Part shown: in pieces, positions 1 through 64,000 of the stretch | Layout of the letters: every line of letters starts with the position of its first letter | Position numbering within the stretch: the stretch's first letter is position 1 | Assembly: GCF_003574315.2 (NCBI RefSeq) | Contig: NZ_AP025739.1 | Location: 7,378,001-7,442,000, forward strand | Length of the DNA stretch: 64,000 nt | Direction of reading: 5' to 3' | Source of the DNA: Capsulimonas corticalis | GTDB taxonomy: Bacteria > Armatimonadota > Armatimonadia > Armatimonadales > Capsulimonadaceae | The notes under the pieces: model-generated | Told to the model about the DNA's origin: nothing | Database searches by the model: none | Seen by the model: only the letters and a program-made list of their open reading frames with translations | Program-made: the position numbers and the translations under genes

Positions 1-314
1 CCGTCATCGCCGTCGTCGTGATCGCGGTGATCGTCATCGGGTTCCTCGTTTATAACAACAACCAGACCGCCGTCCCCGTAGCGGCTCCATCCAACGTTAC
101 GGTCACGGCGCCGTCCAGCCCGCCGCAAACGCAGGTGGTTCCGGTTCCGGTCCCGACGCCTGGACCGTCCGGCCCCGCGGGAGCGCCCGGCCCTGCCGGA
201 GCCCCTGGCGCTCCGGGAGCTCCCGGCGCCCCGGGAGCCTCTGCTCCGGCCGCGAGCAGCCCGTCGGACAGCAGCAGCGCCCCCGCGTCCAACAGCGGCG
301 GCGCCGGACAGTAA
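1..314 (+). CDS. Membrane-anchored collagen-like protein, 3' part
   Basis: The reading frame is open from base 3, so the gene starts before the window. A GTG at 18 is inside the hydrophobic segment and is unlikely to be the real start. The visible part has one membrane helix (VIAVVVIAVIVIGFLVY), a Thr/Ser/Pro/Val-rich stretch, about nine Gly-X-Y triplets at bases 162-242, and a Ser/Ala/Gly tail. This is a single-pass anchor with a low-complexity, probably extracytoplasmic, collagen-like domain. The function is unknown. It resembles in plan the next gene, which also has one N-terminal helix followed by a Pro/Ala-rich tail. Confidence 0.7.
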   Translation, partial: VIAVVVIAVIVIGFLVYNNNQTAVPVAAPSNVTVTAPSSPPQTQVVPVPVPTPGPSGPAGAPGPAGAPGAPGAPGAPGASAPAASSPSDSSSAPASNSGGAGQ

Positions 315-357
315 ACGAGAGATCGCGCCCGATTTACGGGAGATCTCTGAGAAACAG

Positions 358-388
358 CAGCCCTTTCCGTCCTGCGCGGAGAGGGCTG
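358..388 (+). terminator. Possible weak terminator hairpin
   Basis: A 7-bp stem (CAGCCCT at 358-364 with AGGGCTG at 382-388) has partial inner pairing. It lies 44 bp after the stop at 314 but lacks a clear T-tract, so it may be only a weak terminator. Confidence 0.4.
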
Positions 389-482
389 TAATCTTGTGTC
401 TCCGCGATCGCGGCAACCATCCCGGCGTTCTCTGAGGTAAAATCAGCGTATCAACGAAATTTCGACGGAATGAGGAGACGCG

Positions 483-878
483 ATGAGTGCACAACAGCAG
501 GACACCAGCACGAGCAACTATAACTGGGGAACCCTGGTGATTCTTGTGTGGGTGGTAGCCGGAGCCTTTGTCCTGGGATTCCTGATCAAGAACGGCGACC
601 TGGACCGCAAGACCAGCGGCGTCACCTACACTGCCCCCGGCGCGCCCACCGCCGAGCCCGCGCCGCCGGCCATGACGCCTCCGCCGACTCCGGACGCAGC
701 CGCCCCAGTCCCCAACGCGCCGGCCTCGGCTCCCGACACGGCGCCCCCGGCTTCGAACCTGAGCGCTCCCGAGGCGACGCCTCCGGCCGCCACGACGCCC
801 ACTCCGGCTCCGACCGGCCCCGCCGCCGCTCCAGCCCCCAGCGGCCCGTCCGCCGCCCCCACGCCTGCTGGGGTGTAA
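483..878 (+). CDS. Single-pass membrane protein with Pro/Ala-rich tail
   Basis: 131 residues. A short polar N-terminus precedes one membrane helix at about residues 17-36 (GTLVILVWVVAGAFVLGFLI). The rest, from about residue 50, is almost only Pro, Ala, Thr and Ser. The ATG follows GAGGAG-like bases (TGAGGAGACGCG). It is followed directly by a strong terminator. The tail probably spans or sticks to the cell wall; no catalytic domain is visible and I assign no function. Confidence 0.7.
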   Translation: MSAQQQDTSTSNYNWGTLVILVWVVAGAFVLGFLIKNGDLDRKTSGVTYTAPGAPTAEPAPPAMTPPPTPDAAAPVPNAPASAPDTAPPASNLSAPEATPPAATTPTPAPTGPAAAPAPSGPSAAPTPAGV

Positions 879-894
879 GCTAAACCGATATCAG

Positions 895-936
895 AAAAAG
901 AGCAGGACGATTGCAAAATCGTCCTGCTCTTTTTTG
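895..936 (+). terminator. Strong intrinsic terminator
   Basis: A perfect 17-bp stem (895-911 with 918-934) has a six-base loop and a run of T on the plus side and of A before the stem. It ends the gene at 483-878. Confidence 0.92.
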
Positions 937-1008
937 TTTTGCGGACTGCGAACCTGCGCTGCCCTCGGCCCATTGCAAAGCCACCCTGGCCTTCGGCCGA
1001 CCCAGGCA

Positions 1009-1038
1009 AACCTGCGCTGGAGTTCTCGTGGCAAACCC
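1009..1038. repeat. Outer arm of palindromic element, copy 1
   Basis: These 30 bases pair, with a few mismatches, with 1189-1218. They extend the inverted repeat of copy 1 outward. On this side the arm start (CAAACCC) is repeated before the core element begins at 1046, so the structure looks nested. The stretch 937-1008 holds further degraded arm pieces (for example around 974-1008) and no gene. Confidence 0.7.
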
Positions 1039-1045
1039 ATCCCTT

Positions 1046-1196
1046 GCAAACCCACCCCGGCCCTGCGGCCGACCCCTCCCGCCGGCGGGAAGGGTGATTT
1101 CAGAGCGTGTTATCGCAGGCGGCTTTCGTAAGAGGCAATCCTACAAACCCTTCCCGTCGGCGGGAGGGGTCGGCCGAAGGCCGGGGGTGGGTTTGC
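1046..1196 (+). repeat. 151-bp palindromic element, copy 1
   Basis: About 51-bp arms face each other (1046-1096 and 1146-1196) around a 49-bp non-palindromic core that holds TTTCAGAGCGTGTTATCGC. Each arm carries its own small hairpin (CGGCC stem). The element sits between the convergent genes 483-878 and 1228-2166. Copies 2 and 3 are exactly the same length. No ORF in it looks real. Confidence 0.88.
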
Positions 1197-1227
1197 CACG
1201 AGAACGCCAGCGCGGGTTCTGCCCTCT

Positions 1228-2166
1228 CTAGCGCCCGAACGCCGCCGCGAGTTCTTGTTTGGTCTTTGCGGCGATCGGCGCGAGGTGCGCGTCGAGGCTA
1301 GCGTCGTCGTTGGCGATCTGCGCGGTTTTCGCGAGCGTCCAGTATTCGACATGCTCCACGAATTCACCGGGCTCGACCTGAGTCAGCGGTCCAAGGGATT
1401 CGAGCTCCTGGAAGGGGCCGTCGGTGTAGGTCTCATAGTTGCAGCCCCAGTCGGGGAGGGCTCCTGGGCCGCGCGGATCGACATCAATGCTGGCGATGAA
1501 GACTTGCTCGGGCGTGACGTGCGCCGACCAGCCCAGAGTGTTATAAACGCCGACCTTTTGCGGGTTGTCCTCGGCGGCGGACTGCGCCAGCGTGACGTAC
1601 TTCTTGCCCCAGCGCCAGCGTGGGTCGGCCTGGTCGGTGAACTTCCAGAGCACCTGCGGGCGGGCGGGCAGCAGGTAGTCGTCATGCGAAACGAACTCTT
1701 CCTGGGGAAGCACGACATAACCGCCGTTCGCGACGATGTTCAGCGACCATGCGGACACCGTCACCGGCCATACGTTGTGGTTGGTGAGGCGATGCGCGAC
1801 TTTGACCGCGCTCCCCTGCCCCGCCAGAGTCACAAAGATCTCCTTGCGGAAGCCTGAAACCTTCTCCACGGGGTTGGCGAGGTAAAGGGTGTCGCCGCGC
1901 ATCTCCACGGTCTCGACCGGGACGTTGTCCGGATCGTAGCTGCGCGGGTTCGCTTCAGGCGCGATCCAGAACCGATGCCCGCCGTAGGGGACAAACTTGT
2001 CGCTTCCGGCGCCCTGGCCCGGCTCGATCACATGGAACGCGTTCGGTCCATCGACGAAGCCATAGCGCAGGATGCGCGGGCCGACTTCCGTGGTGACCAC
2101 CAGCTCGGTCTCGCCGTTGCTCAGACGAACGCTGTTCTTCCAGCCTTCAAATTCCACTCGCTCCAT
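1228..2166 (-). CDS. Galactose-mutarotase-like protein (DUF4380-like)
   Basis: 312 residues, no signal peptide. The all-beta sequence, with early GWKNSVRLSNG and EVGPRILRYGF and a central YGGHRFWIAPE motif, resembles the galactose-mutarotase-like supersandwich fold found in aldose epimerases and DUF4380 proteins. The likely ligand is therefore a carbohydrate, but the exact substrate cannot be read. The ATG at 2166 has no good ribosome site; a GGAG lies about 40 bp upstream. It follows the YgfZ-like gene by 65 bp on the same strand and may be cotranscribed with it. Confidence 0.68.
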   Translation of the reverse strand: MERVEFEGWKNSVRLSNGETELVVTTEVGPRILRYGFVDGPNAFHVIEPGQGAGSDKFVPYGGHRFWIAPEANPRSYDPDNVPVETVEMRGDTLYLANPVEKVSGFRKEIFVTLAGQGSAVKVAHRLTNHNVWPVTVSAWSLNIVANGGYVVLPQEEFVSHDDYLLPARPQVLWKFTDQADPRWRWGKKYVTLAQSAAEDNPQKVGVYNTLGWSAHVTPEQVFIASIDVDPRGPGALPDWGCNYETYTDGPFQELESLGPLTQVEPGEFVEHVEYWTLAKTAQIANDDASLDAHLAPIAAKTKQELAAAFGR

Positions 2167-2231
2167 ATTTGCGTTCGCGGCGCTCGGCGCGCCGCTGGAC
2201 TCCTTTATGTCGTCATTTTACTGAGAATAGT

Positions 2232-3365
2232 TCAGACCGTCTCGTGCGTCAGCTCGGAGAATGGCGGCGCGACGATCTTGGCCGACAGCAGCTCGCCATG
2301 ACCGTTTCGGACGGCGACTTCCGAACCGGGGTCAAAGTGCTCCTTGCGCACATACGCCAGCGTCAGCGCGCGGCCGCCAAAGCGCGGGGACAGCGCGGCG
2401 CTGGTGACGCGGCCGATCTCACTCTCGCCGGAGACGTCGTAAATCAAATCGCCGGCGGCGGGCCGGGCGTCGTCGCCGAACAGCACCGAGCGCAGCGCCT
2501 TATTTGTATGCCCGCGCGCATGGATCCGCGCCACGATCTCCTGGCCGACATAGCAGCCCTTGGAATAGGAAACGGCGTCCGCCATCTCCGCTTCCGGCAG
2601 CAGCACGGCCGGATCGAGCTCGGAGCCCCACGCGGGAATCGCGGCCTCGACGCGAAGCATCTCCAGCGCCTGCTCGCCGACCGGAACGGCGCCGGACTTC
2701 GTCAGCTCCTCCCAGACCGTGACAAGCGACGCGCGCGGCGCCCAAACATCGTACGCCGCCACATCGCCCAGCGGGTGGCGCACGATCAAGCCCGGCCCTC
2801 CGCCGATCGTCAGCGGCGCATGGCCCAGAACCGCCAGATCGTTAGGGAGGGTCAGAGAGTAAGTTTTTTCGAGCAGGGCCCGCGCGCCCGGACCGATCAC
2901 GGAGAGGATCCCCCACTGGTCGGTCACATCCTCCACGACCGCCTTCTCCATAATCAAATACTTATCGAGTAGCTCCGCCGCGCGGGCGGCGCAGCGAGGA
3001 TCGGCGTCGATCAGCACGGCGTCTTCCGTCGCGTGGATTCGCAGGTCGGCCAGGATATGCCCGGTGCTGTCCAGAAGCGCGGCGTGCGCGCCCTGCCCCG
3101 GCGCCAGACTCGCGACATCCTGAGAAACCATCCCCTGTAAAAAGGTCAAACGGTCCCGGCCGCGCACGCGAAGCACGGAGCGCCAGGAGCGGTCGGCCAG
3201 CCCCGCGCCGCCCGGCTGCGTGGCCGCGTCGTACTCCGCCCAGGCGCCGCTCGGATCGTAGAAAGTGGGAAGCTCCCACTCACCGCCGACGGCGGAGACG
3301 AGAACGAGCTTCGTATTTGTGAAGGAAAAGCGCTGCTGAAAGCTCAAAAGGGGTGAATGGTTCAT
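2232..3365 (-). CDS. ygfZ: YgfZ/GcvT-like folate-binding protein
   Basis: 377 residues from the ATG at 3365, chosen because GAGGT lies five bases before it; an upstream in-frame start at 3398 has no such site. The signature YSKGCYVGQEIVARIHARGH near residue 270-290 is the KGCYxGQE motif of the YgfZ/IBA57 branch of the GcvT family. These proteins bind tetrahydrofolate and help maintain or assemble Fe-S enzymes in the cytoplasm. The N-terminal DRSWRSVLRVRGRDRLTFLQG fits the family's first folate domain. The window also has an Fe-S endonuclease (nth), but no Isc/Suf genes are near. Confidence 0.9.
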   Translation of the reverse strand: MNHSPLLSFQQRFSFTNTKLVLVSAVGGEWELPTFYDPSGAWAEYDAATQPGGAGLADRSWRSVLRVRGRDRLTFLQGMVSQDVASLAPGQGAHAALLDSTGHILADLRIHATEDAVLIDADPRCAARAAELLDKYLIMEKAVVEDVTDQWGILSVIGPGARALLEKTYSLTLPNDLAVLGHAPLTIGGGPGLIVRHPLGDVAAYDVWAPRASLVTVWEELTKSGAVPVGEQALEMLRVEAAIPAWGSELDPAVLLPEAEMADAVSYSKGCYVGQEIVARIHARGHTNKALRSVLFGDDARPAAGDLIYDVSGESEIGRVTSAALSPRFGGRALTLAYVRKEHFDPGSEVAVRNGHGELLSAKIVAPPFSELTHETV

Positions 3366-3445
3366 GGGGACCTCACGGCGGCGGATCGCCGGCGTCATCA
3401 GCCATTCTACCTACGGCCGATTTCGTTTGTCAACGCGGCCGCCGG

Positions 3446-3475
3446 TTGACAGCGGATTCGCCAAAGGTTTATAAT
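3446..3475 (+). promoter_or_regulatory. Sigma70-type promoter of the FmdB gene
   Basis: TTGACA (3446-3451), an 18-bp spacer and TATAAT (3470-3475). Transcription would start near 3482, giving a leader of about 43 bases. Confidence 0.85.
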
Positions 3476-3524
3476 AGAGAGTAAGGACGCATTCAAATCT
3501 GCGTCGATTTCCCCGAGGTGACCG

Positions 3525-3764
3525 ATGCCCCTGTACGAGTATGTTTGCCGCGATTGCCACACGGATTTCGAAGCGCTGGTTCCGGCGAGCCGCCGCGACG
3601 ACAGCCCCGCCGCCTGCCCGCAGTGCGCCGGCGTGAAAGTCGCGCGCAAGATCTCTCTGATGGCCGCTCCCGTGATCCGAAGCGGCGCCGGCGGCAAGTC
3701 CTCCGAGCCGTTTTCCTGCGGCGCGCCGTCCTGCTGCGGCGGTGGCTGCGCCATCGACAATTGA
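3525..3764 (+). CDS. FmdB-family zinc ribbon protein
   Basis: 79 residues. It begins MPLYEYVCRDCHTDFE, the classic FmdB start, with CxxC pairs at about residues 8-11 and 32-35 that should hold one zinc ion. A Cys-rich tail (CGAPSCCGGGCAIDN) adds a possible second metal site, common in longer members. GAGGTG lies just upstream of the ATG. FmdB proteins are proposed regulators, but their real role is unsettled. The next gene starts 30 bp later on the same strand. Confidence 0.88.
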   Translation: MPLYEYVCRDCHTDFEALVPASRRDDSPAACPQCAGVKVARKISLMAAPVIRSGAGGKSSEPFSCGAPSCCGGGCAIDN

Positions 3765-3794
3765 CCGTTCCCGAATGACCCCATCAAGAAAGAA

Positions 3795-4946
3795 ATGAGC
3801 CTTATGATAGTCAAGTCTCCGGTCTTTCTGTTCGCCGCGGCGACGCTGACGGCCGGCCCGGCGACGGCGGCCACGGCCCCCACGGCCTCGAAGCCTCCGG
3901 CCATCGTGCAAAAGTACGTCGACGCCGTGGGGAACGCGCAAGCGATCTCCCTGAACGTCGCCATGGACAGCAGCGGCGGGCTGCCTTCCGAGAAAACCCA
4001 CTACGCGCTGGCGCAGCCTAACCTCGCGCTGGTCTCCTGTCATCTCAGCAACGGCTCCGAGGCCACTCTCGTCTCCGACGGCAAGAACCTGTGGCAATGG
4101 ACCAGCAAGGCGTACACAAAATCCGAAGCGCCGCCCAGGACATCCGACATCCTGCCGCAGCTCCGCTTCGGCCTCGCCACCACGGTCGCGACGCCGATCC
4201 TGCTCAATCCCAAAGCCGTCGCCGCCGTGAACGGCCTTGAGGATGTGGGCACGGAAACCGTCAACGGCGTGCCTTCGCACAAGATCAAAGTCAACAACGG
4301 CGGAGGCGACGCCTATCTGTGGATCGCGTCCGCAACGGGCTACCCGGTTCAGGTGACGCTGGCGGACGGCGACAAGCACTTCAAGATCACATTCAGCGAT
4401 TACAAGACCGGCGACAAGGCCGACAAGGACTTCAGCGCCCGGCCTCCCAAGGATGTGGCGCTGTTCAAGCCGCAGCCGCTGCCCGCCGATCAGCCGATCC
4501 TGCTGCCGGTAGGGACGCCCGCGCCGGACTTCACGCTTCTGGACACCACGGGAAAATCCGTGACGCTCTCCAGCATGCGCGGCAAAGCCGTTCTGCTGGA
4601 CTTCTGGTCATCGGCCGTCGAGCCGAGTAAAACCGCGCTGGCGAGCATCCAGAAGGTCTACGACAAGTACCACACCAAAGGGCTGGTCGTGCTTTCGGTG
4701 AACACTCTGGACAAGCCGGAGGACCGGAGCGCGTACCTCAAGGCGCACCCCGAGTATACTTCGACGTTCCTGATCGATCCGCTGGACACCAACGATTCGG
4801 TCGCCGGCGGCAAGTATAAAGTCGCCGCGCTCCCCACGGTTTATCTGATCGACAAGTACGGCTCGATCTCCGCGCACTATATCGGATTCGACGAAAGCCA
4901 TCTCTCCGAGGTCGCCGCGGATCTGGCGAAGCTCGGCGTGAAGTAA
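3795..4946 (+). CDS. Secreted DUF2092/LolA-like plus cysteine-free thioredoxin-like protein
   Basis: 383 residues. A signal peptide (about 1-26) ends at ATA. Residues about 35-215 look like the DUF2092/LolA beta-barrel-like domain, which often binds lipid or outer-membrane material. Residues about 240-380 are an AhpC/TSA-TlpA thioredoxin fold (GTPAPDFTLLDTTGKSVTLS, then VLLDFW). The position of the redox CxxC motif reads WSSAVEPSK, so both cysteines are gone, while the cis-proline region (ALPTVYLID) remains. A redox role by CxxC chemistry is therefore unlikely; binding or a structural role is possible. The convergent M42 peptidase gene ends 11 bp away. Confidence 0.8.
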   Translation: MSLMIVKSPVFLFAAATLTAGPATAATAPTASKPPAIVQKYVDAVGNAQAISLNVAMDSSGGLPSEKTHYALAQPNLALVSCHLSNGSEATLVSDGKNLWQWTSKAYTKSEAPPRTSDILPQLRFGLATTVATPILLNPKAVAAVNGLEDVGTETVNGVPSHKIKVNNGGGDAYLWIASATGYPVQVTLADGDKHFKITFSDYKTGDKADKDFSARPPKDVALFKPQPLPADQPILLPVGTPAPDFTLLDTTGKSVTLSSMRGKAVLLDFWSSAVEPSKTALASIQKVYDKYHTKGLVVLSVNTLDKPEDRSAYLKAHPEYTSTFLIDPLDTNDSVAGGKYKVAALPTVYLIDKYGSISAHYIGFDESHLSEVAADLAKLGVK

Positions 4947-4957
4947 TCCACCGCGTC

Positions 4958-5854
4958 TCAGAGCTCGTGCAGCCCATTGACCAGCGACACCAGCATGTCC
5001 GCCATCGCGTTCAGATCCGAGATCCGGACGCGTTCGGCGGATGTGTGCGGGTGCTTCTGCGGCGCGCCGACAAAGACCCAGTCGATCGGGCAGCCGCTGC
5101 GCTGAATGTAGCCTCCGTCCGACCCGCCGCTCGACTCGATCTCCCTCTGATACGAAACGCCGCTCAGCTCCGCCAGCGCCAGTATGCGATCCAGATAGCG
5201 CTGCCGAGGAGTCATGCTGTCGCGCAGCGAGATGGCGACGCCGTCGCCGCAATGCACATGCTTGGTGTCCCAGGTGATATCCGAGATGAGCGCCTGATAG
5301 ATCGCATACCCCTCATACAATCGCCGGGCGCAGACATAGGCGCCCTGCCCCGAATGCTCTTCGCCGGTCGTGAACGCCACGGCGACATTCTCACAGCGCG
5401 TCAGCGCTTGCAGCGCCGCCCAGACGCCCGCCCGGTTGTCCAGATACGGCGAGACGATCTCGTCCCCGGACTGCTTCGGCTCCGCCGCATACACCCAGCG
5501 CGTTCCCGGCGCGGCGTCGGTCTTGCCCCCTAGCTTCCAAGCGCCCGCCTTTCCCACACGCAGCTTTCCCACCGCATCGCCGCCGGCCATGCGCAGCTTC
5601 ACGCCGTCCTTGGGAGCCGGTCCGCCGATCCGTATCAGTTGCCGGTCGTACCCCAGCGTAAAGCCGATGGTGTCGATATGGGCGAACACCGCGACGGTCG
5701 GCGCCTTGCCGCGCACCGCGATCACGCTGTCCCCAATCCGCTCGACACGGACTTCGGGCATATTCGTCCCGATCTCCGCGACAAGCCAGTCGGCCATCGC
5801 GCCTTCGTCACCGGAGGGACTATCGATTTGCAGCAGTTTCCATAGTAGATCCAA
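4958..5854 (-). CDS. M42-family aminopeptidase
   Basis: 298 residues, slightly shorter than the usual 340-360. Metal and catalytic motifs are in order: AHIDTIG, YLDNRAG (bridging Asp), GEEHSGQGA (catalytic Glu pair), ISDITWDT, SSGGSDGG, and PQKHPHTSAERV (final His). These match the dinuclear-zinc M42 glutamyl/leucyl aminopeptidases, which form cytoplasmic tetrahedral complexes and trim peptides. An M20-like assignment is less likely because of the YLDNRAG and SDGG motifs. Confidence 0.87.
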   Translation of the reverse strand: MDLLWKLLQIDSPSGDEGAMADWLVAEIGTNMPEVRVERIGDSVIAVRGKAPTVAVFAHIDTIGFTLGYDRQLIRIGGPAPKDGVKLRMAGGDAVGKLRVGKAGAWKLGGKTDAAPGTRWVYAAEPKQSGDEIVSPYLDNRAGVWAALQALTRCENVAVAFTTGEEHSGQGAYVCARRLYEGYAIYQALISDITWDTKHVHCGDGVAISLRDSMTPRQRYLDRILALAELSGVSYQREIESSGGSDGGYIQRSGCPIDWVFVGAPQKHPHTSAERVRISDLNAMADMLVSLVNGLHEL

Positions 5855-5937
5855 AGTTTCGCCTCACTGGGGGTTTCCGTTATTGTAATTGTAGCGGAAT
5901 GCGCCGAGTTTGTCGAGAGCGCAAGACGCTCCGGCCC

Positions 5938-5967
5938 TTGACAAACTTACCGCCAGACGGCCATAGT
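5938..5967 (+). promoter_or_regulatory. Promoter for the BtuF-like gene, possibly leaderless
   Basis: TTGACA (5938-5943), an 18-bp spacer and CATAGT (5962-5967), followed by seven bases and the ATG at 5975. Transcription would start at or next to the ATG, and there is no ribosome site. Confidence 0.65.
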
Positions 5968-5974
5968 TACCCTC

Positions 5975-6829
5975 ATGAAATGTCGTCCGTTTACCGCCTT
6001 TGCCGCCCTGCTGATTGCCTTTGCCGCGCCCGTCGCTCACGCGAAAGCCAAGACAGCGCCTGCGCTCGCCGCTCCTGCGCCAAAGCGCATTATCTCGCTG
6101 TCGCCCGGCGTCACGGAGATGCTGTTCGCGCTGGGACTGGGCGGAAAGGTCGTCGGAGATACGATGTACTGCGATTATCCCGAGGCGGCGAAGAAAATCA
6201 CGAAGATCGGCGATGTCCGGCCGAACTACGAGAAGATCGTTTCGCTGAAGCCGGATTTGATCGTGGTGGATGAGGTCGCGGAGAAAAGCGCTGTTTTACG
6301 TTTGCGGCAGCTGCGCCAGCCGGTCTTCGTCGTGCATCCAGATTCGTTCGCGGCGGTCGAGCGCAGCCTGATCGTGATTGGCGACGCGACGGGTCGCGCG
6401 GCGCAGGCGAAAGCCGTTGTGGCCGGCATGGAAAGCAAGCGGCGCCAGGCGGCGTCATTTGCAAAAAACCGGCCTGGGACGCATCCCAAGGTATTTTTCG
6501 TCGCGACCCTGCGGCCGCTCTGGACGGCGGGTCGCGGAACATTTGTCGATGACGTGGTGGCGATCGCCGGAGGCGAAAACGTCGCGCACGGCGTTCAGGG
6601 CTACGCCGAATACTCCAAGGAGCTGCTGTTCAGCAATCCCCCCAGCGTGATCTTCGCCGACGATCAAGATCTCAGCGCCATCCGCGCGGATCCGGCGTTG
6701 CGTCAATTGCCGGCGGTCCGCACGGGGCGCGTCGCAGGCGACGGCGGCGAGATGATCCAGCGCCCCGGCCCCCGCCTCGCCGACGCCGCGCTTTACATCG
6801 CGCGTGTGCTCTACGGAGACCGCCGGTGA
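5975..6829 (+). CDS. BtuF/FepB-type substrate-binding protein of an ABC importer
   Basis: 284 residues. A signal peptide (about 1-23, ending AHA) has no lipobox Cys. The motif PKRIISLSPGVTEMLFALGL is typical of cobalamin- and siderophore-binding BtuF/FhuD-type periplasmic proteins, as is the later IGDVRPNYEKIVSLKPDLIVV. It captures a cobalamin-, heme- or siderophore-like compound and hands it to the permease encoded next. The two genes overlap by four bases (GTGA). No cobalamin riboswitch fits in the 120 bp upstream, so vitamin B12 is not established as substrate. Confidence 0.85.
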   Translation: MKCRPFTAFAALLIAFAAPVAHAKAKTAPALAAPAPKRIISLSPGVTEMLFALGLGGKVVGDTMYCDYPEAAKKITKIGDVRPNYEKIVSLKPDLIVVDEVAEKSAVLRLRQLRQPVFVVHPDSFAAVERSLIVIGDATGRAAQAKAVVAGMESKRRQAASFAKNRPGTHPKVFFVATLRPLWTAGRGTFVDDVVAIAGGENVAHGVQGYAEYSKELLFSNPPSVIFADDQDLSAIRADPALRQLPAVRTGRVAGDGGEMIQRPGPRLADAALYIARVLYGDRR

Positions 6830-7905
6830 GCGCCGCCGCCCCGCCAACGCAGGATCACCGCCGCGCCAGGACCGGACATGGGGCAAGGGCCGGACGCGCC
6901 TGGGTCATGCTCGCGCTGCTCTTCGGGGCGCTGTTTCTTTCCGCCGTGATCGCCGCCGGCTTAGGCGCGGTGCATTACAGCCCCGTGCAAGTGCTCGCCG
7001 CCCTGCGCCACGGACCGCCGAACCTCGACAGCGCCGACATCGACCCTGCGCGCATTACCCTCTGGAGCCTGCGCCTGCCGCGAATTTTGATGGCGATGGT
7101 GGTGGGCGGATCGCTCGCGACGTCGGGCGTCGCGCTGCAATCCCTGCTGCGCAACGATCTTGCGGACCCCTATGTCGTCGGCGTCTCCAGCGGCGCGTCG
7201 GTCGGCGCGGAGATCGCCTATCTGAAGCACGCGGAGAATGTGCTGGGCGGCGCGGCCGCGCCGCTCACGGCCTTCGCGGGCGGAATCGCCGCGATGACGC
7301 TGGTGTACGGCATGGCGCGGCGCGGCGGTCAAGTATTGGTCACGAGCCTGCTGCTTGGCGGCGTGGTCGTCAGCGCGTTTCTGGGCGCCGTCAGCACCCT
7401 GATCCTTCAGCTCAGCAGCCCCGACGACGCCTTTCGCACGCTGAACCGCCTGATGGGCTCCCTGCAAGACTCGACTCTGCCGCAATGCGCCATCGCCGCC
7501 GCCTTTCTGCTCTTCGGCGCATTGGCGCTGTTCACGCAATCACGCGCCATGAATGTCTTCGCCCTCGGCGAGGAATCCGCCAAGCAGCTCGGCGTGGATA
7601 CCGAGCGTTTTAAGAGCACGCTGATCGTTACGGCGTCCCTGCTCACCGCCTCCACCGTCGCCTTCTCCGGCATGATCGGCTTCGTCGGCCTCATCGTCCC
7701 CCACGCCGCCCGCCGCCTCGCCGGAACCCCCGATCATGTCCGCGTCCTCCCCATCGCCGCCGTCGGCGGCGCCCTCTTGATGGTCTGGGCCGACACCCTC
7801 GCCCGCAGCGTCATGCCCGACAACCGCGAACTCCCCGTCGGCGTCATCACCGCCTTCTTAGGCGCGCCATTTTTTATCTACTTGCTGCGACGGCATGGGC
7901 GTTAG
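6826..7905 (+). CDS. FecCD/BtuC-family ABC importer permease
   Basis: 359 residues with about ten membrane segments. The start is GTG overlapping the previous stop. Family motifs include LRLPRILMAMVVGGSLATSG, DPYVVGVSSGASVGA, and the coupling-helix region MIGFVGLIVPHAARRLAG. It would form the membrane dimer that takes substrate from the binding protein encoded upstream. The expected ATPase (BtuD-like) does not follow; the next gene is on the other strand and overlaps this one by 32 bp. An ATPase encoded elsewhere must serve it. Confidence 0.9.
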   Translation: MSAAAPPTQDHRRARTGHGARAGRAWVMLALLFGALFLSAVIAAGLGAVHYSPVQVLAALRHGPPNLDSADIDPARITLWSLRLPRILMAMVVGGSLATSGVALQSLLRNDLADPYVVGVSSGASVGAEIAYLKHAENVLGGAAAPLTAFAGGIAAMTLVYGMARRGGQVLVTSLLLGGVVVSAFLGAVSTLILQLSSPDDAFRTLNRLMGSLQDSTLPQCAIAAAFLLFGALALFTQSRAMNVFALGEESAKQLGVDTERFKSTLIVTASLLTASTVAFSGMIGFVGLIVPHAARRLAGTPDHVRVLPIAAVGGALLMVWADTLARSVMPDNRELPVGVITAFLGAPFFIYLLRRHGR

Positions 7906-8401
7906 TCGTCTCCTGCTTTTGGCGCAGGATCAGCACCACAAAAACGACATAATGGGTCGCAAGCAGCGCGGGAACCCAGATGGCGGGAATCCAATATGCG
8001 GCGCCCATCATCGGAGCCGCGTTTGAAAGAACCGCTTGCAGAATCGCCTCCAGCAGATCAAGAGAGCCAAGGATGTTAAACAGCCAGATCAGCGTCCAGC
8101 GCCACCGGTTTTCAGACGCGAGCGCCGCGAAAGCGATCAGCGCGAGAACGGCCGTCAGCACATCTCCCAGCGCCGCCGGATAGGCGAAACGCGCGGGCAA
8201 GCCGGGAAGCACTACTCCCGGGGTCAAAAACAACAATCCCAAATTTCTCGTGGCGTGAAGCAGCAGAATAGGACGCAATACCCGCTCTGGTCCAAGCCGT
8301 GTCAATGCGGGACGCAAATACGTTCGGTACGCCAGCAGGAAAACAATCGTGTTGAAAATCATGTTGATCGGCAAAAGACGCGCGGCGAGAGACAAAAACA
8401 T
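7874..8401 (-). CDS. Multi-pass membrane protein under TetR operator
   Basis: 175 residues from the ATG at 8401, supported by GGAGG eight bases upstream; the longer start at 8437 has no such site. There are about five membrane segments and a basic C-terminus. I recognise no family with confidence. The promoter region carries the same inverted repeat as the tetR-like gene that follows upstream, so the protein is probably released when that repressor binds its ligand. Its 3' end overlaps the end of the permease gene on the other strand. Confidence 0.78.
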   Translation of the reverse strand: MFLSLAARLLPINMIFNTIVFLLAYRTYLRPALTRLGPERVLRPILLLHATRNLGLLFLTPGVVLPGLPARFAYPAALGDVLTAVLALIAFAALASENRWRWTLIWLFNILGSLDLLEAILQAVLSNAAPMMGAAYWIPAIWVPALLATHYVVFVVLILRQKQETTNAHAVAASR

Positions 8402-8427
8402 TTGAGGATCCTCCAAGAACGGAACAG

Positions 8428-8447
8428 AACAGACCAAACGGTCTGTT
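8428..8447. promoter_or_regulatory. TetR-type operator 1
   Basis: A perfect inverted repeat AACAGACC-N4-GGTCTGTT lies 26 bp before the start of the membrane protein gene and 15 bp after the TetR stop. It is the same sequence as operator 2 except in the four central bases. Confidence 0.88.
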
Positions 8448-8462
8448 TTTCATGCAAAAAAA

Positions 8463-9059
8463 TTATTCGCAGATTAACTCGGCGGCGATATAGCGCCCTA
8501 AATGGCTGGAAACCGACTTCAGCGCCTGCAAATCGCCGTTGAGTCGCGACAGAGCGAGTCCGCCTTCGAGGGCGGAAATCATAATCCAGGCAACGCCATC
8601 GGCATCCGTCTCCGGTCGGAAGCGTCCAGCCGCGACACCTTTTCGAACGATGCTGGCGATTAAACAGCGCCAGTCGTCGAACGCCGCGCGCGTCTTCTCC
8701 TTCAGCCATGGATAAGCGTCGTCGGAGTCGAGAGCGGCGTTCATAAGCGGGCAGCCGCCGGCGATCAGAGAATCGTCAAAGAGCATCTCAAATGTGTCGA
8801 TGATGACGCGCAACTGGGCGGCGGCGTCCGGCTCCCGCGTTATGGCGGCAATCCAATACTCACGCATCATCTGCACGGAATACTCAAACGCCTGAATCGC
8901 CAGGTCTTCCTTGCTGCGAAAGTGATGGTAGACGCCGCCTTTTCGCAGCCCGGACGCCCGCATTAATTCCTCTAAAGTTGTCCCGGCGAATCCCAGTCGA
9001 TTAAAGATGGGAGCGATCGATTGAATAACCGCAAATTTCGTAACTTCGCCCTTTCGCAT
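8463..9059 (-). CDS. TetR-family transcriptional repressor
   Basis: 198 residues. The N-terminal helix-turn-helix (about 10-55) reads IAPIFNRLGFAGTTLEELMRASGLRKGGVYHHF in parts, typical for TetR. The rest is the helical ligand and dimer domain, of the type seen in regulators of efflux or detoxification genes. A GGAGTTCC ribosome site precedes the ATG. An operator (9074-9093) lies upstream of its own gene and a second copy lies before the next gene, so it likely represses itself and the membrane protein gene. Confidence 0.92.
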   Translation of the reverse strand: MRKGEVTKFAVIQSIAPIFNRLGFAGTTLEELMRASGLRKGGVYHHFRSKEDLAIQAFEYSVQMMREYWIAAITREPDAAAQLRVIIDTFEMLFDDSLIAGGCPLMNAALDSDDAYPWLKEKTRAAFDDWRCLIASIVRKGVAAGRFRPETDADGVAWIMISALEGGLALSRLNGDLQALKSVSSHLGRYIAAELICE

Positions 9060-9073
9060 CGGAACTCCTTAAA

Positions 9074-9093
9074 AACAGACCATTCGGTCTGTT
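9074..9093. promoter_or_regulatory. TetR-type operator 2 (autoregulatory)
   Basis: AACAGACC-N4-GGTCTGTT, a perfect 8-bp inverted repeat 14 bp upstream of the tetR-like start. It shares both half-sites with operator 1. Confidence 0.88.
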
Positions 9094-9143
9094 ATTACTA
9101 TTATAGCCAGATATTGCGCAAAATACAAGAACGATTTTGTGGG

Positions 9144-9173
9144 TTGACACTCATAATCCATCCCGGATATAAT
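9144..9173 (+). promoter_or_regulatory. Sigma70-type promoter of the ATP-grasp operon
   Basis: TTGACA (9144-9149), an 18-bp spacer and TATAAT (9168-9173). The expected start near 9180 leaves a leader of about 70 bases before the ATG at 9250. Confidence 0.85.
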
Positions 9174-9249
9174 AATGACACCCCGCAACGGCGCGCGGCC
9201 AGTTCAGGCCCTGATGGTTGGGGTCCTGTTAAGGAGCACGCCGAACCTC

Positions 9250-10827
9250 ATGTCACTATTCGACAACTACGCCCTCGATAAATTTTACGACGAGATGTTC
9301 TCTTCTCCCGGCGAACCCAGGCCGCATTACCGCAGTCTGCACGCCGCGCTTTCTCATCTGAGCCCGCAAGAGTTCAAGAAGCGCGCGTTGATGGCGGAAG
9401 CGTCCATGGTCAATCAGGGCATCACGTTCACGGTGTATGGAGACGACCTGGGTCTGGAAAAGACCATGCCGGTTGATCTTGTGCCGCGGATCATGACGCA
9501 TGACGAATGGGAGCGGATCGAGCGCGGGTTGATCCAGCGCATCCAGGCGCTGAACCTCTTCCTGCACGACATCTATCACGACCAAAATATCCTGAACGAC
9601 GGCGTGGTGCCGCGCGATCTGATCGTCAACGCCAAGCACTTCCGGCGTGAGTTCCTCGGCGCGAAGGTGCCGCGCGACATCTATGTCCAGATCTGCGGAA
9701 CGGATCTGGTGCGTAACGACAGCGGCGATTACTACGTGCTTGAGGACAATCTGCGCTCGCCCTCCGGCGTGTCCTACGTTCTTCAAAACCGGATGCTGAT
9801 GGCGCGCACGTTCCCGCAGCTGTTCCGTGAAAACCGCGTGATGGCGGTGGACCACTACTGCTCTCAGCTCCTGACCAATCTTCGCTACATCTCCCCACGC
9901 CAAATCGACGATCCCGTCGTGGTGCTGCTGACGCCCGGCGAGTTTAACTCAGCCTATTTCGAACACGCATTTCTGGCGCAGCAGATGGGCATCGATCTTG
10001 TCCAGGGCTCCGACCTCTATGTCGAGCAGAACATCGTTTGGATGCGGACGACGCGCGGACCGCAGCGCGTGGATGTTGTTTACCGGCGCATTGACGACGA
10101 CTTCCTGGATCCCCTCACCTTCCGCAAGGATTCTTCGCTCGGCGTGCCGGGCCTGGTCAACGCTTACCGCGCGGGCAATGTCGCGCTGGCGAACGCCGTC
10201 GGCACCGGGATCGCGGACGATAAGGTCATCTATGCGTATGTGCCGGCGATGATCAAGTACTATCTCGATCAGGACGCCCTGCTGCCCAATGTCCCGACGT
10301 ATCTGTCATGCGAGGACGCTCAGCGCGATCATATCTTGCAGAACCTGGACAAGCTGGTCGTCAAGAGCGCGAACGAGGCCGGCGGTTACGGCATGCTGAT
10401 GGGGCCGCAGTCCACCAAGGAAGAACAGAACGAATTCGCGGAGAAGATCAAAAGCGATCCGCGCAACTTCATCGCGCAGCCGCTGGTGGAGATCTCCCGC
10501 GCGCCGTCGTTTGTCGGCGACACCGATAAGTTTGAGGGACGCCATATCGACCTACGCCCCTATATCCTGGTCGGCGAGTCGATTTCGATCATCCCCGGCG
10601 GCCTGACCCGGGTGGCGCTGACGCGCGGCTCATATGTCGTCAACTCGTCCCAGGGCGGCGGCTCGAAAGACACCTGGGTGCTGGCCAAGCCGATCGCGCA
10701 GTCCCAGTCGATGGGGAACATGTCGCAGTCGCAGACTCTCGGCGGAATGACCCGCTCCCAGCCCTCGATGCGCCAGCCACAGAACGGCGCCAATGTCATG
10801 ACGCAGACGCAGACCGCGCAGGAATAG
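9250..10827 (+). CDS. Circularly permuted ATP-grasp protein (type 2)
   Basis: 525 residues from the ATG at 9250, which gives the family-typical start (MSLFDNYALDKFYDEMF); a longer frame from 9175 lacks support, though the AAGGAG upstream is rather far (13 bases). Motifs such as YVLEDNLRSPSGVSYVLQNR and VVKSANEAGGYGMLMGP match the DUF404/DUF407 ATP-grasp proteins, which are thought to make peptide bonds in unknown small products. After the usual end (GGGSKDTWVL) there is an unusual 40-residue Gln/Ser/Met-rich tail. The alpha-E gene follows after 7 bp, the usual partner. Confidence 0.9.
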   Translation: MSLFDNYALDKFYDEMFSSPGEPRPHYRSLHAALSHLSPQEFKKRALMAEASMVNQGITFTVYGDDLGLEKTMPVDLVPRIMTHDEWERIERGLIQRIQALNLFLHDIYHDQNILNDGVVPRDLIVNAKHFRREFLGAKVPRDIYVQICGTDLVRNDSGDYYVLEDNLRSPSGVSYVLQNRMLMARTFPQLFRENRVMAVDHYCSQLLTNLRYISPRQIDDPVVVLLTPGEFNSAYFEHAFLAQQMGIDLVQGSDLYVEQNIVWMRTTRGPQRVDVVYRRIDDDFLDPLTFRKDSSLGVPGLVNAYRAGNVALANAVGTGIADDKVIYAYVPAMIKYYLDQDALLPNVPTYLSCEDAQRDHILQNLDKLVVKSANEAGGYGMLMGPQSTKEEQNEFAEKIKSDPRNFIAQPLVEISRAPSFVGDTDKFEGRHIDLRPYILVGESISIIPGGLTRVALTRGSYVVNSSQGGGSKDTWVLAKPIAQSQSMGNMSQSQTLGGMTRSQPSMRQPQNGANVMTQTQTAQE

Positions 10828-10834
10828 GAGCCGT

Positions 10835-11806
10835 ATGCTATCTCGTGAAGCCGACTCGATGTTCTGGATCGGGCGCTATGTGGAGCGCGCCGACGCCACC
10901 GCTCGTATCGTCGATGTCCAATACCACTCGGAGCTGGAAGGCGCCTTTCCCTACGCCCAGGAGGGCGACGACCCGCAGCGCGCCCTCTGGAGCTCCATTC
11001 TCGCCATCACCGGTGATGACGAGAAGTTCGCCGCCCAGTACGAAGACAACCACATCGAGCGCAATGTTCTGGATTACTTTGCATTTCGCCTGACCAACCC
11101 CAACTCGATCACCTCATGCGTCAGCCGCGCGCGCGAAAACGCGCGCCGAGTCCGTGAGATGATCTCTTCGGAGATGTACGAAGCGCTCAATATCTTCTAT
11201 CTCGAAGTAACGCGCTGGAATGTGGACAAGATCCTCGACGCGTCGCCGCACGGCTTCTTCAGTCAGGTCAAGAACTCCTCGCATCTCTTTCAAGGCATCA
11301 CCGACCGCACGATGCCCAACGACGAACCCCGCGCCTTTCTGGAGTGCGGGCTCTATCTGGAGCGCGCGGAAAAGACTGCCCGGATCCTCGATGTCAAATA
11401 CCATCTGCTGCAGCGCGGCCAGGCGGAGCTGAACAGCCCCCTGGATCAGCATCAGTGGACGGCCGTGCTCAAGAGCGTCGGCGCCTTCGAAGCATTCCGC
11501 AAGGCGCACCGCCTGGGGATCTCACCGGCGCAGGTCGTCTCGTTCCTGGTGCTGAACCCCAACTTCCCATCGTCCATGTGCTACGCGATCGACCGCGCCG
11601 AGCGCGCGCTGCGCAGCATCAGCGGGTCGAAAGGCCGAATCCCGACCAACCGCGCCGAGCGCCTGATCGGCCGGCTGCACTCCGACCTCGCCTTCCTGAC
11701 GACGGAGGAGATTCTGGACGTGGGACTGCATGACTTCCTGGAGGAAGTCCAAAGCCGCTGCAACGAGATCGGCATCGCCATCTCGGAGGCGTATCTGCGC
11801 TATTGA
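10835..11806 (+). CDS. Alpha-E domain protein (DUF403)
   Basis: 323 residues, all-helical. It begins MLSREADSMFWIGRYVERAD, the standard opening of the alpha-E family. It is preceded by AGGAG and lies 7 bp after the ATP-grasp gene. In many bacteria this pair is joined by a transglutaminase-like protease and a proteasome-like Ntn-hydrolase (Anbu); neither is here, and a terminator follows directly. The biochemical role of the pair is not known with certainty. Confidence 0.92.
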   Translation: MLSREADSMFWIGRYVERADATARIVDVQYHSELEGAFPYAQEGDDPQRALWSSILAITGDDEKFAAQYEDNHIERNVLDYFAFRLTNPNSITSCVSRARENARRVREMISSEMYEALNIFYLEVTRWNVDKILDASPHGFFSQVKNSSHLFQGITDRTMPNDEPRAFLECGLYLERAEKTARILDVKYHLLQRGQAELNSPLDQHQWTAVLKSVGAFEAFRKAHRLGISPAQVVSFLVLNPNFPSSMCYAIDRAERALRSISGSKGRIPTNRAERLIGRLHSDLAFLTTEEILDVGLHDFLEEVQSRCNEIGIAISEAYLRY

Positions 11807-11817
11807 CCCAAACGACA

Positions 11818-11850
11818 AAACAGCCCTCGCCGCAAAGGCGAGGGCTGTTT
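11818..11850 (+). terminator. Intrinsic terminator of the ATP-grasp operon
   Basis: A perfect 14-bp stem (11818-11831 with 11837-11850), GC-rich in the middle and flanked by A and T runs. It can also serve the STAS gene on the other strand. Confidence 0.9.
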
Positions 11851-11871
11851 CTGAAATCGCTTCGGAAATAT

Positions 11872-12246
11872 TCAGTGCGCGGGCGCAACGACCGGCGCGG
11901 CTTCCGCGGCGCCCCGCGGGCGTCGCTGCGATCGGTCGCGAACCGTGAAGAGATGGTGGAAGCCCACCAGGTTCAAAATGCGGCCAACCGACGGCTGACA
12001 ACCAATGATCGCAATCTCACCACCGATGTGCTGGAGCGTTTTGTGAGTGCGCATCACGGCGGCGAGGCCGCTGCTGTCCATATAGGCGGTATGCGAGAGG
12101 TTCAGCACCAAATGGCGCCGGCCCTGCGACGCCAATGCGCTCAGGTGCTTTTCGAGCACCGGCGCGGTGGCGATATCGATATCTCCGCGGGTTGTAATGA
12201 TCGTGCTTTCACAGGTGTGAAGCGTACGCAAGCGTAAATCAGACAT
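11872..12246 (-). CDS. STAS-domain anti-sigma factor antagonist
   Basis: 124 residues from the ATG at 12246, which has AAGGA seven bases upstream. The frame continues upstream but has no support there. The motif AYMDSSGLAAVMRTHKTL holds the Ser that is phosphorylated in SpoIIAA-type antagonists. Such proteins bind an anti-sigma kinase and free a sigma factor. An Ala/Pro-rich tail of about 20 residues ends the protein. No kinase or sigma gene is adjacent, so the partner is elsewhere. Confidence 0.9.
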   Translation of the reverse strand: MSDLRLRTLHTCESTIITTRGDIDIATAPVLEKHLSALASQGRRHLVLNLSHTAYMDSSGLAAVMRTHKTLQHIGGEIAIIGCQPSVGRILNLVGFHHLFTVRDRSQRRPRGAAEAAPVVAPAH

Positions 12247-12319
12247 GGTCTGGTCCTTCTTTCGAAAAAGACAAGTCGACCAGGTAAGGGCCACGCTGCC
12301 CCAGCCTCGGACACGGGGT

Positions 12320-12348
12320 ATTATATCATAGGCCGCGCACTCTGTCAA
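12320..12348 (-). promoter_or_regulatory. Consensus promoter of the STAS gene
   Basis: On the minus strand: TTGACA (12343-12348), a 17-bp spacer and TATAAT (12320-12325), a full match to the sigma70 consensus. The leader would be about 67 bases. Confidence 0.9.
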
Positions 12349-12386
12349 ACGCAAACATTTTCCATGTCGATCGATACTGGACGAAC

Positions 12387-12416
12387 TTGACAAACCCGAC
12401 GAGCGCGGCGTAAGAT
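12387..12416 (+). promoter_or_regulatory. Promoter of the SPOR gene
   Basis: TTGACA (12387-12392), an 18-bp spacer and TAAGAT (12411-12416), 20 bp before the TTG start. Confidence 0.72.
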
Positions 12417-12436
12417 ATTGCGGAGGTACGCATTCC

Positions 12437-13219
12437 TTGGCCAATTCGGGATCTAATAGCGCACTAAAATTTACCGGGATCGCCGTCGTGGTCATCGCGG
12501 GCAGCGCCCTCGCGGGGTATTTCCTCGCTGGCGGCGCCCACTCGCCCGCATCCGCTCCCGCGACCCAGGTCACCACCACCGACACCTCCGGCGGAGCGCC
12601 GCCGCCAGCCGCGTCGGACAGCGACGCCACGGCCCGCCCGGCTGCGCCGCGCGATCGCAGCGACGATTATACCGCTCCCGGCGCGCCGACGATTCGCATC
12701 CACGAAGAACCGACGCCCACTCTCAAGCGCCCGAAGCCAACCGACACGCCGAAGCCCGACCCGGAAGCGTCACAAGAAGACGCCCCGAAACCAGCGCCGG
12801 ACCCGGCGGCGGCCACGAGCCCCGACCCGAACGCTTCCCCGAACTTAACGGCGCCGACGCCCTCCACGGATCCCCCCGCGACGCCGGCCGCCCCCGGTCC
12901 CGGCGATGCGGATTATGAAAAGACGCCCACTCCCGCCGCCGGCGGCGACAGCGAAGCGTCCCAGCAAGCCGACGTCACCCCACGCGGCCCAATCTACCGT
13001 GTCCAGGCCGGCACCTTCGACCAGGCCCGCAACGCCCACATGCTCGCCGACGTCCTCCGCGACCGAGGCTACACCACCAGCACCGTCGCGGAAAAGCGCA
13101 GTGATAAGACGGTCTACCACGTGCAGACCGGCGCCTATCGCAACAAAGCGACGGCGAAGCAATCGGCGCTGGATTTACAGAAAATGGGATACCCGGCGTA
13201 CGTGGCGGGCGGCGGGTAG
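12437..13219 (+). CDS. SPOR-domain membrane protein
   Basis: 260 residues, starting at TTG with GGAGGT nine bases upstream. One membrane helix (about 11-32) is followed by a long Pro/Ala/Thr/Asp-rich linker (about 35-185). The C-terminal SPOR domain (about 185-258) has two repeats of the RVQAGTFDQARNA / HVQTGAYRNKATA type. SPOR domains bind glycan strands lacking stem peptides at division sites, so it probably acts in cell-wall constriction at the periplasmic face. Palindromic element copy 2 follows the gene. Confidence 0.9.
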   Translation: MANSGSNSALKFTGIAVVVIAGSALAGYFLAGGAHSPASAPATQVTTTDTSGGAPPPAASDSDATARPAAPRDRSDDYTAPGAPTIRIHEEPTPTLKRPKPTDTPKPDPEASQEDAPKPAPDPAAATSPDPNASPNLTAPTPSTDPPATPAAPGPGDADYEKTPTPAAGGDSEASQQADVTPRGPIYRVQAGTFDQARNAHMLADVLRDRGYTTSTVAEKRSDKTVYHVQTGAYRNKATAKQSALDLQKMGYPAYVAGGG

Positions 13220-13572
13220 GAGTAACCCTCCGACAGGGCAAATCGCCCGTGGCAAATCGCCCATGGCCCCCCCGGCGCTTCGCGGCGCCTCCTTGGCAAA
13301 CCCACCCCCGGCCTTCGGCCGACCCCTCCCGCCGACGGGAAGGGTTTGTAAGATGGCCTCTTACGAAAAGTGTTTGCGTTAACACGCTCTGAAATAACCC
13401 TTCCCGTCGGCGGGAGGGGTCGGCCGAAGGCCGGGGGTGGGTTTGCCAGGGAGGGGTGGCGCGAAGGCCGGGGGTAGGTAGGACTTGGAGCGTGCGAAGC
13501 GCCGGGGTGGGTTTGCCACGGGCGATTTGCCGCGGGTGGCGCGAAGCGTCGGAGTAGGATGGCGCCGGGCGA
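13220..13572. other. Gene-free stretch with nested palindrome arms
   Basis: This 353-bp gap between convergent genes holds element copy 2 (13296-13446) and outer pieces of its arms. Left pieces near 13240-13270 (AAATCGCCCGTGGC) pair with right pieces near 13514-13530 (GCCACGGGCGATTT). Further degraded arm copies fill 13447-13560. No gene is visible. Confidence 0.75.
13296..13446 (-). repeat. 151-bp palindromic element, copy 2 (inverted)
   Basis: Arms 13296-13346 and 13396-13446 match each other almost base for base, including the small hairpin CGGCC-TTC-GGCCG. The 49-bp core is in the opposite orientation to copies 1 and 3 and differs from them at several bases (TTAACGCAAACACTTTTCG on the minus strand). 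It lies between convergent genes. Confidence 0.9.
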
Positions 13573-14472
13573 TCATCCCTTACTTCGCGGGTCCAGCGCG
13601 TCCCTCAGCGCATCTCCAATAAAGTTCAAACTCAATACCGTCAGCGACAAGCATAGCGCGGGGTAGATGATCAGCGCCGGATGGGAGCGTCCGTAGCCCG
13701 ACGACCAGGCGCCGCTGATCATCGATCCCCAGCTCGGCATTGGCGATTGGACGCCGATGCCCAGGAACGAAAGCGTCGATTCGGCGATGATGACGCCAGC
13801 GATGTCGATGGCGCTCGCCACCACGACGGCGGAGAGTAGGTTCGGCAGGATATGGCGCAGGATGATCTGGCGATCGGTGAGGCCGATGGCGCGGGACGCT
13901 TCGATGAATTCGCGTCCGCGCAGGGAGATCGCCTGGGCGCGGACGAGGCGCGCGAGGCCCGGCCAGCCGGTGACGCCGAGGGCTAGGAAGATGTTGCCGA
14001 GGCTCGGACCGCTCACGGCCATGATTAGCATCGCCAGAAGAATATCCGGGAAGGCGAACATGATGTCCGTGAAGCGCATCAACCACGTGTCCGTCCAGCG
14101 GCCATAATATCCGGCGATCAGGCCGACCAATCCTCCTACGAAGACAACGATCACTTCCACGCCAATTCCCACATACAACGAGATGCGCGCGCCGACGCAC
14201 AATCGCGTCAGCGTGTCGTAACCGCTGTCGTCAGTGCCCAGCCAGTGCTGGGCGGACGAGCCGGCGCTGTAATCTTCCGTCGGGCGATAGTAGGTGTAGT
14301 GCGAGACCAGGGGATAGAACAGCGCCATCAGCGCGAGAAACGTGAGCCAGACCACGCCGGCGAGGGCGAGCGGGTGGCGGCGGATCGAACGCCATGCGGC
14401 CTGCGCGGGGTGAATGACGGGCGCGCCGGGACGCGGGAGTTCCTGCGCGTTGGCGATGGCGGGGGTAGTCAT
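13573..14472 (-). CDS. Oligopeptide/dipeptide ABC importer permease, DppC/OppC type
   Basis: 299 residues with about six membrane helices. It has the OppC-type N-terminal region (WRSIRRHPLALAG), HWLGTDDSGYDTLTRLCVGARISL, and the EAA coupling loop EASRAIGLTDRQIILRHILPN. It pairs with the DppB-type permease encoded just upstream (5-bp gap). The usual ATPases (DppD/DppF) are missing: the gene is followed by the palindromic element. It should import peptides or a similar nickel/sugar-type substrate. Confidence 0.93.
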   Translation of the reverse strand: MTTPAIANAQELPRPGAPVIHPAQAAWRSIRRHPLALAGVVWLTFLALMALFYPLVSHYTYYRPTEDYSAGSSAQHWLGTDDSGYDTLTRLCVGARISLYVGIGVEVIVVFVGGLVGLIAGYYGRWTDTWLMRFTDIMFAFPDILLAMLIMAVSGPSLGNIFLALGVTGWPGLARLVRAQAISLRGREFIEASRAIGLTDRQIILRHILPNLLSAVVVASAIDIAGVIIAESTLSFLGIGVQSPMPSWGSMISGAWSSGYGRSHPALIIYPALCLSLTVLSLNFIGDALRDALDPRSKG

Positions 14473-14477
14473 TGGGG

Positions 14478-15401
14478 TTACCCCGTCACTTTCACGCGCG
14501 GATCGAGCAGCGCATAAAGAACGTCGACGACGAGGTTGACCGTGACGAAGACCACGGCGAGCAGCAGGATCGTGCCCTGAATCAGCGTATAGTCACGCGT
14601 CGTCAGCGAGATGATCGACGCGCCGCCGACGCCCGGAACGGTGAATGTCGTTTCGACCACGAACGATCCGGAGAGCAAATATCCGAAGGAGGTCCCCGCC
14701 GCCGTCAGCACCGGCAGAAATGCATTCTTGAGCGCATAGCGCGTGAGGATTTTAAAAGGCGGAATGCCGGAGGCGCGGGCGGTGCGGATGTAGTCCTGCT
14801 GGAGCGTTTCCAGCATCGACGAGCGCGTCATGCGCGCGATCAAAGCGGCGGGACGCGCGGCGAGCACCAGCGCCGGCAGCACGAGGTTTTCCGGGTCGCC
14901 CCACCCCGCCACCGGCAGCCAGCCGAGACGAAGGGCGAAGATCAGAATCAGGACCGGGGCCAGCACGAAATTCGGCAGTGAGACGCCGATCAGCACCGAG
15001 CTCATCAGCACGCGGTCCAGGAGTTTGTTGGGTTTGAGCGCGGCGGCCACGCCCGACGGCACGCCGGCGATCAGCGCGAGCAGCAGCGCGGTGACCGCAA
15101 GCAGGGCCGTCGGCGGCAGGCCGCGCTTCAGAAAATCGGTGATCCGTTCGCCGGTAAAGTAGGAGCGGCCGAGGTCGCCGTGCAGAGCGCTCCAGAGATA
15201 GCGCTCGTAACGCACGGGGATCGGGACATCCAGGCCAAACTGATGCCGGATGCGCGCGAGCGTCGCCGGATCGGCGTGCTGCCCGGCGGCCAGCGCCGCC
15301 GGGTCGCCGGGAGAGAGCGCGGCGATGAAGAAGGTGATGGTGCAGATCGCCCATACCGACACCACCGCGAGGATGAGACGCTGAAGTAAAAATCGAGCCA
15401 T
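14478..15401 (-). CDS. Oligopeptide/dipeptide ABC importer permease, DppB/OppB type
   Basis: 307 residues with six membrane helices. It begins MARFLLQRLILAVVSVWAI and carries the OppB motifs LSPGDPA, RHQFGLDVPIPVRYERYL, GDLGRSY and the EAA loop YIRTARASGIPPFKILTRYALKN. It is the second gene of an SBP-DppB-DppC operon, 8 bp after the binding-protein gene. No clear ribosome site is seen, so translation may be coupled to the gene before it. Confidence 0.94.
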   Translation of the reverse strand: MARFLLQRLILAVVSVWAICTITFFIAALSPGDPAALAAGQHADPATLARIRHQFGLDVPIPVRYERYLWSALHGDLGRSYFTGERITDFLKRGLPPTALLAVTALLLALIAGVPSGVAAALKPNKLLDRVLMSSVLIGVSLPNFVLAPVLILIFALRLGWLPVAGWGDPENLVLPALVLAARPAALIARMTRSSMLETLQQDYIRTARASGIPPFKILTRYALKNAFLPVLTAAGTSFGYLLSGSFVVETTFTVPGVGGASIISLTTRDYTLIQGTILLLAVVFVTVNLVVDVLYALLDPRVKVTG

Positions 15402-15409
15402 GGGGAATT

Positions 15410-17017
15410 TTACTTTGCGAGCGTCAAATTTTTATACGGCAGGTGCCCCATCAGTCCGTCGTCGATATTTTTCACGTACGGCTTCACCAGCTCGATATCC
15501 TTTTGATAGTAAAGCGGGATCATCGGCACATCGTCCGCAACGATCCGCGCCGCCTGGCGGTAAAGCGCGTTGCGCTCCGGACCGTCGGGCATCGAGTCGG
15601 CTTTATCGCACAGCGCGTCGTAGGTCGGGTTCGAATATCCGGTATGGTTTTCGGAGCCGTGGGTCGTCAGCAGCACTGTATAGTAATCCTGCGGATCCAG
15701 ATAGTCAGCCGCCCAGCGAATGTGGTAGCTGTCGAGCTGGTTCTTATGCTCCAGGTCCAGCAGCACCGTCCACTGCGTGCGCTTGCCCTGGACATCAATG
15801 CCCAGGTTATCCTTCCACATGCCCCGCAGCAGATCCACAGTCTTGTCCAGATCGGGATAAGATTCGCGGTAGGCGATGGTGATCGCCGGAAAGCCTTTGC
15901 CGCCGGGATAGCCCGCCGCCGCCAGCAGCTCGCGCGCCTTGGCGGGATCGTACGGAATGCCCTTGAACGACGGATCGGCGCCGGGAATGCCGGCGGCCAA
16001 AATATCCTCGGCCACATCCAGATTGTCGCGCAGGACGACGTGCCGGATCTTCTGCTTGTCCGTGGCGTACGCCAGCGCCTGCCGCACCCGGACATCTTTG
16101 AACGGCGCAAACGTTCCCTGATTGAGACCGATATAGTATGTCGCCGCGCGCGGCCAGAACTTGACCTGATCCTTGATGGCGGCGTTGGAGGAGTCGGAAT
16201 CGAGGTCGCCCTTCTGCTCGTCCACGATGTCGATCTTGCCGCTCAGATACAGCGAGTGGCGAGTCGCGGCGTCGATCACGATCAGGCGCTCCTGACCGGC
16301 GATCTTCGGCGCGCCGCCCCAATATCCCGGATTCGCGGTAAGCGTCACCTTGGAATCCGGCGCGTAGCTCGTCAAACGAAACGGCCCGGTGCCAGCGCCC
16401 GCCGCAAGTCCCGCGTCCGTCAGCCCGGCGTCCTCTTTTGCTTCGGCTTTGGAGAGGATATAACCGGTCGGATAGGTCAGGGTATAGATCCAGTACGTCT
16501 TCGGCTTTTTGATCGTGATCGCGACCGTCAGCGGATCGATGACTTTGACGCCCGTCAGCTCCGTCGCTTTGCCGGCGAACAGCTCATCCGAGCCGACAAT
16601 ATCGCCGAGGTACGTGAGGGAGACGGGGGAATCGAGCTTATGGCTGAAGGCGCGCTTGAAGGAGTAGTATACGTCCTGCGCGGTCATCGGGTTGCCGTCC
16701 TGAAACTTGACGCCGTCCCGCAGATGGAAGGTGTAGGTCCGTCCGTCCTTGCTGACATCCCAGCTCTTCGCGAGCGCCCCCGTGACCTTGTTCTCGGGAG
16801 TCCATTGCACCAAGCCCTCGGAGACCTGCTGGAGCATATCGATCGTGGTGCCGTCCTCCACCATGATCGGGTCAAACGTTGTCGGGCTTGCGGTCATCGC
16901 AATGTGAAAGATGTTGTCGGAGGGAGCTTTTTCGGCGCCGTCTTTATGGCCGCAGCCGGCAAAGACAGCGAGACTGGGAAGCAGCGCGAGAGCGGCGAGG
17001 CGAGGACGCGAAATCAA
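15410..17017 (-). CDS. Peptide-type ABC importer substrate-binding lipoprotein (SBP_bac_5)
   Basis: 535 residues from a TTG at 17017, chosen because AGGAG lies eight bases before it and the signal peptide then starts properly. The lipobox (AVFAGC) gives a lipid-anchored Cys. Family 5 motifs follow: TFDPIMVEDGTT, LAKSWDVSKDGRTYTFHLRDGVKFQDG, and the closing LYRQAARIVADDVPMIPLYY. It captures peptides or related solutes and delivers them to the two permeases encoded after it. First gene of the operon. Confidence 0.92.
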   Translation of the reverse strand: MISRPRLAALALLPSLAVFAGCGHKDGAEKAPSDNIFHIAMTASPTTFDPIMVEDGTTIDMLQQVSEGLVQWTPENKVTGALAKSWDVSKDGRTYTFHLRDGVKFQDGNPMTAQDVYYSFKRAFSHKLDSPVSLTYLGDIVGSDELFAGKATELTGVKVIDPLTVAITIKKPKTYWIYTLTYPTGYILSKAEAKEDAGLTDAGLAAGAGTGPFRLTSYAPDSKVTLTANPGYWGGAPKIAGQERLIVIDAATRHSLYLSGKIDIVDEQKGDLDSDSSNAAIKDQVKFWPRAATYYIGLNQGTFAPFKDVRVRQALAYATDKQKIRHVVLRDNLDVAEDILAAGIPGADPSFKGIPYDPAKARELLAAAGYPGGKGFPAITIAYRESYPDLDKTVDLLRGMWKDNLGIDVQGKRTQWTVLLDLEHKNQLDSYHIRWAADYLDPQDYYTVLLTTHGSENHTGYSNPTYDALCDKADSMPDGPERNALYRQAARIVADDVPMIPLYYQKDIELVKPYVKNIDDGLMGHLPYKNLTLAK

Positions 17018-17144
17018 AGGCGTGTCTCCTGGTTTGGGGAACAGATGATGCCAAATTATACCATAACACTCAGACAAATGGCCCGCAGGCGGCTGCCTGC
17101 GGACCGGGATTGTCGCCCCCATTGCCTGACAACGGGGTACGGGT

Positions 17145-17450
17145 TTAGTGGGTGGTGTGCTTGATCGCGGCGCGCGTGGCGAGACCGGCGGCGAGGCCCG
17201 TCATCGTGGGGTGCTTCTCGGCGAAGCTCAGCTTCTGGTGGCGGCGCTTCTTGTTCGCCGCCGAAACCTTGAGCGCGTGATGCACGCCGACGCCCGCGAC
17301 AAATCCCGTGGCCGTGGGATGGCGCTGAACGATGTTCGGATGCGCGGCGTCCGCGAGGCTCGGAACCACCGAAGCCATTGTCAAGCCGATGGAAAATATC
17401 ATGAAGGAAGCGGCGGCCTTGAGGCCCTTACCGTGCGTTTGAGAAATCAT
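17145..17450 (-). CDS. Small secreted protein with two internal repeats
   Basis: 101 residues from the ATG at 17450; GAGG lies upstream. A signal peptide (about 1-35, ending ADA) leads to a mature part made of two similar 26-residue units: HPTATGFVAGVGVHHALK and HPTMTGLAAGLATRAAIK. Each has the pattern HPTxTGxxAGxxxxxAxK, joined by a basic linker (ANKKRRHQK). I recognise no family. It is divergent from the DNA glycosylase gene. Confidence 0.72.
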   Translation of the reverse strand: MISQTHGKGLKAAASFMIFSIGLTMASVVPSLADAAHPNIVQRHPTATGFVAGVGVHHALKVSAANKKRRHQKLSFAEKHPTMTGLAAGLATRAAIKHTTH

Positions 17451-17559
17451 GGATCGTTTGCCCTCGGAATCAAAATTACCGCAACACTGCGTGACGGTTA
17501 ATGATACAAGCGAACCACACGCGCAATTGGTTTCCAGACGGCCCGCTTCTTTTCCCGAT

Positions 17560-17589
17560 TTGACAAACACCCGTGCGATCTGCAAAAAT
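17560..17589 (+). promoter_or_regulatory. Possible leaderless promoter of the glycosylase gene
   Basis: TTGACA (17560-17565), an 18-bp spacer and AAAAAT (17584-17589), six bases before the ATG at 17596. The -10 box is weak (4 of 6). Confidence 0.5.
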
Positions 17590-17595
17590 CCCGCC

Positions 17596-18537
17596 ATGCA
17601 AGTTACCGATCTTTGTTCCACGGACGATCTTGACGTCGAACACACCGTGATCTGCGGCCAGACGTTCCGGTGGCGTCAGGACGCCGACCGATGGTGGTCC
17701 TGCCTCCTCACCGAAAGCGTCACCCGGCGTCCGTTTCTCGTTCGCCTGCACTCGGAAAACGGCCGAGTGCTCTGTCAGACCGATCCAGAAAATCTTCCCT
17801 TCGTCCGCAGCTATTTGCGCCTTGAGGTCGATCTTGTTGCATTGTCCCAAGAGTTTCTCGCCGCCGACCCAAATATCGCGCCCGCCGTCGCCGCCTTTCC
17901 TGGCCTGCGCGTGCTGCGTCAGGACCCCGTCGAATGTCTCTTTTCCTTCCTTTGCGCCTCCGCGGCGCCGCTGCACCGGATCCGCAAGGGCATCGACGGC
18001 CTATGCCGCATGCTCGGTGAACGCTATGACGATCCCTTGAGTGAACCGCGCTTCGCCTTCCCATCCGTGGAGCAAATCGCCGAAACCGACCTCGCCGACT
18101 TGCAGTCTCTCGGCGTGGGATACCGCGCTCGTTATCTCCAAACCTCCGCGCGTCAGATTCTGGCGAACGGCGGCGCGCCCTGGCTGCTGTCCCTACGCGA
18201 CGCCTCATATGAAGACGCCAAAGCCGCCCTGCTTCCCCTGACCGGCATCGGCGAAAAGGTCGCCGATTGCATCGTCCTGTTCTGTATGGACAAAGACAAC
18301 GCGATCCCTGTCGACACTCACATTCGGCAGATCGTCGAGCGCCACTACCTGATCGGCCGCATGCCGCGCTCACTGACAAAAAACGGCTACGCACTGATAG
18401 GCGACACCTTGCGAAATCGGTTTGGCCCGATGGCCGGCTGGGCGCAGCAATATCTCTTCTACGCGGACACATTTGAGAAAAAAGCGTGGGGAGCGTATGA
18501 AGCTCAGTACAGAGCGACAGAAGTTCTTAATTTGTAG
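17596..18537 (+). CDS. OGG1-type 8-oxoguanine DNA glycosylase
   Basis: 313 residues from the ATG at 17596; a longer frame upstream is not supported. The N-terminal part (CGQTFRWRQDADRWWSC) matches the OGG_N domain. The helix-hairpin-helix and catalytic region LTGIGEKVADCIVLFCMDK holds the Lys that attacks the sugar, and PVDTHIRQIVERHY holds the conserved Asp. The enzyme should remove 8-oxoguanine opposite C and nick the strand. Most bacteria use MutM instead; OGG1-like proteins occur in some, for example clostridia. Confidence 0.9.
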   Translation: MQVTDLCSTDDLDVEHTVICGQTFRWRQDADRWWSCLLTESVTRRPFLVRLHSENGRVLCQTDPENLPFVRSYLRLEVDLVALSQEFLAADPNIAPAVAAFPGLRVLRQDPVECLFSFLCASAAPLHRIRKGIDGLCRMLGERYDDPLSEPRFAFPSVEQIAETDLADLQSLGVGYRARYLQTSARQILANGGAPWLLSLRDASYEDAKAALLPLTGIGEKVADCIVLFCMDKDNAIPVDTHIRQIVERHYLIGRMPRSLTKNGYALIGDTLRNRFGPMAGWAQQYLFYADTFEKKAWGAYEAQYRATEVLNL

Positions 18538-18615
18538 CTTGCGAACGCATCGAGCGCAACAGACGGTACAATATGTGCGCCAGCAAATTGTAACCCTGGG
18601 GAGATACGTACGCCC

Positions 18616-19311
18616 ATGCATCGCCGCTACTCTCTGTTCGCCGCACTGACGACATCGTTCGGTCTAATCCTCGGATCGCCGGCGATTGCCTCCACCACTA
18701 TCAACGACGGCGCCCCCACTGGGTTCTGGAATCGATTAGGGCCAACCGTGTTTGGGACGGTCTTCACCACCCCGACCCACGATACGGTTTTATCCGACTA
18801 TACCGTTTACGCCAACACGATTCCGTTTCAAGCGGGATATCAAGTCCGCACCGACATCTTCGCATGGAGCGGGACCTCGGCCACCGGGCCGCTTCTGTTT
18901 CAGAGCGGCGTTTTCACCGTACCGCCTTCATTTTCGCTGGAGTTTCCCCAAAATTACATCGACTTGAAAGCGAATACGGGGGGCCTGACTCTGGTTGCGG
19001 GGCAGCAATATATTGCGTTGGCGAGCACCGGACCCGATCTTTCTCCGGATGTCTATGGTGGCTTTGGGGTGAGCTCGACGACGCCCTACTCTCCGAATAA
19101 TTACGGAGTTTACGCCTTATATAACCCCGGAAACACAATCGCCGGCATTGTCGATAACAACGCGTGGCAGCAACTCCCAAGCACTCCAGCTTTTCTGGCG
19201 CATTTCAACGCGCCCGCCGTGCCGGAACCGTCAGGGCTCGCCGCAATCGCCGCAAGCTTCTTATTACTGGGCGCCATGACGGGGCGCGCTCGTTTCAAGC
19301 GACGCCTCTAA
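18616..19311 (+). CDS. PEP-CTERM exported protein
   Basis: 231 residues. A signal peptide (about 1-26) is followed by a beta-rich domain with Gly, Thr and aromatic residues (about 30-200). The C-terminus AVPEPSGLAAIAASFLLLGA plus RARFKRR is a PEP-CTERM sorting signal: VPEP motif, membrane helix, basic end. Such proteins are handled by exosortase and usually reach the surface, often in exopolysaccharide-producing bacteria. No exosortase gene is in the window. Its pattern resembles choice-of-anchor proteins. Confidence 0.88.
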   Translation: MHRRYSLFAALTTSFGLILGSPAIASTTINDGAPTGFWNRLGPTVFGTVFTTPTHDTVLSDYTVYANTIPFQAGYQVRTDIFAWSGTSATGPLLFQSGVFTVPPSFSLEFPQNYIDLKANTGGLTLVAGQQYIALASTGPDLSPDVYGGFGVSSTTPYSPNNYGVYALYNPGNTIAGIVDNNAWQQLPSTPAFLAHFNAPAVPEPSGLAAIAASFLLLGAMTGRARFKRRL

Positions 19312-19372
19312 CCGAATCGTTCTCCTCAGGAGGAGCGAAACTGCGGCTGCGGATTCCCAGGAGAAACGCAAT

Positions 19373-19420
19373 AAAACGGGCGGCGTTGGTCTTCATTCAA
19401 AGACCAACGCCGCCCGTTTT
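19373..19420 (+). terminator. Bidirectional intrinsic terminator
   Basis: A perfect 21-bp stem (19373-19393 with 19400-19420) with A and T runs at both sides. It stands between the PEP-CTERM gene and the convergent first TIG gene and can end both. Confidence 0.93.
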
Positions 19421-19439
19421 TGTCGTGTTGATGGACGAT

Positions 19440-21187
19440 CTATGGAGCGGGCGTCACCGTGATACGCACCGCGCCCGAGTAGTTCGAATATCCCGTGTTG
19501 ACCACACGAGTGAAGTACGAACCTGCCGCCGACGAGACCGCGCTGGGAAGAACCACCGTCAGCTGCGTCGAAGAGACGATCGTCGGCGTCACCGTGTACG
19601 TGTCATTGACCGTCACCACCGAGCTCGCCTCGAAGTTCGAGCCCGTGTAAGTCAGCGTCACCGTCGAGCCAGACACGATCGAGCTGGGAGAAACGCTCGT
19701 CAGCACCGGGCGAGACGCCACCGACAGAACGGAGGCGCCGGAAGGACCGCCTTCCGAGGTGATGTTCACCACACGCACCGAAACATCGCCCGGAGAAGCA
19801 AGCGCCGACGGAGGAACGGGAACCACGATCCGAGTCGACGTCACCGACGAGGGAGCCACATTCGCCCCCCCGTTGAAAGAGACCGCCGAATTGTTCGTGA
19901 AGCCCGTCCCGTAAACGTACAGCGAGAGGCTCGAAAGACCCGCAGGAACGCGTGTCGGGTTCAGGCTCGTGATCGTCGGAGCCGGAACCGTCGCCGAAAC
20001 CACGCTGAAGCGCATCGTTCCCGATGTGTTGGCGTAGCCCGTGTTGACCACACGCGCAAAGTACGAACCCACCGTCGAAGAAACCGCGCTGGGAAGAACC
20101 AACGTCAGCTTCGTCGAGGAGACCACCGTCGGCGTCACCGTGTACGTATCATTGACCGTCACCACCGAGCTTGGCTCGAAGTTGGCGCCCGTCAAGGTCA
20201 GCGTCACCGTCGCCGCGGCGGGAACGGCGGTCGGCGCGATGCTGGTGAGCACCGGACGGGCCGCGATCGAGAGTGTCGACGGGGCCGAGGAGCCCCCATC
20301 CGCTACGGAGTTGACCACCCGCACCGCCACATCCCCGACATTAGCCAGGACCGAGGCGGGAACCGAGACGATGATCCGATTGGACAGCATCGAGCTCGGC
20401 GTTACCGGAGCGCCGCCGTTGAACGTCACCTGCGAACTGCTCGTGAAGTTCGAGCCGTACACGTAGAGCGTCTGGCTGGCAAGGCCCGCCGGGATGCGGC
20501 TGGGCGAGAGGCTCGTGATGGCGGGAACCGGGGTGACCACCGTGTAGCGCGCGGGGTTCGAGTAGTTGTTCGTCCCGACATTGACCAGGCGCAGGAAGTA
20601 CGCGCCCACGGTCCCGGTCAAAGAGGAGGGAACCAGCGCCGTCGCCTGGGTTGCGGAGATCACGTTGGCGGGCACGGAGGCGGTGTCGTTGAAGGTGACG
20701 CTCGCTCCGGGGTAGAAGTTGGTTCCCGTGAGCGTGATCAGGGTGTTGGACGAGTCCTTCTTGAGCACCGAGGGCGAGAGCAGGGTCAGGGTGGGATGGC
20801 CGACCACGGTCAGCGTCAGCGCCGAAGTCGATCCGCCCGCTCCCGGCGCGTTGACCACGACGACCTGGGCGGTTCCGGGAGCCTGGGCGATGGGCAGAGG
20901 AACGGGTACGACGATCTGCGTGGGCGTGACGGAAGTGGGAGAGACCGGATCGCCGCTGCTGAAGGTGACCTTGGAGTTGTCCACGAAGTTGTGGCCGTTG
21001 ATGGTGATCGAGAACCCGGATGCGGAGACGTTGGCGATCGCGGGGCTCAGGCTGGCGATGGTCGGGGAGAGAACCTGGAAGTTCAGCGCGCTCGACACGT
21101 CACCAGCTCCGGGGTTCACAACTTTGACGCTGTAGGTTCCCAGTGTGGAAAGTACATTTGCGGGAACGGCCACCGTCATCTGCGTGG
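19440..21187. repeat. Near-identical tract, copy in TIG gene A
   Basis: It aligns with 23551-25298 at a constant offset of 4111 bp. The first ~440 bp carry about a dozen differences, then I saw none from 19879 to 21029, and very few up to the break at 21187, after which the genes diverge sharply. Confidence 0.92.
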
Positions 21188-23336
21188 GCGTGACGGAGGT
21201 AGGAACGGCGGCGCTGGCTCCGTTGAAGGTGACGGTCGCGTCTGGATTGAAGCCGGTTCCTTTGAGCGTCAGTGCGAGCGTGGAGGCTCCGACACCCGTC
21301 GAGTTTGGCGTGAGCGATGTGAGCGTGGGAACGCCGGCGACATCGAGCGTGGAGGCAGGCGAGGTTCCACCCGGTGTGGCGGTATTGACGACGGTGACCG
21401 CGACAGATCCCGCCTGGGCCAGGAGCGCATCAGGCACGGGCACACTGATCGTGGTGGGCGTGACGGAGGTCGGAGTCACGGGGGTTCCGCCGTTGAAAGC
21501 GACCTTGGAGTTGCTTTCGAAGCTGGTTCCGGTGATCGAGAGCGTCAGACCGGTTGTCCCCGGCGCGACCGAGTTAGGACTGAGCGTGATGATCGAGGGC
21601 GTCGCAACGATAAAGGAGCTGGGGCTGCTGTCGGAAGCCTGGTTAGTATCATGCACCCGAACAGCGTAGATCCCAGTCGCGCTGACCACGGAAGCTGGAA
21701 CGGCGACCGTGATCTGTGTTGTGGTGACGGAAATCGGCGTGACGGGCGCTCCTCCGTTAAAGGCAACGGTCGCTGTAGGCAGGAAGTAATCACCGGTGAG
21801 CGTCAATACGGCGCTGGGAGTGCCAATCGCTACCGTGGACGGCGAGACAGTCGTGAGCAGTGGGTACGGCGGGAAGGGATAAGCCTTCTTATTGGAAACG
21901 CCGTTCGCGCTCACATAAAGACTGTACTTTCCGGCGGGTAAACTCGACGGCGCTTGGAACTTGCAGGTTTCCGGCGCGCTTCCCGTCCAAATCGCTCGCG
22001 TACTGAAATCGTAGCTGCGGCAGAAATAGATGTTGTTCGACGCATCCTTCAGATAAACGATCGGATAGTTCGTCGAGTTCATAAAGTCGTCGCCGTAACT
22101 CGACCCAAACGAACGGCCAGTGATCTGCGTACCGGTCAGCGTGTAGGAGCCGTCGTTGTTGCGGGTTACCGAGCTAACGGTGGGGCGCCAGGAGTCATCC
22201 GGCCCCGTTCCTGCCTGCGGCGTATACACGGCGAGGTCGCCGCCGGACGTGTACAAAATCTGCCCCGTCGGAAGCTCCAGCAAACGTGTTCCGAACGCCA
22301 CCCCCGATTTTCCTGCCGGAGGATCGGGAAGAAGGGTGAAGGTATTCGCCGTCGCATCGTATTCGAAGCATGTCCCGGGGCCGAAGATGTCGTTACTGGG
22401 TGTCTTTGAAGCGACCAGCAGCACCTTGCCATTGGTTTCAATCGCGGCGGGAGTATCGCCGGCGGTATAGCCAGCCGGATATGGCGCCGATGGGCTCCAC
22501 GATCCGATGCCGTTCAATGTGGTGGGCGGATTGAACAAAGCGGTGGGACCGTTGTCGCTGGTGCACCAGACCTGACCATTCTGCAAATAGATGAAAGGCC
22601 CCTCTTCTCCGCCAAACTGGGGCGTAGACATCGTGATGGGGCAGACGGCAGTATCGATCCACTGTCCTGTTGAAGGGATATAGCGCTCGCCGGGATTGTG
22701 AAGACAATCGAAGACGGTGCCGTCCGCCAGTGTCTGCCAGGTTTCCTCGTCTCCTGAGCCCGCGTTCAACGTGCCGGTCTGGCTCCAGGTATTGGTCGCG
22801 ACATCGTAAATCTGTGTATTGCCGTTCGCGCGAGTGCTGACGAGCGGTCGCCCATCGTTGAGCAGTGCTGCGCCGGTGTCGCCAATATCGCCGAAAAGGC
22901 CATTGGGCTCCTGTGTCCATGTATTCGCGATCGGATCGTAGATCTGAACGTGATTATTTCTCTCGGCCTGACCATCCGGGAACGAGACGTATTCACCGCC
23001 CGCCATCCAGAAGCGGCCGTCGCTCAAAATAAACGCGGGGTAGTAGAGCGCGCTCCAGGGGCTGTGGGCGAGAGCCGTCCACGTTCCCTTGGTGTAGTCG
23101 CCTTTGGCGTCGGGCGTATATCGAAACCAGTCCGAGCCGGGAGAGCCATCGACAAGGACGCTGCCGTCCGTCAGCAGATAAAAACCGGTGATGCCTTCGT
23201 TCGGAAGCGGCGGACAAGCCGCCCAGGTTCCGATCGCATGGGCGGACGGCGCGCTCGCCAAGCCGGCAAGGCATGTGACGCCGATGGCGCATAGCGCGCG
23301 AGTCAGCAGAGAAAGAGAGTGCTTCGTTCTTTTCAT
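19440..23336 (-). CDS. Giant secreted kelch-like/TIG-repeat protein A
   Basis: 1298 residues from the ATG at 23336 (AAGGA six bases upstream). A signal peptide (about 1-34, ending AHA) is followed by a kelch/galactose-oxidase-like beta-propeller (about 35-390, e.g. NNHVQIYDPIANTWTQEPNG), an Ig-like E-set domain (about 395-500) and nine IPT/TIG repeats of about 88 residues to the end, each opening like PTLTSLTPNS and containing ...TGTNF. The protein is likely at the cell surface or secreted and may bind sugars or adhere. No C-terminal anchor is visible. The galactose-oxidase copper ligands could not be assigned. It is a near twin of the next gene. Confidence 0.88.
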   Translation of the reverse strand: MKRTKHSLSLLTRALCAIGVTCLAGLASAPSAHAIGTWAACPPLPNEGITGFYLLTDGSVLVDGSPGSDWFRYTPDAKGDYTKGTWTALAHSPWSALYYPAFILSDGRFWMAGGEYVSFPDGQAERNNHVQIYDPIANTWTQEPNGLFGDIGDTGAALLNDGRPLVSTRANGNTQIYDVATNTWSQTGTLNAGSGDEETWQTLADGTVFDCLHNPGERYIPSTGQWIDTAVCPITMSTPQFGGEEGPFIYLQNGQVWCTSDNGPTALFNPPTTLNGIGSWSPSAPYPAGYTAGDTPAAIETNGKVLLVASKTPSNDIFGPGTCFEYDATANTFTLLPDPPAGKSGVAFGTRLLELPTGQILYTSGGDLAVYTPQAGTGPDDSWRPTVSSVTRNNDGSYTLTGTQITGRSFGSSYGDDFMNSTNYPIVYLKDASNNIYFCRSYDFSTRAIWTGSAPETCKFQAPSSLPAGKYSLYVSANGVSNKKAYPFPPYPLLTTVSPSTVAIGTPSAVLTLTGDYFLPTATVAFNGGAPVTPISVTTTQITVAVPASVVSATGIYAVRVHDTNQASDSSPSSFIVATPSIITLSPNSVAPGTTGLTLSITGTSFESNSKVAFNGGTPVTPTSVTPTTISVPVPDALLAQAGSVAVTVVNTATPGGTSPASTLDVAGVPTLTSLTPNSTGVGASTLALTLKGTGFNPDATVTFNGASAAVPTSVTPTQMTVAVPANVLSTLGTYSVKVVNPGAGDVSSALNFQVLSPTIASLSPAIANVSASGFSITINGHNFVDNSKVTFSSGDPVSPTSVTPTQIVVPVPLPIAQAPGTAQVVVVNAPGAGGSTSALTLTVVGHPTLTLLSPSVLKKDSSNTLITLTGTNFYPGASVTFNDTASVPANVISATQATALVPSSLTGTVGAYFLRLVNVGTNNYSNPARYTVVTPVPAITSLSPSRIPAGLASQTLYVYGSNFTSSSQVTFNGGAPVTPSSMLSNRIIVSVPASVLANVGDVAVRVVNSVADGGSSAPSTLSIAARPVLTSIAPTAVPAAATVTLTLTGANFEPSSVVTVNDTYTVTPTVVSSTKLTLVLPSAVSSTVGSYFARVVNTGYANTSGTMRFSVVSATVPAPTITSLNPTRVPAGLSSLSLYVYGTGFTNNSAVSFNGGANVAPSSVTSTRIVVPVPPSALASPGDVSVRVVNITSEGGPSGASVLSVASRPVLTSVSPSSIVSGSTVTLTYTGSNFEASSVVTVNDTYTVTPTIVSSTQLTVVLPSAVSSAAGSYFTRVVNTGYSNYSGAVRITVTPAP

Positions 23337-23480
23337 CGCGAGTCCTTCCGATGGCGCAAATTTGAATGCTCCATCATAAACAAGAACTCGCAAATTTATA
23401 TCAATATGAAAATCATTTATTTACAGATTCGTTTTGGTATTTATTGTCAGTGATTTTGGTCTTTTTGTTAACGTAAAAAA

Positions 23481-23517
23481 GCGGCGTCCATGCTTCTTTG
23501 TGAAGCATGGACGCCGC
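23481..23517 (-). terminator. Terminator of TIG gene B
   Basis: A perfect 15-bp stem (23481-23495 with 23503-23517); on the minus strand it is followed by TTTTTT. It ends the gene at 23551-27456. Confidence 0.93.
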
Positions 23518-23550
23518 CAATCCGCAAGTGGCTGAAGATGTGACAGGACC

Positions 23551-25298
23551 TTACGGAGCAGGCGTCACCGTGATACGCACCGCGCCGGAGTAGTTCGAGT
23601 ACCCTGTGTTGACCACACGAGTAAAGTACGAACCCGCCGCCGACGAGACCGCGCTGGGAAGAACCACCGTCAGCTGCGTCGAAGAGATGATCGTCGGCGT
23701 CACCGTGTACGTATCGTTCACCGTCACCACCGAGCTCGCCTCGAAGTTCGAGCCCGTGTAAGTCAGCGTCACCGTCGAGCCAGACACGATCGAGCTGGGA
23801 GAAACGCTCGTCAGCACCGGGCGAGACGCCACCGACAGAACGGAGGCGCCGGAAGGACCGCCTTCCGAGGTGATGTTCACCACACGCACCGAAACGTCGC
23901 CCGCAGAAGCAAGCGCCGACGGAGGAACGGGAACCACGATCCGAGTCGACGTCACCGACGAGGGAGCCACATTCGCCCCCCCGTTGAATGAGACCGCCGA
24001 ATTGTTCGTGAAGCCCGTCCCGTAAACGTACAGCGAGAGGCTCGAAAGACCCGCAGGAACGCGTGTCGGGTTCAGGCTCGTGATCGTCGGAGCCGGAACC
24101 GTCGCCGAAACCACGCTGAAGCGCATCGTTCCCGATGTGTTGGCGTAGCCCGTGTTGACCACACGCGCAAAGTACGAACCCACCGTCGAAGAAACCGCGC
24201 TGGGAAGAACCAACGTCAGCTTCGTCGAGGAGACCACCGTCGGCGTCACCGTGTACGTATCATTGACCGTCACCACCGAGCTTGGCTCGAAGTTGGCGCC
24301 CGTCAAGGTCAGCGTCACCGTCGCCGCGGCGGGAACGGCGGTCGGCGCGATGCTGGTGAGCACCGGACGGGCCGCGATCGAGAGTGTCGACGGGGCCGAG
24401 GAGCCCCCATCCGCTACGGAGTTGACCACCCGCACCGCCACATCCCCGACATTAGCCAGGACCGAGGCGGGAACCGAGACGATGATCCGATTGGACAGCA
24501 TCGAGCTCGGCGTTACCGGAGCGCCGCCGTTGAACGTCACCTGCGAACTGCTCGTGAAGTTCGAGCCGTACACGTAGAGCGTCTGGCTGGCAAGGCCCGC
24601 CGGGATGCGGCTGGGCGAGAGGCTCGTGATGGCGGGAACCGGGGTGACCACCGTGTAGCGCGCGGGGTTCGAGTAGTTGTTCGTCCCGACATTGACCAGG
24701 CGCAGGAAGTACGCGCCCACGGTCCCGGTCAAAGAGGAGGGAACCAGCGCCGTCGCCTGGGTTGCGGAGATCACGTTGGCGGGCACGGAGGCGGTGTCGT
24801 TGAAGGTGACGCTCGCTCCGGGGTAGAAGTTGGTTCCCGTGAGCGTGATCAGGGTGTTGGACGAGTCCTTCTTGAGCACCGAGGGCGAGAGCAGGGTCAG
24901 GGTGGGATGGCCGACCACGGTCAGCGTCAGCGCCGAAGTCGATCCGCCCGCTCCCGGCGCGTTGACCACGACGACCTGGGCGGTTCCGGGAGCCTGGGCG
25001 ATGGGCAGAGGAACGGGTACGACGATCTGCGTGGGCGTGACGGAAGTGGGAGAGACCGGATCGCCGCTGCTGAAGGTGACCTTGGAGTTGTCCACGAAGT
25101 TGTGGCCGTTGATGGTGATCGAGAACCCGGATGCGGAGACATTGGCGATCGCGGGGCTCAGGCTGGCGATGGTCGGGGAGAGAACCTGGAAGTTCAGCGC
25201 GCTCGACACGTCACCGGCTCCGGGGTTCACAACTTTGACGCTGTAGGTTCCCAGTGTGGAAAGTACATTTGCGGGAACGGCCACCGTCATCTGCGTGG
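23551..25298. repeat. Near-identical tract, copy in TIG gene B
   Basis: Partner of 19440-21187. Direct repeats of this length 2.4 kb apart could recombine and delete one gene or form hybrids. Confidence 0.92.
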
Positions 25299-27456
25299 TC
25301 GTTGCCGACGTGGGAAAATAGTTGGCGTCATTGAAGGATACTAATGCGGACGGGCTGAAGCCGGATCCCTTCAGAGTAAGTGTGACACTGGAGGCTCCAA
25401 CTCCTGTCGAGCTCGGTGTAATCGACGTGAGCGTGGGGACGCCGGCGACATAGAGCATTCCAGGAGGCGATGTTCCGCCTGGCGTGGCGGTATTGACGAC
25501 GGTGACCGCAACGGTTGCAGCCTGCGTCAGGAGCGCGTCAGGCACGGAGACGCTGATCGTGGTGGGCGTGACAGAGGTCGGAGTCACAGGGGTTCCGCCG
25601 TTGAAGGCCACCTTGGAATTGCTTTCGAAGCTGGTTCCAGCAATCGTGATCGACAATCCCGTGGTGCCGGGCGCAACCACATTCGGGACAATGCCGGTAA
25701 TTGAGGGCGTTGCGACGATAAAGGAGCTGGGGCTGCTGTCGGAAGCCTGGTTAGTGTCGTGCACCCGAACGGCGTAAATCCCGGTGGTGTTGATAACCGA
25801 GGAAGGAACGGCGACCGTGATCTGCGTTGTAGTGACGGAAATCGGCGTGACCGGCGCTCCGCCATTAAACGTGACTGTGGCCGTGGGCAGGAAGAAATCA
25901 CCGGTGAGCGTCAATACGGCGCTGGGAGTTCCAATCGCCACCGTGGACGGCGAGACAGTCGTGAGCAGCGGCGCGGGCGGGAAGGGATAAGCCTTCTTGG
26001 TCGAAACGCCGTTGACGCTCAAATACAGATCGTATTTTCCGGCCGGCAATCCATTAGGAACCTGGAATTTACAGGTTTCCGGGGTGCTTCCTGTCCAGAT
26101 GGCGCGTGTGCTGAAATCGCTGGTGCGGCAGAAGTAGACGTTGTTCGATGCATCCTTGAGGTAGACGATCGGGAAGTTCGTCGAGTTAAAGAAGTCGTCT
26201 CCGTAATTGGCCCCAAATGACCGTCCGGTGATCTGAGTACCGGTCAACGTGTAGGAGCCGTCGTTGTTGCGGGTTACCGAGCTAACGGTGGGGCGCCAGG
26301 AGTCGTCCGGGCCTGTTCCGGCTTCCGGAGTATACACAGCAAGGTCGCCGCCGGAGGTGTACAAAATCTGTCCGGTCGGCAGTTCCAGCAGGCGCGTCGT
26401 AAACGCCTGTCCGGCTCGGCCAGCCGGCGGATTGGGAATAATCGTATAGGCATTCGTCGCAGGGTCGTATTCGTAATAATTCCCTGGTCCGAATATGTCC
26501 GTGCCCTGAACGTCGGAACCGACCAGCAGCACCTTGCCATTGGTTTCAATCGCGGCGGGAGTATCACCGGCGGTATCTCCCGCCGGGTATGTCGCCGCCT
26601 GGCTCCAGGAGCCGAGGCCATTCATGGTCGAGGGCGGATTGAAAAGAGCGGTGGGACCGTTGTCGCTGGCGCACCAGAGCTGCCCATTCTGCAGATACGT
26701 GATCGGCCCCTGTTCGGCGCCGAAGGCATTCGTGGAAATGGCGATCGGGCAATCCGCGGAAGGGATCCATTGCCCGGTTGCGGGGTTATAACGCTCGGCC
26801 GGATTCGAGCGGCAGTCGAAGACAGTGCCGTCGGCCAGCGTCTGCCAGGTCGACTCGTCGCCGTTGCCGCGAAGACTGTTGCCCGTCTGCGTCCAAGTAT
26901 TGGTGTCCAGATTATAAATTTGGTTGAGCACATCGAAGCGATAGCTGACCATTGGACGGCCGTCGTTCAGCAGAACAGCCGCAGTGTCGCCGATATCGCC
27001 GAAAAGGCCATTGGGCTCTTGTGTCCACGTATTTGCAATCGGATCGAAGATCTGAACGTGGTTATTTCTCTCTGCCTGACCGTCAGGAAAAGTAACATAC
27101 TCGCCGCCCGCCATCCAGAAACGGCCGTCGTTCAGCGTGAAAGACACAAAATAAAGCGCTCCCCAAGGGCTGTCGGCGAGATTCGACCATGTCCCCTTGG
27201 TGTAGTCGCCTTTGGCGTCGGGAGTGTATTTGTACCAATGTAGTCCGCCGACACCAGAGCCATAACCGCTGGCGAGAACTGTTCCGTCGGTTAGCAAAAA
27301 AATGCCCGAAAGGTCCTCACCTTGATGCGCCGGACAGGACTGCCAGGTCCCGATGGCATGGGCTTGAGGCGACACCGCCACTCCGGCGAGGCATGTGACG
27401 CCGATGGCGCATAGCGCGCGGGCCGCCAGTGAAAAATTGCGTTTGTTCCGTATCAT
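23551..27456 (-). CDS. Giant secreted kelch-like/TIG-repeat protein B
   Basis: 1301 residues from the ATG at 27456 (AAGGA upstream). The domain order is as in protein A: signal peptide (ending AHA), beta-propeller, E-set domain, nine TIG repeats. The last ~580 residues differ from protein A at only two positions that I can see (Pro/Ala and Val/Ile), while the propeller halves differ much more. A tandem duplication with later gene conversion of the TIG half explains this. Each copy has its own start region and terminator, so they are probably transcribed separately. Confidence 0.88.
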   Translation of the reverse strand: MIRNKRNFSLAARALCAIGVTCLAGVAVSPQAHAIGTWQSCPAHQGEDLSGIFLLTDGTVLASGYGSGVGGLHWYKYTPDAKGDYTKGTWSNLADSPWGALYFVSFTLNDGRFWMAGGEYVTFPDGQAERNNHVQIFDPIANTWTQEPNGLFGDIGDTAAVLLNDGRPMVSYRFDVLNQIYNLDTNTWTQTGNSLRGNGDESTWQTLADGTVFDCRSNPAERYNPATGQWIPSADCPIAISTNAFGAEQGPITYLQNGQLWCASDNGPTALFNPPSTMNGLGSWSQAATYPAGDTAGDTPAAIETNGKVLLVGSDVQGTDIFGPGNYYEYDPATNAYTIIPNPPAGRAGQAFTTRLLELPTGQILYTSGGDLAVYTPEAGTGPDDSWRPTVSSVTRNNDGSYTLTGTQITGRSFGANYGDDFFNSTNFPIVYLKDASNNVYFCRTSDFSTRAIWTGSTPETCKFQVPNGLPAGKYDLYLSVNGVSTKKAYPFPPAPLLTTVSPSTVAIGTPSAVLTLTGDFFLPTATVTFNGGAPVTPISVTTTQITVAVPSSVINTTGIYAVRVHDTNQASDSSPSSFIVATPSITGIVPNVVAPGTTGLSITIAGTSFESNSKVAFNGGTPVTPTSVTPTTISVSVPDALLTQAATVAVTVVNTATPGGTSPPGMLYVAGVPTLTSITPSSTGVGASSVTLTLKGSGFSPSALVSFNDANYFPTSATTTQMTVAVPANVLSTLGTYSVKVVNPGAGDVSSALNFQVLSPTIASLSPAIANVSASGFSITINGHNFVDNSKVTFSSGDPVSPTSVTPTQIVVPVPLPIAQAPGTAQVVVVNAPGAGGSTSALTLTVVGHPTLTLLSPSVLKKDSSNTLITLTGTNFYPGASVTFNDTASVPANVISATQATALVPSSLTGTVGAYFLRLVNVGTNNYSNPARYTVVTPVPAITSLSPSRIPAGLASQTLYVYGSNFTSSSQVTFNGGAPVTPSSMLSNRIIVSVPASVLANVGDVAVRVVNSVADGGSSAPSTLSIAARPVLTSIAPTAVPAAATVTLTLTGANFEPSSVVTVNDTYTVTPTVVSSTKLTLVLPSAVSSTVGSYFARVVNTGYANTSGTMRFSVVSATVPAPTITSLNPTRVPAGLSSLSLYVYGTGFTNNSAVSFNGGANVAPSSVTSTRIVVPVPPSALASAGDVSVRVVNITSEGGPSGASVLSVASRPVLTSVSPSSIVSGSTVTLTYTGSNFEASSVVTVNDTYTVTPTIISSTQLTVVLPSAVSSAAGSYFTRVVNTGYSNYSGAVRITVTPAP

Positions 27457-27637
27457 CGCGTGTCCTTCCAAAAATTTAACATTGGCCCATCTACCATAGT
27501 CGAGTTGCATCAAATATCAATCAAAGGATCCTGAAATTATCATATGCAAATTTTGGAATCATTATATTGTGCTCATTAATTATTACACAGGTTTTTGCAG
27601 CGACGACATTTACCAGTCAACAACTTGACGAAGAAAA

Positions 27638-27668
27638 GCGTCATTTTCTCAGAGTGAGAAAATGACGC
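27638..27668 (-). terminator. Terminator of the HAF/TIG gene
   Basis: A perfect 14-bp stem (27638-27651 with 27655-27668) with a three-base loop; on the minus strand it is followed by TTTTCTTC. Confidence 0.85.
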
Positions 27669-27713
27669 CTTGCAAGAATGACATATCAGAACTCAATCAG
27701 ACATGTTTGTCTC

Positions 27714-29873
27714 TTATGGAGCCGCGGACACTGTCAGGCGCTGCGGATTCGAGAAGTTCGCGTATCCTGGGTTGACCACGCGCACAAAGTACGCCCCCGC
27801 CACGGATGCAACCCCGGTCGGCAGCACGGCGGTCAGCTTGGTCGCCGAAAGCACGGTGGGCGTCACTGTGATATTGTCGTTGATGGTGACGACTGAGCCA
27901 GGCTCGAAGTGAGCGCCGGTGAACGTGATGGTCACCTCCCCTGCCCCGCTCGCTGGGACCTTATTGGGAGTGATGCTCGTGAGAATGGGCCGGGCCGCGA
28001 TCGAGAGCACCGACGGCGCGGACGTCCCGCCATCCGCGAACGAGTTGACAACGCGCACCGGAATATTTCCAGACGCTGCCAGCAAAGCGCTGGGAACAGG
28101 AACCACGATTCGGCCAGGCAAGATCGATGTCGGCGTCACGGGGGCGCCCCCGTTGAACGAGACCTGGGATGCGCCGGTAAAGCCTGCTCCATAAACATAG
28201 AGCGAGAAGCTTGCTAATCCGGCGGGAATCCGATTCGGGTTCAGGCTGGCAATCACCGGCGGCGCCTTCGCGACGAGGAACCGAACCGGCGCGGACGCGT
28301 TGTTCCAGCCAGGATTGACGACGCGCGCAAAATAGGAACCTGATGTATTGGCGATATTCTGCGGCAGAGCCACCGTCAGCTTGCTGGAAGATAGGACAGT
28401 CGGGGTGACGGTGTAGGAGTCATTGATGGTCACCACGGCGCCGGGGTCAAAATTTGTTCCCGTAAATGTCAGTTTGACGTTTGCCGCCCCAGGATCGACC
28501 CGATCGGGCGTGACGGAGGTGATCGCCGCACGCGGCGCCGCAACATTGAAATACAGCGCGCCGGAGGAGCCACCGCCGGGAGCGGGCGTAACAACCTTAA
28601 CCGCCACGATCCCCACATGCGCCATCAACGCCGCAGGAACAGTCACCGTCATCTGCGTCGCCGAAACATACTGCGACGACGGCTGCGCAACGCCGTTCAG
28701 CGAAACGAAGCTGTCGTTATCAAAATTTGTCCCCGTGATCGTCAGAGTGACATCCGAGCTCCCCGGCGCCGCCCGGTCCGGCGTCAGGCCGGCGGCCTGC
28801 GGCGCCGGCGCGGCGATGGGTTTCATCAAATATGTTCGATATTGCCCATTGAGGAATCCGCTTCCCAATATGACTCCACTGTCGTTGAGCGCCAGAGCAT
28901 CCTGCAAAACCCATCCGCTTCCAGCTGGAATCAGATCATTAAGATCATTAATTTTTCCATTTTTCCAAAGGAACGGTTTTTCAACCGCCGGAGAATCCGA
29001 TGAGTAAGTTCGACCGATAACCCAGCCTATATTGTTCAAACAAGTCTCGGAGATAGTCGTTTGCCCTGCAAGATTCCCAATTGCGACAAAATCACTATTC
29101 TGAAGCAAGTAGAGATCCTTCTTCCCAGGCGGGAACACTTCCAGCAAAATTTGACTATTGTCATTAATTTTTGACGGAATATACCGCAGTCCTTGGAAAT
29201 CCGGCAACATCGTAGGGAGCCCATTTCGCCAAAGAACAGGCAAGCGCCCGTTCGCTCCAAGCGCATAGCCGACAATATCACCGTGAGAATTAATGTCATA
29301 AGCAGCAGATACATCGTCATAGGAGGGCGGCATCGTATCTACCACACCTGGAAAGTTAGGCAACTGGGTTAAGAGGCCATTTTTCCAGATAAATGCGACA
29401 TTGTGATATGTTGAGCTGCTTTGCTCGTATCCATAGCCGACAATCGTACCGGCGTCATTTATTGCCAGTCCCCACATTACAGGAAAGCCATTGAGTTTCC
29501 CAATATCAGTATTGGCGCCTGTTTTGGTGTCAACCAACAGGCTGGACATGGTGAACGGGTCAGTCTGAGTGGTGCTTGCATCGACAGCTTGATCGTTAAT
29601 ATTCAATTCTGAGAGATTGCCGTACTGGAGCGGACCAGGCGGCAAAGCTGTCAGCGGAGAAATCGATCCATTATGGAAGATTGCCTTACCATCGTAGCTG
29701 TTGATGCTAAAAAAACCAATGATGTCGCCCGCATTATTGATCGCTTCGGGATTGACAAAGTTCGCGCCAGTTGTGATCCGCAGATCTTCAATAACAAAAG
29801 AGTGAGCAAAAAGGGGAGAAACCGCGAGCAACGTAACAAGGCTAATAGTTCCACGAGAGACTAACGCTCTCAT
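27714..29873 (-). CDS. Secreted HAF-repeat and TIG-repeat protein
   Basis: 719 residues from the ATG at 29873, where a signal peptide begins (MRALVSRGTISLVTLLAVSP). In-frame starts at 29915 and 29969 exist and none has a strong ribosome site, so the start is uncertain. Residues about 25-380 hold HAF-type repeats (AINNAGDIIGFF, AINDAGTIVGYG, DINSHGDIVGYA, ALNDSGVILGSG), which form a beta-propeller-like array. Four TIG repeats follow to the end, related to those of proteins A and B. Likely a surface or secreted protein; function unknown. The HAF part is less GC-rich than its neighbours, which may hint at different origin. Confidence 0.83.
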   Translation of the reverse strand: MRALVSRGTISLVTLLAVSPLFAHSFVIEDLRITTGANFVNPEAINNAGDIIGFFSINSYDGKAIFHNGSISPLTALPPGPLQYGNLSELNINDQAVDASTTQTDPFTMSSLLVDTKTGANTDIGKLNGFPVMWGLAINDAGTIVGYGYEQSSSTYHNVAFIWKNGLLTQLPNFPGVVDTMPPSYDDVSAAYDINSHGDIVGYALGANGRLPVLWRNGLPTMLPDFQGLRYIPSKINDNSQILLEVFPPGKKDLYLLQNSDFVAIGNLAGQTTISETCLNNIGWVIGRTYSSDSPAVEKPFLWKNGKINDLNDLIPAGSGWVLQDALALNDSGVILGSGFLNGQYRTYLMKPIAAPAPQAAGLTPDRAAPGSSDVTLTITGTNFDNDSFVSLNGVAQPSSQYVSATQMTVTVPAALMAHVGIVAVKVVTPAPGGGSSGALYFNVAAPRAAITSVTPDRVDPGAANVKLTFTGTNFDPGAVVTINDSYTVTPTVLSSSKLTVALPQNIANTSGSYFARVVNPGWNNASAPVRFLVAKAPPVIASLNPNRIPAGLASFSLYVYGAGFTGASQVSFNGGAPVTPTSILPGRIVVPVPSALLAASGNIPVRVVNSFADGGTSAPSVLSIAARPILTSITPNKVPASGAGEVTITFTGAHFEPGSVVTINDNITVTPTVLSATKLTAVLPTGVASVAGAYFVRVVNPGYANFSNPQRLTVSAAP

Positions 29874-30089
29874 GGCTCTAGAAGAGATGGCAGTCGGACT
29901 TTGAAGTCTAAACATTGAAAGCGAAATCCTTACGTCAAGAGGAGAGACTTTTCGAAGCACAGCAAACATTAGTATGACACACAGCTCCGAATTCCTTTGT
30001 CGGTGGTGTTTTAAAGCGAGTCGTTTAAGACGCAGCCTCGAAATACGGGCAAAATGGCGGCGGCGGACCTCCGCCCGTTCGCAATATGC

Positions 30090-30095
30090 TATAAT
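30090..30095 (+). promoter_or_regulatory. -10 box directly before cysS
   Basis: TATAAT ends six bases before the ATG at 30102. No ribosome site is present, so the message may be leaderless. No clear -35 box is seen. Confidence 0.5.
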
Positions 30096-30101
30096 AACGC
30101 C

Positions 30102-31547
30102 ATGTCACCTTTGGTTTTGTTCAACACGCTGTCACGCAGCAAAGAGGAGTTCGTTCCGTCCGATCCAGCGCTGGTCCGGATGTACTGCTGCGGCCCGACG
30201 GTGTACAATTACGCGCACATCGGGAATCTGCGCACCTATATCTTTGAAGACTTGCTGCATCGTATTCTGCTGCTCAACGGTTACAACGTCAAGCATGTCA
30301 TGAACATTACCGATGTCGGCCATATGACATCGGATGGCGACGCCGGCGAAGATAAGATGGCGAAGGCGGCGGAGCGGGAGCAGAAATCACCGTGGGAGCT
30401 GGCGCGCTTCTACGAAGACGCCTTCTTCCATGACTGCGCGCGGCTCAATATTATTCGGCCCGATGTCGCGCCGCGCGCGACCGAGCATGTCGCGCAGATG
30501 ATCACACTGATCCAGCAGCTGGAGGAGAAGGGTTACACCTACGAAACTCCGGAAGGCATTTACTTCGACACCGCCAAGGACGAAGACTACGGCAAGCTTG
30601 CGGGATTGAATCTGGCGGGTCAGCGGGAAGGAGCGCGCGAGGATGTCAATGTGGACACCAACAAGCGCCACCCCGCCGACTTTATTCTCTGGTTCACCAA
30701 TAAACCGACCCATATTATGAAGTGGGACTCGCCCTGGGGCACGGGATACCCGGGCTGGCACATCGAGTGCTCGGCGATGAGCATGGAGTATCTGGGCGAG
30801 ACGCTCGACATCCACTGCGGCGGCATCGACCATATCCCCGTGCATAATACGAATGAGATCGCACAGAGCGAGTGCGCCACGGACCATGTCTTCGCGCGCT
30901 ACTGGGTCCACGGCGCGTTCCTAACGGTTGGCGGCGGCGCCGTTACCGGCCGCACCGCCGATAAAATGGCGAAGGACGATATTGGCAAAATGTCGAAGAG
31001 CGGGAATAACTTTCTGACGGTTCAGAAGTTGATCGACGATGGTTTCGACCCCCTCGCCTATCGCTATCTCTGCTTGATGGCCCACTACCGCTCCGAGCTC
31101 ACTTACTCTCCGGAATCACTCGGCGCGGCGACCACGGCTTTGAGTAAAGTTTGGGAGCTGAAGGCCCGGCAGGACGGCGGCAAGAACGACGGGCTGTCCG
31201 ACGCCGAATACGCCGAGGCGCGCGCGCTGGTGATCGCCGCGCTGAACGACGATCTGAACTTGCCGCGCGCCGTCGCCGCGCTCCAGGGCGCGAAATCCTA
31301 TCGCCTCTGGCTGGAGTTTGATTCTGTGCTCGGTCTCGATATCGAAAAGCGTTCTCGGGAAGCGGAGCCCAAGCCGGGAGCCGTGGACCTTCCGGAAGAA
31401 GTCGCGGCGCTGATGTCCGAGCGGGACGCCGCGCGCAGCGCCAGAAACTATGCGGCCTCGGACACGCTGCGCGCGCAGATCGAAGCGTTGGGGTACACGG
31501 TGATGGACTCGCCGGGCGGAACCATCGTGCAGAAGAACCTGCTGTAA
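30102..31547 (+). CDS. cysS: Cysteinyl-tRNA synthetase
   Basis: 481 residues from the ATG at 30102, which matches the usual family length; the longer frame from 30054 has an odd extra N-terminus. Class I signatures are clear: CCGPTVYNYAHIGNLRTY (HIGH-type motif plus zinc Cys), HIECSAMS and CGGIDHIPVHNTNEIAQSE (zinc and cysteine binding), and GKMSKSGNNF (KMSKS loop). It charges tRNA-Cys in the cytoplasm. A strong terminator follows. Confidence 0.96.
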   Translation: MSPLVLFNTLSRSKEEFVPSDPALVRMYCCGPTVYNYAHIGNLRTYIFEDLLHRILLLNGYNVKHVMNITDVGHMTSDGDAGEDKMAKAAEREQKSPWELARFYEDAFFHDCARLNIIRPDVAPRATEHVAQMITLIQQLEEKGYTYETPEGIYFDTAKDEDYGKLAGLNLAGQREGAREDVNVDTNKRHPADFILWFTNKPTHIMKWDSPWGTGYPGWHIECSAMSMEYLGETLDIHCGGIDHIPVHNTNEIAQSECATDHVFARYWVHGAFLTVGGGAVTGRTADKMAKDDIGKMSKSGNNFLTVQKLIDDGFDPLAYRYLCLMAHYRSELTYSPESLGAATTALSKVWELKARQDGGKNDGLSDAEYAEARALVIAALNDDLNLPRAVAALQGAKSYRLWLEFDSVLGLDIEKRSREAEPKPGAVDLPEEVAALMSERDAARSARNYAASDTLRAQIEALGYTVMDSPGGTIVQKNLL

Positions 31548-31568
31548 TTCGGTCTCAGCGTCAAAAAC

Positions 31569-31602
31569 ACAAAAGCCCTCCCGGCTCCGGGAGGGCTTTT
31601 GT
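31569..31602 (+). terminator. Terminator of cysS
   Basis: A long GC-rich stem (ACAAAAGCCCTCCC with GGGAGGGCTTTTGT) with a T run within its right side, 20 bp after the cysS stop. Confidence 0.9.
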
Positions 31603-31629
31603 GCTGGGGGTTATCTCTTGTTTGGATCG

Positions 31630-31950
31630 TCAGACGCCGAGCAGCGCCTGCGCGGCGAAGCGGCCGGTGTACATCGTGATGTAAAGGAACAGCGTCATTC
31701 GCATCGCGACCTTGATCAGCCGAGGCCGGCGCGGGCGGTAATACGTCGCGATCAAGATCAGGGGCAGGAAGCTGAGCAGCTTCATCATGCAGAATGCGAA
31801 ATCGCCATGAGGCAGCCAGGCGGCGAAGATCGGATTGTCCTCCTGCGCGACGCCGGTGTGGATCCAGTAAAGCGTCGAGAACATATCGGCGAGACAAATG
31901 ATTGTCAGCGCAACATTCTCCCAGGCAAATAATCGTCGTGCAACCGGCAT
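31630..31950 (-). CDS. Small membrane protein, DUF5658-like, copy 1
   Basis: 106 residues from the ATG at 31950 (AAAGGA upstream). About three to four membrane helices. It contains ADMFSTLYWIHTGVAQEDNPIFAAWL and ends in RFAAQALLGV. It aligns over its whole length with the next gene, also 106 residues. The pattern D-x-x-ST-x-Y-x-x-x-x-G-x-x-x-x-NP resembles DUF5658 proteins, whose role is unknown. Confidence 0.78.
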   Translation of the reverse strand: MPVARRLFAWENVALTIICLADMFSTLYWIHTGVAQEDNPIFAAWLPHGDFAFCMMKLLSFLPLILIATYYRPRRPRLIKVAMRMTLFLYITMYTGRFAAQALLGV

Positions 31951-32056
31951 GAAGCTGTCCTTTCCTGCGGCGATTCTTAACATTCCTTCGTGCATAATTC
32001 AGGCCAAGTTCCGTATTATTGCGGTCATCGCGCGTCAATTGCAAAAAATATTTTTG

Positions 32057-32377
32057 CTAGACCGTCAGAAACGTCTGTGCGGCGATGCCGAAAACGTACA
32101 GCGCGATGTAAAGCGCCAGCGCACCGCGTAGCGAAACGCGGATAAAACGCGGACGTTGGGGCCGATAATAAGCGGCCACCAGCAGCAGAGGGACATAGCT
32201 CATCATCTTCGCGATGCAAAATGCGGCGTCGCTCTTTTGCAGCCAAAAGTTCATGTAGGGATTTGCTTCGGTCGCGACATGGGCGTTCACCCAGTAAAGC
32301 GTGGACAGCATATCGGCGGTGCAGAGGATAAAAATTGCGAGGCTGTCCCAGGCGAACAGTGATTTGAAGAGGGCCAT
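32057..32377 (-). CDS. Small membrane protein, DUF5658-like, copy 2
   Basis: 106 residues from the ATG at 32377; AGGAG lies 12 bases upstream. It shares with copy 1 the motifs ADMLSTLYWV, NP and YYRPQRPRFIRVSLR. The two genes are tandem paralogues 106 bp apart, each with its own ribosome site. The function is unknown. Confidence 0.78.
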   Translation of the reverse strand: MALFKSLFAWDSLAIFILCTADMLSTLYWVNAHVATEANPYMNFWLQKSDAAFCIAKMMSYVPLLLVAAYYRPQRPRFIRVSLRGALALYIALYVFGIAAQTFLTV

Positions 32378-32536
32378 TCGGTTTGAAGTCTCCTTCGTGC
32401 GATAGCTAATCATACCAAAATGCGCGCATGCAGACAAGCGTAATTCCCCGGTAGAAATACCGGGTTTTCGCAAGATTATGTAAAGCTGGTATATTTACGG
32501 ATAATGTGCGGGAGTTCGCGAGCCGAAACGAGGGCG

Positions 32537-33334
32537 TTAAGAGCCGGTCGTCTTCGGCTCTACCCACTTCACGAGGAGGATGCTGACAAAGAAAAGCAGC
32601 GTCAGCGGGACGGCGAGCGCAAGCATGGTGCCGGGATCGTTGGAGGGCGCGACGACCATGGCTGTGGTGAAGAGCCCGACGGCGATGTGCCGCCAGTACT
32701 TGATCATCATGGCGGAAGTGATCAGACCGATCTTGCCGAGAAATGTCAGCAGCACGGGCAGCTGGAACAGCACGCCGAAGACCAGCATCAGCTTGATCAC
32801 GAACACGACGTATGTCAGCGGATTCTGGAAGAGCATGGCGCCGGGAATATCGGCGAGGTAACTGAGGAACCAGCCGACCGCCATCGGCAGGATTAAGTAC
32901 GCGCAGCCGACGCCGGCCATGAACAGCACGATGGACATCGGCGCGACCAGCGTAACGGCGCGCTTTTCCGAGGGAGTGAGGGCCGGGGCGATAAAGCCCC
33001 AGAGCTCGAAGAGGATAAAGGGAGCGGCGATCACCAATCCGCCCACCATGCTGATTTGAAGCTTGAGGAAAAAGGCGTCCGTGAAGGAAGTGACGATAAA
33101 ACCGCCCGCGGGAAAGCCGTTCTTCAGGGAAGCATGCTTTAAGGCGCTGAGGATCGGAGCGGCCAAGATTTTATAGATGGGGTTGGAGAAGACATACATC
33201 ACCACCATCCCCACCGCGCAGTAAAGACACGCCCGGATCAATCGCGTCCGCAGCTCGGCCAGATGCTCGGTCAGTTCCGCCCGTTTCTCGTCCGGACTCT
33301 CCGGAGCCGGGTCCGTCTGCAAACGCAATGCCAT
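32537..33334 (-). CDS. tatC: Sec-independent translocase subunit TatC
   Basis: 265 residues from the ATG at 33334 (a TTG directly before it is in frame). Six membrane helices. TatC signatures: LTEHLAELRTRLIRACLY near the start, and FFLKLQISMVGGLVIAAPFILFELWGFIAPALTPSEKR in the middle with the conserved Glu. It forms the receptor for twin-arginine signal peptides. TatA/B are not adjacent. A likely substrate, the phosphoesterase with DRRGFLK at 62425, lies in this window. Confidence 0.95.
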   Translation of the reverse strand: MALRLQTDPAPESPDEKRAELTEHLAELRTRLIRACLYCAVGMVVMYVFSNPIYKILAAPILSALKHASLKNGFPAGGFIVTSFTDAFFLKLQISMVGGLVIAAPFILFELWGFIAPALTPSEKRAVTLVAPMSIVLFMAGVGCAYLILPMAVGWFLSYLADIPGAMLFQNPLTYVVFVIKLMLVFGVLFQLPVLLTFLGKIGLITSAMMIKYWRHIAVGLFTTAMVVAPSNDPGTMLALAVPLTLLFFVSILLVKWVEPKTTGS

Positions 33335-33351
33335 CAAGAAGCTTTCTGAGA

Positions 33352-34827
33352 CTATTCCGGGACGATATCGGTGACTTCAGTGAACTTCATCGTCGTCGTC
33401 ATGGTCACCGCCGCCGCGCCGCCATAAGCGCCGCCGCCCGGGAGTCCGCCCGGAGATCTGCCGGGATAGCCACCTGGCGCGCCGGGATAGCCGCCGCCGG
33501 GGGCGCCAGGGTAGCCGCCGCCAAATGGATTGGCGCCAGGATCGGAATCGTCGCCCCCGCCGCCCGGAGCGCCAGGGAATCGTCCCGCGCCGCCAGGATA
33601 ACCGGCGCCCGGGGCGCCGGGATAAGCGCCTCCGGGAGCGCCGGGATAGCCGCCACGGCCGCCGAAGGGAGAACTGCCCAGGCCGCCGGACAGTGACGGA
33701 GTCTTCACAGGATCGCCTGTGTACTGCGCCGTGGTCTCGGTTCGAATGAGACGGCCGGAGTTGTAAGCAAAGTAAACGACGCGCTCGACATGAAGTTTAT
33801 CCGCCGAGGCTCCCGAAAACGCCGAGCCGGGATTGATGGGGAAGTGCGCGGGGCCGTCGAAGGTCTCCCGGATCTTCGCGGTCGGATATCCATCCTGCCA
33901 CTCGAAGCTTTCCAGGCGGCTTTCGCCGGAAACCGTCAAAGGCTTGGTGGTCGCCCAGTCCAGAGAGACTTGAAGCGGCGAACGCCAGGAGTCGCCGATC
34001 GTCACACGCCGCGCGGGCATGACCGGAATGGAAAACGCGTAGTGCGCCCCCGGGCTCAGCGGCGCCATCGTGCTCAGGACATCCCCGTACTCCGTGACGG
34101 TGCGGTACTGGGACTTCAGCGGGTAAATAGCGCTGATAACCTGCGCCTGCACGCCGCGCGTCAGCGTTCCCGTGGGAGTGATGAGATCGCGGATCAAGTA
34201 GTTGTCCGCCTCGGTGTCTTCGACCGAGCGCTTGAACTTGAGACTGGAGGCTTCCACAACCGTCGCGGGAGCATCGCTGGTGTCAACGGCGACGCCGTTG
34301 GTCGTGCCGCTGCTGCTGCTGGAAACGCTCTGGCTCAGCTCGGTGGTGCGGTTGTAGAACATGGTGTCGTTCAATCGCCACTTATAAGTCAGGGTCACGC
34401 CACGAGCGGCGACACTGGGGATCTTGTTGGCCACACGCACCGGGATCGTCTGCGTTCCCACCAGCTGATTTTTATTGGTGTAAACGGAGACGGTGACGGA
34501 GTGGTTGCCATCGGGAAGGAACTTCTTGGTGTCCGGGTCATCCGTCGTGGTGTAGGGCGCCTTGGTGTCCCAATCGTAGATGGAGCCGCTGCCCTGGGGA
34601 ATGACGCGGGCGGTGACAAACTGCCCGTCGATCACGATGGAGACATAGCCGTCCGGCGGCAAATCGCGCGAAGCCACCCGGATCGGGACGGTCTCGCGCA
34701 CGATCGCGTTCGCGGCGGGCCGCGTCACCGTGATCCCGTCGGCATGGGCTCCCAGAGCGCCTCCCAGAAGAAGCAACGCCGCCGTTCCTCCCACCACCGC
34801 CACTGCATACTGCTGTTTCTGAAGCAT
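33352..34827 (-). CDS. Secreted protein with Gly/Pro-rich insertion
   Basis: 491 residues. A signal peptide (about 1-30, ending AHA) is followed by a beta-rich region with an early Ig-like part (VTRPAANAIVRETVPIRVAS) and a larger domain to about residue 385. Then comes about 85 residues of Gly/Tyr/Pro/Ala repeats (GYPGAPGG type) and a last strand-like end (VTMTTTMKFTEVTDIVPE) that may complete the folded domain. The repeat part thus looks like an insertion near the end. Function unknown. The tatC gene follows 17 bp later. Confidence 0.78.
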   Translation of the reverse strand: MLQKQQYAVAVVGGTAALLLLGGALGAHADGITVTRPAANAIVRETVPIRVASRDLPPDGYVSIVIDGQFVTARVIPQGSGSIYDWDTKAPYTTTDDPDTKKFLPDGNHSVTVSVYTNKNQLVGTQTIPVRVANKIPSVAARGVTLTYKWRLNDTMFYNRTTELSQSVSSSSSGTTNGVAVDTSDAPATVVEASSLKFKRSVEDTEADNYLIRDLITPTGTLTRGVQAQVISAIYPLKSQYRTVTEYGDVLSTMAPLSPGAHYAFSIPVMPARRVTIGDSWRSPLQVSLDWATTKPLTVSGESRLESFEWQDGYPTAKIRETFDGPAHFPINPGSAFSGASADKLHVERVVYFAYNSGRLIRTETTAQYTGDPVKTPSLSGGLGSSPFGGRGGYPGAPGGAYPGAPGAGYPGGAGRFPGAPGGGGDDSDPGANPFGGGYPGAPGGGYPGAPGGYPGRSPGGLPGGGAYGGAAAVTMTTTMKFTEVTDIVPE

Positions 34828-34904
34828 TGTCCCTCACGCGCCCCCTATTTCGGATAAGCGTCCCGCTTTGAGATAGCCGTCACGCACGTCCGCGCGGGCT
34901 TCCG

Positions 34905-35393
34905 CTAAGTGTTTTGAGGCGGCGAGCGCCGCGCCTCTTCAATTACCTGCCGAGCTTGTTCGGCGAGATTGGCGGGAACGAGCACTTGCCCCCACCCTTC
35001 CTCTCCCGCGGAAAAGATATTGCCCATGGCGCGCATCGCCACATCGTGGAGACGGGCGGGAATACCAGCCGCTTCCAGCACGCCCTGGATGATGTGCGCC
35101 TCCGCTTCGGAGGTCGCGCTGAAGACCGCGACCGGAGCGTCCGAGCCGGAACTCAGTTCGCCGTCCGCAAGATCCAACGGATCCACCGGGATCTCCCAGG
35201 CGTTCAGCTCCGCTTCAGCGCTGGCGAGTGACGCCGGATCCGTCTGCGCGACATAACGGTCGACGTCTTCCAGCACCGCGTCGGCCTCGCGTTCTTCCCG
35301 GCGTGTCTCGACGGCGTCCAAATCGGTATCGGGCGGCAGCTGCCGCTCCAGCGGTGTTTCTCCGCCAAAATTCGAGGTTTCGTCTGACATCAT
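34905..35393 (-). CDS. DUF2007-domain protein
   Basis: 162 residues from the ATG at 35393 (GGAG ten bases upstream). An acidic N-terminal half is followed by a DUF2007-like domain (about 88-155): VAVFSATSEAEAHIIQGVLEAAGIPARL and QVLVPANLAEQARQVIEE. These domains are called putative signal-transducing proteins and resemble PII-like folds; their ligand is unknown. It is on the same strand as, and after, the thioesterase gene. Confidence 0.8.
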   Translation of the reverse strand: MMSDETSNFGGETPLERQLPPDTDLDAVETRREEREADAVLEDVDRYVAQTDPASLASAEAELNAWEIPVDPLDLADGELSSGSDAPVAVFSATSEAEAHIIQGVLEAAGIPARLHDVAMRAMGNIFSAGEEGWGQVLVPANLAEQARQVIEEARRSPPQNT

Positions 35394-35441
35394 CGTTCGA
35401 ACTCTCCTCGCCGCGCCCACGGCGCGAACAACTTTCAGGAC

Positions 35442-35900
35442 TTAGCGCGGCCGCATCATCTTCGCCACGCCGCGCGCGATTACGGCGCCGCTCCGTTCGT
35501 CCACGACTTCCCCGCTGCAGAGGATCATTTTGGAGCGCACGCTGTCGATGCGTCCCCGGACGATCAGCGGTTCACCGGTCGGCGCCGGACGCACTAGGCG
35601 CGTGGTCAATTCCGCCGTCACCCAGTCCAGCCCATGCCGCTCCAGAGCCGCCCGCGAAAGGACTTCATCCAGCACCAGCGCCAGGATCCCCCCATGCACG
35701 CGGCCGACCCAGCCCTGGTGGCATGCCTCGGGGACGAAGCGCGCACCATAAGTATCCCCATCCCAGGCGAAAGTCAAATGCAAACCGATGGGATTTTCGG
35801 ATCCGCATCCAAAGCACATTCCATCATCGCGCAGCAGAGGCGAAGAGTTCCCGGCGTCCGAGGTCAGCAGCGAGGAGGGCTCGTTTTGTCCTTCACTCAT
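35442..35900 (-). CDS. PaaI-type hotdog thioesterase
   Basis: 152 residues from the ATG at 35900, with GGAGG five bases upstream. The core HGGILALVLDEVLSRAAL is the hotdog helix with the thioesterase HGG motif, and ARFVPEACHQGWVGRVHGG precedes it. A short CFGCGSENPIGLHL motif near residue 30 marks the subgroup. It should hydrolyse small acyl-CoA thioesters. Its start overlaps the stop of nth by four bases (ATGA). Confidence 0.88.
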   Translation of the reverse strand: MSEGQNEPSSLLTSDAGNSSPLLRDDGMCFGCGSENPIGLHLTFAWDGDTYGARFVPEACHQGWVGRVHGGILALVLDEVLSRAALERHGLDWVTAELTTRLVRPAPTGEPLIVRGRIDSVRSKMILCSGEVVDERSGAVIARGVAKMMRPR

Positions 35901-36604
35901 GCCGCCTCCTTCAGTTTGTTGGCCCGATACCAATCGCACTCAGTCCGTACGGCGCAGACGCCGCACTCCGGGTTTCGCGCGTGGCAGGTGCGCCGGCCAT
36001 GCTCGATCAGATGGACATGGAAGGAGTAGACCTGGTCATCGCGGAGCAGCGCCGGAAGATCGTCGTGCGCCTGATCGGCGGTGGTCTTCGGCCCAATCAA
36101 TCCCAGTCGTCCTGACACCCGGTGCACGTGCGTGTCCACAGCGAGTACAGGGCGTCCGAGGTTAAACATCAGAAGACAGGCCGCCGTTTTCGGCCCCACT
36201 CCGGGAAAAGATCGAAGGAAGCGGCGAATATCGTCGTCGGTCCAGGACCGCAGATGATCGAGGCTCGTGCTCCCCGTCCGTTCATGAATATCCTGAAGCA
36301 CGTTTTGTATGCGGATGGACTTGGTGTCCGCCAGGCCGCCGCAGCGGATGGCGTCGGCGACGCGGGTGACATTCGCCGTACGCACGGTGTCCCATCCGTC
36401 CGGGAAGGCGGAGCAGAGCGAGGCGTAAGCGCGTCCGGAATTCAAATCACTGGTGTTCTGGGAGAGGATTGTCGCCACAAGCGCCCCGCAAAGGTCGCTG
36501 CTGTAATTTTCCGCCTTCCAGACCCGGGGACCGTATGCCTCCGTCAGCATCTCTTCGATCCGCGCCGCCTTGGCTCGCAGCTTCTCTTGCCTGACACTAT
36601 CCAC
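35897..36604 (-). CDS. nth: Endonuclease III, DNA glycosylase/AP lyase
   Basis: About 235 residues. The helix-hairpin-helix FPGVGPKTAACLLMFNLGRP carries the catalytic Lys, AVDTHVHRV the catalytic Asp, and the C-terminus has C-x6-C-x2-C-x5-C for a 4Fe-4S cluster. It repairs oxidised pyrimidines. Two starts are possible: ATG at 36613, which overlaps a TATAAT box, or GTG at 36604, which sits where that promoter would start transcription; I favour GTG slightly. The thioesterase gene overlaps its end. Confidence 0.93.
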   Translation of the reverse strand: MDSVRQEKLRAKAARIEEMLTEAYGPRVWKAENYSSDLCGALVATILSQNTSDLNSGRAYASLCSAFPDGWDTVRTANVTRVADAIRCGGLADTKSIRIQNVLQDIHERTGSTSLDHLRSWTDDDIRRFLRSFPGVGPKTAACLLMFNLGRPVLAVDTHVHRVSGRLGLIGPKTTADQAHDDLPALLRDDQVYSFHVHLIEHGRRTCHARNPECGVCAVRTECDWYRANKLKEAA

Positions 36605-36611
36605 AGCCGCC

Positions 36612-36640
36612 ATTATATCATAACGGCCGGTGCAATGCAA
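36612..36640 (-). promoter_or_regulatory. Promoter of nth, possibly leaderless
   Basis: On the minus strand: TTGCAT (36635-36640), a 17-bp spacer and TATAAT (36612-36617). The start point would be about 36604-36605, at an in-frame GTG. Confidence 0.6.
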
Positions 36641-36695
36641 GCAATTTCACCAGTCCCGGCGACGGCGAATTCCCTCCCCCGCCGCCACGGAAGGC

Positions 36696-37166
36696 TCAGG
36701 TAAGCTCGATGATTTCGTAGATGGCGACGCCGGCGGGCGTCTGCACTTCCACCTTGTCGCCGACCTTGTGTCCCAGAAGCGCTTTGCCGACGGGAGAAGT
36801 GTTGGAGATCTTGTCCGTGGCCGGATCCGCCTCCATCACGCCCACGATCTGATACTCGATATCCTCATCGAACTCTTCGTCGTGAACCTTGACGCGTGAG
36901 CCAAGCTGAACCGCATCTCCGCCGGGAAGGTAATCGACAATCTTCCCGCGATCCAGAATACGCTTCAGATTGATGATCTTGCTTTCCAAAAGGCCCTGCT
37001 GCCGTTTGGCGTCGTGGTAATCAAAATTCTCGCGGAGGTCGCCCAGAGATCGGGCGGTGCTGATACGCTCGGCGATCACACGTCGCTCCGTGGTTTGCAG
37101 GCGAAGAAGCTCGATCTCCAATTCTTTATATTTGGCTTGCGTTAAAACAATCTCGTCATCTGCCAT
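36696..37166 (-). CDS. greA: GreA/GreB-family transcription elongation factor
   Basis: 156 residues from the ATG at 37166. An N-terminal coiled coil (about 1-75) carries ARSLGDLRENFDYHDAKRQQ, where the acidic tip DLREN rescues stalled RNA polymerase by RNA cleavage. The C-terminal FKBP-like part ends SPVGKALLGHKVGDKVEVQTPAGVAIYEI. The longer frame to 37280 is not supported. Confidence 0.95.
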   Translation of the reverse strand: MADDEIVLTQAKYKELEIELLRLQTTERRVIAERISTARSLGDLRENFDYHDAKRQQGLLESKIINLKRILDRGKIVDYLPGGDAVQLGSRVKVHDEEFDEDIEYQIVGVMEADPATDKISNTSPVGKALLGHKVGDKVEVQTPAGVAIYEIIELT

Positions 37167-37230
37167 GTTCCGGATAATCGCTTTCCTGCATCTCAAATTG
37201 CGCAAAAATGAACTGTTTTGGTGTTCGAAT

Positions 37231-37259
37231 AATATACCACAGCGCACCTGCACTGTCAA
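37231..37259 (-). promoter_or_regulatory. Promoter of greA
   Basis: Minus strand: TTGACA (37254-37259), a 17-bp spacer and TATATT (37231-37236). The leader would be about 60 bases. Confidence 0.82.
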
Positions 37260-37383
37260 CGACGCCCGCTGCTCGCGCAAACATATGAAAACGGACTGGA
37301 AATTAATAACGCAGTGTCAGCAAACAAGCAGGCTTGGCATGGTTTGTGCAATATCGTCAGATGAGTAATACACGGAGGGGTCA

Positions 37384-37611
37384 GTGCGGAACGCCTACAT
37401 CAAATTTTTGTCGAACGAGGATAGCGTGCTTGGGTTTTATGAGCTCGTAACCCATTCGCAAGTCACACGCCTCTCGAATGACATCTATTGTGTCCCATGG
37501 TCCAGCCTCGCGCTTTTGGATTCGCGCCAGGTGGAGTACTCATTCGCCACCGAAGAAGACCTGACAAACGCACATCCCATCTGGGGCTTCGCCGCAACAA
37601 AATCACGCTAG
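37384..37611 (+). CDS. Small protein of unknown function
   Basis: 75 residues, starting at GTG with GGAGG about seven bases upstream. The sequence is soluble, begins MRNAYIKFLSNEDSVLGFYEL and ends GFAATKSR. It has no signal peptide or membrane helix and I recognise no family. The good ribosome site and normal amino-acid content support a real gene. It stands alone between divergent greA and the sugar transferase terminator. Confidence 0.6.
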   Translation: MRNAYIKFLSNEDSVLGFYELVTHSQVTRLSNDIYCVPWSSLALLDSRQVEYSFATEEDLTNAHPIWGFAATKSR

Positions 37612-37707
37612 TTCCTATCACCATCGCCATCTATTCGAAATCATCGGCCGCAGCGAATTCGCTGTGGCTTTTTATTTTGTCTGCGACAGGGACGGGCCAA
37701 ATAAAAA

Positions 37708-37748
37708 ATACGTCCCTCAACCACCAGATGGTGGCTCAGGGACGTATT
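37708..37748 (-). terminator. Terminator of the sugar transferase gene
   Basis: A long stem with small bulges (AATACGTCCCT pairs with AGGGACGTATT, inner part CCACCA/TGGTGG); on the minus strand it is followed by TTTTTTATTT. Confidence 0.88.
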
Positions 37749-37768
37749 CAATCGGGTTCGTGCGAGGT

Positions 37769-38455
37769 TTAGTAGGCGCCTCGTCCGGCGACAACTGCGG
37801 GGATTGTCTTGGCGAGGATTTGTACGTCGAGGAGCACCGAGCGGCGCCGAATGTAATCGAGGTCCAGGTGGATCGCCTGATCGAACGACAGGTCGGAACG
37901 GCCGGAGACTTGCCAGAGGCCGGTGAGTCCAGGGGTGACTATCAGACGCTGACGTTCTTTGGGGGAGTATGTCGCCACCTCGGAAGGAAGCGCGGGGCGG
38001 GGGCCGACAAGCGTCATCTCGCCGCGCAGCACGTTCAGCAGCTGCGGCAGTTCATCGATCGACGAGCGTCGGATCAGCCGTCCGACTTTCGTGATGCGAG
38101 GGTCTTGCTTCATCTTAAACAACGGACCGCTTGCCTCGTTGTTGACCAGCAGCGCGGCGCGCCGCTGCTCCGAGTCAATGTACATCGAGCGGAACTTGAA
38201 AAATGGAAACTCGACTCCATTCTTGCCGACACGCTTCTGGATAAACAGCACCGGACCCGGGCTATCCATTCGGATAGCGATCGCGAGCGCCAGAAACAGC
38301 GGGAAGAGGAGTATCAGCGAGAGGGTGCAAACAGTGATATCGATCGTTCGACGCACGGCTTCATCGATCATCACAACAACGGGCCTGCGGATGCTGGCGG
38401 ATGCAACGATCACTTCGTCGGCGCCGGCTTGTATTTGGGTAGCAGGGACGCTCAC
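37769..38455 (-). CDS. Undecaprenyl-phosphate sugar phosphotransferase (bacterial sugar transferase)
   Basis: 228 residues from a GTG at 38455, which has AAAGGAG six bases upstream; the ATG at 38473 contains that site inside its first codons. One membrane segment (about 45-68) is followed by the WcaJ/PglC-type catalytic core: GPVLFIQKRVGKNGVEFPFFKFRSM, RRSSIDELPQLLNVLRGEMTLVGPRP and TPGLTGLWQVSGRSDLSF. It loads the first sugar phosphate on undecaprenyl phosphate for exopolysaccharide or glycan synthesis. It lacks the long N-terminal part of WcaJ and no glycosyltransferases are near. Confidence 0.93.
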   Translation of the reverse strand: MSVPATQIQAGADEVIVASASIRRPVVVMIDEAVRRTIDITVCTLSLILLFPLFLALAIAIRMDSPGPVLFIQKRVGKNGVEFPFFKFRSMYIDSEQRRAALLVNNEASGPLFKMKQDPRITKVGRLIRRSSIDELPQLLNVLRGEMTLVGPRPALPSEVATYSPKERQRLIVTPGLTGLWQVSGRSDLSFDQAIHLDLDYIRRRSVLLDVQILAKTIPAVVAGRGAY

Positions 38456-38790
38456 TTGGAACTCCTTTCTCATTTGCACATGGGCAAAGGACTTATAGAG
38501 GGACAGCGTTGGCTTCGCGCACGGGAAGAATCAACTTGCTCTCTCCACCATGCAAGACTTCACAGCCACGATCTCTTCTAACAGCAAAATCCATGCCACG
38601 TCACCCGTGGATTTCGGTCGTAAAACAACTTTTGCTGTCATTGACTGGTATTAATGCTTAATTTCAGAATGAAATTATCGTCTAACCGTTTAGATTCTTA
38701 TCATTTTCTCATAATCTCCGTCAAAACACAATTTTATATAATATTTTTCGAGCGAATGGGAGAATGGCGTTTTTCACGACAAAAACAAAA
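38456..38790. other. AT-rich intergenic stretch
   Basis: A 335-bp stretch upstream of the sugar transferase gene, clearly AT-rich between about 38640 and 38760 in contrast to the GC-rich surroundings. I see no gene or RNA. It may hold the control region of the sugar transferase gene. Confidence 0.55.
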
Positions 38791-38815
38791 CGGCCGGCGA
38801 ATTTGTCGCCGGCCG
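38791..38815 (-). terminator. Terminator of the fucosidase operon
   Basis: A perfect 10-bp GC-rich stem (38791-38800 with 38806-38815); on the minus strand TTTTGTTTTTG follows. Confidence 0.9.
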
Positions 38816-38833
38816 CACAATTTTCCAGAAGGA

Positions 38834-39910
38834 TTACTCAGAGACGATCACGACTTTGCCGCTTTGGCCGGCGTCGGCGACCTGGTAGGCGTCCGCCGCC
38901 TGGGCCAGGGTGAACCGGTGCGTGACGGTCTTGTCGGGGTGCAGGTCCCAGCGCGAAAGGCGCTCCACGAGGTCCTCCATATGCCCCAGGCTGGTCACCC
39001 AGGAGCCGAACAGCGTAATCTGCGGATGGATCAGCATGGGCGAGACATCGAACTGGACATCGCTTCCCTCGCCGACAAAGGCGCAGCGCCCCCATTGCCG
39101 CACGCCGCCCAGCGCCAGCTTGCGCGCGGGAGCGGCGCCGGAGCAGTCGATGCTCGCCTCGCAGCCCTTGCCGCCGGTCGCATCCTTGATTTTGCCGAGC
39201 GCGTCGGCGTCGCTGAGAAAAGCGTCATCGACGAGACCGAGCGTTCGGGCGAGATCGATCCGGTGCGCGCTGGTGTCCACGCCGATGACATGCCTCGCTC
39301 CCAGCGCCTTCCCCAGCATCGCCGCCGCCAGGCCTACCGGCCCAAGCCCCGTGATGAGCAGACGGTCGCGCCCATTGACGCCGATGCGCGTGAGGGCCTC
39401 CCAGGCCGTGCCGAAGCCGCAGGCGACCAGCGCGCCGTCTTCGTAGGTGAGATTGTCCGGGAGGCGAATACAGGTGTTCTCCTCGGCCAGCAGATACTCG
39501 GCGTGGCCGCCGTCGCGCTGCCAGCCGTAGGCGGCCCGGCTCTGCGAATGGCACGAGATCATATATCCCGTTTTGCAGTCCTCACAGATCCCGCAGCCGC
39601 TAATATGATAAAGAACCACGCGGTCCCCTACCCCGAACTGCTTGCAGCCGGGACCGACTTCGACGATCTGGCCGGCCGGCTCATGCCCGGCGATAACGCC
39701 CCGGTACGCTTCGTCGCCCACGCCCAGATGCTCGCGGTAGATCGCCCGGATATCCGATCCGCAGATCGAGCTCGCCTTCATGCGAACAAGCACCTGACCG
39801 TGTCCGGGAACCGGCACGGCCTGCTCTCGGAAGGCCACGGTGCTGTTTCCCGGCAGCACCACTCCGGTCATCGTCTTTAGTTCTCTCGCCATCGTTTCCG
39901 CCTGCGTCAT
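38834..39910 (-). CDS. Zinc-dependent alcohol/polyol dehydrogenase
   Basis: 358 residues from the ATG at 39910 (GGAG eight bases upstream), overlapping the previous stop by four bases. MDR-family features: catalytic zinc Cys in [14 protein letters not shown], structural zinc site with C-x2-C-x2-C-x7-C ([11 protein letters not shown]), and the NAD-binding [12 protein letters not shown]. Last gene of the three-gene operon with the aldo/keto reductase and the fucosidase. It likely oxidises a sugar or sugar-derived alcohol released in that pathway; the exact substrate is not readable. Confidence 0.9.
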
Positions 39911-40926
39911 TGCGCGATCTCCCCATGAATATCCCAAAGGTCTTCCCAGGACTGATTCTCTTTCCAGAGAAAGACCTGGCCCTTGATCAGCCGATTGTTT
40001 TTGTCGATTCCGGCGATCGCCGCCATCTCCGCGTCCGTGAGCGGTTCGCCGACGACGGCCTGAAGCGTCGCGAGATACTGCGATCGCTTCACGGAGAATG
40101 GAATCGGGATCTGCCCGCGCTGCGCCGCCCACTTCACGCAGACGACCGCCGGGTGGACGCCGAGACGCTCGGCGATACTGAGGATGACCGGATCCTCCAC
40201 GTCCACGGTGTCGTCCGGCGTGCGGTCCCGCGCGGGGCGGCTGGGCGAGCCGATGGGCGAGTAGCCGATGGGGACGATCCCGCGATCCAGCACATACTGG
40301 AACAGCTCGGGCTGCTGGAAGTGCGGATGCAGCTCCATCTCGTTCGCCGCCGGCTTGAGCGAAGCGTCACGCAGGACCAGCTCCAGCTTCGGGATCGTCA
40401 TATTCGACGTCCCAATGTGGCGCACGAGACCGCGCGCCGCCAGTGTCTCCATCCGCGCCCACGTCTTCATATAATCGTCGTGGATATAGGGCCGGGCGTG
40501 CGCGTCGCGCGAGGAAACATCCACGCCCGGAGCGTGCGCGTTGGGAAACGGCCAATGGACCAGGTAGAGGTCCAGGTAGTCGAGCTTCAAATCGCGCAGC
40601 GACTGCTCGCAGGAAGCGATCACATCGTCATGGCGGTCGTTCCAGACCTTGGACGTCACCCAGAGATCTTCCCGCGCCACGCCGCTATGCGTGATCTCCC
40701 GCAAGGCTGGACCGATCAAGTGCTCGTTGCCGTAGACCGAGGCGCAGTCAAAGTGCCGATATCCCACCGACGCGGCGTCCACCACGGCGCGCGCGATCTG
40801 ATCGCTGGTATAGTTGTCCGAGCCAAAGGTGCCCAGACCGATGGCGGGGATTTGCGCGCCCGTCGCCAGAGTCTTCTTCGGGACTCGCGCCGGATCGACG
40901 CCTTCCGCCAGTTTTGCATCCGTCAT
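39907..40926 (-). CDS. Aldo/keto reductase
   Basis: 339 residues. The catalytic tetrad is visible: Asp in [14 protein letters not shown] with Tyr in the same motif, Lys in LWVTSKVWN, and His in YLVHWPFPN. The C-terminal NADP-binding part includes [12 protein letters not shown]. It overlaps both neighbours by four bases (ATGA), so the three genes are translationally coupled. In the context of a fucosidase it may act on L-fucose or another free sugar, but this is inference. Confidence 0.93.
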
Positions 40927-42410
40927 GCTGCGCTCTCCATTTTCTTTTTTCCCGCCGAAAGATCAAAGCCATCGATCTTCAGCGTATAGGCGTACTCTCC
41001 CGATTTCGCCGCCGGAAGCTCCACGATTAACGCCTCCTCGGTCTGCGTAAACGATAGGGAACGATCGTCACCGAGCAGAGTGATCCGCGCAGGCGATCCG
41101 GCGGCGCGGCCGCTTCCCAAGCCCAAAGACTTGATCGCGAGATGCGCGCCGGGCCAGGCGAGGGCGATCGCATAGAGCGTGTCGCCTTTGGTCGTGAAGC
41201 GGAGATCTTCCCCGGTAAACTCCTGCCGCTCCGTGTCCGTAAAGGCGCCTTCCTTCACATCGGTCGGCCCCTCGCCAAAGATGGTCCAGGGACGCGTTCC
41301 ATAGATCGCCTCGCCGTTCACCTTGAGCCAGGCGCCGATCTGACGCAGCATCTCCTGCTCCGGCTCGGGGATCGTCCCGTCCGGCTTCGGCCCGATATTC
41401 AGCAGCAGCGCCCCATTTTTGCTGACGATGTCCACCAGGTCATCCACCAGCGAGTCCACACTTTTATAGTCGTGGTTAGCGATGTATCCCCAGGAATTTT
41501 TCGAGACGGATGTATCGGTCTGCCAGAAGCGCTCGCGGATGCCGGCGAGCTGCCCGCGCTCCACATCGAACACGGCGCTTCCTTCGGGGTAGGCGGCGTA
41601 TTTATAATTGATCGCAACGCCCAGGCCCCACTCCGCGCCGCGATTATAGTAATACGCCGCGAACTTTTGCAGATAGGGCGCAAAGGCTTCCTGCTGTATC
41701 CACCAGTCGAACCAGACGATCTGCGGCCGGTACTTGTCCACAAGCTCGCATGTCCGGATGAGCCAGTCTTCCAAATGCTCCTTGGTCGGCGTCCCCTGCG
41801 TGGGATCGTTGGTGTCCCCCACGGGCATCGCCGGACCATAGAGATCGGCGAATTCGGGGGCCTGCACGTCCGAAGGGAAATCGCGTCCGCCGTTAAAGAA
41901 CCAGAAGTGCTCGGCGCGGTGCGAGGACGCCGAGAAGACCATCCCGCGCTTCCGAACGGCGTCCGCCAGATCGCCGAGGACATCGCGCTTTGGCCCCATC
42001 TTCGCCGCGCTCCAGCGGGAAAGCGCCGTATCGTACATGGCGAAGCCGTCATGGTGCTCCGCCACCGGCATCACGAACTTCACGCCGGCCTCCTGAAACA
42101 AGGAGGCGTACTCCTCGGGATCGTAATTCTCATATTTCATCATAGGGATGAAGTCTTTGTAGCCGAATTGGTCGTGCGGCCCATAAGTTTCGATGTGATG
42201 CTGGAATTCTTTGGTCCCTTGCCGATACATTTCGCGCGGATACCATTCGCTCGAAAAGCCGGGGACGGAGTAGACGCCCCAGTGGATGAAGACGCCGAAC
42301 TTTGCGTCCTCATACCACTGCGGGATCTGGTAGGTTTTGAGTGAAGTCCAGTTCGGCTGAAATGGACCCCGATCGGCGACCTGATCGATCGCGGTGAGAA
42401 GCTCGTTCAT
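40923..42410 (-). CDS. Alpha-L-fucosidase, GH29
   Basis: 495 residues, no signal peptide, so probably cytoplasmic. GH29 motifs: WYEDAKFGVFIHWGVYSVP, VMPVAEHHDGFAMYDT, PQIVWFDWW with the Asp at the nucleophile position, and KNGALLLNIGPKPDGTIP. A beta-sandwich domain fills the C-terminal ~100 residues. It would release L-fucose from short glycans taken into the cell. First gene of the operon with an aldo/keto reductase and an alcohol dehydrogenase. Confidence 0.94.
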   Translation of the reverse strand: MNELLTAIDQVADRGPFQPNWTSLKTYQIPQWYEDAKFGVFIHWGVYSVPGFSSEWYPREMYRQGTKEFQHHIETYGPHDQFGYKDFIPMMKYENYDPEEYASLFQEAGVKFVMPVAEHHDGFAMYDTALSRWSAAKMGPKRDVLGDLADAVRKRGMVFSASSHRAEHFWFFNGGRDFPSDVQAPEFADLYGPAMPVGDTNDPTQGTPTKEHLEDWLIRTCELVDKYRPQIVWFDWWIQQEAFAPYLQKFAAYYYNRGAEWGLGVAINYKYAAYPEGSAVFDVERGQLAGIRERFWQTDTSVSKNSWGYIANHDYKSVDSLVDDLVDIVSKNGALLLNIGPKPDGTIPEPEQEMLRQIGAWLKVNGEAIYGTRPWTIFGEGPTDVKEGAFTDTERQEFTGEDLRFTTKGDTLYAIALAWPGAHLAIKSLGLGSGRAAGSPARITLLGDDRSLSFTQTEEALIVELPAAKSGEYAYTLKIDGFDLSAGKKKMESAA

Positions 42411-42417
42411 GAGAACG

Positions 42418-42446
42418 ATTGTATAACAGACGGCTTCGAGCGTCCA
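42418..42446 (-). promoter_or_regulatory. Promoter of the fucosidase operon, possibly leaderless
   Basis: Minus strand: TGGACG (42441-42446), a 17-bp spacer and TACAAT (42418-42423), followed by seven bases and the ATG at 42410. There is no ribosome site. Confidence 0.55.
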
Positions 42447-42484
42447 TGGGAAAATCCGTCAGAAGTATGGACGATTCCGCACTG

Positions 42485-42844
42485 CTACTCCAGCGGCTTA
42501 TCGTAGATCGTGCGGTCGGCAGGGTAATAGATCAGTTCGACCTGGTTTCCGTCGGGATCGTCGATATAGATGCCGGCGGTCCCGTCCCGATGCTGATCGA
42601 CCGGTTTGCCCGCCGCCAGCGCGTGCTCGCGCAGCGCCTCCGCGCCCACGCGGACCGCGACATGCGGCGGATGCTGGCTGGGCGTCACCAGCGCGAGCTT
42701 CCCCTGCCCTAATTTCAGAAACGCCCAGGTCCCGTCCTGATAGAGAACCTCGGCGCCGAATTTCTCGACATACCACCGGACGGAGGCGGCGATATCGCGG
42801 GACGGCACGGCGACGTGATCCAGCTGGTGTTCATAAGTCGTCAT
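42485..42844 (-). CDS. VOC-superfamily (glyoxalase-like) protein
   Basis: 119 residues, one glyoxalase/bleomycin-resistance module. HQLDHVAVPSRDIAASVRWY opens the fold with a metal-binding His, and GIYIDDPDGNQVELIYYP closes it with the Glu. It may be a small dioxygenase, lyase or resistance protein; the substrate is unknown. It lies 74 bp upstream of the fucosidase gene on the same strand. Confidence 0.88.
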   Translation of the reverse strand: MTTYEHQLDHVAVPSRDIAASVRWYVEKFGAEVLYQDGTWAFLKLGQGKLALVTPSQHPPHVAVRVGAEALREHALAAGKPVDQHRDGTAGIYIDDPDGNQVELIYYPADRTIYDKPLE

Positions 42845-43014
42845 TAAAGATTACTTTCTCGATGATGTTGGAATGCTTTACCTTAAGAATATACCCAGGA
42901 GACAAAAAAGACCGCGCCGGCTCCTGGCGGGACGCGACCTCGTTACGGATTATCGCCGACAGTTTTCCGTCTGGCGCGAATAGAAATTGGCGAATTTTAT
43001 TTTTTGCGTGGGGG

Positions 43015-43045
43015 TTGACCTAGAGCGCTCTAGGTTCGTTATACT
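43015..43045 (+). promoter_or_regulatory. MerR-type promoter with 19-bp spacer and operator
   Basis: TTGACC (43015-43020), a 19-bp spacer and TATACT (43040-43045). A perfect 16-bp palindrome CCTAGAGCGCTCTAGG (43019-43034) lies between and over the boxes. The overlong spacer is the hallmark of promoters that MerR proteins activate by twisting DNA. Confidence 0.93.
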
Positions 43046-43090
43046 CATTTCTGGGTCCGCCAAACGAAGTTCATCCGAAGGACAGCATCC

Positions 43091-43618
43091 ATGAAAGACA
43101 CCGCAGCACTCGAATTGCCAGGCAGATATCTCATTGCTCCTCTGGAGGAGATGACCGTTCAGCAAGTGGTGGATTTGACCGGACTGAGCGAACATACGCT
43201 GCGCTACTACGAACGCCTCGGTCTGATCCATCCGGTCCGGCGACATCACAGCAGCGGGCACCGGCGATACTCTCAGGAAGACGTCACCCGGCTGGAATCG
43301 CTGGCGTGCCTGCGGGCGACGGGAATGCCCCTGGCCGAGATGCGGCAGTACTTCGAGGCGCTGAGCCAAGGCGAGACCGCCGTGACGCAGCAGAAAGCGC
43401 TCCTGACTCAGCATAAGACTGTCCTTCAAGAACGTCAGCGACAGATGCTGCGCAACTTAGAATATTTGGACCGCAAAATCGCATATTGGGACGCGATCGA
43501 AGCGGGCGACGAACAAGCCGCTTGCGCCATCGCCCAATCACTGCATGGATGGATTCGCGCGGATTCCGAACGGGATCATCCTCCCTTAGACGCTTTCGAA
43601 GATAAGGAAATTTTATGA
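43091..43618 (+). CDS. MerR-family regulator, AdhR-like
   Basis: 175 residues. The winged helix (about 20-90) reads MTVQQVVDLTGLSEHTLRYYERLGLI, followed by RRHHSSGHRRYSQEDVTRLE and a long dimer coiled coil. No Cys cluster for metal binding is seen, so it is likely of the AdhR type that senses reactive aldehydes. It lies 45 bp after its promoter and overlaps the alcohol dehydrogenase gene by four bases, so it should control its own operon. Confidence 0.92.
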   Translation: MKDTAALELPGRYLIAPLEEMTVQQVVDLTGLSEHTLRYYERLGLIHPVRRHHSSGHRRYSQEDVTRLESLACLRATGMPLAEMRQYFEALSQGETAVTQQKALLTQHKTVLQERQRQMLRNLEYLDRKIAYWDAIEAGDEQAACAIAQSLHGWIRADSERDHPPLDAFEDKEIL

Positions 43619-44664
43619 GCAATACCCTCGCCTACGCCGTCCAGACCGCGACCACGCCGCTGGCGCCCTTTGAGTTCGACCGCCGCGAACTTGGCCCTAG
43701 CGACGTCCAGATCGAGATTCTCTTCTGCGGCGTCTGCCACTCCGACATCCATCAAGCCCGCAACGAATGGGGCAACTCGATCTTCCCGATGGTCCCCGGC
43801 CATGAGATCGTCGGCCGCGTGACCCAGATTGGCGACGCCGTGACCCAGTTCGCCGCCGGCGATCTGGCGGGCGTCGGCTGCATGGTCGATAGCTGCCGCG
43901 AATGCGCCAACTGCAAGTCCGGCGAGGAGCAGTACTGCGAGGGCGGCAAGCTTGTCCTCACCTACAACAGCAAGTTCCCGGACGGAACGATTTCGCAGGG
44001 CGGCTACTCCGACAATATCGTGGTGGACGAAGCGTTCGCGCTGAAGATTTCTCCCAAGCTGGACCTCGCCGCCGTCGCCCCGCTGCTCTGCGCCGGCATC
44101 ACCACCTACTCGCCGCTCAAGCACTGGAACGTGCAGGCCGGTCAGAAGGTCGGCGTCGTGGGCCTGGGCGGCCTCGGACACATGGCGCTGAAGTTCGCGC
44201 ACGCCTTCGGCGCTCACGTCACGCAGTTCACCACCTCGCCCGGCAAGGAAGAAGACGCCAAGCGACTGGGCGCCGATGAAGTCGTCGTCACCCGCGATCC
44301 CGAAGCGCTTAAGGCGCTGGCGAACACGTTCGACTTCATCATCGACACCGTCTCCGCTTCGCATGATCTGTCGATATATTTGAACCTGCTCAAGCTGAAC
44401 GGAAGCATGGTCCTGGTCGGCATCCCAACCGAAGCCGCCTCCGTCCACGCCGCCACCCTCGCCGGCAAGCGCCGCTCACTCGCCGGCTCCGGCATCGGCG
44501 GGATCAAAGAGACCCAGGAGATGCTCGACTACTGCGCCGAACACAATATCGTCAGCGATATCGAAATGATCAATATCCAGGACATCAACGCCGCCTACGA
44601 CCGCGTCCTGAAAAGCGACGTCAAGTATCGCTTCGTGATCGACATGGCCTCCCTCAAGGGGTAA
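43615..44664 (+). CDS. Zinc alcohol/aldehyde dehydrogenase, YahK/CAD type
   Basis: 349 residues. FCGVCHSDIHQARNEWG has the catalytic zinc Cys and His, PGHEIVGRV follows, and the structural zinc site C-x2-C-x2-C-x7-C is in SCRECANCKSGEEQYC. The dinucleotide motif is GLGGLGHMALKFA. This matches the cinnamyl-alcohol-dehydrogenase/YahK group that reduces aldehydes with NADPH. It follows a MerR regulator, so a role in clearing toxic aldehydes is likely. A terminator follows. Confidence 0.95.
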   Translation: MSNTLAYAVQTATTPLAPFEFDRRELGPSDVQIEILFCGVCHSDIHQARNEWGNSIFPMVPGHEIVGRVTQIGDAVTQFAAGDLAGVGCMVDSCRECANCKSGEEQYCEGGKLVLTYNSKFPDGTISQGGYSDNIVVDEAFALKISPKLDLAAVAPLLCAGITTYSPLKHWNVQAGQKVGVVGLGGLGHMALKFAHAFGAHVTQFTTSPGKEEDAKRLGADEVVVTRDPEALKALANTFDFIIDTVSASHDLSIYLNLLKLNGSMVLVGIPTEAASVHAATLAGKRRSLAGSGIGGIKETQEMLDYCAEHNIVSDIEMINIQDINAAYDRVLKSDVKYRFVIDMASLKG

Positions 44665-44683
44665 GCCAGACACGAGCGACCGA

Positions 44684-44721
44684 ACGAAGAAGCCAGCGGT
44701 TTTAGCCGCTGGCTTCTTCGT
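44684..44721 (+). terminator. Terminator of the merR-adh operon
   Basis: A perfect 16-bp stem (44684-44699 with 44706-44721) and a six-base loop. The T-tract is inside the right side rather than after it. Confidence 0.85.
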
Positions 44722-44765
44722 CGGCATCTTCCGGTCGAACGACGCTCTCCATCTCGCGAAACGCA

Positions 44766-46175
44766 TTACCCCCCACCCTGCCCGACCAGTTCTCCAGCAT
44801 CGATGGCGCTTGTCCTCACCTCATGCCTTCCCTGAAAGATAGCAATGATTGCTATCAAGAGTACGGCAACGGAGAGAACGGACCATAAGCCGAGGGTAGC
44901 GCCGTCCGGGCGCACGATGGACTCGCCGCGCAGCGCTTGCCAGACGAGCAGACCGATTGCGCCCAGATACCCGGCGCCGAAGATCCCGACCAGACGCAGC
45001 CGGACCGTCTCACTCCAGCGCGACAGACCGAGCAGCAACGCCGCCAGCGGCAGCAGCTGCAGGGCGTGCAGGCCGACGAAGTGCGCGACGCGCAGATCGC
45101 CGGCGCGTGTGCTCCAGCCCAAAAACGGCAGGCCCGCGCCGCCATCCGGCGCGCCGACGGTATGCGCTCCGACCACCGGCATGACGTGCAGCGCGGCGGC
45201 CGACGCCATTTGCGCGGCGGTCGGCGCCGTCATCAGAAATCCGACCGTCATACCCACAACCGTCAGCGCCGATCCCAGGCGAATCCCCAGCGCAAGCGCC
45301 CGATCCGCAATCTTCGTGCGCAATAGCTGCGCGCTGGCGACGATCTGCGCGACCCACAAGACCGTGATCGCGATCCCCATCACGCCAAAAAGAACGGTAT
45401 CCAGAGGAGTCGAATGGTTGAAGTGGCTGGTCGTTCCGCGAAACGCCTGAAGCGGAATGATCACCATTTCGATCCCCACCATCGACGCCATGGTCCACGA
45501 GAGCGCGCGGACGATCCGTGCGCCCGCTGGCAGGAAGCTCAGTGTCCACGCCAGCGTCGCGCTATAGATAGCAACGGAAATGGCGAACTTCAGCGGCTTC
45601 AGCCACGCCGGCGCTCCCGTGATGATCCGGTGATCAAGCACCAGCCCCGCCGTCGCAGCCCCGATCAGCGCCACGTTGAACCAGAACAGAAGCATCAGCG
45701 GCGTACTCGCGTTCAGCGCCTGTAAGACCGAGGCGACGCTGCGCCGAATTTGTCCGGCGCGCCACGATCGAACCGCCGCGCGCAGCATCAAGAACGTCAG
45801 GAAGCCGATCGGGCCGAACATCAGCGTGAGATACAAGATCGGACTGATCAGCAGCGACGAGAGATTGTCCCGCCGCGCCTCCAGAAAAATCCAGCGTCCC
45901 ATAAATAAGTCGAAGGCGAGAAAATGCGCCCAGCCGAGAAACGCCCCGACCGGCGATCCCAGCAGCGCCGCCACGCCCGGCAAACTCGGATGCATAATGG
46001 TGGGCGCAATTGCCCCGATCCTCGGCAAAATCAATACCAAATAAGCCAGCGCCGCCGGCGCGGCGATCCACGGCGACTCCGCAATCTTCACGGTCACACG
46101 CCATCGCGGCGCGAATATCAGCAGCGCCCAAAATGGCGCCACCAGCAAACTCGCAAGCGCAAACCAATGGTCCAC
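44766..46175 (-). CDS. ABA4-like (DUF4281) multi-pass membrane protein
   Basis: 469 residues, starting at GTG with GGAG six bases upstream. About 12 membrane helices. The first ~140 residues, with FLAFDLFMGRWIFLEARRDN and ILYLTLMFGPIGFLTFL, resemble the ABA4-like DUF4281 family, known in plants from neoxanthin synthesis. The rest (about 150-450) is a second membrane module that I do not recognise, so this looks like a fusion. The MarR regulator encoded 34 bp upstream probably controls it. Confidence 0.8.
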   Translation of the reverse strand: MDHWFALASLLVAPFWALLIFAPRWRVTVKIAESPWIAAPAALAYLVLILPRIGAIAPTIMHPSLPGVAALLGSPVGAFLGWAHFLAFDLFMGRWIFLEARRDNLSSLLISPILYLTLMFGPIGFLTFLMLRAAVRSWRAGQIRRSVASVLQALNASTPLMLLFWFNVALIGAATAGLVLDHRIITGAPAWLKPLKFAISVAIYSATLAWTLSFLPAGARIVRALSWTMASMVGIEMVIIPLQAFRGTTSHFNHSTPLDTVLFGVMGIAITVLWVAQIVASAQLLRTKIADRALALGIRLGSALTVVGMTVGFLMTAPTAAQMASAAALHVMPVVGAHTVGAPDGGAGLPFLGWSTRAGDLRVAHFVGLHALQLLPLAALLLGLSRWSETVRLRLVGIFGAGYLGAIGLLVWQALRGESIVRPDGATLGLWSVLSVAVLLIAIIAIFQGRHEVRTSAIDAGELVGQGGG

Positions 46176-46209
46176 GGTTCTCTCCTATTCTACAGATCCC
46201 CGGCCCGGA

Positions 46210-46665
46210 TCAATCGATGTGAGTATCGCTCATCACGCGAAGGCGCGCTTCGATCGCGCCCAGCAGCAAACGCGCCTGCTCCAGATCCGCACGCTCAATC
46301 TCCGTCAGCGCCGCATCCGCAAGCCGAATGGCCGACGGGATGGCCTGCTCCAGCAGCGCCACGCCCTCCTCCGTCAGCTTCAAAAAATGCGTCCGCCGGT
46401 TTGCCCCCGGCAGCCGCACCACCAGCCCACGATCCACCAGGCGCGCCGTCAGCACCGTCACCGTCGCCCGCTCAATCAGCAGCGCCTCCGCCAAATCCGA
46501 TGGCGCAATGCCCGCATCATTCATCTCATAAATTGCAATCAGCAATCGAAACTGCGCCTGGGTCAAATCCAATTCTCGAAACGTCCGGTCAAACACCATC
46601 GCCATCCGCGTTCCAATTCGCATCAGCGCGGTACAGACTGTCGAAGTCAAAAGATCATCTTTCAT
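46210..46665 (-). CDS. MarR-family transcriptional regulator
   Basis: 151 residues. The winged-helix core reads LTQAQFRLLIAIYEM, APSDLAEALLIERATVTVLTARLVDRGLVVR and FLKLTEEGVALL. It is the first gene of a likely two-gene unit with the ABA4-like protein. Its promoter has an inverted repeat in the spacer, which suggests that it represses itself. Confidence 0.93.
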   Translation of the reverse strand: MKDDLLTSTVCTALMRIGTRMAMVFDRTFRELDLTQAQFRLLIAIYEMNDAGIAPSDLAEALLIERATVTVLTARLVDRGLVVRLPGANRRTHFLKLTEEGVALLEQAIPSAIRLADAALTEIERADLEQARLLLGAIEARLRVMSDTHID

Positions 46666-46672
46666 AGTTCGT

Positions 46673-46701
46673 ATTATAATAGTTTGAACTCAAACTGTCA
46701 A
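46673..46701 (-). promoter_or_regulatory. Consensus promoter of the marR gene with operator
   Basis: Minus strand: TTGACA (46696-46701), a 17-bp spacer and TATAAT (46673-46678), a full consensus match. The spacer is filled by the inverted repeat AGTTTGA-AC-TCAAACT (46681-46696). The -10 box ends seven bases before the ATG at 46665. Confidence 0.9.
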
Positions 46702-46762
46702 TACTCAAACTTATTCCAACAAAAAAATAAGACCCGGCAGCCGCGCCGCCGGGCCATGTCCC

Positions 46763-46954
46763 CTACAATCCAATCTCGCGAAATTCCGATTCCTCTTGAC
46801 GCGCTCGCCGGGGCAGCTCACCACGCCGGTCATCCGCCCAATCGGAGCCGACAGAGTTGTCCAGCGATTGAATAAGAAACGTGATCAAGTCCGCTCGATC
46901 TTCCGTCGATAACAATTCGAGCTTATGCTTCAAGCTTTCGGCGGCTGGGCTCAT
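46763..46954 (-). CDS. Orphan addiction-module antitoxin
   Basis: 63 residues from the ATG at 46954, with AGGAGG five bases upstream. The helix pair ESLKHKLELLSTEDRADLITFLIQSL matches the 'putative addiction module component' antitoxins that pair with RelE/ParE toxins. No toxin gene follows: the next gene downstream is marR. A TATAAT (46973-like position is absent) instead lies at 47002-47007, upstream of the gene. It is probably a remnant or a protective orphan. Confidence 0.78.
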   Translation of the reverse strand: MSPAAESLKHKLELLSTEDRADLITFLIQSLDNSVGSDWADDRRGELPRRARQEESEFREIGL

Positions 46955-47041
46955 CAGAACCTCCTGCAAATTTTGGCGCGCGGCGAACATGGGAGATTCC
47001 TATTATAGCAGAGGAATAGGTGGGGAGGGATCTTAACTTCA

Positions 47042-47106
47042 TTACCAATCGCGGTTGTTTCCGCCATCCTTGCGGTTGGCTTGGACGGCCGCGCGGTAGG
47101 GGCTGC
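47042..47106 (-). repeat. Degenerate fragment A of the ppdK 3' end
   Basis: 47042-47092 matches the last 51 bases around the ppdK stop (48638-48690 region) with about six mismatches. An 18-bp gap follows, then GCGGTAGGGGCTGC matches again exactly. It is non-coding here. The stretch 46991-47251 has no other recognisable feature. Confidence 0.82.
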
Positions 47107-47251
47107 GTCAGCGTCTTGATCGGTTCGCACATCGGGCATTATCGTTTGCCACGATCGACCCGATGCCCATCAAGAACAGCAGATGAAATCAGACTGGAAT
47201 GAGCCATTCCGTTTTCTTTTCGCCGTCTCTTGCAAATCCCTCATCTGCCAC

Positions 47252-47701
47252 TCATTTGTTATCAAGTTGTTCCGCCAGCCCGATAAGAATTCCTTCGGGC
47301 CCGCGGATATAGCAGAGCTGATACGAATCCTCATACTGAACCAATTCGCCGACGAGCTCAGCGCCGCGCTTACAGAGCCTGGCAACCAACTCGTCGATAT
47401 TCTCCACAGTAAACATGACGCGCAGGTAGCCGAGAGCGTTCACAGGGGCGTTCCGGTGATCGGCGACTGTGGGCGGTGTAAGAAATCGCGAAAGTTCGAG
47501 GCGGCTGTGACCATCGGGAGTGACCATCATGGCGATCTCGACTTGCTGGGAACCCAGTCCAGTGACGCGCCCGGCCCATTCTCCTTCAATCGTGGCTCGC
47601 CCTTCGAGGGTCAGCCCAAGCTCGGTGAAAAAAGAGATGGCTTCATCAAGGGATTCCACCACGATGCCGACATTGTGCATTAGTGGTAATTTTTTTGTCA
47701 T
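47252..47701 (-). CDS. VOC-superfamily protein (glyoxalase fold)
   Basis: About 149 residues from the ATG at 47701; a GTG at 47716 would add five. Neither has a good ribosome site. HNVGIVVESLDEAISFFTELGL opens the fold, GYLRVMFTVENIDELVARL starts the second half and GPEGILIGLAEQL ends with the metal-ligand-like position. This resembles small-molecule lyases or resistance proteins. It lies between two fragments of the ppdK 3' end, which suggests that it was acquired. Confidence 0.85.
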   Translation of the reverse strand: MTKKLPLMHNVGIVVESLDEAISFFTELGLTLEGRATIEGEWAGRVTGLGSQQVEIAMMVTPDGHSRLELSRFLTPPTVADHRNAPVNALGYLRVMFTVENIDELVARLCKRGAELVGELVQYEDSYQLCYIRGPEGILIGLAEQLDNK

Positions 47702-47715
47702 GGTTTTATCTATCA

Positions 47716-47806
47716 CCCTTAAGGTTAGATTGGGTGGGCCGGGAGGCGGGCGATCAGGACACGGTACGGGCTGTACGAGACGTAGTTCAGGCCAATCTCG
47801 TGACAG
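47716..47806 (-). repeat. Degenerate fragment B of the ppdK 3' end
   Basis: These ~90 bases align with about 48663-48753 inside the 3' end of ppdK with roughly a dozen, mostly transition, differences; CGAGACGTAGTTCAGGCC is exact. The frame is not used here. Confidence 0.85.
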
Positions 47807-47812
47807 TAGAGA

Positions 47813-48242
47813 TTATGGCTTCAGCCAGTTCTCCAGGATCAAATCTGGGACACGCTGAAAATGGCTTTCGTTATTCGTGACCATGATCATTCCATGCTCC
47901 ATGGCTGTTGCAGCAATCAAGATGTCGGCATCCCCAATGAGCGCGCCGCGCCGGTGTAAATCGCCGTAGCCGGTGTAAATCGCCGTAGATTGTTGCTGCC
48001 TGCAGGACAATTGCATCGGTCAATGGGAGAACTTCACTCGCGCGACAAAGTGCTTCAAAAGCTGCAATCTGAGATGACGCCCGCTTAGCGTTTAGTCCAC
48101 GCAGTATTTCGTACCGTGTGATGATGGAAAAGGTCAGCGCCCCAAAATTCGCTAAATAATTACGAGAGCGAACAAGAGCAATCGGATTCTGCTTTATAAT
48201 CGCCGAAAGTGTATCTGTGTCTAAAAGCGCCTTCTGCATCAT
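47813..48242 (-). pseudogene. PIN-domain (VapC-like) toxin split by a 19-bp duplication
   Basis: The N-terminal frame (from 48242) has the PIN start MQKALLDTDTLSAII with a catalytic Asp, and YEILRGLNA with a Glu. At the repeat 47950-47987 the frame shifts and the rest, GDADILIAATAMEHG and NNESHF to WLKP, continues in another frame to 47813. Removing one 19-bp unit restores a single ~137-residue PIN protein with all acidic residues. As written, translation would end at a wrong stop at 47871. The start overlaps the antitoxin gene by four bases. Confidence 0.88.
47950..47987. repeat. 19-bp tandem duplication in the toxin gene
   Basis: Two perfect head-to-tail copies (47950-47968 and 47969-47987) of a 19-bp unit that reads IYGDLHR on the minus strand. 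Since 19 is not a multiple of three, the duplication shifts the frame. Confidence 0.95.
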
Positions 48243-48487
48243 TGAATAGATCGTTCTCCAAAAAATGGAGTTCGCCCAGTCGCAATTTTTTCTACATCAT
48301 CGCGGTCGTTTTCGGACAGACCAGCGTAGACTTGAGCAGCCAGACTAAGTATCTCCTCCGGCGTGTGATGATTGGCGACAAACAAGCTGCGAAGTCCCTG
48401 TAGCGCGACGTTCTCTGGCGTTGTCCCTTCGCGCTGTGCTCGCTCCTCAATCGCTTTCTCAAGTTCAGGAGTAAGTGTTATCGTCAT
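48239..48487 (-). CDS. Antitoxin of the broken PIN module
   Basis: 82 residues, with GGGGAGG upstream of the ATG. The N-terminus MTITLTPELEKAIEERAQREGTT is like ribbon-helix-helix antitoxins (CopG/Arc type), and the C-terminal part would wrap the toxin. It overlaps the toxin start by four bases. It is intact while its toxin is frameshifted. Confidence 0.83.
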   Translation of the reverse strand: MTITLTPELEKAIEERAQREGTTPENVALQGLRSLFVANHHTPEEILSLAAQVYAGLSENDRDDVEKIATGRTPFFGERSIQ

Positions 48488-48551
48488 CAGTTTTAACCTC
48501 CCCGTTAATGCAAGTTATCTCGCAACGGCCAACACAAATCTAGTTGCAATT

Positions 48552-48580
48552 ATTATATCCAAGGAAGGCTTACAATGCAA
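48552..48580 (-). promoter_or_regulatory. Promoter of the toxin-antitoxin operon
   Basis: Minus strand: TTGCAT (48575-48580), a 17-bp spacer and TATAAT (48552-48557), giving a leader of about 58 bases. Confidence 0.65.
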
Positions 48581-48582
48581 AC

Positions 48583-48610
48583 AGGGGCCGCAGCTTACGC
48601 TGCGGCCCCT
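48583..48610 (-). terminator. Likely terminator of ppdK
   Basis: A perfect 11-bp stem (48583-48593 with 48600-48610), 28 bp after the ppdK stop. The T-tract is short. Confidence 0.72.
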
Positions 48611-48637
48611 GGGCTTAGGAGCTAACTCGACCTAATC

Positions 48638-51316
<2,679 letters not shown>

Positions 51317-51464
51317 TCAGTTACTCTCCTATTTAGAAGCTCAGTCGTCGCTTCAGTCTGTCGCAAAATTGTCAAAAAGCCGCCGATAAGTATACCTGGA
51401 AATGTGTGATTGGGGCAAGTGGGTGACGAGATAAACGCACTTCTAGCGTACGGCGACGCCCTTT

Positions 51465-51615
51465 GCAAACCCACCCCCGCGCTTCGCGCGCCCCCTCCCG
51501 CCGACGGGAAGGGTTATTTCAGAGCGTGTTATCGCAGGCGACTTTCGTCAGAGGCAATCTTACAACCCCTTCCCGTCGGCGGGAGGGGGCGCGCGAAGCG
51601 CGGGGGTGGGTTTGC
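51465..51615 (+). repeat. 151-bp palindromic element, copy 3
   Basis: Arms 51465-51515 and 51565-51615 around a core nearly equal to that of copy 1. In both arms the small hairpin is CGCGC-TTC-GCGCG instead of CGGCC-TTC-GGCCG, so the two arms changed together. A further arm piece follows at 51621-51648. The right side lies inside the end of the AraC gene. Confidence 0.9.
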
Positions 51616-52477
51616 AAAGGGTGGCGCGAAGCGCCGGGGTGGGTTTGCTCTGCCGAAACTCCCTCGGCCCCTGCCCCATCTCCGCCTTGAACCGCTTGGA
51701 AAAGTAAAACTCGTCGCCGTAGCCGAGGGCGTCGGCGATTTGGGCGCTGGTCATTTGGGTGAATTTGAGCATTTCACAGGCGGCTTCGATGCGGCGGCGG
51801 GCGCGGTAGCGGGCAGGGGAGACGCCAAGGGATTGGGTGAAGCGTTTGCGGAAGAGTTCGTAGCCGACGCCGACTTTGCGGGCGACTTCGGCGGGGTCGA
51901 GATCTTGGGAGAGGTCGGCTTCTAGGAGAAGCTGGGCGGCTTGGAGCCAGTCGTCTGGGTGTGAAGTGTCGGTGGGCGTGGAGAGGGCGAGGAGCATTTC
52001 GGTGAGGAGGGCGTGGAGGCGGGCGACTTGAAGGGCGTCGTCGTCGCGGGAGCCGGGGCGTAGACGGGCGGCGAAGGCGGTGAATTTGGCGAGCCAGCGG
52101 TCGTCGGGTTGGCGCGGGGCGATGGGACGGGAGGGGTCGATGAGGCCGATTTGGTGGAGCATGGCGAATGCGGGGCCGTCAAAGACGAAGTAGAGTTCGT
52201 CCCAATGTGTGCCCGGATTGGGGCCATAGCTGTGCGGGAAGCTGGGGAAGACAAAAATGGCGTCGCCGGCGACGAGAGGGATCCGCTTCTGGTGAATATC
52301 CCGGTACACGCCCTCGCCCCGTGTGATAAAGACGAGGGCGTATTGATCGTAGATACGCAGGGGATAGGCGGGAACCACGCCCTCGCCGTTCTGGATTCGA
52401 GCGGCGAGGGTGAGGCGCCCCAGCGGAGTCATCTCGGAAGAGACAAATATCGGCGTAGTGTGGTTATGCGGCGCCAT
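51560..52477 (-). CDS. AraC-family regulator with repeat-derived C-terminus
   Basis: 305 residues. A cupin-like sensor (about 1-130) is followed by the AraC DNA-binding domain (about 190-275): ARKVGVGYELFRKRFTQSLG and ADALGYGDEFYFSKRFKAEM. The family normally ends soon after GPREFRQ. Here about 29 more residues follow, with KPTPALRA twice and PPPADGKGL; these are translated from arms of the palindromic element, which also supplies the stop codon. It is divergent from the PhyH-type gene and probably controls it. Confidence 0.9.
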   Translation of the reverse strand: MAPHNHTTPIFVSSEMTPLGRLTLAARIQNGEGVVPAYPLRIYDQYALVFITRGEGVYRDIHQKRIPLVAGDAIFVFPSFPHSYGPNPGTHWDELYFVFDGPAFAMLHQIGLIDPSRPIAPRQPDDRWLAKFTAFAARLRPGSRDDDALQVARLHALLTEMLLALSTPTDTSHPDDWLQAAQLLLEADLSQDLDPAEVARKVGVGYELFRKRFTQSLGVSPARYRARRRIEAACEMLKFTQMTSAQIADALGYGDEFYFSKRFKAEMGQGPREFRQSKPTPALRATLCKPTPALRAPPPADGKGL

Positions 52478-52572
52478 GGAGTGAGAATACCATAAAATAC
52501 AAGTTCATCCCAATTTCTGCATTTTCTGAATTGCCGATGGCGCTTATAATTTGGCGTAAGGAGATCACAATT

Positions 52573-53412
52573 ATGAGCGCCGTTATCAAACCAACGCTAC
52601 CATCGCTGGACAGTGACTATTCGCTGACACAGGAACAGATCCAGCAATATCAACGGGATGGACACATTCTGCTGCGCGGCGTGCTGTCGCCGGAGGAAGT
52701 CGCCGCGTACCGGGCGGTAATCAATGAGGGAGTGGCGCGGCTCAACTGGGAGACTCGGGCGCTGGACAAGCGGGACACCTACGGCAAGGCGTTTCTCCAG
52801 ATCGGCAATCTCTCGGAGCGCGCCGGGGAAGACGCCGCGCGATTTACGCTGGCGCGGCGTTTCGCGAAGATCGCGGCGGACCTGATGGACGCAGGCGGCG
52901 TGCGGCTCTATCACGATCAGGCGCTGTATAAAGAAGTCGGCGGGGGGCATACGCCCTGGCACCAGGACCACCACTACTGGCCGCTGGACACCGATCAGAC
53001 GATCACGATGTGGATGCCGCTTGTGGACGCCAGCACGGCGATGGGAACGATGCGCTTTGCGTCGGGGTCGCATCGGGAAGGTTATCTGGGAGATCTTCCG
53101 ATTTCGGATCAATCCGAGGAGACGTTCCGGAAATTTGTCGTCGAACGAGGGTATCCCGTTGTGGAATCGGGGGAGATGGCGGCAGGCGACGCCACGTTCC
53201 ACTCAGGCTGGACACTGCACGGGGCTCCCGGGAATCTGACCGGCCCGACGCGCGAGGTGATGACGGTGATTTACTTCGCCGATGGGGCGAGCGTCAGCGC
53301 GCCGGTGAACGACGCGCAGGAAAACGATCGTCATACGGCGCTTGGCGGTCTGGCCCCAGGCGAACTCGCCGCAAGCGCGTCCAACCCGCTGCTTTACACG
53401 CGAGGGGAATAG
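52573..53412 (+). CDS. Phytanoyl-CoA dioxygenase family (Fe(II)/2-oxoglutarate) enzyme
   Basis: 279 residues from the ATG at 52573, with AAGGAG nine bases upstream. The iron site is visible: HQDHHYWPL (H-x-D) and HSGWTLHGAPGN (distal His), with a later Arg for 2-oxoglutarate in GPTREVMTVIYF. These enzymes hydroxylate small molecules. The divergent AraC regulator with a cupin sensor is a common partner for sugar or small-molecule use. The natural substrate is not known. Confidence 0.9.
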   Translation: MSAVIKPTLPSLDSDYSLTQEQIQQYQRDGHILLRGVLSPEEVAAYRAVINEGVARLNWETRALDKRDTYGKAFLQIGNLSERAGEDAARFTLARRFAKIAADLMDAGGVRLYHDQALYKEVGGGHTPWHQDHHYWPLDTDQTITMWMPLVDASTAMGTMRFASGSHREGYLGDLPISDQSEETFRKFVVERGYPVVESGEMAAGDATFHSGWTLHGAPGNLTGPTREVMTVIYFADGASVSAPVNDAQENDRHTALGGLAPGELAASASNPLLYTRGE

Positions 53413-53438
53413 CGCGCTTCGCCAAGCCCGGGCGGCGT

Positions 53439-54089
53439 TTACTGCATCGCGGGATGACGCCGCTCTGGCTCGGGTATGTAGCGGGATGGGCCGATCACGA
53501 TCGTCGTCGCCGAAGGGCTCTTGTCCGATGAAGACAGCGGAACGTGGCGCTGACGGTGCGCCCACTGCCGGCCCGCGCCGGCGGGATCGGTGCGGACAAA
53601 ATCCGTCGTCGCCAGGAATTCCGGAGCGGCGTTCGGATGCAGCGTGTAAACGCCCTGAAGCGCCACCGGCAGGATGGAATAGGCGCGGTCCAATTGAGTC
53701 AGGACCGTGTGGGAAAGGTCGGCGTCCGCATCTCCTGCGCCGACGCTCACCTGACCGTCCAGCAGGCTCCAGATCTCCGAACCGCGCCCGTCGATCACAC
53801 GAATGTTGCGGGCGTCGTTCGACGGGAACGAATACGCGATCGTGGGATCGGCGTTCTTCGGGGCGCTGAACTCCACCGATCCGCCGGACGACGCGTCCGT
53901 GATAATCGTCAAATGCACGGACGTATTTTTCGGATGCCGAATCGTCAGGCGCATCGGCTCCGCAGCCGACGGCCCCGACAGCATCATATCGCTATTTGTA
54001 TTGGAAACATCGGCCAGAGCCGGTCCCGCCGCCAGAACAACCGGCAGACACAAGACGCTAAAAAAGCGCGCAATCACTTGGGAACGCAT
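53439..54089 (-). CDS. Secreted protein of unknown function
   Basis: 216 residues. A signal peptide (about 1-26, ending ALA) leads into a beta-rich domain; there are no Cys pairs or membrane segments after it. The tail is Pro/Arg-rich (SRYIPEPERRHPAMQ). I recognise no family. It is convergent with the PhyH-type gene (26-bp gap). The next gene upstream on this strand also encodes a small secreted beta protein. Confidence 0.7.
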   Translation of the reverse strand: MRSQVIARFFSVLCLPVVLAAGPALADVSNTNSDMMLSGPSAAEPMRLTIRHPKNTSVHLTIITDASSGGSVEFSAPKNADPTIAYSFPSNDARNIRVIDGRGSEIWSLLDGQVSVGAGDADADLSHTVLTQLDRAYSILPVALQGVYTLHPNAAPEFLATTDFVRTDPAGAGRQWAHRQRHVPLSSSDKSPSATTIVIGPSRYIPEPERRHPAMQ

Positions 54090-54189
54090 AGTACTTTCTC
54101 CCTACTATTGCTTATTCCCGATTGCGCGCCATTGTAATCAGTGTTATTTTTCGGTGTTGTTGACAGGCAAAATTCGCGCAGAATATGAT

Positions 54190-54852
54190 TTACGACTTCC
54201 CAACGACCCAGAACTGCGTGGTCGCGGTGACGGCGTAGCGAGCCGGCGTCTGCACGACCATGCCGTTTTCGGCGGGCGAGCGCGTCGGAATTCCCATGTT
54301 ATCCGGGTCCTGCACGGGGTTGACGAGAATGCCGCCGCGGATCGCGGGACGAGTTTGCGTGGTCAGCCGCGCCGTGAGAATATACTTCCCAGGAGGCGCT
54401 GGCTTGCCGCCGATCTGGCCGTTCCACTCCCCTTTGAAGGTTGTGCTCTCACCCGCCTTCAGCACCAGCTTGTCGGTGGACTGCGTGAAGGACAGTCCGC
54501 GCGACCATTCCCAGATAGGCTGGCCTTTGGCGTCACGCAGCTCGAAGTCGTACTTCTGACCGTTGTTAAAATCGTACTCCACGGGGCTGCCCGTGTGGTT
54601 GGCGATGGTGAAGACGATGGGAACGGCCGCGCCGGACGCGAAGCGCAGCTTCGGCGTGGCGACCGTCGCCGTATCGCCGATGGTCGTGGCCTTCAGCGTG
54701 GCGCCGGGAAGCGGAAGCACGGCGCCCGCGCCGCCTTCAGGGCCGACACCCGTAGTCGCACCCGCCCCAGCCGTCGGGGCGCCGTCCGCGTAAACCTGTA
54801 TGGGAGCCAGCGCGATCAGCGCCAGCGGTAGTGTGTAAATTGGTAACTTCAT
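54190..54852 (-). CDS. Secreted BsuPI-domain protein
   Basis: 220 residues from the ATG at 54852, with GGAGGGT upstream. A signal peptide (about 1-22) and an Ala/Gly/Pro linker are followed by a domain with IVFTIANHTGSPVEYDFNNGQKYDFELRD and WEWSRGLSFTQ, typical of the intracellular proteinase inhibitor BsuPI. In exported form it more likely serves as a binding Ig-like module. MazG lies 38 bp upstream on the same strand. Confidence 0.85.
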   Translation of the reverse strand: MKLPIYTLPLALIALAPIQVYADGAPTAGAGATTGVGPEGGAGAVLPLPGATLKATTIGDTATVATPKLRFASGAAVPIVFTIANHTGSPVEYDFNNGQKYDFELRDAKGQPIWEWSRGLSFTQSTDKLVLKAGESTTFKGEWNGQIGGKPAPPGKYILTARLTTQTRPAIRGGILVNPVQDPDNMGIPTRSPAENGMVVQTPARYAVTATTQFWVVGKS

Positions 54853-54890
54853 CGAACGACCCTCCGAGTCTTTGATGGCTCTCCGATGAT

Positions 54891-56048
54891 TTATTGTTCC
54901 CTCTTTGCCTGCGCCCAAACCGCTTCCATCTCCTCCAGCGTCAGATCTTTCAAAGTACGGCCCGTCGCCTCGGCGTGACGCTCGATATACCGAAACCGGT
55001 TCGCGAAGCGCAGGGTCATCGCGCGCAGCGATTCCTCGGGATCGACCTTCAATTGACGCCCGACGTTGACGAGGGTAAAGAGCAGGTCGCCCAGCTCCTC
55101 GCCCGCGCGCGCCGTGTCGCCGGCGGCGATCTCCGCGCGCATCTCCGCGATCTCCTCATCCACCTTGTCCAGGACTTCCATCACGGTCGGCCACTCAAAG
55201 CCGACTTTGACGACTCGCTTGGAGACTTCGAGGGCGCGCATCAGCGCGGGCAGGTCCATCGGGATCCCGTCGAGGATCGATTTCCGGTCCTCATTGCCCT
55301 TTTCCTTGCGCTTGATCGCCTCCCAGTTAGTGAGGACTTCCTCGGAGTTCTCAACGGAAACGGAGCCGAAGACATGGGGGTGACGCCGAACCAGCTTTTC
55401 GACGATGTTTTGCGTGACATCGTCCACGGAGAACTCGCCCAGCTCACTCGCCATCTGCGCGTGGAACACGACTTGCAGCAGCAGATCGCCAAGCTCCTCG
55501 CTCAGCTTGTCCGGGACGCCCGAATCGATCGCCTCCGCGACTTCATACGCTTCTTCGATGACATGGCGGCGGATGGTGCGCGAGGTCTGTTCGAGATCCC
55601 AGGGACAGCCGCCCTCGGGATTGCGCAGGCGCGACATCAGGGCGACCAGGGCGTCGAAACCGTAGCGCGCGTCATCCTCAGCGCGGCGCGCCAAGCGGAT
55701 CACGCGCACGTCGATCCCTTCGCCGCGAGCGAGCGTCCAGAGGAGCAGGGAAGCGTTCTCGTCCAGCAGGGGGTCGCCGGGGACGGCGTAAACGGCGCCG
55801 CCCGCGCGCGCCGCTTCGAGAATGGGGTGAACGATGGCGAGCGCCGGCTCGCCCGTCGCGCCGGCCGGAACGGAATCAAAGGCGGCGTCGAATACGACGC
55901 CGCCTTCGGGAGATTCCAGCCAGCCGATCAGCGGCAGAGCGCGCGAGCGCGCGAAGCGACGGGCGCCGGCCTGGCGCAGGGCGTCGAGCGCCCCAAGCGT
56001 CAGGCCGTCCCGCAGGCCGTTTCCCAGGCCGATGATCGTCAGCGTCAA
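54891..56048 (-). CDS. mazG: MazG nucleoside triphosphate pyrophosphohydrolase with methylase-like N-terminus
   Basis: 385 residues, starting at TTG that overlaps the stop of the foldase gene by four bases. Residues about 1-125 resemble a tetrapyrrole-methylase domain, as in Bacillus YabN. Two MazG modules follow: GGCPWDLEQTSRTIRRHVIEE with EELGDLLLQVVFHAQM, and a second with EELGDLLFTLVNVGRQL. The EExxE and ExxD metal motifs are present. It cleaves NTPs, likely damaged or unusual ones, to NMP and PPi. The same pairing with a PrsA-like foldase is known from the yabN region of Firmicutes only loosely. Confidence 0.92.
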   Translation of the reverse strand: MTLTIIGLGNGLRDGLTLGALDALRQAGARRFARSRALPLIGWLESPEGGVVFDAAFDSVPAGATGEPALAIVHPILEAARAGGAVYAVPGDPLLDENASLLLWTLARGEGIDVRVIRLARRAEDDARYGFDALVALMSRLRNPEGGCPWDLEQTSRTIRRHVIEEAYEVAEAIDSGVPDKLSEELGDLLLQVVFHAQMASELGEFSVDDVTQNIVEKLVRRHPHVFGSVSVENSEEVLTNWEAIKRKEKGNEDRKSILDGIPMDLPALMRALEVSKRVVKVGFEWPTVMEVLDKVDEEIAEMRAEIAAGDTARAGEELGDLLFTLVNVGRQLKVDPEESLRAMTLRFANRFRYIERHAEATGRTLKDLTLEEMEAVWAQAKREQ

Positions 56049-57202
56049 TGGGCCGCCTTCGGCGCCGTCGGCGGCGGCGACAGTCGCATCTGCGGCGCGC
56101 CGGGGCGCGGTCCGGACGGAGCGCCGGGCTGCGGGCCGCCCATTTGCGGGGCCATCGGCGGCGGCGGGTTCTTGATCTCGTTCACCAGATCGTTGTACTG
56201 CTTCTCGGGAATCTCGATGTTCGCCTTCGTCTGGAAGTCACGCAGCTTCTGCTGAATGTCCTGGAAGCCTGTCTGACTCTGCTGCGCCTTCTGGCTGAGC
56301 AGCAGGAACTGGATCATGTTCTTGACTTGATCCTGCGGCAGCACTTCGACGGCCTTCTTGTCGACGACCTTCACGAGCCACCAGGCGCCCTGGAAGGCGA
56401 ACGGCTTGGGAACATCGCCGGCCTTGGCGTCCTTGATGCCGTCGACCAGCGGCTTGACGCCGGGGTTCGACACATCGTCCAGGTCCACCCACTGGGGCAG
56501 GTCGCCGTCGGACGGCTGGTTGATGATGGACTTCGAGACGTAATCCTCGAAGGGCTTGCCCTTCTGGATGTCGCTGTAGGCCGCGTTGGCGTCGGCCGCG
56601 CTCGCGAAGGCGATGCGCTTGATGTGGGCGCGGTTCGGCTTCGTGAACTGGTCTTTCTTATGCAGATCGTAATACGCCTTGATCTCGGCGTCCGTGACGG
56701 ACTGTCCCTTGGTCAGAAGCTTGATCTGCGCCAGCTGCGGCTGGATCTGGAGGTGCTTGAGGTCGTCCTCCGTCAGACCGGCCGCCGCCAGCGTGTCCGA
56801 GAAGCCGCGCACGAGGACCTTGTCCTGAATCAGCTTGATGTTGTTGAGCTGCGCGTCCACTTCGGCGTCGGTCGGCGCCACGCCTTCCTGCTTCGCAAGC
56901 TGCTCCATCATCAGGTTGTTGATCAGCTGCTGGAGGACGATCCGTCCCGCCGGCGCCTGGCTCATCTGCTGCGGATTGGGCGTGTAGCGCTGCAGCTGGG
57001 TGTAGAAATCCGACTGCGAAATCGCCTCGCCATTGACCTTCGCGACCGCGTCGGTTCCCGTCAGCGGCGCGCCGGCCGTGGCGGTTCCGCTGGCGCCTTC
57101 CGTCTTCCCGCCGCCATTATTGCAGCCGGCGATAAGGACGCCCATAGCGGCCGCGGAAGCGACCAGCGCGGCGCCGCGCCGTTTATTTTGCATCGTGATC
57201 AT
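56045..57202 (-). CDS. PrsA/SurA-like foldase lipoprotein
   Basis: 385 residues. The lipobox VLIAGC marks a lipoprotein (Cys at about 27). Residues about 50-190 are the SurA_N-like helical chaperone part (VAKVNGEAISQSDFYTQL), and about 190-310 a parvulin-like region. That region is poorly conserved and may lack peptidyl-prolyl isomerase activity. The last ~40 residues are Pro/Gly/Met-rich. It should help fold exported proteins outside the membrane. Confidence 0.87.
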   Translation of the reverse strand: MITMQNKRRGAALVASAAAMGVLIAGCNNGGGKTEGASGTATAGAPLTGTDAVAKVNGEAISQSDFYTQLQRYTPNPQQMSQAPAGRIVLQQLINNLMMEQLAKQEGVAPTDAEVDAQLNNIKLIQDKVLVRGFSDTLAAAGLTEDDLKHLQIQPQLAQIKLLTKGQSVTDAEIKAYYDLHKKDQFTKPNRAHIKRIAFASAADANAAYSDIQKGKPFEDYVSKSIINQPSDGDLPQWVDLDDVSNPGVKPLVDGIKDAKAGDVPKPFAFQGAWWLVKVVDKKAVEVLPQDQVKNMIQFLLLSQKAQQSQTGFQDIQQKLRDFQTKANIEIPEKQYNDLVNEIKNPPPPMAPQMGGPQPGAPSGPRPGAPQMRLSPPPTAPKAAH

Positions 57203-57321
57203 AAAGATCGACTATCTCCTTTAGATGAGGTACCAAAAACTCCGACAGTTTTACAGACTTACAAAACATATGTTACGCCCGCCATGCCCGGCGATTGAAA
57301 TCGCTGCTAGAATTGCACGAT

Positions 57322-57431
57322 GTCCACCTCCGTGGACTCCAGAATGCCATCGAAAACGAGTCCTAATTTGGAGTGCCCGGAGGGTGGGCGCCCTCTGGGC
57401 ATCGTGAACTTCTAGGCGCGACTTCAGTCGC
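57322..57431. other. Intergenic run of three hairpins
   Basis: Three small stems in a row: 57322-57327 with 57332-57337, 57375-57384 with 57391-57400 (one wobble), and 57418-57423 with 57426-57431. They lie between the foldase gene start and the unknown gene end. No coding sign is seen. It could be a decayed repeat or a small structured RNA. Confidence 0.4.
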
Positions 57432-57457
57432 CAGCCACGCAGGCTGCGTAACATCAG

Positions 57458-58411
57458 TTACAAAACATTGCGAGCGCGCAGGCCGAGAATTAACTCGACT
57501 TCGCCGCGCCCCATCCCTGTGCGCCGAGCGATTTCCGTGGAGCTTGTCACGCCCGAAGCCAGCATCGCGTAGATGGCGGCGTATCGATCGTCTTCCTCCG
57601 GCTCCGGCTTCTCGGGCTCAGAAGCCGATGGCTCTGGAGCCGACGCAGCCGGCGGCGCCTTGACCGCCGTATCCGCCGCGTTCAGCGAGACCGACAGGGG
57701 CGTATTCGGCTCGATCCGCAGGGCCCGCAGTCCGATCAAAAGCTCAACTTCTCCGCGCGGCAGTCCCGTGCGACGCGCGATCTCAATCGCGTCCGTCAAA
57801 CCGATCGCCAGCTGCGCGCGCACCAGCGCCGCCCGGCGCTCCGATTCCAAGATCTGCTGGTGGAGCGGAGACGGCGGCTCGGACGGCGTTTCCGGCTCCG
57901 GCGCGCTCGCGGCCTTCGTGTCCGTGGACGCCGCCTCCACGGGCGCATCCGTTACGGCGACGGTCTCCACCAACGGCTCAATGACAGCGGCGGCCGCGAC
58001 GGGAGCGGGCGTCGGCGCGGGTTCCTCCACAATCTCTGGCGCCGCTGACGCCTGCGCGGCGGGATCCGCGACGGGAGTTACCGCCACCGGCTGCGCGGCG
58101 GGAATTTCCATGATGGGCGGCGCGGCGAGAACTTCCGCGACGGGATGCTCGGCGGGAACCGCCCCGTCTGAAGCCGTCAGCGGCGATTGCAGGGAGCGCG
58201 CTTCGGCGATCAGCGCGGACAGGCGCTTTTCCTCATTTGTGACGCGCTCTTCCAGCGCGGTCGTCAGCGCCTCCACGGTCTCGCGCAGCCGATCCACTTC
58301 GGCGGACGATGAGGCGCGCAGCCGCGAAGCGCGCGCCGTCAGGTCACGCCGAGCCAGCCACCACAGGATGGCCGTGAAGCCCAGCACCAGATACTGTGCA
58401 ATATCAATCAT
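57458..58411 (-). CDS. Membrane-anchored coiled-coil protein with two DUF2802/DUF6115-like modules
   Basis: 317 residues. One N-terminal membrane helix (about 4-20) is followed by a coiled coil (about 25-75) and an Ala/Pro/Glu-rich linker (about 80-185). Two helix-turn-helix-like modules end it: IEIARRTGLPRGEVELLIGLRA and TEIARRTGMGRGEVELILGLRA. This motif is seen in DUF2802 and DUF6115 proteins. Despite the HTH look, membrane anchoring argues against a normal regulator. It is the last gene of a run of three unknown genes. Confidence 0.78.
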   Translation of the reverse strand: MIDIAQYLVLGFTAILWWLARRDLTARASRLRASSSAEVDRLRETVEALTTALEERVTNEEKRLSALIAEARSLQSPLTASDGAVPAEHPVAEVLAAPPIMEIPAAQPVAVTPVADPAAQASAAPEIVEEPAPTPAPVAAAAVIEPLVETVAVTDAPVEAASTDTKAASAPEPETPSEPPSPLHQQILESERRAALVRAQLAIGLTDAIEIARRTGLPRGEVELLIGLRALRIEPNTPLSVSLNAADTAVKAPPAASAPEPSASEPEKPEPEEDDRYAAIYAMLASGVTSSTEIARRTGMGRGEVELILGLRARNVL

Positions 58412-58426
58412 TACGCTTCGATCGCC

Positions 58427-59350
58427 TTACAGAACCGTCTGTATCGTCTTGCCGCTTTCGCGGTCGCGTCCCACGAGCAAAGTCAGCATTTTCGGGGGCG
58501 CGCCGGCGACGATCGCGTCCGGTTTCAGCCAAATTCGCAGCTCGTTGCCATCCGGCTCCAGCGCCAGTCGGCTCACGGCGGCCACGGGGACGGACGGAAA
58601 CATTCCCACCACCAGCACCCGGTCCGGCGTCGTTTTCCCCGTTACCGCCAGCCGCGCCCGCTCCTCGGGATGCGCGGCGGGAGTGGAACGGTCCACGGCG
58701 ATGCTGCGGCGAACCAAGGGAATACGGCTGATGACGCCCATTCCGTTCCGAATGACCATCCGCCGGGGCCTGGGCAGTCCGTCCGGGCCTCCCCCCAGCC
58801 TCGGGATCTTCGGCGCGCGCGCGAACTTCGGCAAAACCGTCGCGAGCCGCCCCACCTTCGGGGCGCTCATCGCGGAAAACTTCAGCGCGCGGCAGGCGCC
58901 GCCGGCCAGCGCTGTCCGCGCATCATGAATATCGATCGCGCCGGCTTCCCATTTCCCCGGAGCCGGCGAATAGATCTGGGCGGCGGACGGCGCGACCGGG
59001 GTCTCATGCACCAAACAATCGCCGTCGCCCAGAGCCGCGTCGCCGCTGACAATCGTGATCACGGCGGCCAAATCCACGCCCTCGCCGCCCGGGGGAGCGT
59101 CCGGCGCGAGGTGGGTAAGAACGCGGGCCTCGGGACGGCATTCCCATTCCCGCAAGCCCTGCCCGGGTTCGGGGCCGGTCAGCAGATCGTCGTCCGGCAC
59201 GGCGGGCAGGGAGAGCATGGAGCCCGACGGCAGGGCGCGCACTTCGGTGCGCGTCACCCATTTGCCCAGAGCGCGGCGCACGGCCTCCCAGGCCTGGGCG
59301 GCGACCGCCGCCCCTACCCTGCTGTCGGAGTCTCCGGCGCTTCTTCCCAT
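58427..59350 (-). CDS. Unknown protein
   Basis: 307 residues, no signal peptide or membrane helix. Basic middle part (PKVGRLATVLPKFARAPKIP) and a beta-rich C-terminus (GNELRIWLKPDAIVAGAPPKMLTLLVG). I recognise no family. Its first 37 bases overlap the end of the upstream gene in another frame; the frame choice rests on its length, composition and spacing to its neighbours. It ends 15 bp before the next gene on the strand. Confidence 0.62.
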   Translation of the reverse strand: MGRSAGDSDSRVGAAVAAQAWEAVRRALGKWVTRTEVRALPSGSMLSLPAVPDDDLLTGPEPGQGLREWECRPEARVLTHLAPDAPPGGEGVDLAAVITIVSGDAALGDGDCLVHETPVAPSAAQIYSPAPGKWEAGAIDIHDARTALAGGACRALKFSAMSAPKVGRLATVLPKFARAPKIPRLGGGPDGLPRPRRMVIRNGMGVISRIPLVRRSIAVDRSTPAAHPEERARLAVTGKTTPDRVLVVGMFPSVPVAAVSRLALEPDGNELRIWLKPDAIVAGAPPKMLTLLVGRDRESGKTIQTVL

Positions 59351-59895
59351 AACATCTTTACCGCCGTTTCCACACGCGTCTGCGGCTCCAGAAGGTCCAT
59401 CGTCCGGCCGCAGTCCGTCAAGATCCGGGCGATCTCCGATTTGCGCGTCACGTCCGACGCAACGGCGCCCGTGACTTGATAGCGAATGCGCATCGGCGCG
59501 CCGCTTTCCGTCAGCTGCAAGGAAAACTCGCCGTCAGGGCCATCCTGCAATGCGCCGTATTCTTTCAGCGGAGTTCCGCGCCCCGGGGAGATCCAGGCGA
59601 TCTTCTGCTTAGAGCCGTCCATGGACGACAGCAGGTTCGCGTCAAACACCAGGATCAGCTCGGGCTTCTGCTCCAGGCGGCTGACGAGGTTGCCGGCGAT
59701 CACATCCGCCTGGATATACTTCTCCAGGACATCGCCGTAGAGGACCCGCTGCAGCTTCGTCGCGCGCACCGGCTCCGTGTAGCGAAATTCGAGCGGAAGC
59801 CCATACGCATCCGTCACCATCGCGCCTCCCATGAAGACGCTCTCAGCCACGGGAAGAGCCAGCACATACCCGATCGTCAGTTTCGCGGCCGCCAT
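59314..59895 (-). CDS. Unknown cytoplasmic protein
   Basis: About 193 residues from the ATG at 59895; a GTG at 59910 is also possible. It begins MAAAKLTIGYVLALPVAESVFMGGAMVTDAYG in parts, then EPVRATKLQRVLYGDVLEKYI, with mixed alpha/beta character. There is no signal peptide in the strict sense and no known motif. The first of three same-strand genes that probably form one operon with the two genes after it. Confidence 0.68.
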   Translation of the reverse strand: MAAAKLTIGYVLALPVAESVFMGGAMVTDAYGLPLEFRYTEPVRATKLQRVLYGDVLEKYIQADVIAGNLVSRLEQKPELILVFDANLLSSMDGSKQKIAWISPGRGTPLKEYGALQDGPDGEFSLQLTESGAPMRIRYQVTGAVASDVTRKSEIARILTDCGRTMDLLEPQTRVETAVKMLWEEAPETPTAG

Positions 59896-60001
59896 GAATT
59901 GTTCTACCACCAGGAAAAAGCTTACAGTTCCCCGTCAGTGTAGCAAATTGCGGGGGGAGTGTCAAGTCAAAGTGAGTGTTCAGCCCACTGATTTGAAGTC
60001 A

Positions 60002-60823
60002 TTAGAGGAGACGGGCGACTGCTGCGATCAGCATCGCAGCTGGGATCAGCAGGGTCTGGGCCAGCAGCGTCCCGACGAATCGGCTGCCGACAAGCCATGT
60101 GACGGACTGGCGGAAGGCGCCTTCGGAAAGGCGACCATCGGTCACATCATCCGTCATCATGGATAGCTGCGGGTCGATGAAGATCGCCATGAAGATCATC
60201 GCGACGCCGTTGATTGTTCCAGACAGGTTAGCGGCGGTGCTGCGCAGTTCTGGATGTAAATATCCAGCATAGAGGGCGGAGAAGACGCCGACCGTGGAGA
60301 TCGCGGTCGCCGCCGTATTCAGCACAACGACGCGCACCGGCACGCCCCGGCGCCGTCCCATGCGAATGAGATTGTTCTGCGACGGAATTCTCACAGAACG
60401 GCGCAGGTACACCACTCCCGTGCGCGAGATTCCGCGCAGCAGCAGTTTGGGCATGGAGCGATAAACGCCAAACGCCGTGACCGCATGCCCGATCAGGCGC
60501 TGAAATGTCGGGATCAAGAACGCGCCCGCCAGTGTGGCGGCGCTGGTCGCGAGCAGCAGCCATCGGAAATCTGCGGAAGCGCCCGCGAGCGTATGCGCCG
60601 CCAAGTTATGCTCGATGCGTTTGGCGAGCAGCGGCGCTTGAAGCCCATTGGAAGTACGCGACACTAGCACCAGAATATTGAACAGCGCCAGCGACAGCGC
60701 GATCTTGCCGGTGCGCGTTCCCGCGATCCGCACGGAAAAGGCGAGAGTCGCGATCAAATGCATCACGAATGTCAAACCGATCAAAATCGCGAGACGCCCA
60801 TCCATCAAAATATCCGCTCCCAT
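60002..60823 (-). CDS. amj: Amj-family lipid II flippase
   Basis: 273 residues with about six to seven membrane helices. The stretch VRIAGTRTGKIALSLALFNI followed by LVLVSRTSNGLQAPLLAKRIE is characteristic of Bacillus Amj (YdaH), the alternative to MurJ that flips lipid-linked cell-wall precursor across the membrane. The start may be this ATG (60823) or the one six codons in. It stands alone; murJ is not in the window. Confidence 0.9.
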   Translation of the reverse strand: MGADILMDGRLAILIGLTFVMHLIATLAFSVRIAGTRTGKIALSLALFNILVLVSRTSNGLQAPLLAKRIEHNLAAHTLAGASADFRWLLLATSAATLAGAFLIPTFQRLIGHAVTAFGVYRSMPKLLLRGISRTGVVYLRRSVRIPSQNNLIRMGRRRGVPVRVVVLNTAATAISTVGVFSALYAGYLHPELRSTAANLSGTINGVAMIFMAIFIDPQLSMMTDDVTDGRLSEGAFRQSVTWLVGSRFVGTLLAQTLLIPAAMLIAAVARLL

Positions 60824-60937
60824 ATCCCGGCAATCGTTTCTCCCGCCGCGGCGTCAAAACGTCCCGCGTGTATTCCTCCAAGCACGCCGCGATTCCTGCG
60901 CGGGCAAAACTTATTTGTCGAATGGACCGCCGGGACG

Positions 60938-61735
60938 TTATTTGCTCGCGGGACGCGCGGGAGGTTGATCCTGCGCCTGATAAAGCTGGACGAAGCTGGA
61001 AAGCTCGGAGGGATTGAGGTCGGAAATCGACCAGTAGGTCATGCCCGCCGCATTCCAGTGGATGAGATGATATCCCTGACTTTCCATCGCCTTCGTTTCC
61101 CCCGCCCCATTGCTATCGCCGGCCTTGGCGGGCCAGACAAACAGATTGATCAGATGCTTCTGGCGTCGGTAGATCAGCGCCGCCACGGGCCGGCCATTCA
61201 GATAATCCAGGCGTCCCCCAATCAGCGGAAACCCCTGCGCTCCCAGATCGTCGACGGGCGGCGAGTAGTCCAATTTGCCGCTGAACCAGGGCTTGACGGT
61301 GTGATGGCTTGAGGAAGCGATATCGGCAAGATGGCTGCCCATCAGCGATCGCACATGGCTGGAGACGATCTCCTGCTCCAGCGCGCGGTCATCAGGCAGC
61401 GGGGCTGGCGCGTGGGCGAGCCTCCAGCTCAGCCCCACCGCCACGAGAAGAACCGCCGCCGTGCTCCACCGGCGCCAGGAGCCTAAACGGAACGAGGGGC
61501 GGCGCGGGGCTTCCGCGCGGCGCATGGGCGACAGCACGCGCGCCTCAAGGTTTGCTGGGGGCTGGAAGTAGAGCGCGCTGTCACGCAGACCCTCCCGTAA
61601 AACCTGGAAGTTTTGATAGGCAAGCTCACACGATGCGCAGGTCCGGAGATGCTCCTCCACCTGTAAACTCGTCATCAAATCCAGTTCTCCATCCAGATAG
61701 GGATGGAGCAGCGTCTGCATCGTGTTACAATCCAC
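60938..61735 (-). CDS. Anti-sigma factor with zf-HC2 domain
   Basis: 265 residues from a GTG at 61735, overlapping the end of the sigma gene; an ATG at 61720 is possible. The N-terminal zinc-binding anti-sigma motif is LHPYLDGELDLMTSLQVEEHLRTCASC (read as H-x...-HxxxCxxC). One membrane helix (about 95-115, AAVLLVAVGLSWRLAHA) places the rest outside. The outer part is like MucB/RseB-free sensors: unknown. It should hold the ECF sigma factor encoded before it inactive. Confidence 0.9.
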   Translation of the reverse strand: MDCNTMQTLLHPYLDGELDLMTSLQVEEHLRTCASCELAYQNFQVLREGLRDSALYFQPPANLEARVLSPMRRAEAPRRPSFRLGSWRRWSTAAVLLVAVGLSWRLAHAPAPLPDDRALEQEIVSSHVRSLMGSHLADIASSSHHTVKPWFSGKLDYSPPVDDLGAQGFPLIGGRLDYLNGRPVAALIYRRQKHLINLFVWPAKAGDSNGAGETKAMESQGYHLIHWNAAGMTYWSISDLNPSELSSFVQLYQAQDQPPARPASK

Positions 61736-62267
61736 GTTCGGATCCCTCCGCCAGCCGTTCCCCGAGCGAATCCGCGAGCCGCCTTCGGGCGCGCGCCAGG
61801 CGCGACATGACCGTCCCCAGCGGCACGGCGGCGATATCTCCGATCTCCTTGTAGGAAAGCCCTTCCAATTCTCGCAGCACAATCACTTCGCGATACTCCA
61901 CCGGCAGCGCTTCTAACGCCTGGCGCAGCAGGCCCACATCCACGCGCCGCAGCATAATGTTCTCAGGGTTCAGTTCGTCGCAGGGCAGCGCGTGCAGCGT
62001 TTCGTCGAACGACAGGGCCGGCTCCAGCGACCGATGCTGGCGCAGCCAGGTGTAGGTGGTGTTGCGCACGATGCGCAGGAGCCAGGGGCGGCCGTCATCG
62101 CCGCCGCGATACCCGTCGAACGATCGGAACGCCCGCACACAAGCTTCCTGCACCACATCCTCCGCATCCTGTTCGTTGCGAGTCAGCCAGCGGGCGAGGT
62201 TGTACGCCGCCGCCAAATGCGGCAGGATCGCGTTTTCAAAGCGCGAGCGCGTGTCTCGTTGTTGCAC
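61725..62267 (-). CDS. ECF-type RNA polymerase sigma factor
   Basis: 180 residues from a GTG at 62267 with GAGGGA about eight bases upstream; a longer frame to 62345 has no such site and would cover the promoter. Region 2 (about 10-80) reads AAYNLARWLTRNEQDAEDVVQEACVRAFRSF, and region 4 (about 115-175) ALPVEYREVIVLRELEGLSYKEIGDIAAVPLGTVMSRLARARRRL. It is cotranscribed with its anti-sigma factor. Its own promoter matches the divergent one, so it is likely self-activating. Confidence 0.94.
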   Translation of the reverse strand: MQQRDTRSRFENAILPHLAAAYNLARWLTRNEQDAEDVVQEACVRAFRSFDGYRGGDDGRPWLLRIVRNTTYTWLRQHRSLEPALSFDETLHALPCDELNPENIMLRRVDVGLLRQALEALPVEYREVIVLRELEGLSYKEIGDIAAVPLGTVMSRLARARRRLADSLGERLAEGSERGL

Positions 62268-62301
62268 CGAATTTATCCCTCTTTTTGCGCCCAACTGTAA
62301 A

Positions 62302-62331
62302 CAAGACCGATTTTCGCGGCGATTTATTCCC
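62302..62331 (-). promoter_or_regulatory. ECF-type promoter of the sigma gene
   Basis: Minus strand: GGGAATAAA (62323-62331), 15 bases and GTCTTG (62302-62307), 34 bp before the GTG start. It has the same motif and spacing as the divergent promoter at 62365. Confidence 0.8.
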
Positions 62332-62364
62332 GCCCCCGGCGCCAAAAATAAATCGAATTCAGCC

Positions 62365-62394
62365 GGGAATAAAATCGCGATCGGGTTAGTCTAG
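62365..62394 (+). promoter_or_regulatory. ECF-type promoter of the phosphoesterase operon
   Basis: GGGAATAAA (62365-62373), 15 bases and GTCTAG (62389-62394), 30 bp before the ATG at 62425. Confidence 0.8.
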
Positions 62395-62424
62395 AAAGCA
62401 CAACACACCGCGGAGGAGATTGAC

Positions 62425-63435
62425 ATGATCGAACCACTGGACCGCAATCGCGAAGAGTTGACCGACGATAACCACAAGGACGGCATCGATCGGCGAGGAT
62501 TCCTGAAGTGCATGGCCTGGGCCGGCACGGGAATGCTCTGGACTTTGAACGGCGGCGTCTTGTCGTCCCGAGTCTTCGGGGCGGATAATGCGTCCGCCGG
62601 TAAATCGATGAACTTCGTACAGATCAGCGACAGCCATATCGGTTTCAACAAGGCGGCCAACAACGATGTCACCGCCACGCTTCAGGAAGCCGTCGCCAAG
62701 ATCAATGCGCTTCCGACCCCGCCCGCGTTCATCCTGCACACGGGCGATCTGACCCAGCTCTCACAGGCAGACCAGTTCGACACGGTCGACCAGATTTTGA
62801 AAGGCGCGAAGACAACGACGGGCAATGTGTTTTACGTGCCCGGAGAACACGATGTGCTGGGCGACGGCGGCAAACTCTACCTGGCCCGTTACGGCAAAGG
62901 GACCCAGGGGAGCGGCTGGCACAGCTTTGACTACAACGGCGTGCATTTCATCGGGCTGGTCAACGTGCTCAGCCTGAAGGAGAAAGGCATGGGCGATCTG
63001 GGCCAGGAGCAGCTGACATGGCTGAAGAACGATGTCGCGGGGCTCGCCAGCAGCACGCCCATCGTCGTCTTCGCCCATATCCCGCTCTGGGAAGTATACC
63101 CGCAGTGGGGATGGGGCACCGACGACGGGGCGCAGGCGCTTTCCTATCTCAAGCGCTTCGGATCGGTGACGGTGCTGAACGGGCACATTCACCAGACGCT
63201 GCAAAAGATCGAAGGCGGCGTCCATTTCCACACAGCCATGTCGACGGCGTTTCCACAGCCCGCGCCGGGTACGGCCGCGACGCCCGGTCCGATGGTGGTG
63301 CCGGCCGGCCAGCTTCGCCACGTCCTGGGCGTCACCAACGTCAATTACGTCCCCGGGAAGCATCCGCTGGCGCTCGTGGACCTGCCGCTCCTCTCGTCCA
63401 CGGCGGCTCCGGCGCCCGAGGGCGACGCGCAATGA
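62425..63435 (+). CDS. Tat-exported metallophosphoesterase
   Basis: 336 residues, with GGAGGAG upstream. The twin-arginine signal DRRGFLKCMAWAGTGMLW is at about 22-40. The calcineurin-like metal motifs are in order: SDSHIGF (D-x-H), HTGDL (GD), GEHD (the usual GNHD with Glu), FAHIP, and NGHIHQ (GHxH). It hydrolyses phosphate esters outside the membrane; lipid, nucleotide or phosphoprotein substrates are all possible. First gene of an operon that the ECF sigma factor probably controls. Confidence 0.93.
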   Translation: MIEPLDRNREELTDDNHKDGIDRRGFLKCMAWAGTGMLWTLNGGVLSSRVFGADNASAGKSMNFVQISDSHIGFNKAANNDVTATLQEAVAKINALPTPPAFILHTGDLTQLSQADQFDTVDQILKGAKTTTGNVFYVPGEHDVLGDGGKLYLARYGKGTQGSGWHSFDYNGVHFIGLVNVLSLKEKGMGDLGQEQLTWLKNDVAGLASSTPIVVFAHIPLWEVYPQWGWGTDDGAQALSYLKRFGSVTVLNGHIHQTLQKIEGGVHFHTAMSTAFPQPAPGTAATPGPMVVPAGQLRHVLGVTNVNYVPGKHPLALVDLPLLSSTAAPAPEGDAQ

Positions 63436-63854
63436 ACAGCGCGCTTTTCGCCAGAATGCATGGGGGAACAACGCATTTTCCGATCGGACTGGTGATCGCC
63501 TCCCTGATCTTTGACGTCCTGGCTCTGGTCGTCAAAGATCCTGATCACCAGTCAGGGCTGCGCGCGGCGGGGTTCTACTCCTTGCAGCTCGGAGCGTTAT
63601 CGTCGTTCGCCGCCGTGCTGTCGGGACTCCTCCTGACACACGGCGACCTGATGGGAAGCGGGAAACTTGCCAAACACCATCTTTTTTTGTGGCCGGCCTT
63701 CGCGATGATTGTCGGCATGGCCGTGTGGCGCATGGCTGTCCGGGATCGAGCGTCCCGGAAGGCGTACGGCGTCTATCTCGCGCTGACACTGACGGCGTCC
63801 TGTCTCATGGCCGCCGCCGGGTATTGGGGCGGCGAGATTTTACTTGGCGGATGA
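63432..63854 (+). CDS. DUF2231-like membrane protein
   Basis: 140 residues, overlapping the previous stop by four bases (ATGA). Four membrane helices. It begins MNSALFARMHGGTTHFPIGLVIASLIFDV; the HFPIGL motif is typical of DUF2231 membrane proteins, which often lie beside cytochrome genes and may bind heme. Its role beside the phosphoesterase is unknown. Confidence 0.87.
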   Translation: MNSALFARMHGGTTHFPIGLVIASLIFDVLALVVKDPDHQSGLRAAGFYSLQLGALSSFAAVLSGLLLTHGDLMGSGKLAKHHLFLWPAFAMIVGMAVWRMAVRDRASRKAYGVYLALTLTASCLMAAAGYWGGEILLGG

Positions 63855-63864
63855 AAGGACAGAG

Positions 63865-64000
63865 ATGTTGAAGACGATTCCATTGACTACGATGTTAACA
63901 ATAATTCTGGTGGTTCTTGCGGTTATCGCTTTTAATACGCCTTCACAGGCGCGAAAAGGCGCGGCCAAACCGAAGGCCGCAGCGGCTGCAAAATCCGCCG
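63865..64000 (+). CDS. Start of an exported protein, cut by the window end
   Basis: 45 residues are visible from the ATG at 63865, with AAAGGAC upstream and 10 bp after the previous stop. A signal peptide or anchor (MLTIILVVLAVIAFNTPSQA) is followed by an Ala/Lys-rich stretch. Third gene of the ECF-controlled operon. A c-type cytochrome would fit the context but is not shown. Confidence 0.7.
   Translation, partial: MLKTIPLTTMLTIILVVLAVIAFNTPSQARKGAAKPKAAAAAKSA

Follow-up and report, generated by a model that had tools for sequence, protein, structure and literature searches.

Repeats of the BoxC/PIT type, recognised in many bacteria for decades, follow the consensus CCCTCNCCCN3-6GGGNGAGGGN3GGGNGAGGG, in which a C-block is followed by a G-block and by a mirrored G-block (Holder et al., 2015; PMC4666352). 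They are intergenic and multicopy, often stand in inverted pairs, and have no known mover. The Escherichia coli motif forms a stable single-strand triplex in vitro; in living E. coli no triplex footprint was detected, and neither transposase- nor integrase-like activities were reported near the motifs, the origin of which was called unclear (Holder et al., 2015; PMC4666352). REPtrons and TIRtrons (RAYT or TIRYT genes with REPs or inverted repeats) have in common with the element described here that inverted palindromes enclose the gene of a small DNA-cutting enzyme and that gene-less copies exist; however, they use a Y1 tyrosine transposase, whereas the enzyme here is a Vsr-like PD-(D/E)XK nuclease and the GTAG tag is missing (PMC3733652). 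CGTC REPs, which are reported to have no dedicated transposase, are short palindromes like the window element, although stem and tag differ (PMC3733652).

The window, a stretch of 64,000 nucleotides of the Capsulimonas corticalis chromosome (NZ_AP025739.1, positions 7,378,001 to 7,442,000), holds three copies of a palindromic element (Table 1), and at least 82 related copies were found in this single 7.645-Mb Capsulimonas (Armatimonadota) chromosome. With 151 bp, 50-nt terminal inverted repeats and this copy number, the non-coding element has the size and structure of a MITE (70-300 bp, terminal inverted repeats, non-coding, multicopy). The arms were complementary at 50/50 positions in copy 2 (CGGCC-TTC-GGCCG in both), at 49/50 in copy 3 (CGCGC-TTC-GCGCG in both) and at 46/50 in copy 1, where the left small hairpin H1 reads CGGCC-CTGC-GGCCG and the right one has a TTC loop. 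Hence the CGGCC stem of copies 1 and 2, and its replacement by CGCGC/GCGCG in both arms of copy 3, described in the initial annotation, were confirmed; the loop change ascribed to copy 1 is present with the stem unchanged, but in the left arm only. The predicted fold (-81.4 kcal/mol, DNA parameters) lies far beyond chance (shuffled mean -30.5, sd 3.5), and Rfam 15 gave no match at gathering score within the window.

Table 1. Palindromic element copies in the window, with the anatomy of copy 3 and the overlapping reading frame
Feature	Position in window	Strand	Remark
Copy 1	1046-1196	+	palindromic element
Copy 2	13296-13446	-	palindromic element
Copy 3	51465-51615	+	whole 151-bp palindromic element
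Copy 3, left arm	51465-51514	+	C-rich strand on +
Copy 3, left H1	51478-51490	+	small hairpin, CGCGC-TTC-GCGCG
Copy 3, core	51515-51565	+	51 nt, asymmetric
Copy 3, right arm	51566-51615	+	G-rich strand on +
Triplex block 1	51567-51574	+	CCCTTCCC, C-rich strand of hairpin H2; architecture compared with PMC4666352
Triplex block 2	51581-51588	+	GGGAGGGG, purine strand of hairpin H2
Right H1	51590-51602	+	CGCGC-GAA-GCGCG, linker joining blocks 2 and 3
Triplex block 3	51603-51610	+	GGGGTGGG, block 2 mirrored, T opposite A
Outer half-arm	51616-51648	+	abuts copy 3, partial second layer
AraC-family regulator ORF	51560-52477	-	last ~30 codons inside copy 3 and outer layer; tail QSKPTPALRATLCKPTPALRAPPPADGKGL

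Two further observations concern reading frames of the window. In the AraC-family ORF (305 residues), domain matches stop at residue 276, and KPTPALRA occurs twice in the last ~30 residues, which derive from the outer layer and right arm (51560-51648). At 19440-27513, two minus-strand ORFs of 1317 and 1320 aa with many internal repeats form a tandem duplication (~4.1 kb) of a very long repetitive gene.

Over 162 arms, the three triplex blocks were the best conserved parts, and the H1 stems and the H2 loop varied. The order of C-block, G-block and mirror G-block is the BoxC/PIT intrastrand-triplex layout (PMC4666352), and the blocks follow the triplex-motif pattern (Y, R, third R mirroring block 2; G over GC, A or T over AT), as GGGAGGG/GGGTGGG. 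The loop of 1-6 nt expected by ITxF was not found between blocks 2 and 3, where the second loop is the 14-nt hairpin H1; because of this hairpin, the window arms are filed, as judged from their sequence, as a putative variant of the BoxC/PIT/TM motif and not as strict members. They differ from that motif (PMC4666352) in having a hairpin with covarying cassettes as second loop, in standing as pairs on both sides of a 51-nt core, in their nested layers and in the DUF559 gene carried by one unit. Since H1 is a linker to the third strand, its sequence is free to change as long as it stays a hairpin. Beyond this genome, purine-strand hairpins beside DUF559 genes of many phyla had a mirror-matched third strand (score of at least 7) in 35% of cases, vs 12% for shuffled partners (maximum 14.5%), with GGAGAGGGG/GGGGTGAGG, GGGAAGGGGG/GGGGGTTAGG and GAAGGAAGG/GGAAGGTAG as examples. 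This match is a covariation of another kind than Watson-Crick pairing. A G-quadruplex may form in G-rich arms, but it was rejected as the conserved fold and the triplex reading is preferred, because the last of these pairs (L162) is mirror-matched without G-runs.

The initial annotation proposed that the small stems and the long-range pairing of the arms are all kept, and saw in this double compensation a sign that selection or copying maintains the fold. Covariation of H1 across all retrievable genomic copies bears out the first part: among 35 distinct arms, 3/5 pairs changed on both sides, and double-changed cells numbered 37, against 14.8 after shuffling (0/500) and 0-5 with partners slid. 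In the cassette statistics (67 copies, 134 arms), H1 was fully paired in 125/134 arms, and four cassettes were common, namely GGCGC (37 arms), CGGCC (29), GGCCC (29) and CGCGC (15). The two arms of one copy matched far less strictly. The same cassette was present in both arms of 38/67 copies, in excess of the 12.3 expected and of the 26 reached at most in 5000 shuffles, but the remaining 29/67 (43%) had different cassettes, and 53/58 such arms were locally perfect. Private variants were common to both arms in L050 and L067, despite weakening the small hairpin, and in L080, where the variant is located in a loop. Strict compensation from arm to arm is therefore not the rule, and long-range arm pairing, broken in 43% of copies, was rejected as the selected feature; what is constrained looks to be the fold of each single arm. 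H1 covariation, mismatched copies that are yet locally paired and shared private variants together indicate two forces: the hairpin of every single arm is under constraint, and sequence is copied from arm to arm and from copy to copy. The earlier proposal is thus supported in part.

The genome of a sister species of the same genus (G001; a draft, 69% complete), which matches Capsulimonas sp. RYN_270 at its DUF559 locus (L099 and L231 are identical when aligned), allowed orthologous sites to be compared. At 6/13 of its sites the same intergenic gap is filled in both species, with flanks 75-91% identical; at these shared sites both arms differ together in a species-specific manner, and the core is inverted in 2/6. 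This turnover of whole palindromes, together with the shared variants of L050 and L067, points to copying from arm to arm and from copy to copy as the reason why both arms change together, and not to base-by-base compensation. The element is absent from one species at L180/L239, L184/L235, L017/L250 and L020/L254, one species retains just a half-arm at L187/L241, and another palindrome is found in one species at L197/L236, L011/L247 and L189/L238. Among these, L238 (G000:7235475-7235725) is a large nested palindrome (CCCCGGTTATGAAACCCGGG...CCCGGGTTTCATAACCGGGG) that differs in type from the 151-bp element of the sister species at this site. At L180/L239 the element is flanked by CATCTCC and GGAGATG, the two strands of a plain hairpin stem in the empty species; this single clear orthologous site suggests that the element may have been inserted into a hairpin apex, a mode of insertion that would fit the concentric outer layers. 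Flank complementarity was higher within than between copies, and 23-36% of copies lay above the 95th percentile for mismatched pairs. Orthologous empty sites, the flanks of which have diverged, showed no target-site duplication. As an orthologous insertion test copy 3 itself was uninformative, since the sister species matches at 94% identity on the PPDK side and has a different neighbouring gene.

Other combinations of the same parts were noticed in the genome. At L084 (G000:3099400-3100500) and L086 (G000:3437900-3439000) the same arms surround not the usual core but a perfect terminator-like hairpin (AAAAAGCCCCATCGCC...GGCGATGGGGCTTTT), and at L054 (G000:1658493-1659493) and L088 (G000:6702500-6703600) another repeat that both share, ATGTGATACAAGCTTAGCCGCARCGGGAAGGG, takes the place of the left arm.

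At L083 (G000:1487669-1488317) the same arms enclose 603 bp with a gene for a 137-aa DUF559 protein, which scored 119.3 bits against PF04480 (curated cut-off 20.6). DUF559 is a family of Vsr-like PD-(D/E)XK nucleases. Compared as a candidate autonomous partner of the MITE-like copies, L083 has in common with them both arms and the right inner end (27/35 identical to the right part of the 51-nt core; score 19.5, shuffle maximum 13.5); the match of the left inner end was no better than chance. The other two strong DUF559 genes of the genome, L096 (G000:2525819-2526130) and L094 (G000:797564-797872), are also enclosed by long inverted repeats, but these have no sequence relationship to the window element. 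VsrA of Caulobacter (PMC12907096), YcjD of E. coli and PDB 3HRL (match at E=8e-22) belong to the same Pfam family as the L083 protein and are discussed as mismatch-repair-like or uncharacterised; the searched passages of the DUF559 papers found, VsrA included, do not mention palindromic repeats or report a link to them. No paper on such a link was found in the open-access literature, and priority elsewhere is possible.

The association of DUF559 genes with inverted flanks extends beyond Capsulimonas. In a protein-similarity sample of 80 relatives with 66 usable loci, a strong inverted flank was present at 36% of loci vs 1/399 shifted windows, and in an independent HMM-drawn sample of Armatimonadota at 43% of 28 loci vs 0/115, which for the two samples together is 36-43% of loci vs 1/514 shifted windows; with the scoring used here, ~60% of DUF559 loci had no strong inverted flank. 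In the protein-similarity sample, C-rich hairpin motifs reached a density of 2-3 per kb in the 200 nt next to the DUF559 gene vs ~0.1 per kb elsewhere. In the comparison of gene types, in which automatic reading-frame choice lowers the DUF559 inverted-flank count to 7/25, HNH genes of the same phylum had such flanks at 0/29 loci; Y1 transposase genes of the phylum were flanked by inverted repeats at 12/23, as in TIRtrons, and the C-rich hairpin motif was found at 0/23 Y1 loci vs 13/25 DUF559 loci. Named cases include Pseudanabaena and Picosynechococcus (Cyanobacteria), Azospirillum and Sphingomonas (Alphaproteobacteria), and Deinococcus. DUF559 palindromic units stand between operon genes (suf, hpa and paa operons) in Sphingomonas (L263, suf) and Deinococcus (L264, L269, L265); in two Deinococcus species the unit occupies different junctions of one and the same hpa operon, and where one species has the unit, the genes of the other overlap by 4 bp. 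The Azospirillum plasmids were rejected as a case of insertion polymorphism, since the seven plasmids that span most of the query have the element at the same place.

Among Armatimonadota, at least four copies of one triplex pattern occurred in 27/68 genomes with a strong DUF559 gene vs 9/83 without (Fisher 4e-5, not corrected for phylogeny). A strict present need for DUF559 was rejected, given motif-rich Armatimonadota genomes without a detected DUF559 gene, such as G059, which has 129 copies of one triplex pattern, unlike its same-genus relatives in lacking a detected gene. In E. coli K-12, ycjD (DUF559) adjoins BoxC: TMECO no. 9 (1,351,204-1,351,239; PMC4666352) is within the ycjD-fabI gap. 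The E. coli repeat is present in 4905/5426 genomes, at a median of 16 places per genome.

Several other explanations were weighed against these data. Neutral quasipalindrome correction by template switching, with recombination between copies, could by itself have homogenised the arms, fold and nuclease being irrelevant to spread; the private variants carried by both arms, the cores inverted between species and the arms changed whole and in concert speak in its favour. Nevertheless, we consider it unlikely, since it leaves unexplained the covariation within an arm in copies with unlike arms, the cross-phylum third-strand mirror match and the DUF559 association. The main idea of the initial annotation, that a structured RNA or DNA with a long arm-arm stem is itself selected, with compensatory changes between arms, draws on the excess of matching cassettes and on the high stability of the long hairpin. 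We regard it as very improbable, because 29/67 copies break arm pairing with local hairpins kept, outer layers are often unpaired and Rfam yields no match.

Retention of the elements for the sake of expression, as intergenic terminators or at mRNA 3' ends, with DUF559 as a hitchhiker in safe sites, would agree with the several copies directly after a stop codon and with the terminator-like cores of L084 and L086; it is equally doubtful, in that the arms lack T-runs, BoxC/PIT motifs are without terminator activity according to earlier work as quoted in PMC4666352, and HNH genes of the same phylum are without such flanks. The least probable of the explanations weighed here is a REP/RAYT system of IS200/IS605 type, in which a Y1 tyrosine transposase would move the modules as REPs. 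It is supported by the short palindromes, by their arrays in head-to-head order, by the presence of several Y1 genes in the genome and by the inverted repeats beside phylum Y1 genes, but no Y1 gene of the genome had an element module nearer than 1.5 kb, and the C-rich hairpin motif is confined to DUF559 loci in the Y1 comparison above. A RAYT link was rejected on this ground as well, as a Y1_Tnp gene flanked by the repeat, which would mark it, was found neither among the genome's Y1 genes nor among the 23 Y1 loci of the phylum.

On balance, copy 3 is probably a non-autonomous, MITE-like palindrome with triplex-forming arms homogenised by copying, and a member of a DUF559-linked family, and we infer that the nuclease acts on this family and moves it. 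The two 50-nt arms that enclose its 51-nt core in inverted orientation would each be a BoxC/PIT-kind intrastrand-triplex repeat, in a variant with H1 as second loop; in the single-stranded arm, H2 would form the duplex and H1 would return the third G-strand, so that any compact hairpin may serve as H1 and arms may exchange H1 cassettes as units. Arm matching would stem mostly from copying inside one copy or from one copy to another, by template switching or gene conversion. Autonomous units would carry the nuclease gene between inverted arms, with the 151-bp copies as gene-less derivatives, an arrangement best read as REPtron-like (foldable inverted arms around a nuclease gene, plus gene-less derivatives). 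The association with DUF559 and the conservation of the fold, both read from sequence, suggest that the nuclease recognises the folded arms, most likely cutting them during replication or repair; the palindrome would thereby be copied to new intergenic sites, sometimes an existing hairpin apex, giving rise to concentric layers, and copying via replication or repair would also homogenise the arms.

More tentatively, and with somewhat more doubt than confidence, DUF559 nucleases from Armatimonadota to E. coli may be the mobility enzymes of cross-phylum selfish, triplex-forming BoxC-like palindromes, recognising fold over sequence. If this is true, fold recognition would explain how repeats and arm cassettes change while the fold stays, and DUF559 would be the first candidate mover for the widespread BoxC-like repeats. 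The element itself presents concerted sequence change of a repeat with its fold unchanged. Moreover, no role has been settled for DUF559/YcjD, a widespread family of nucleases, and its link to BoxC would offer, within a laboratory strain, one testable hypothesis for both.
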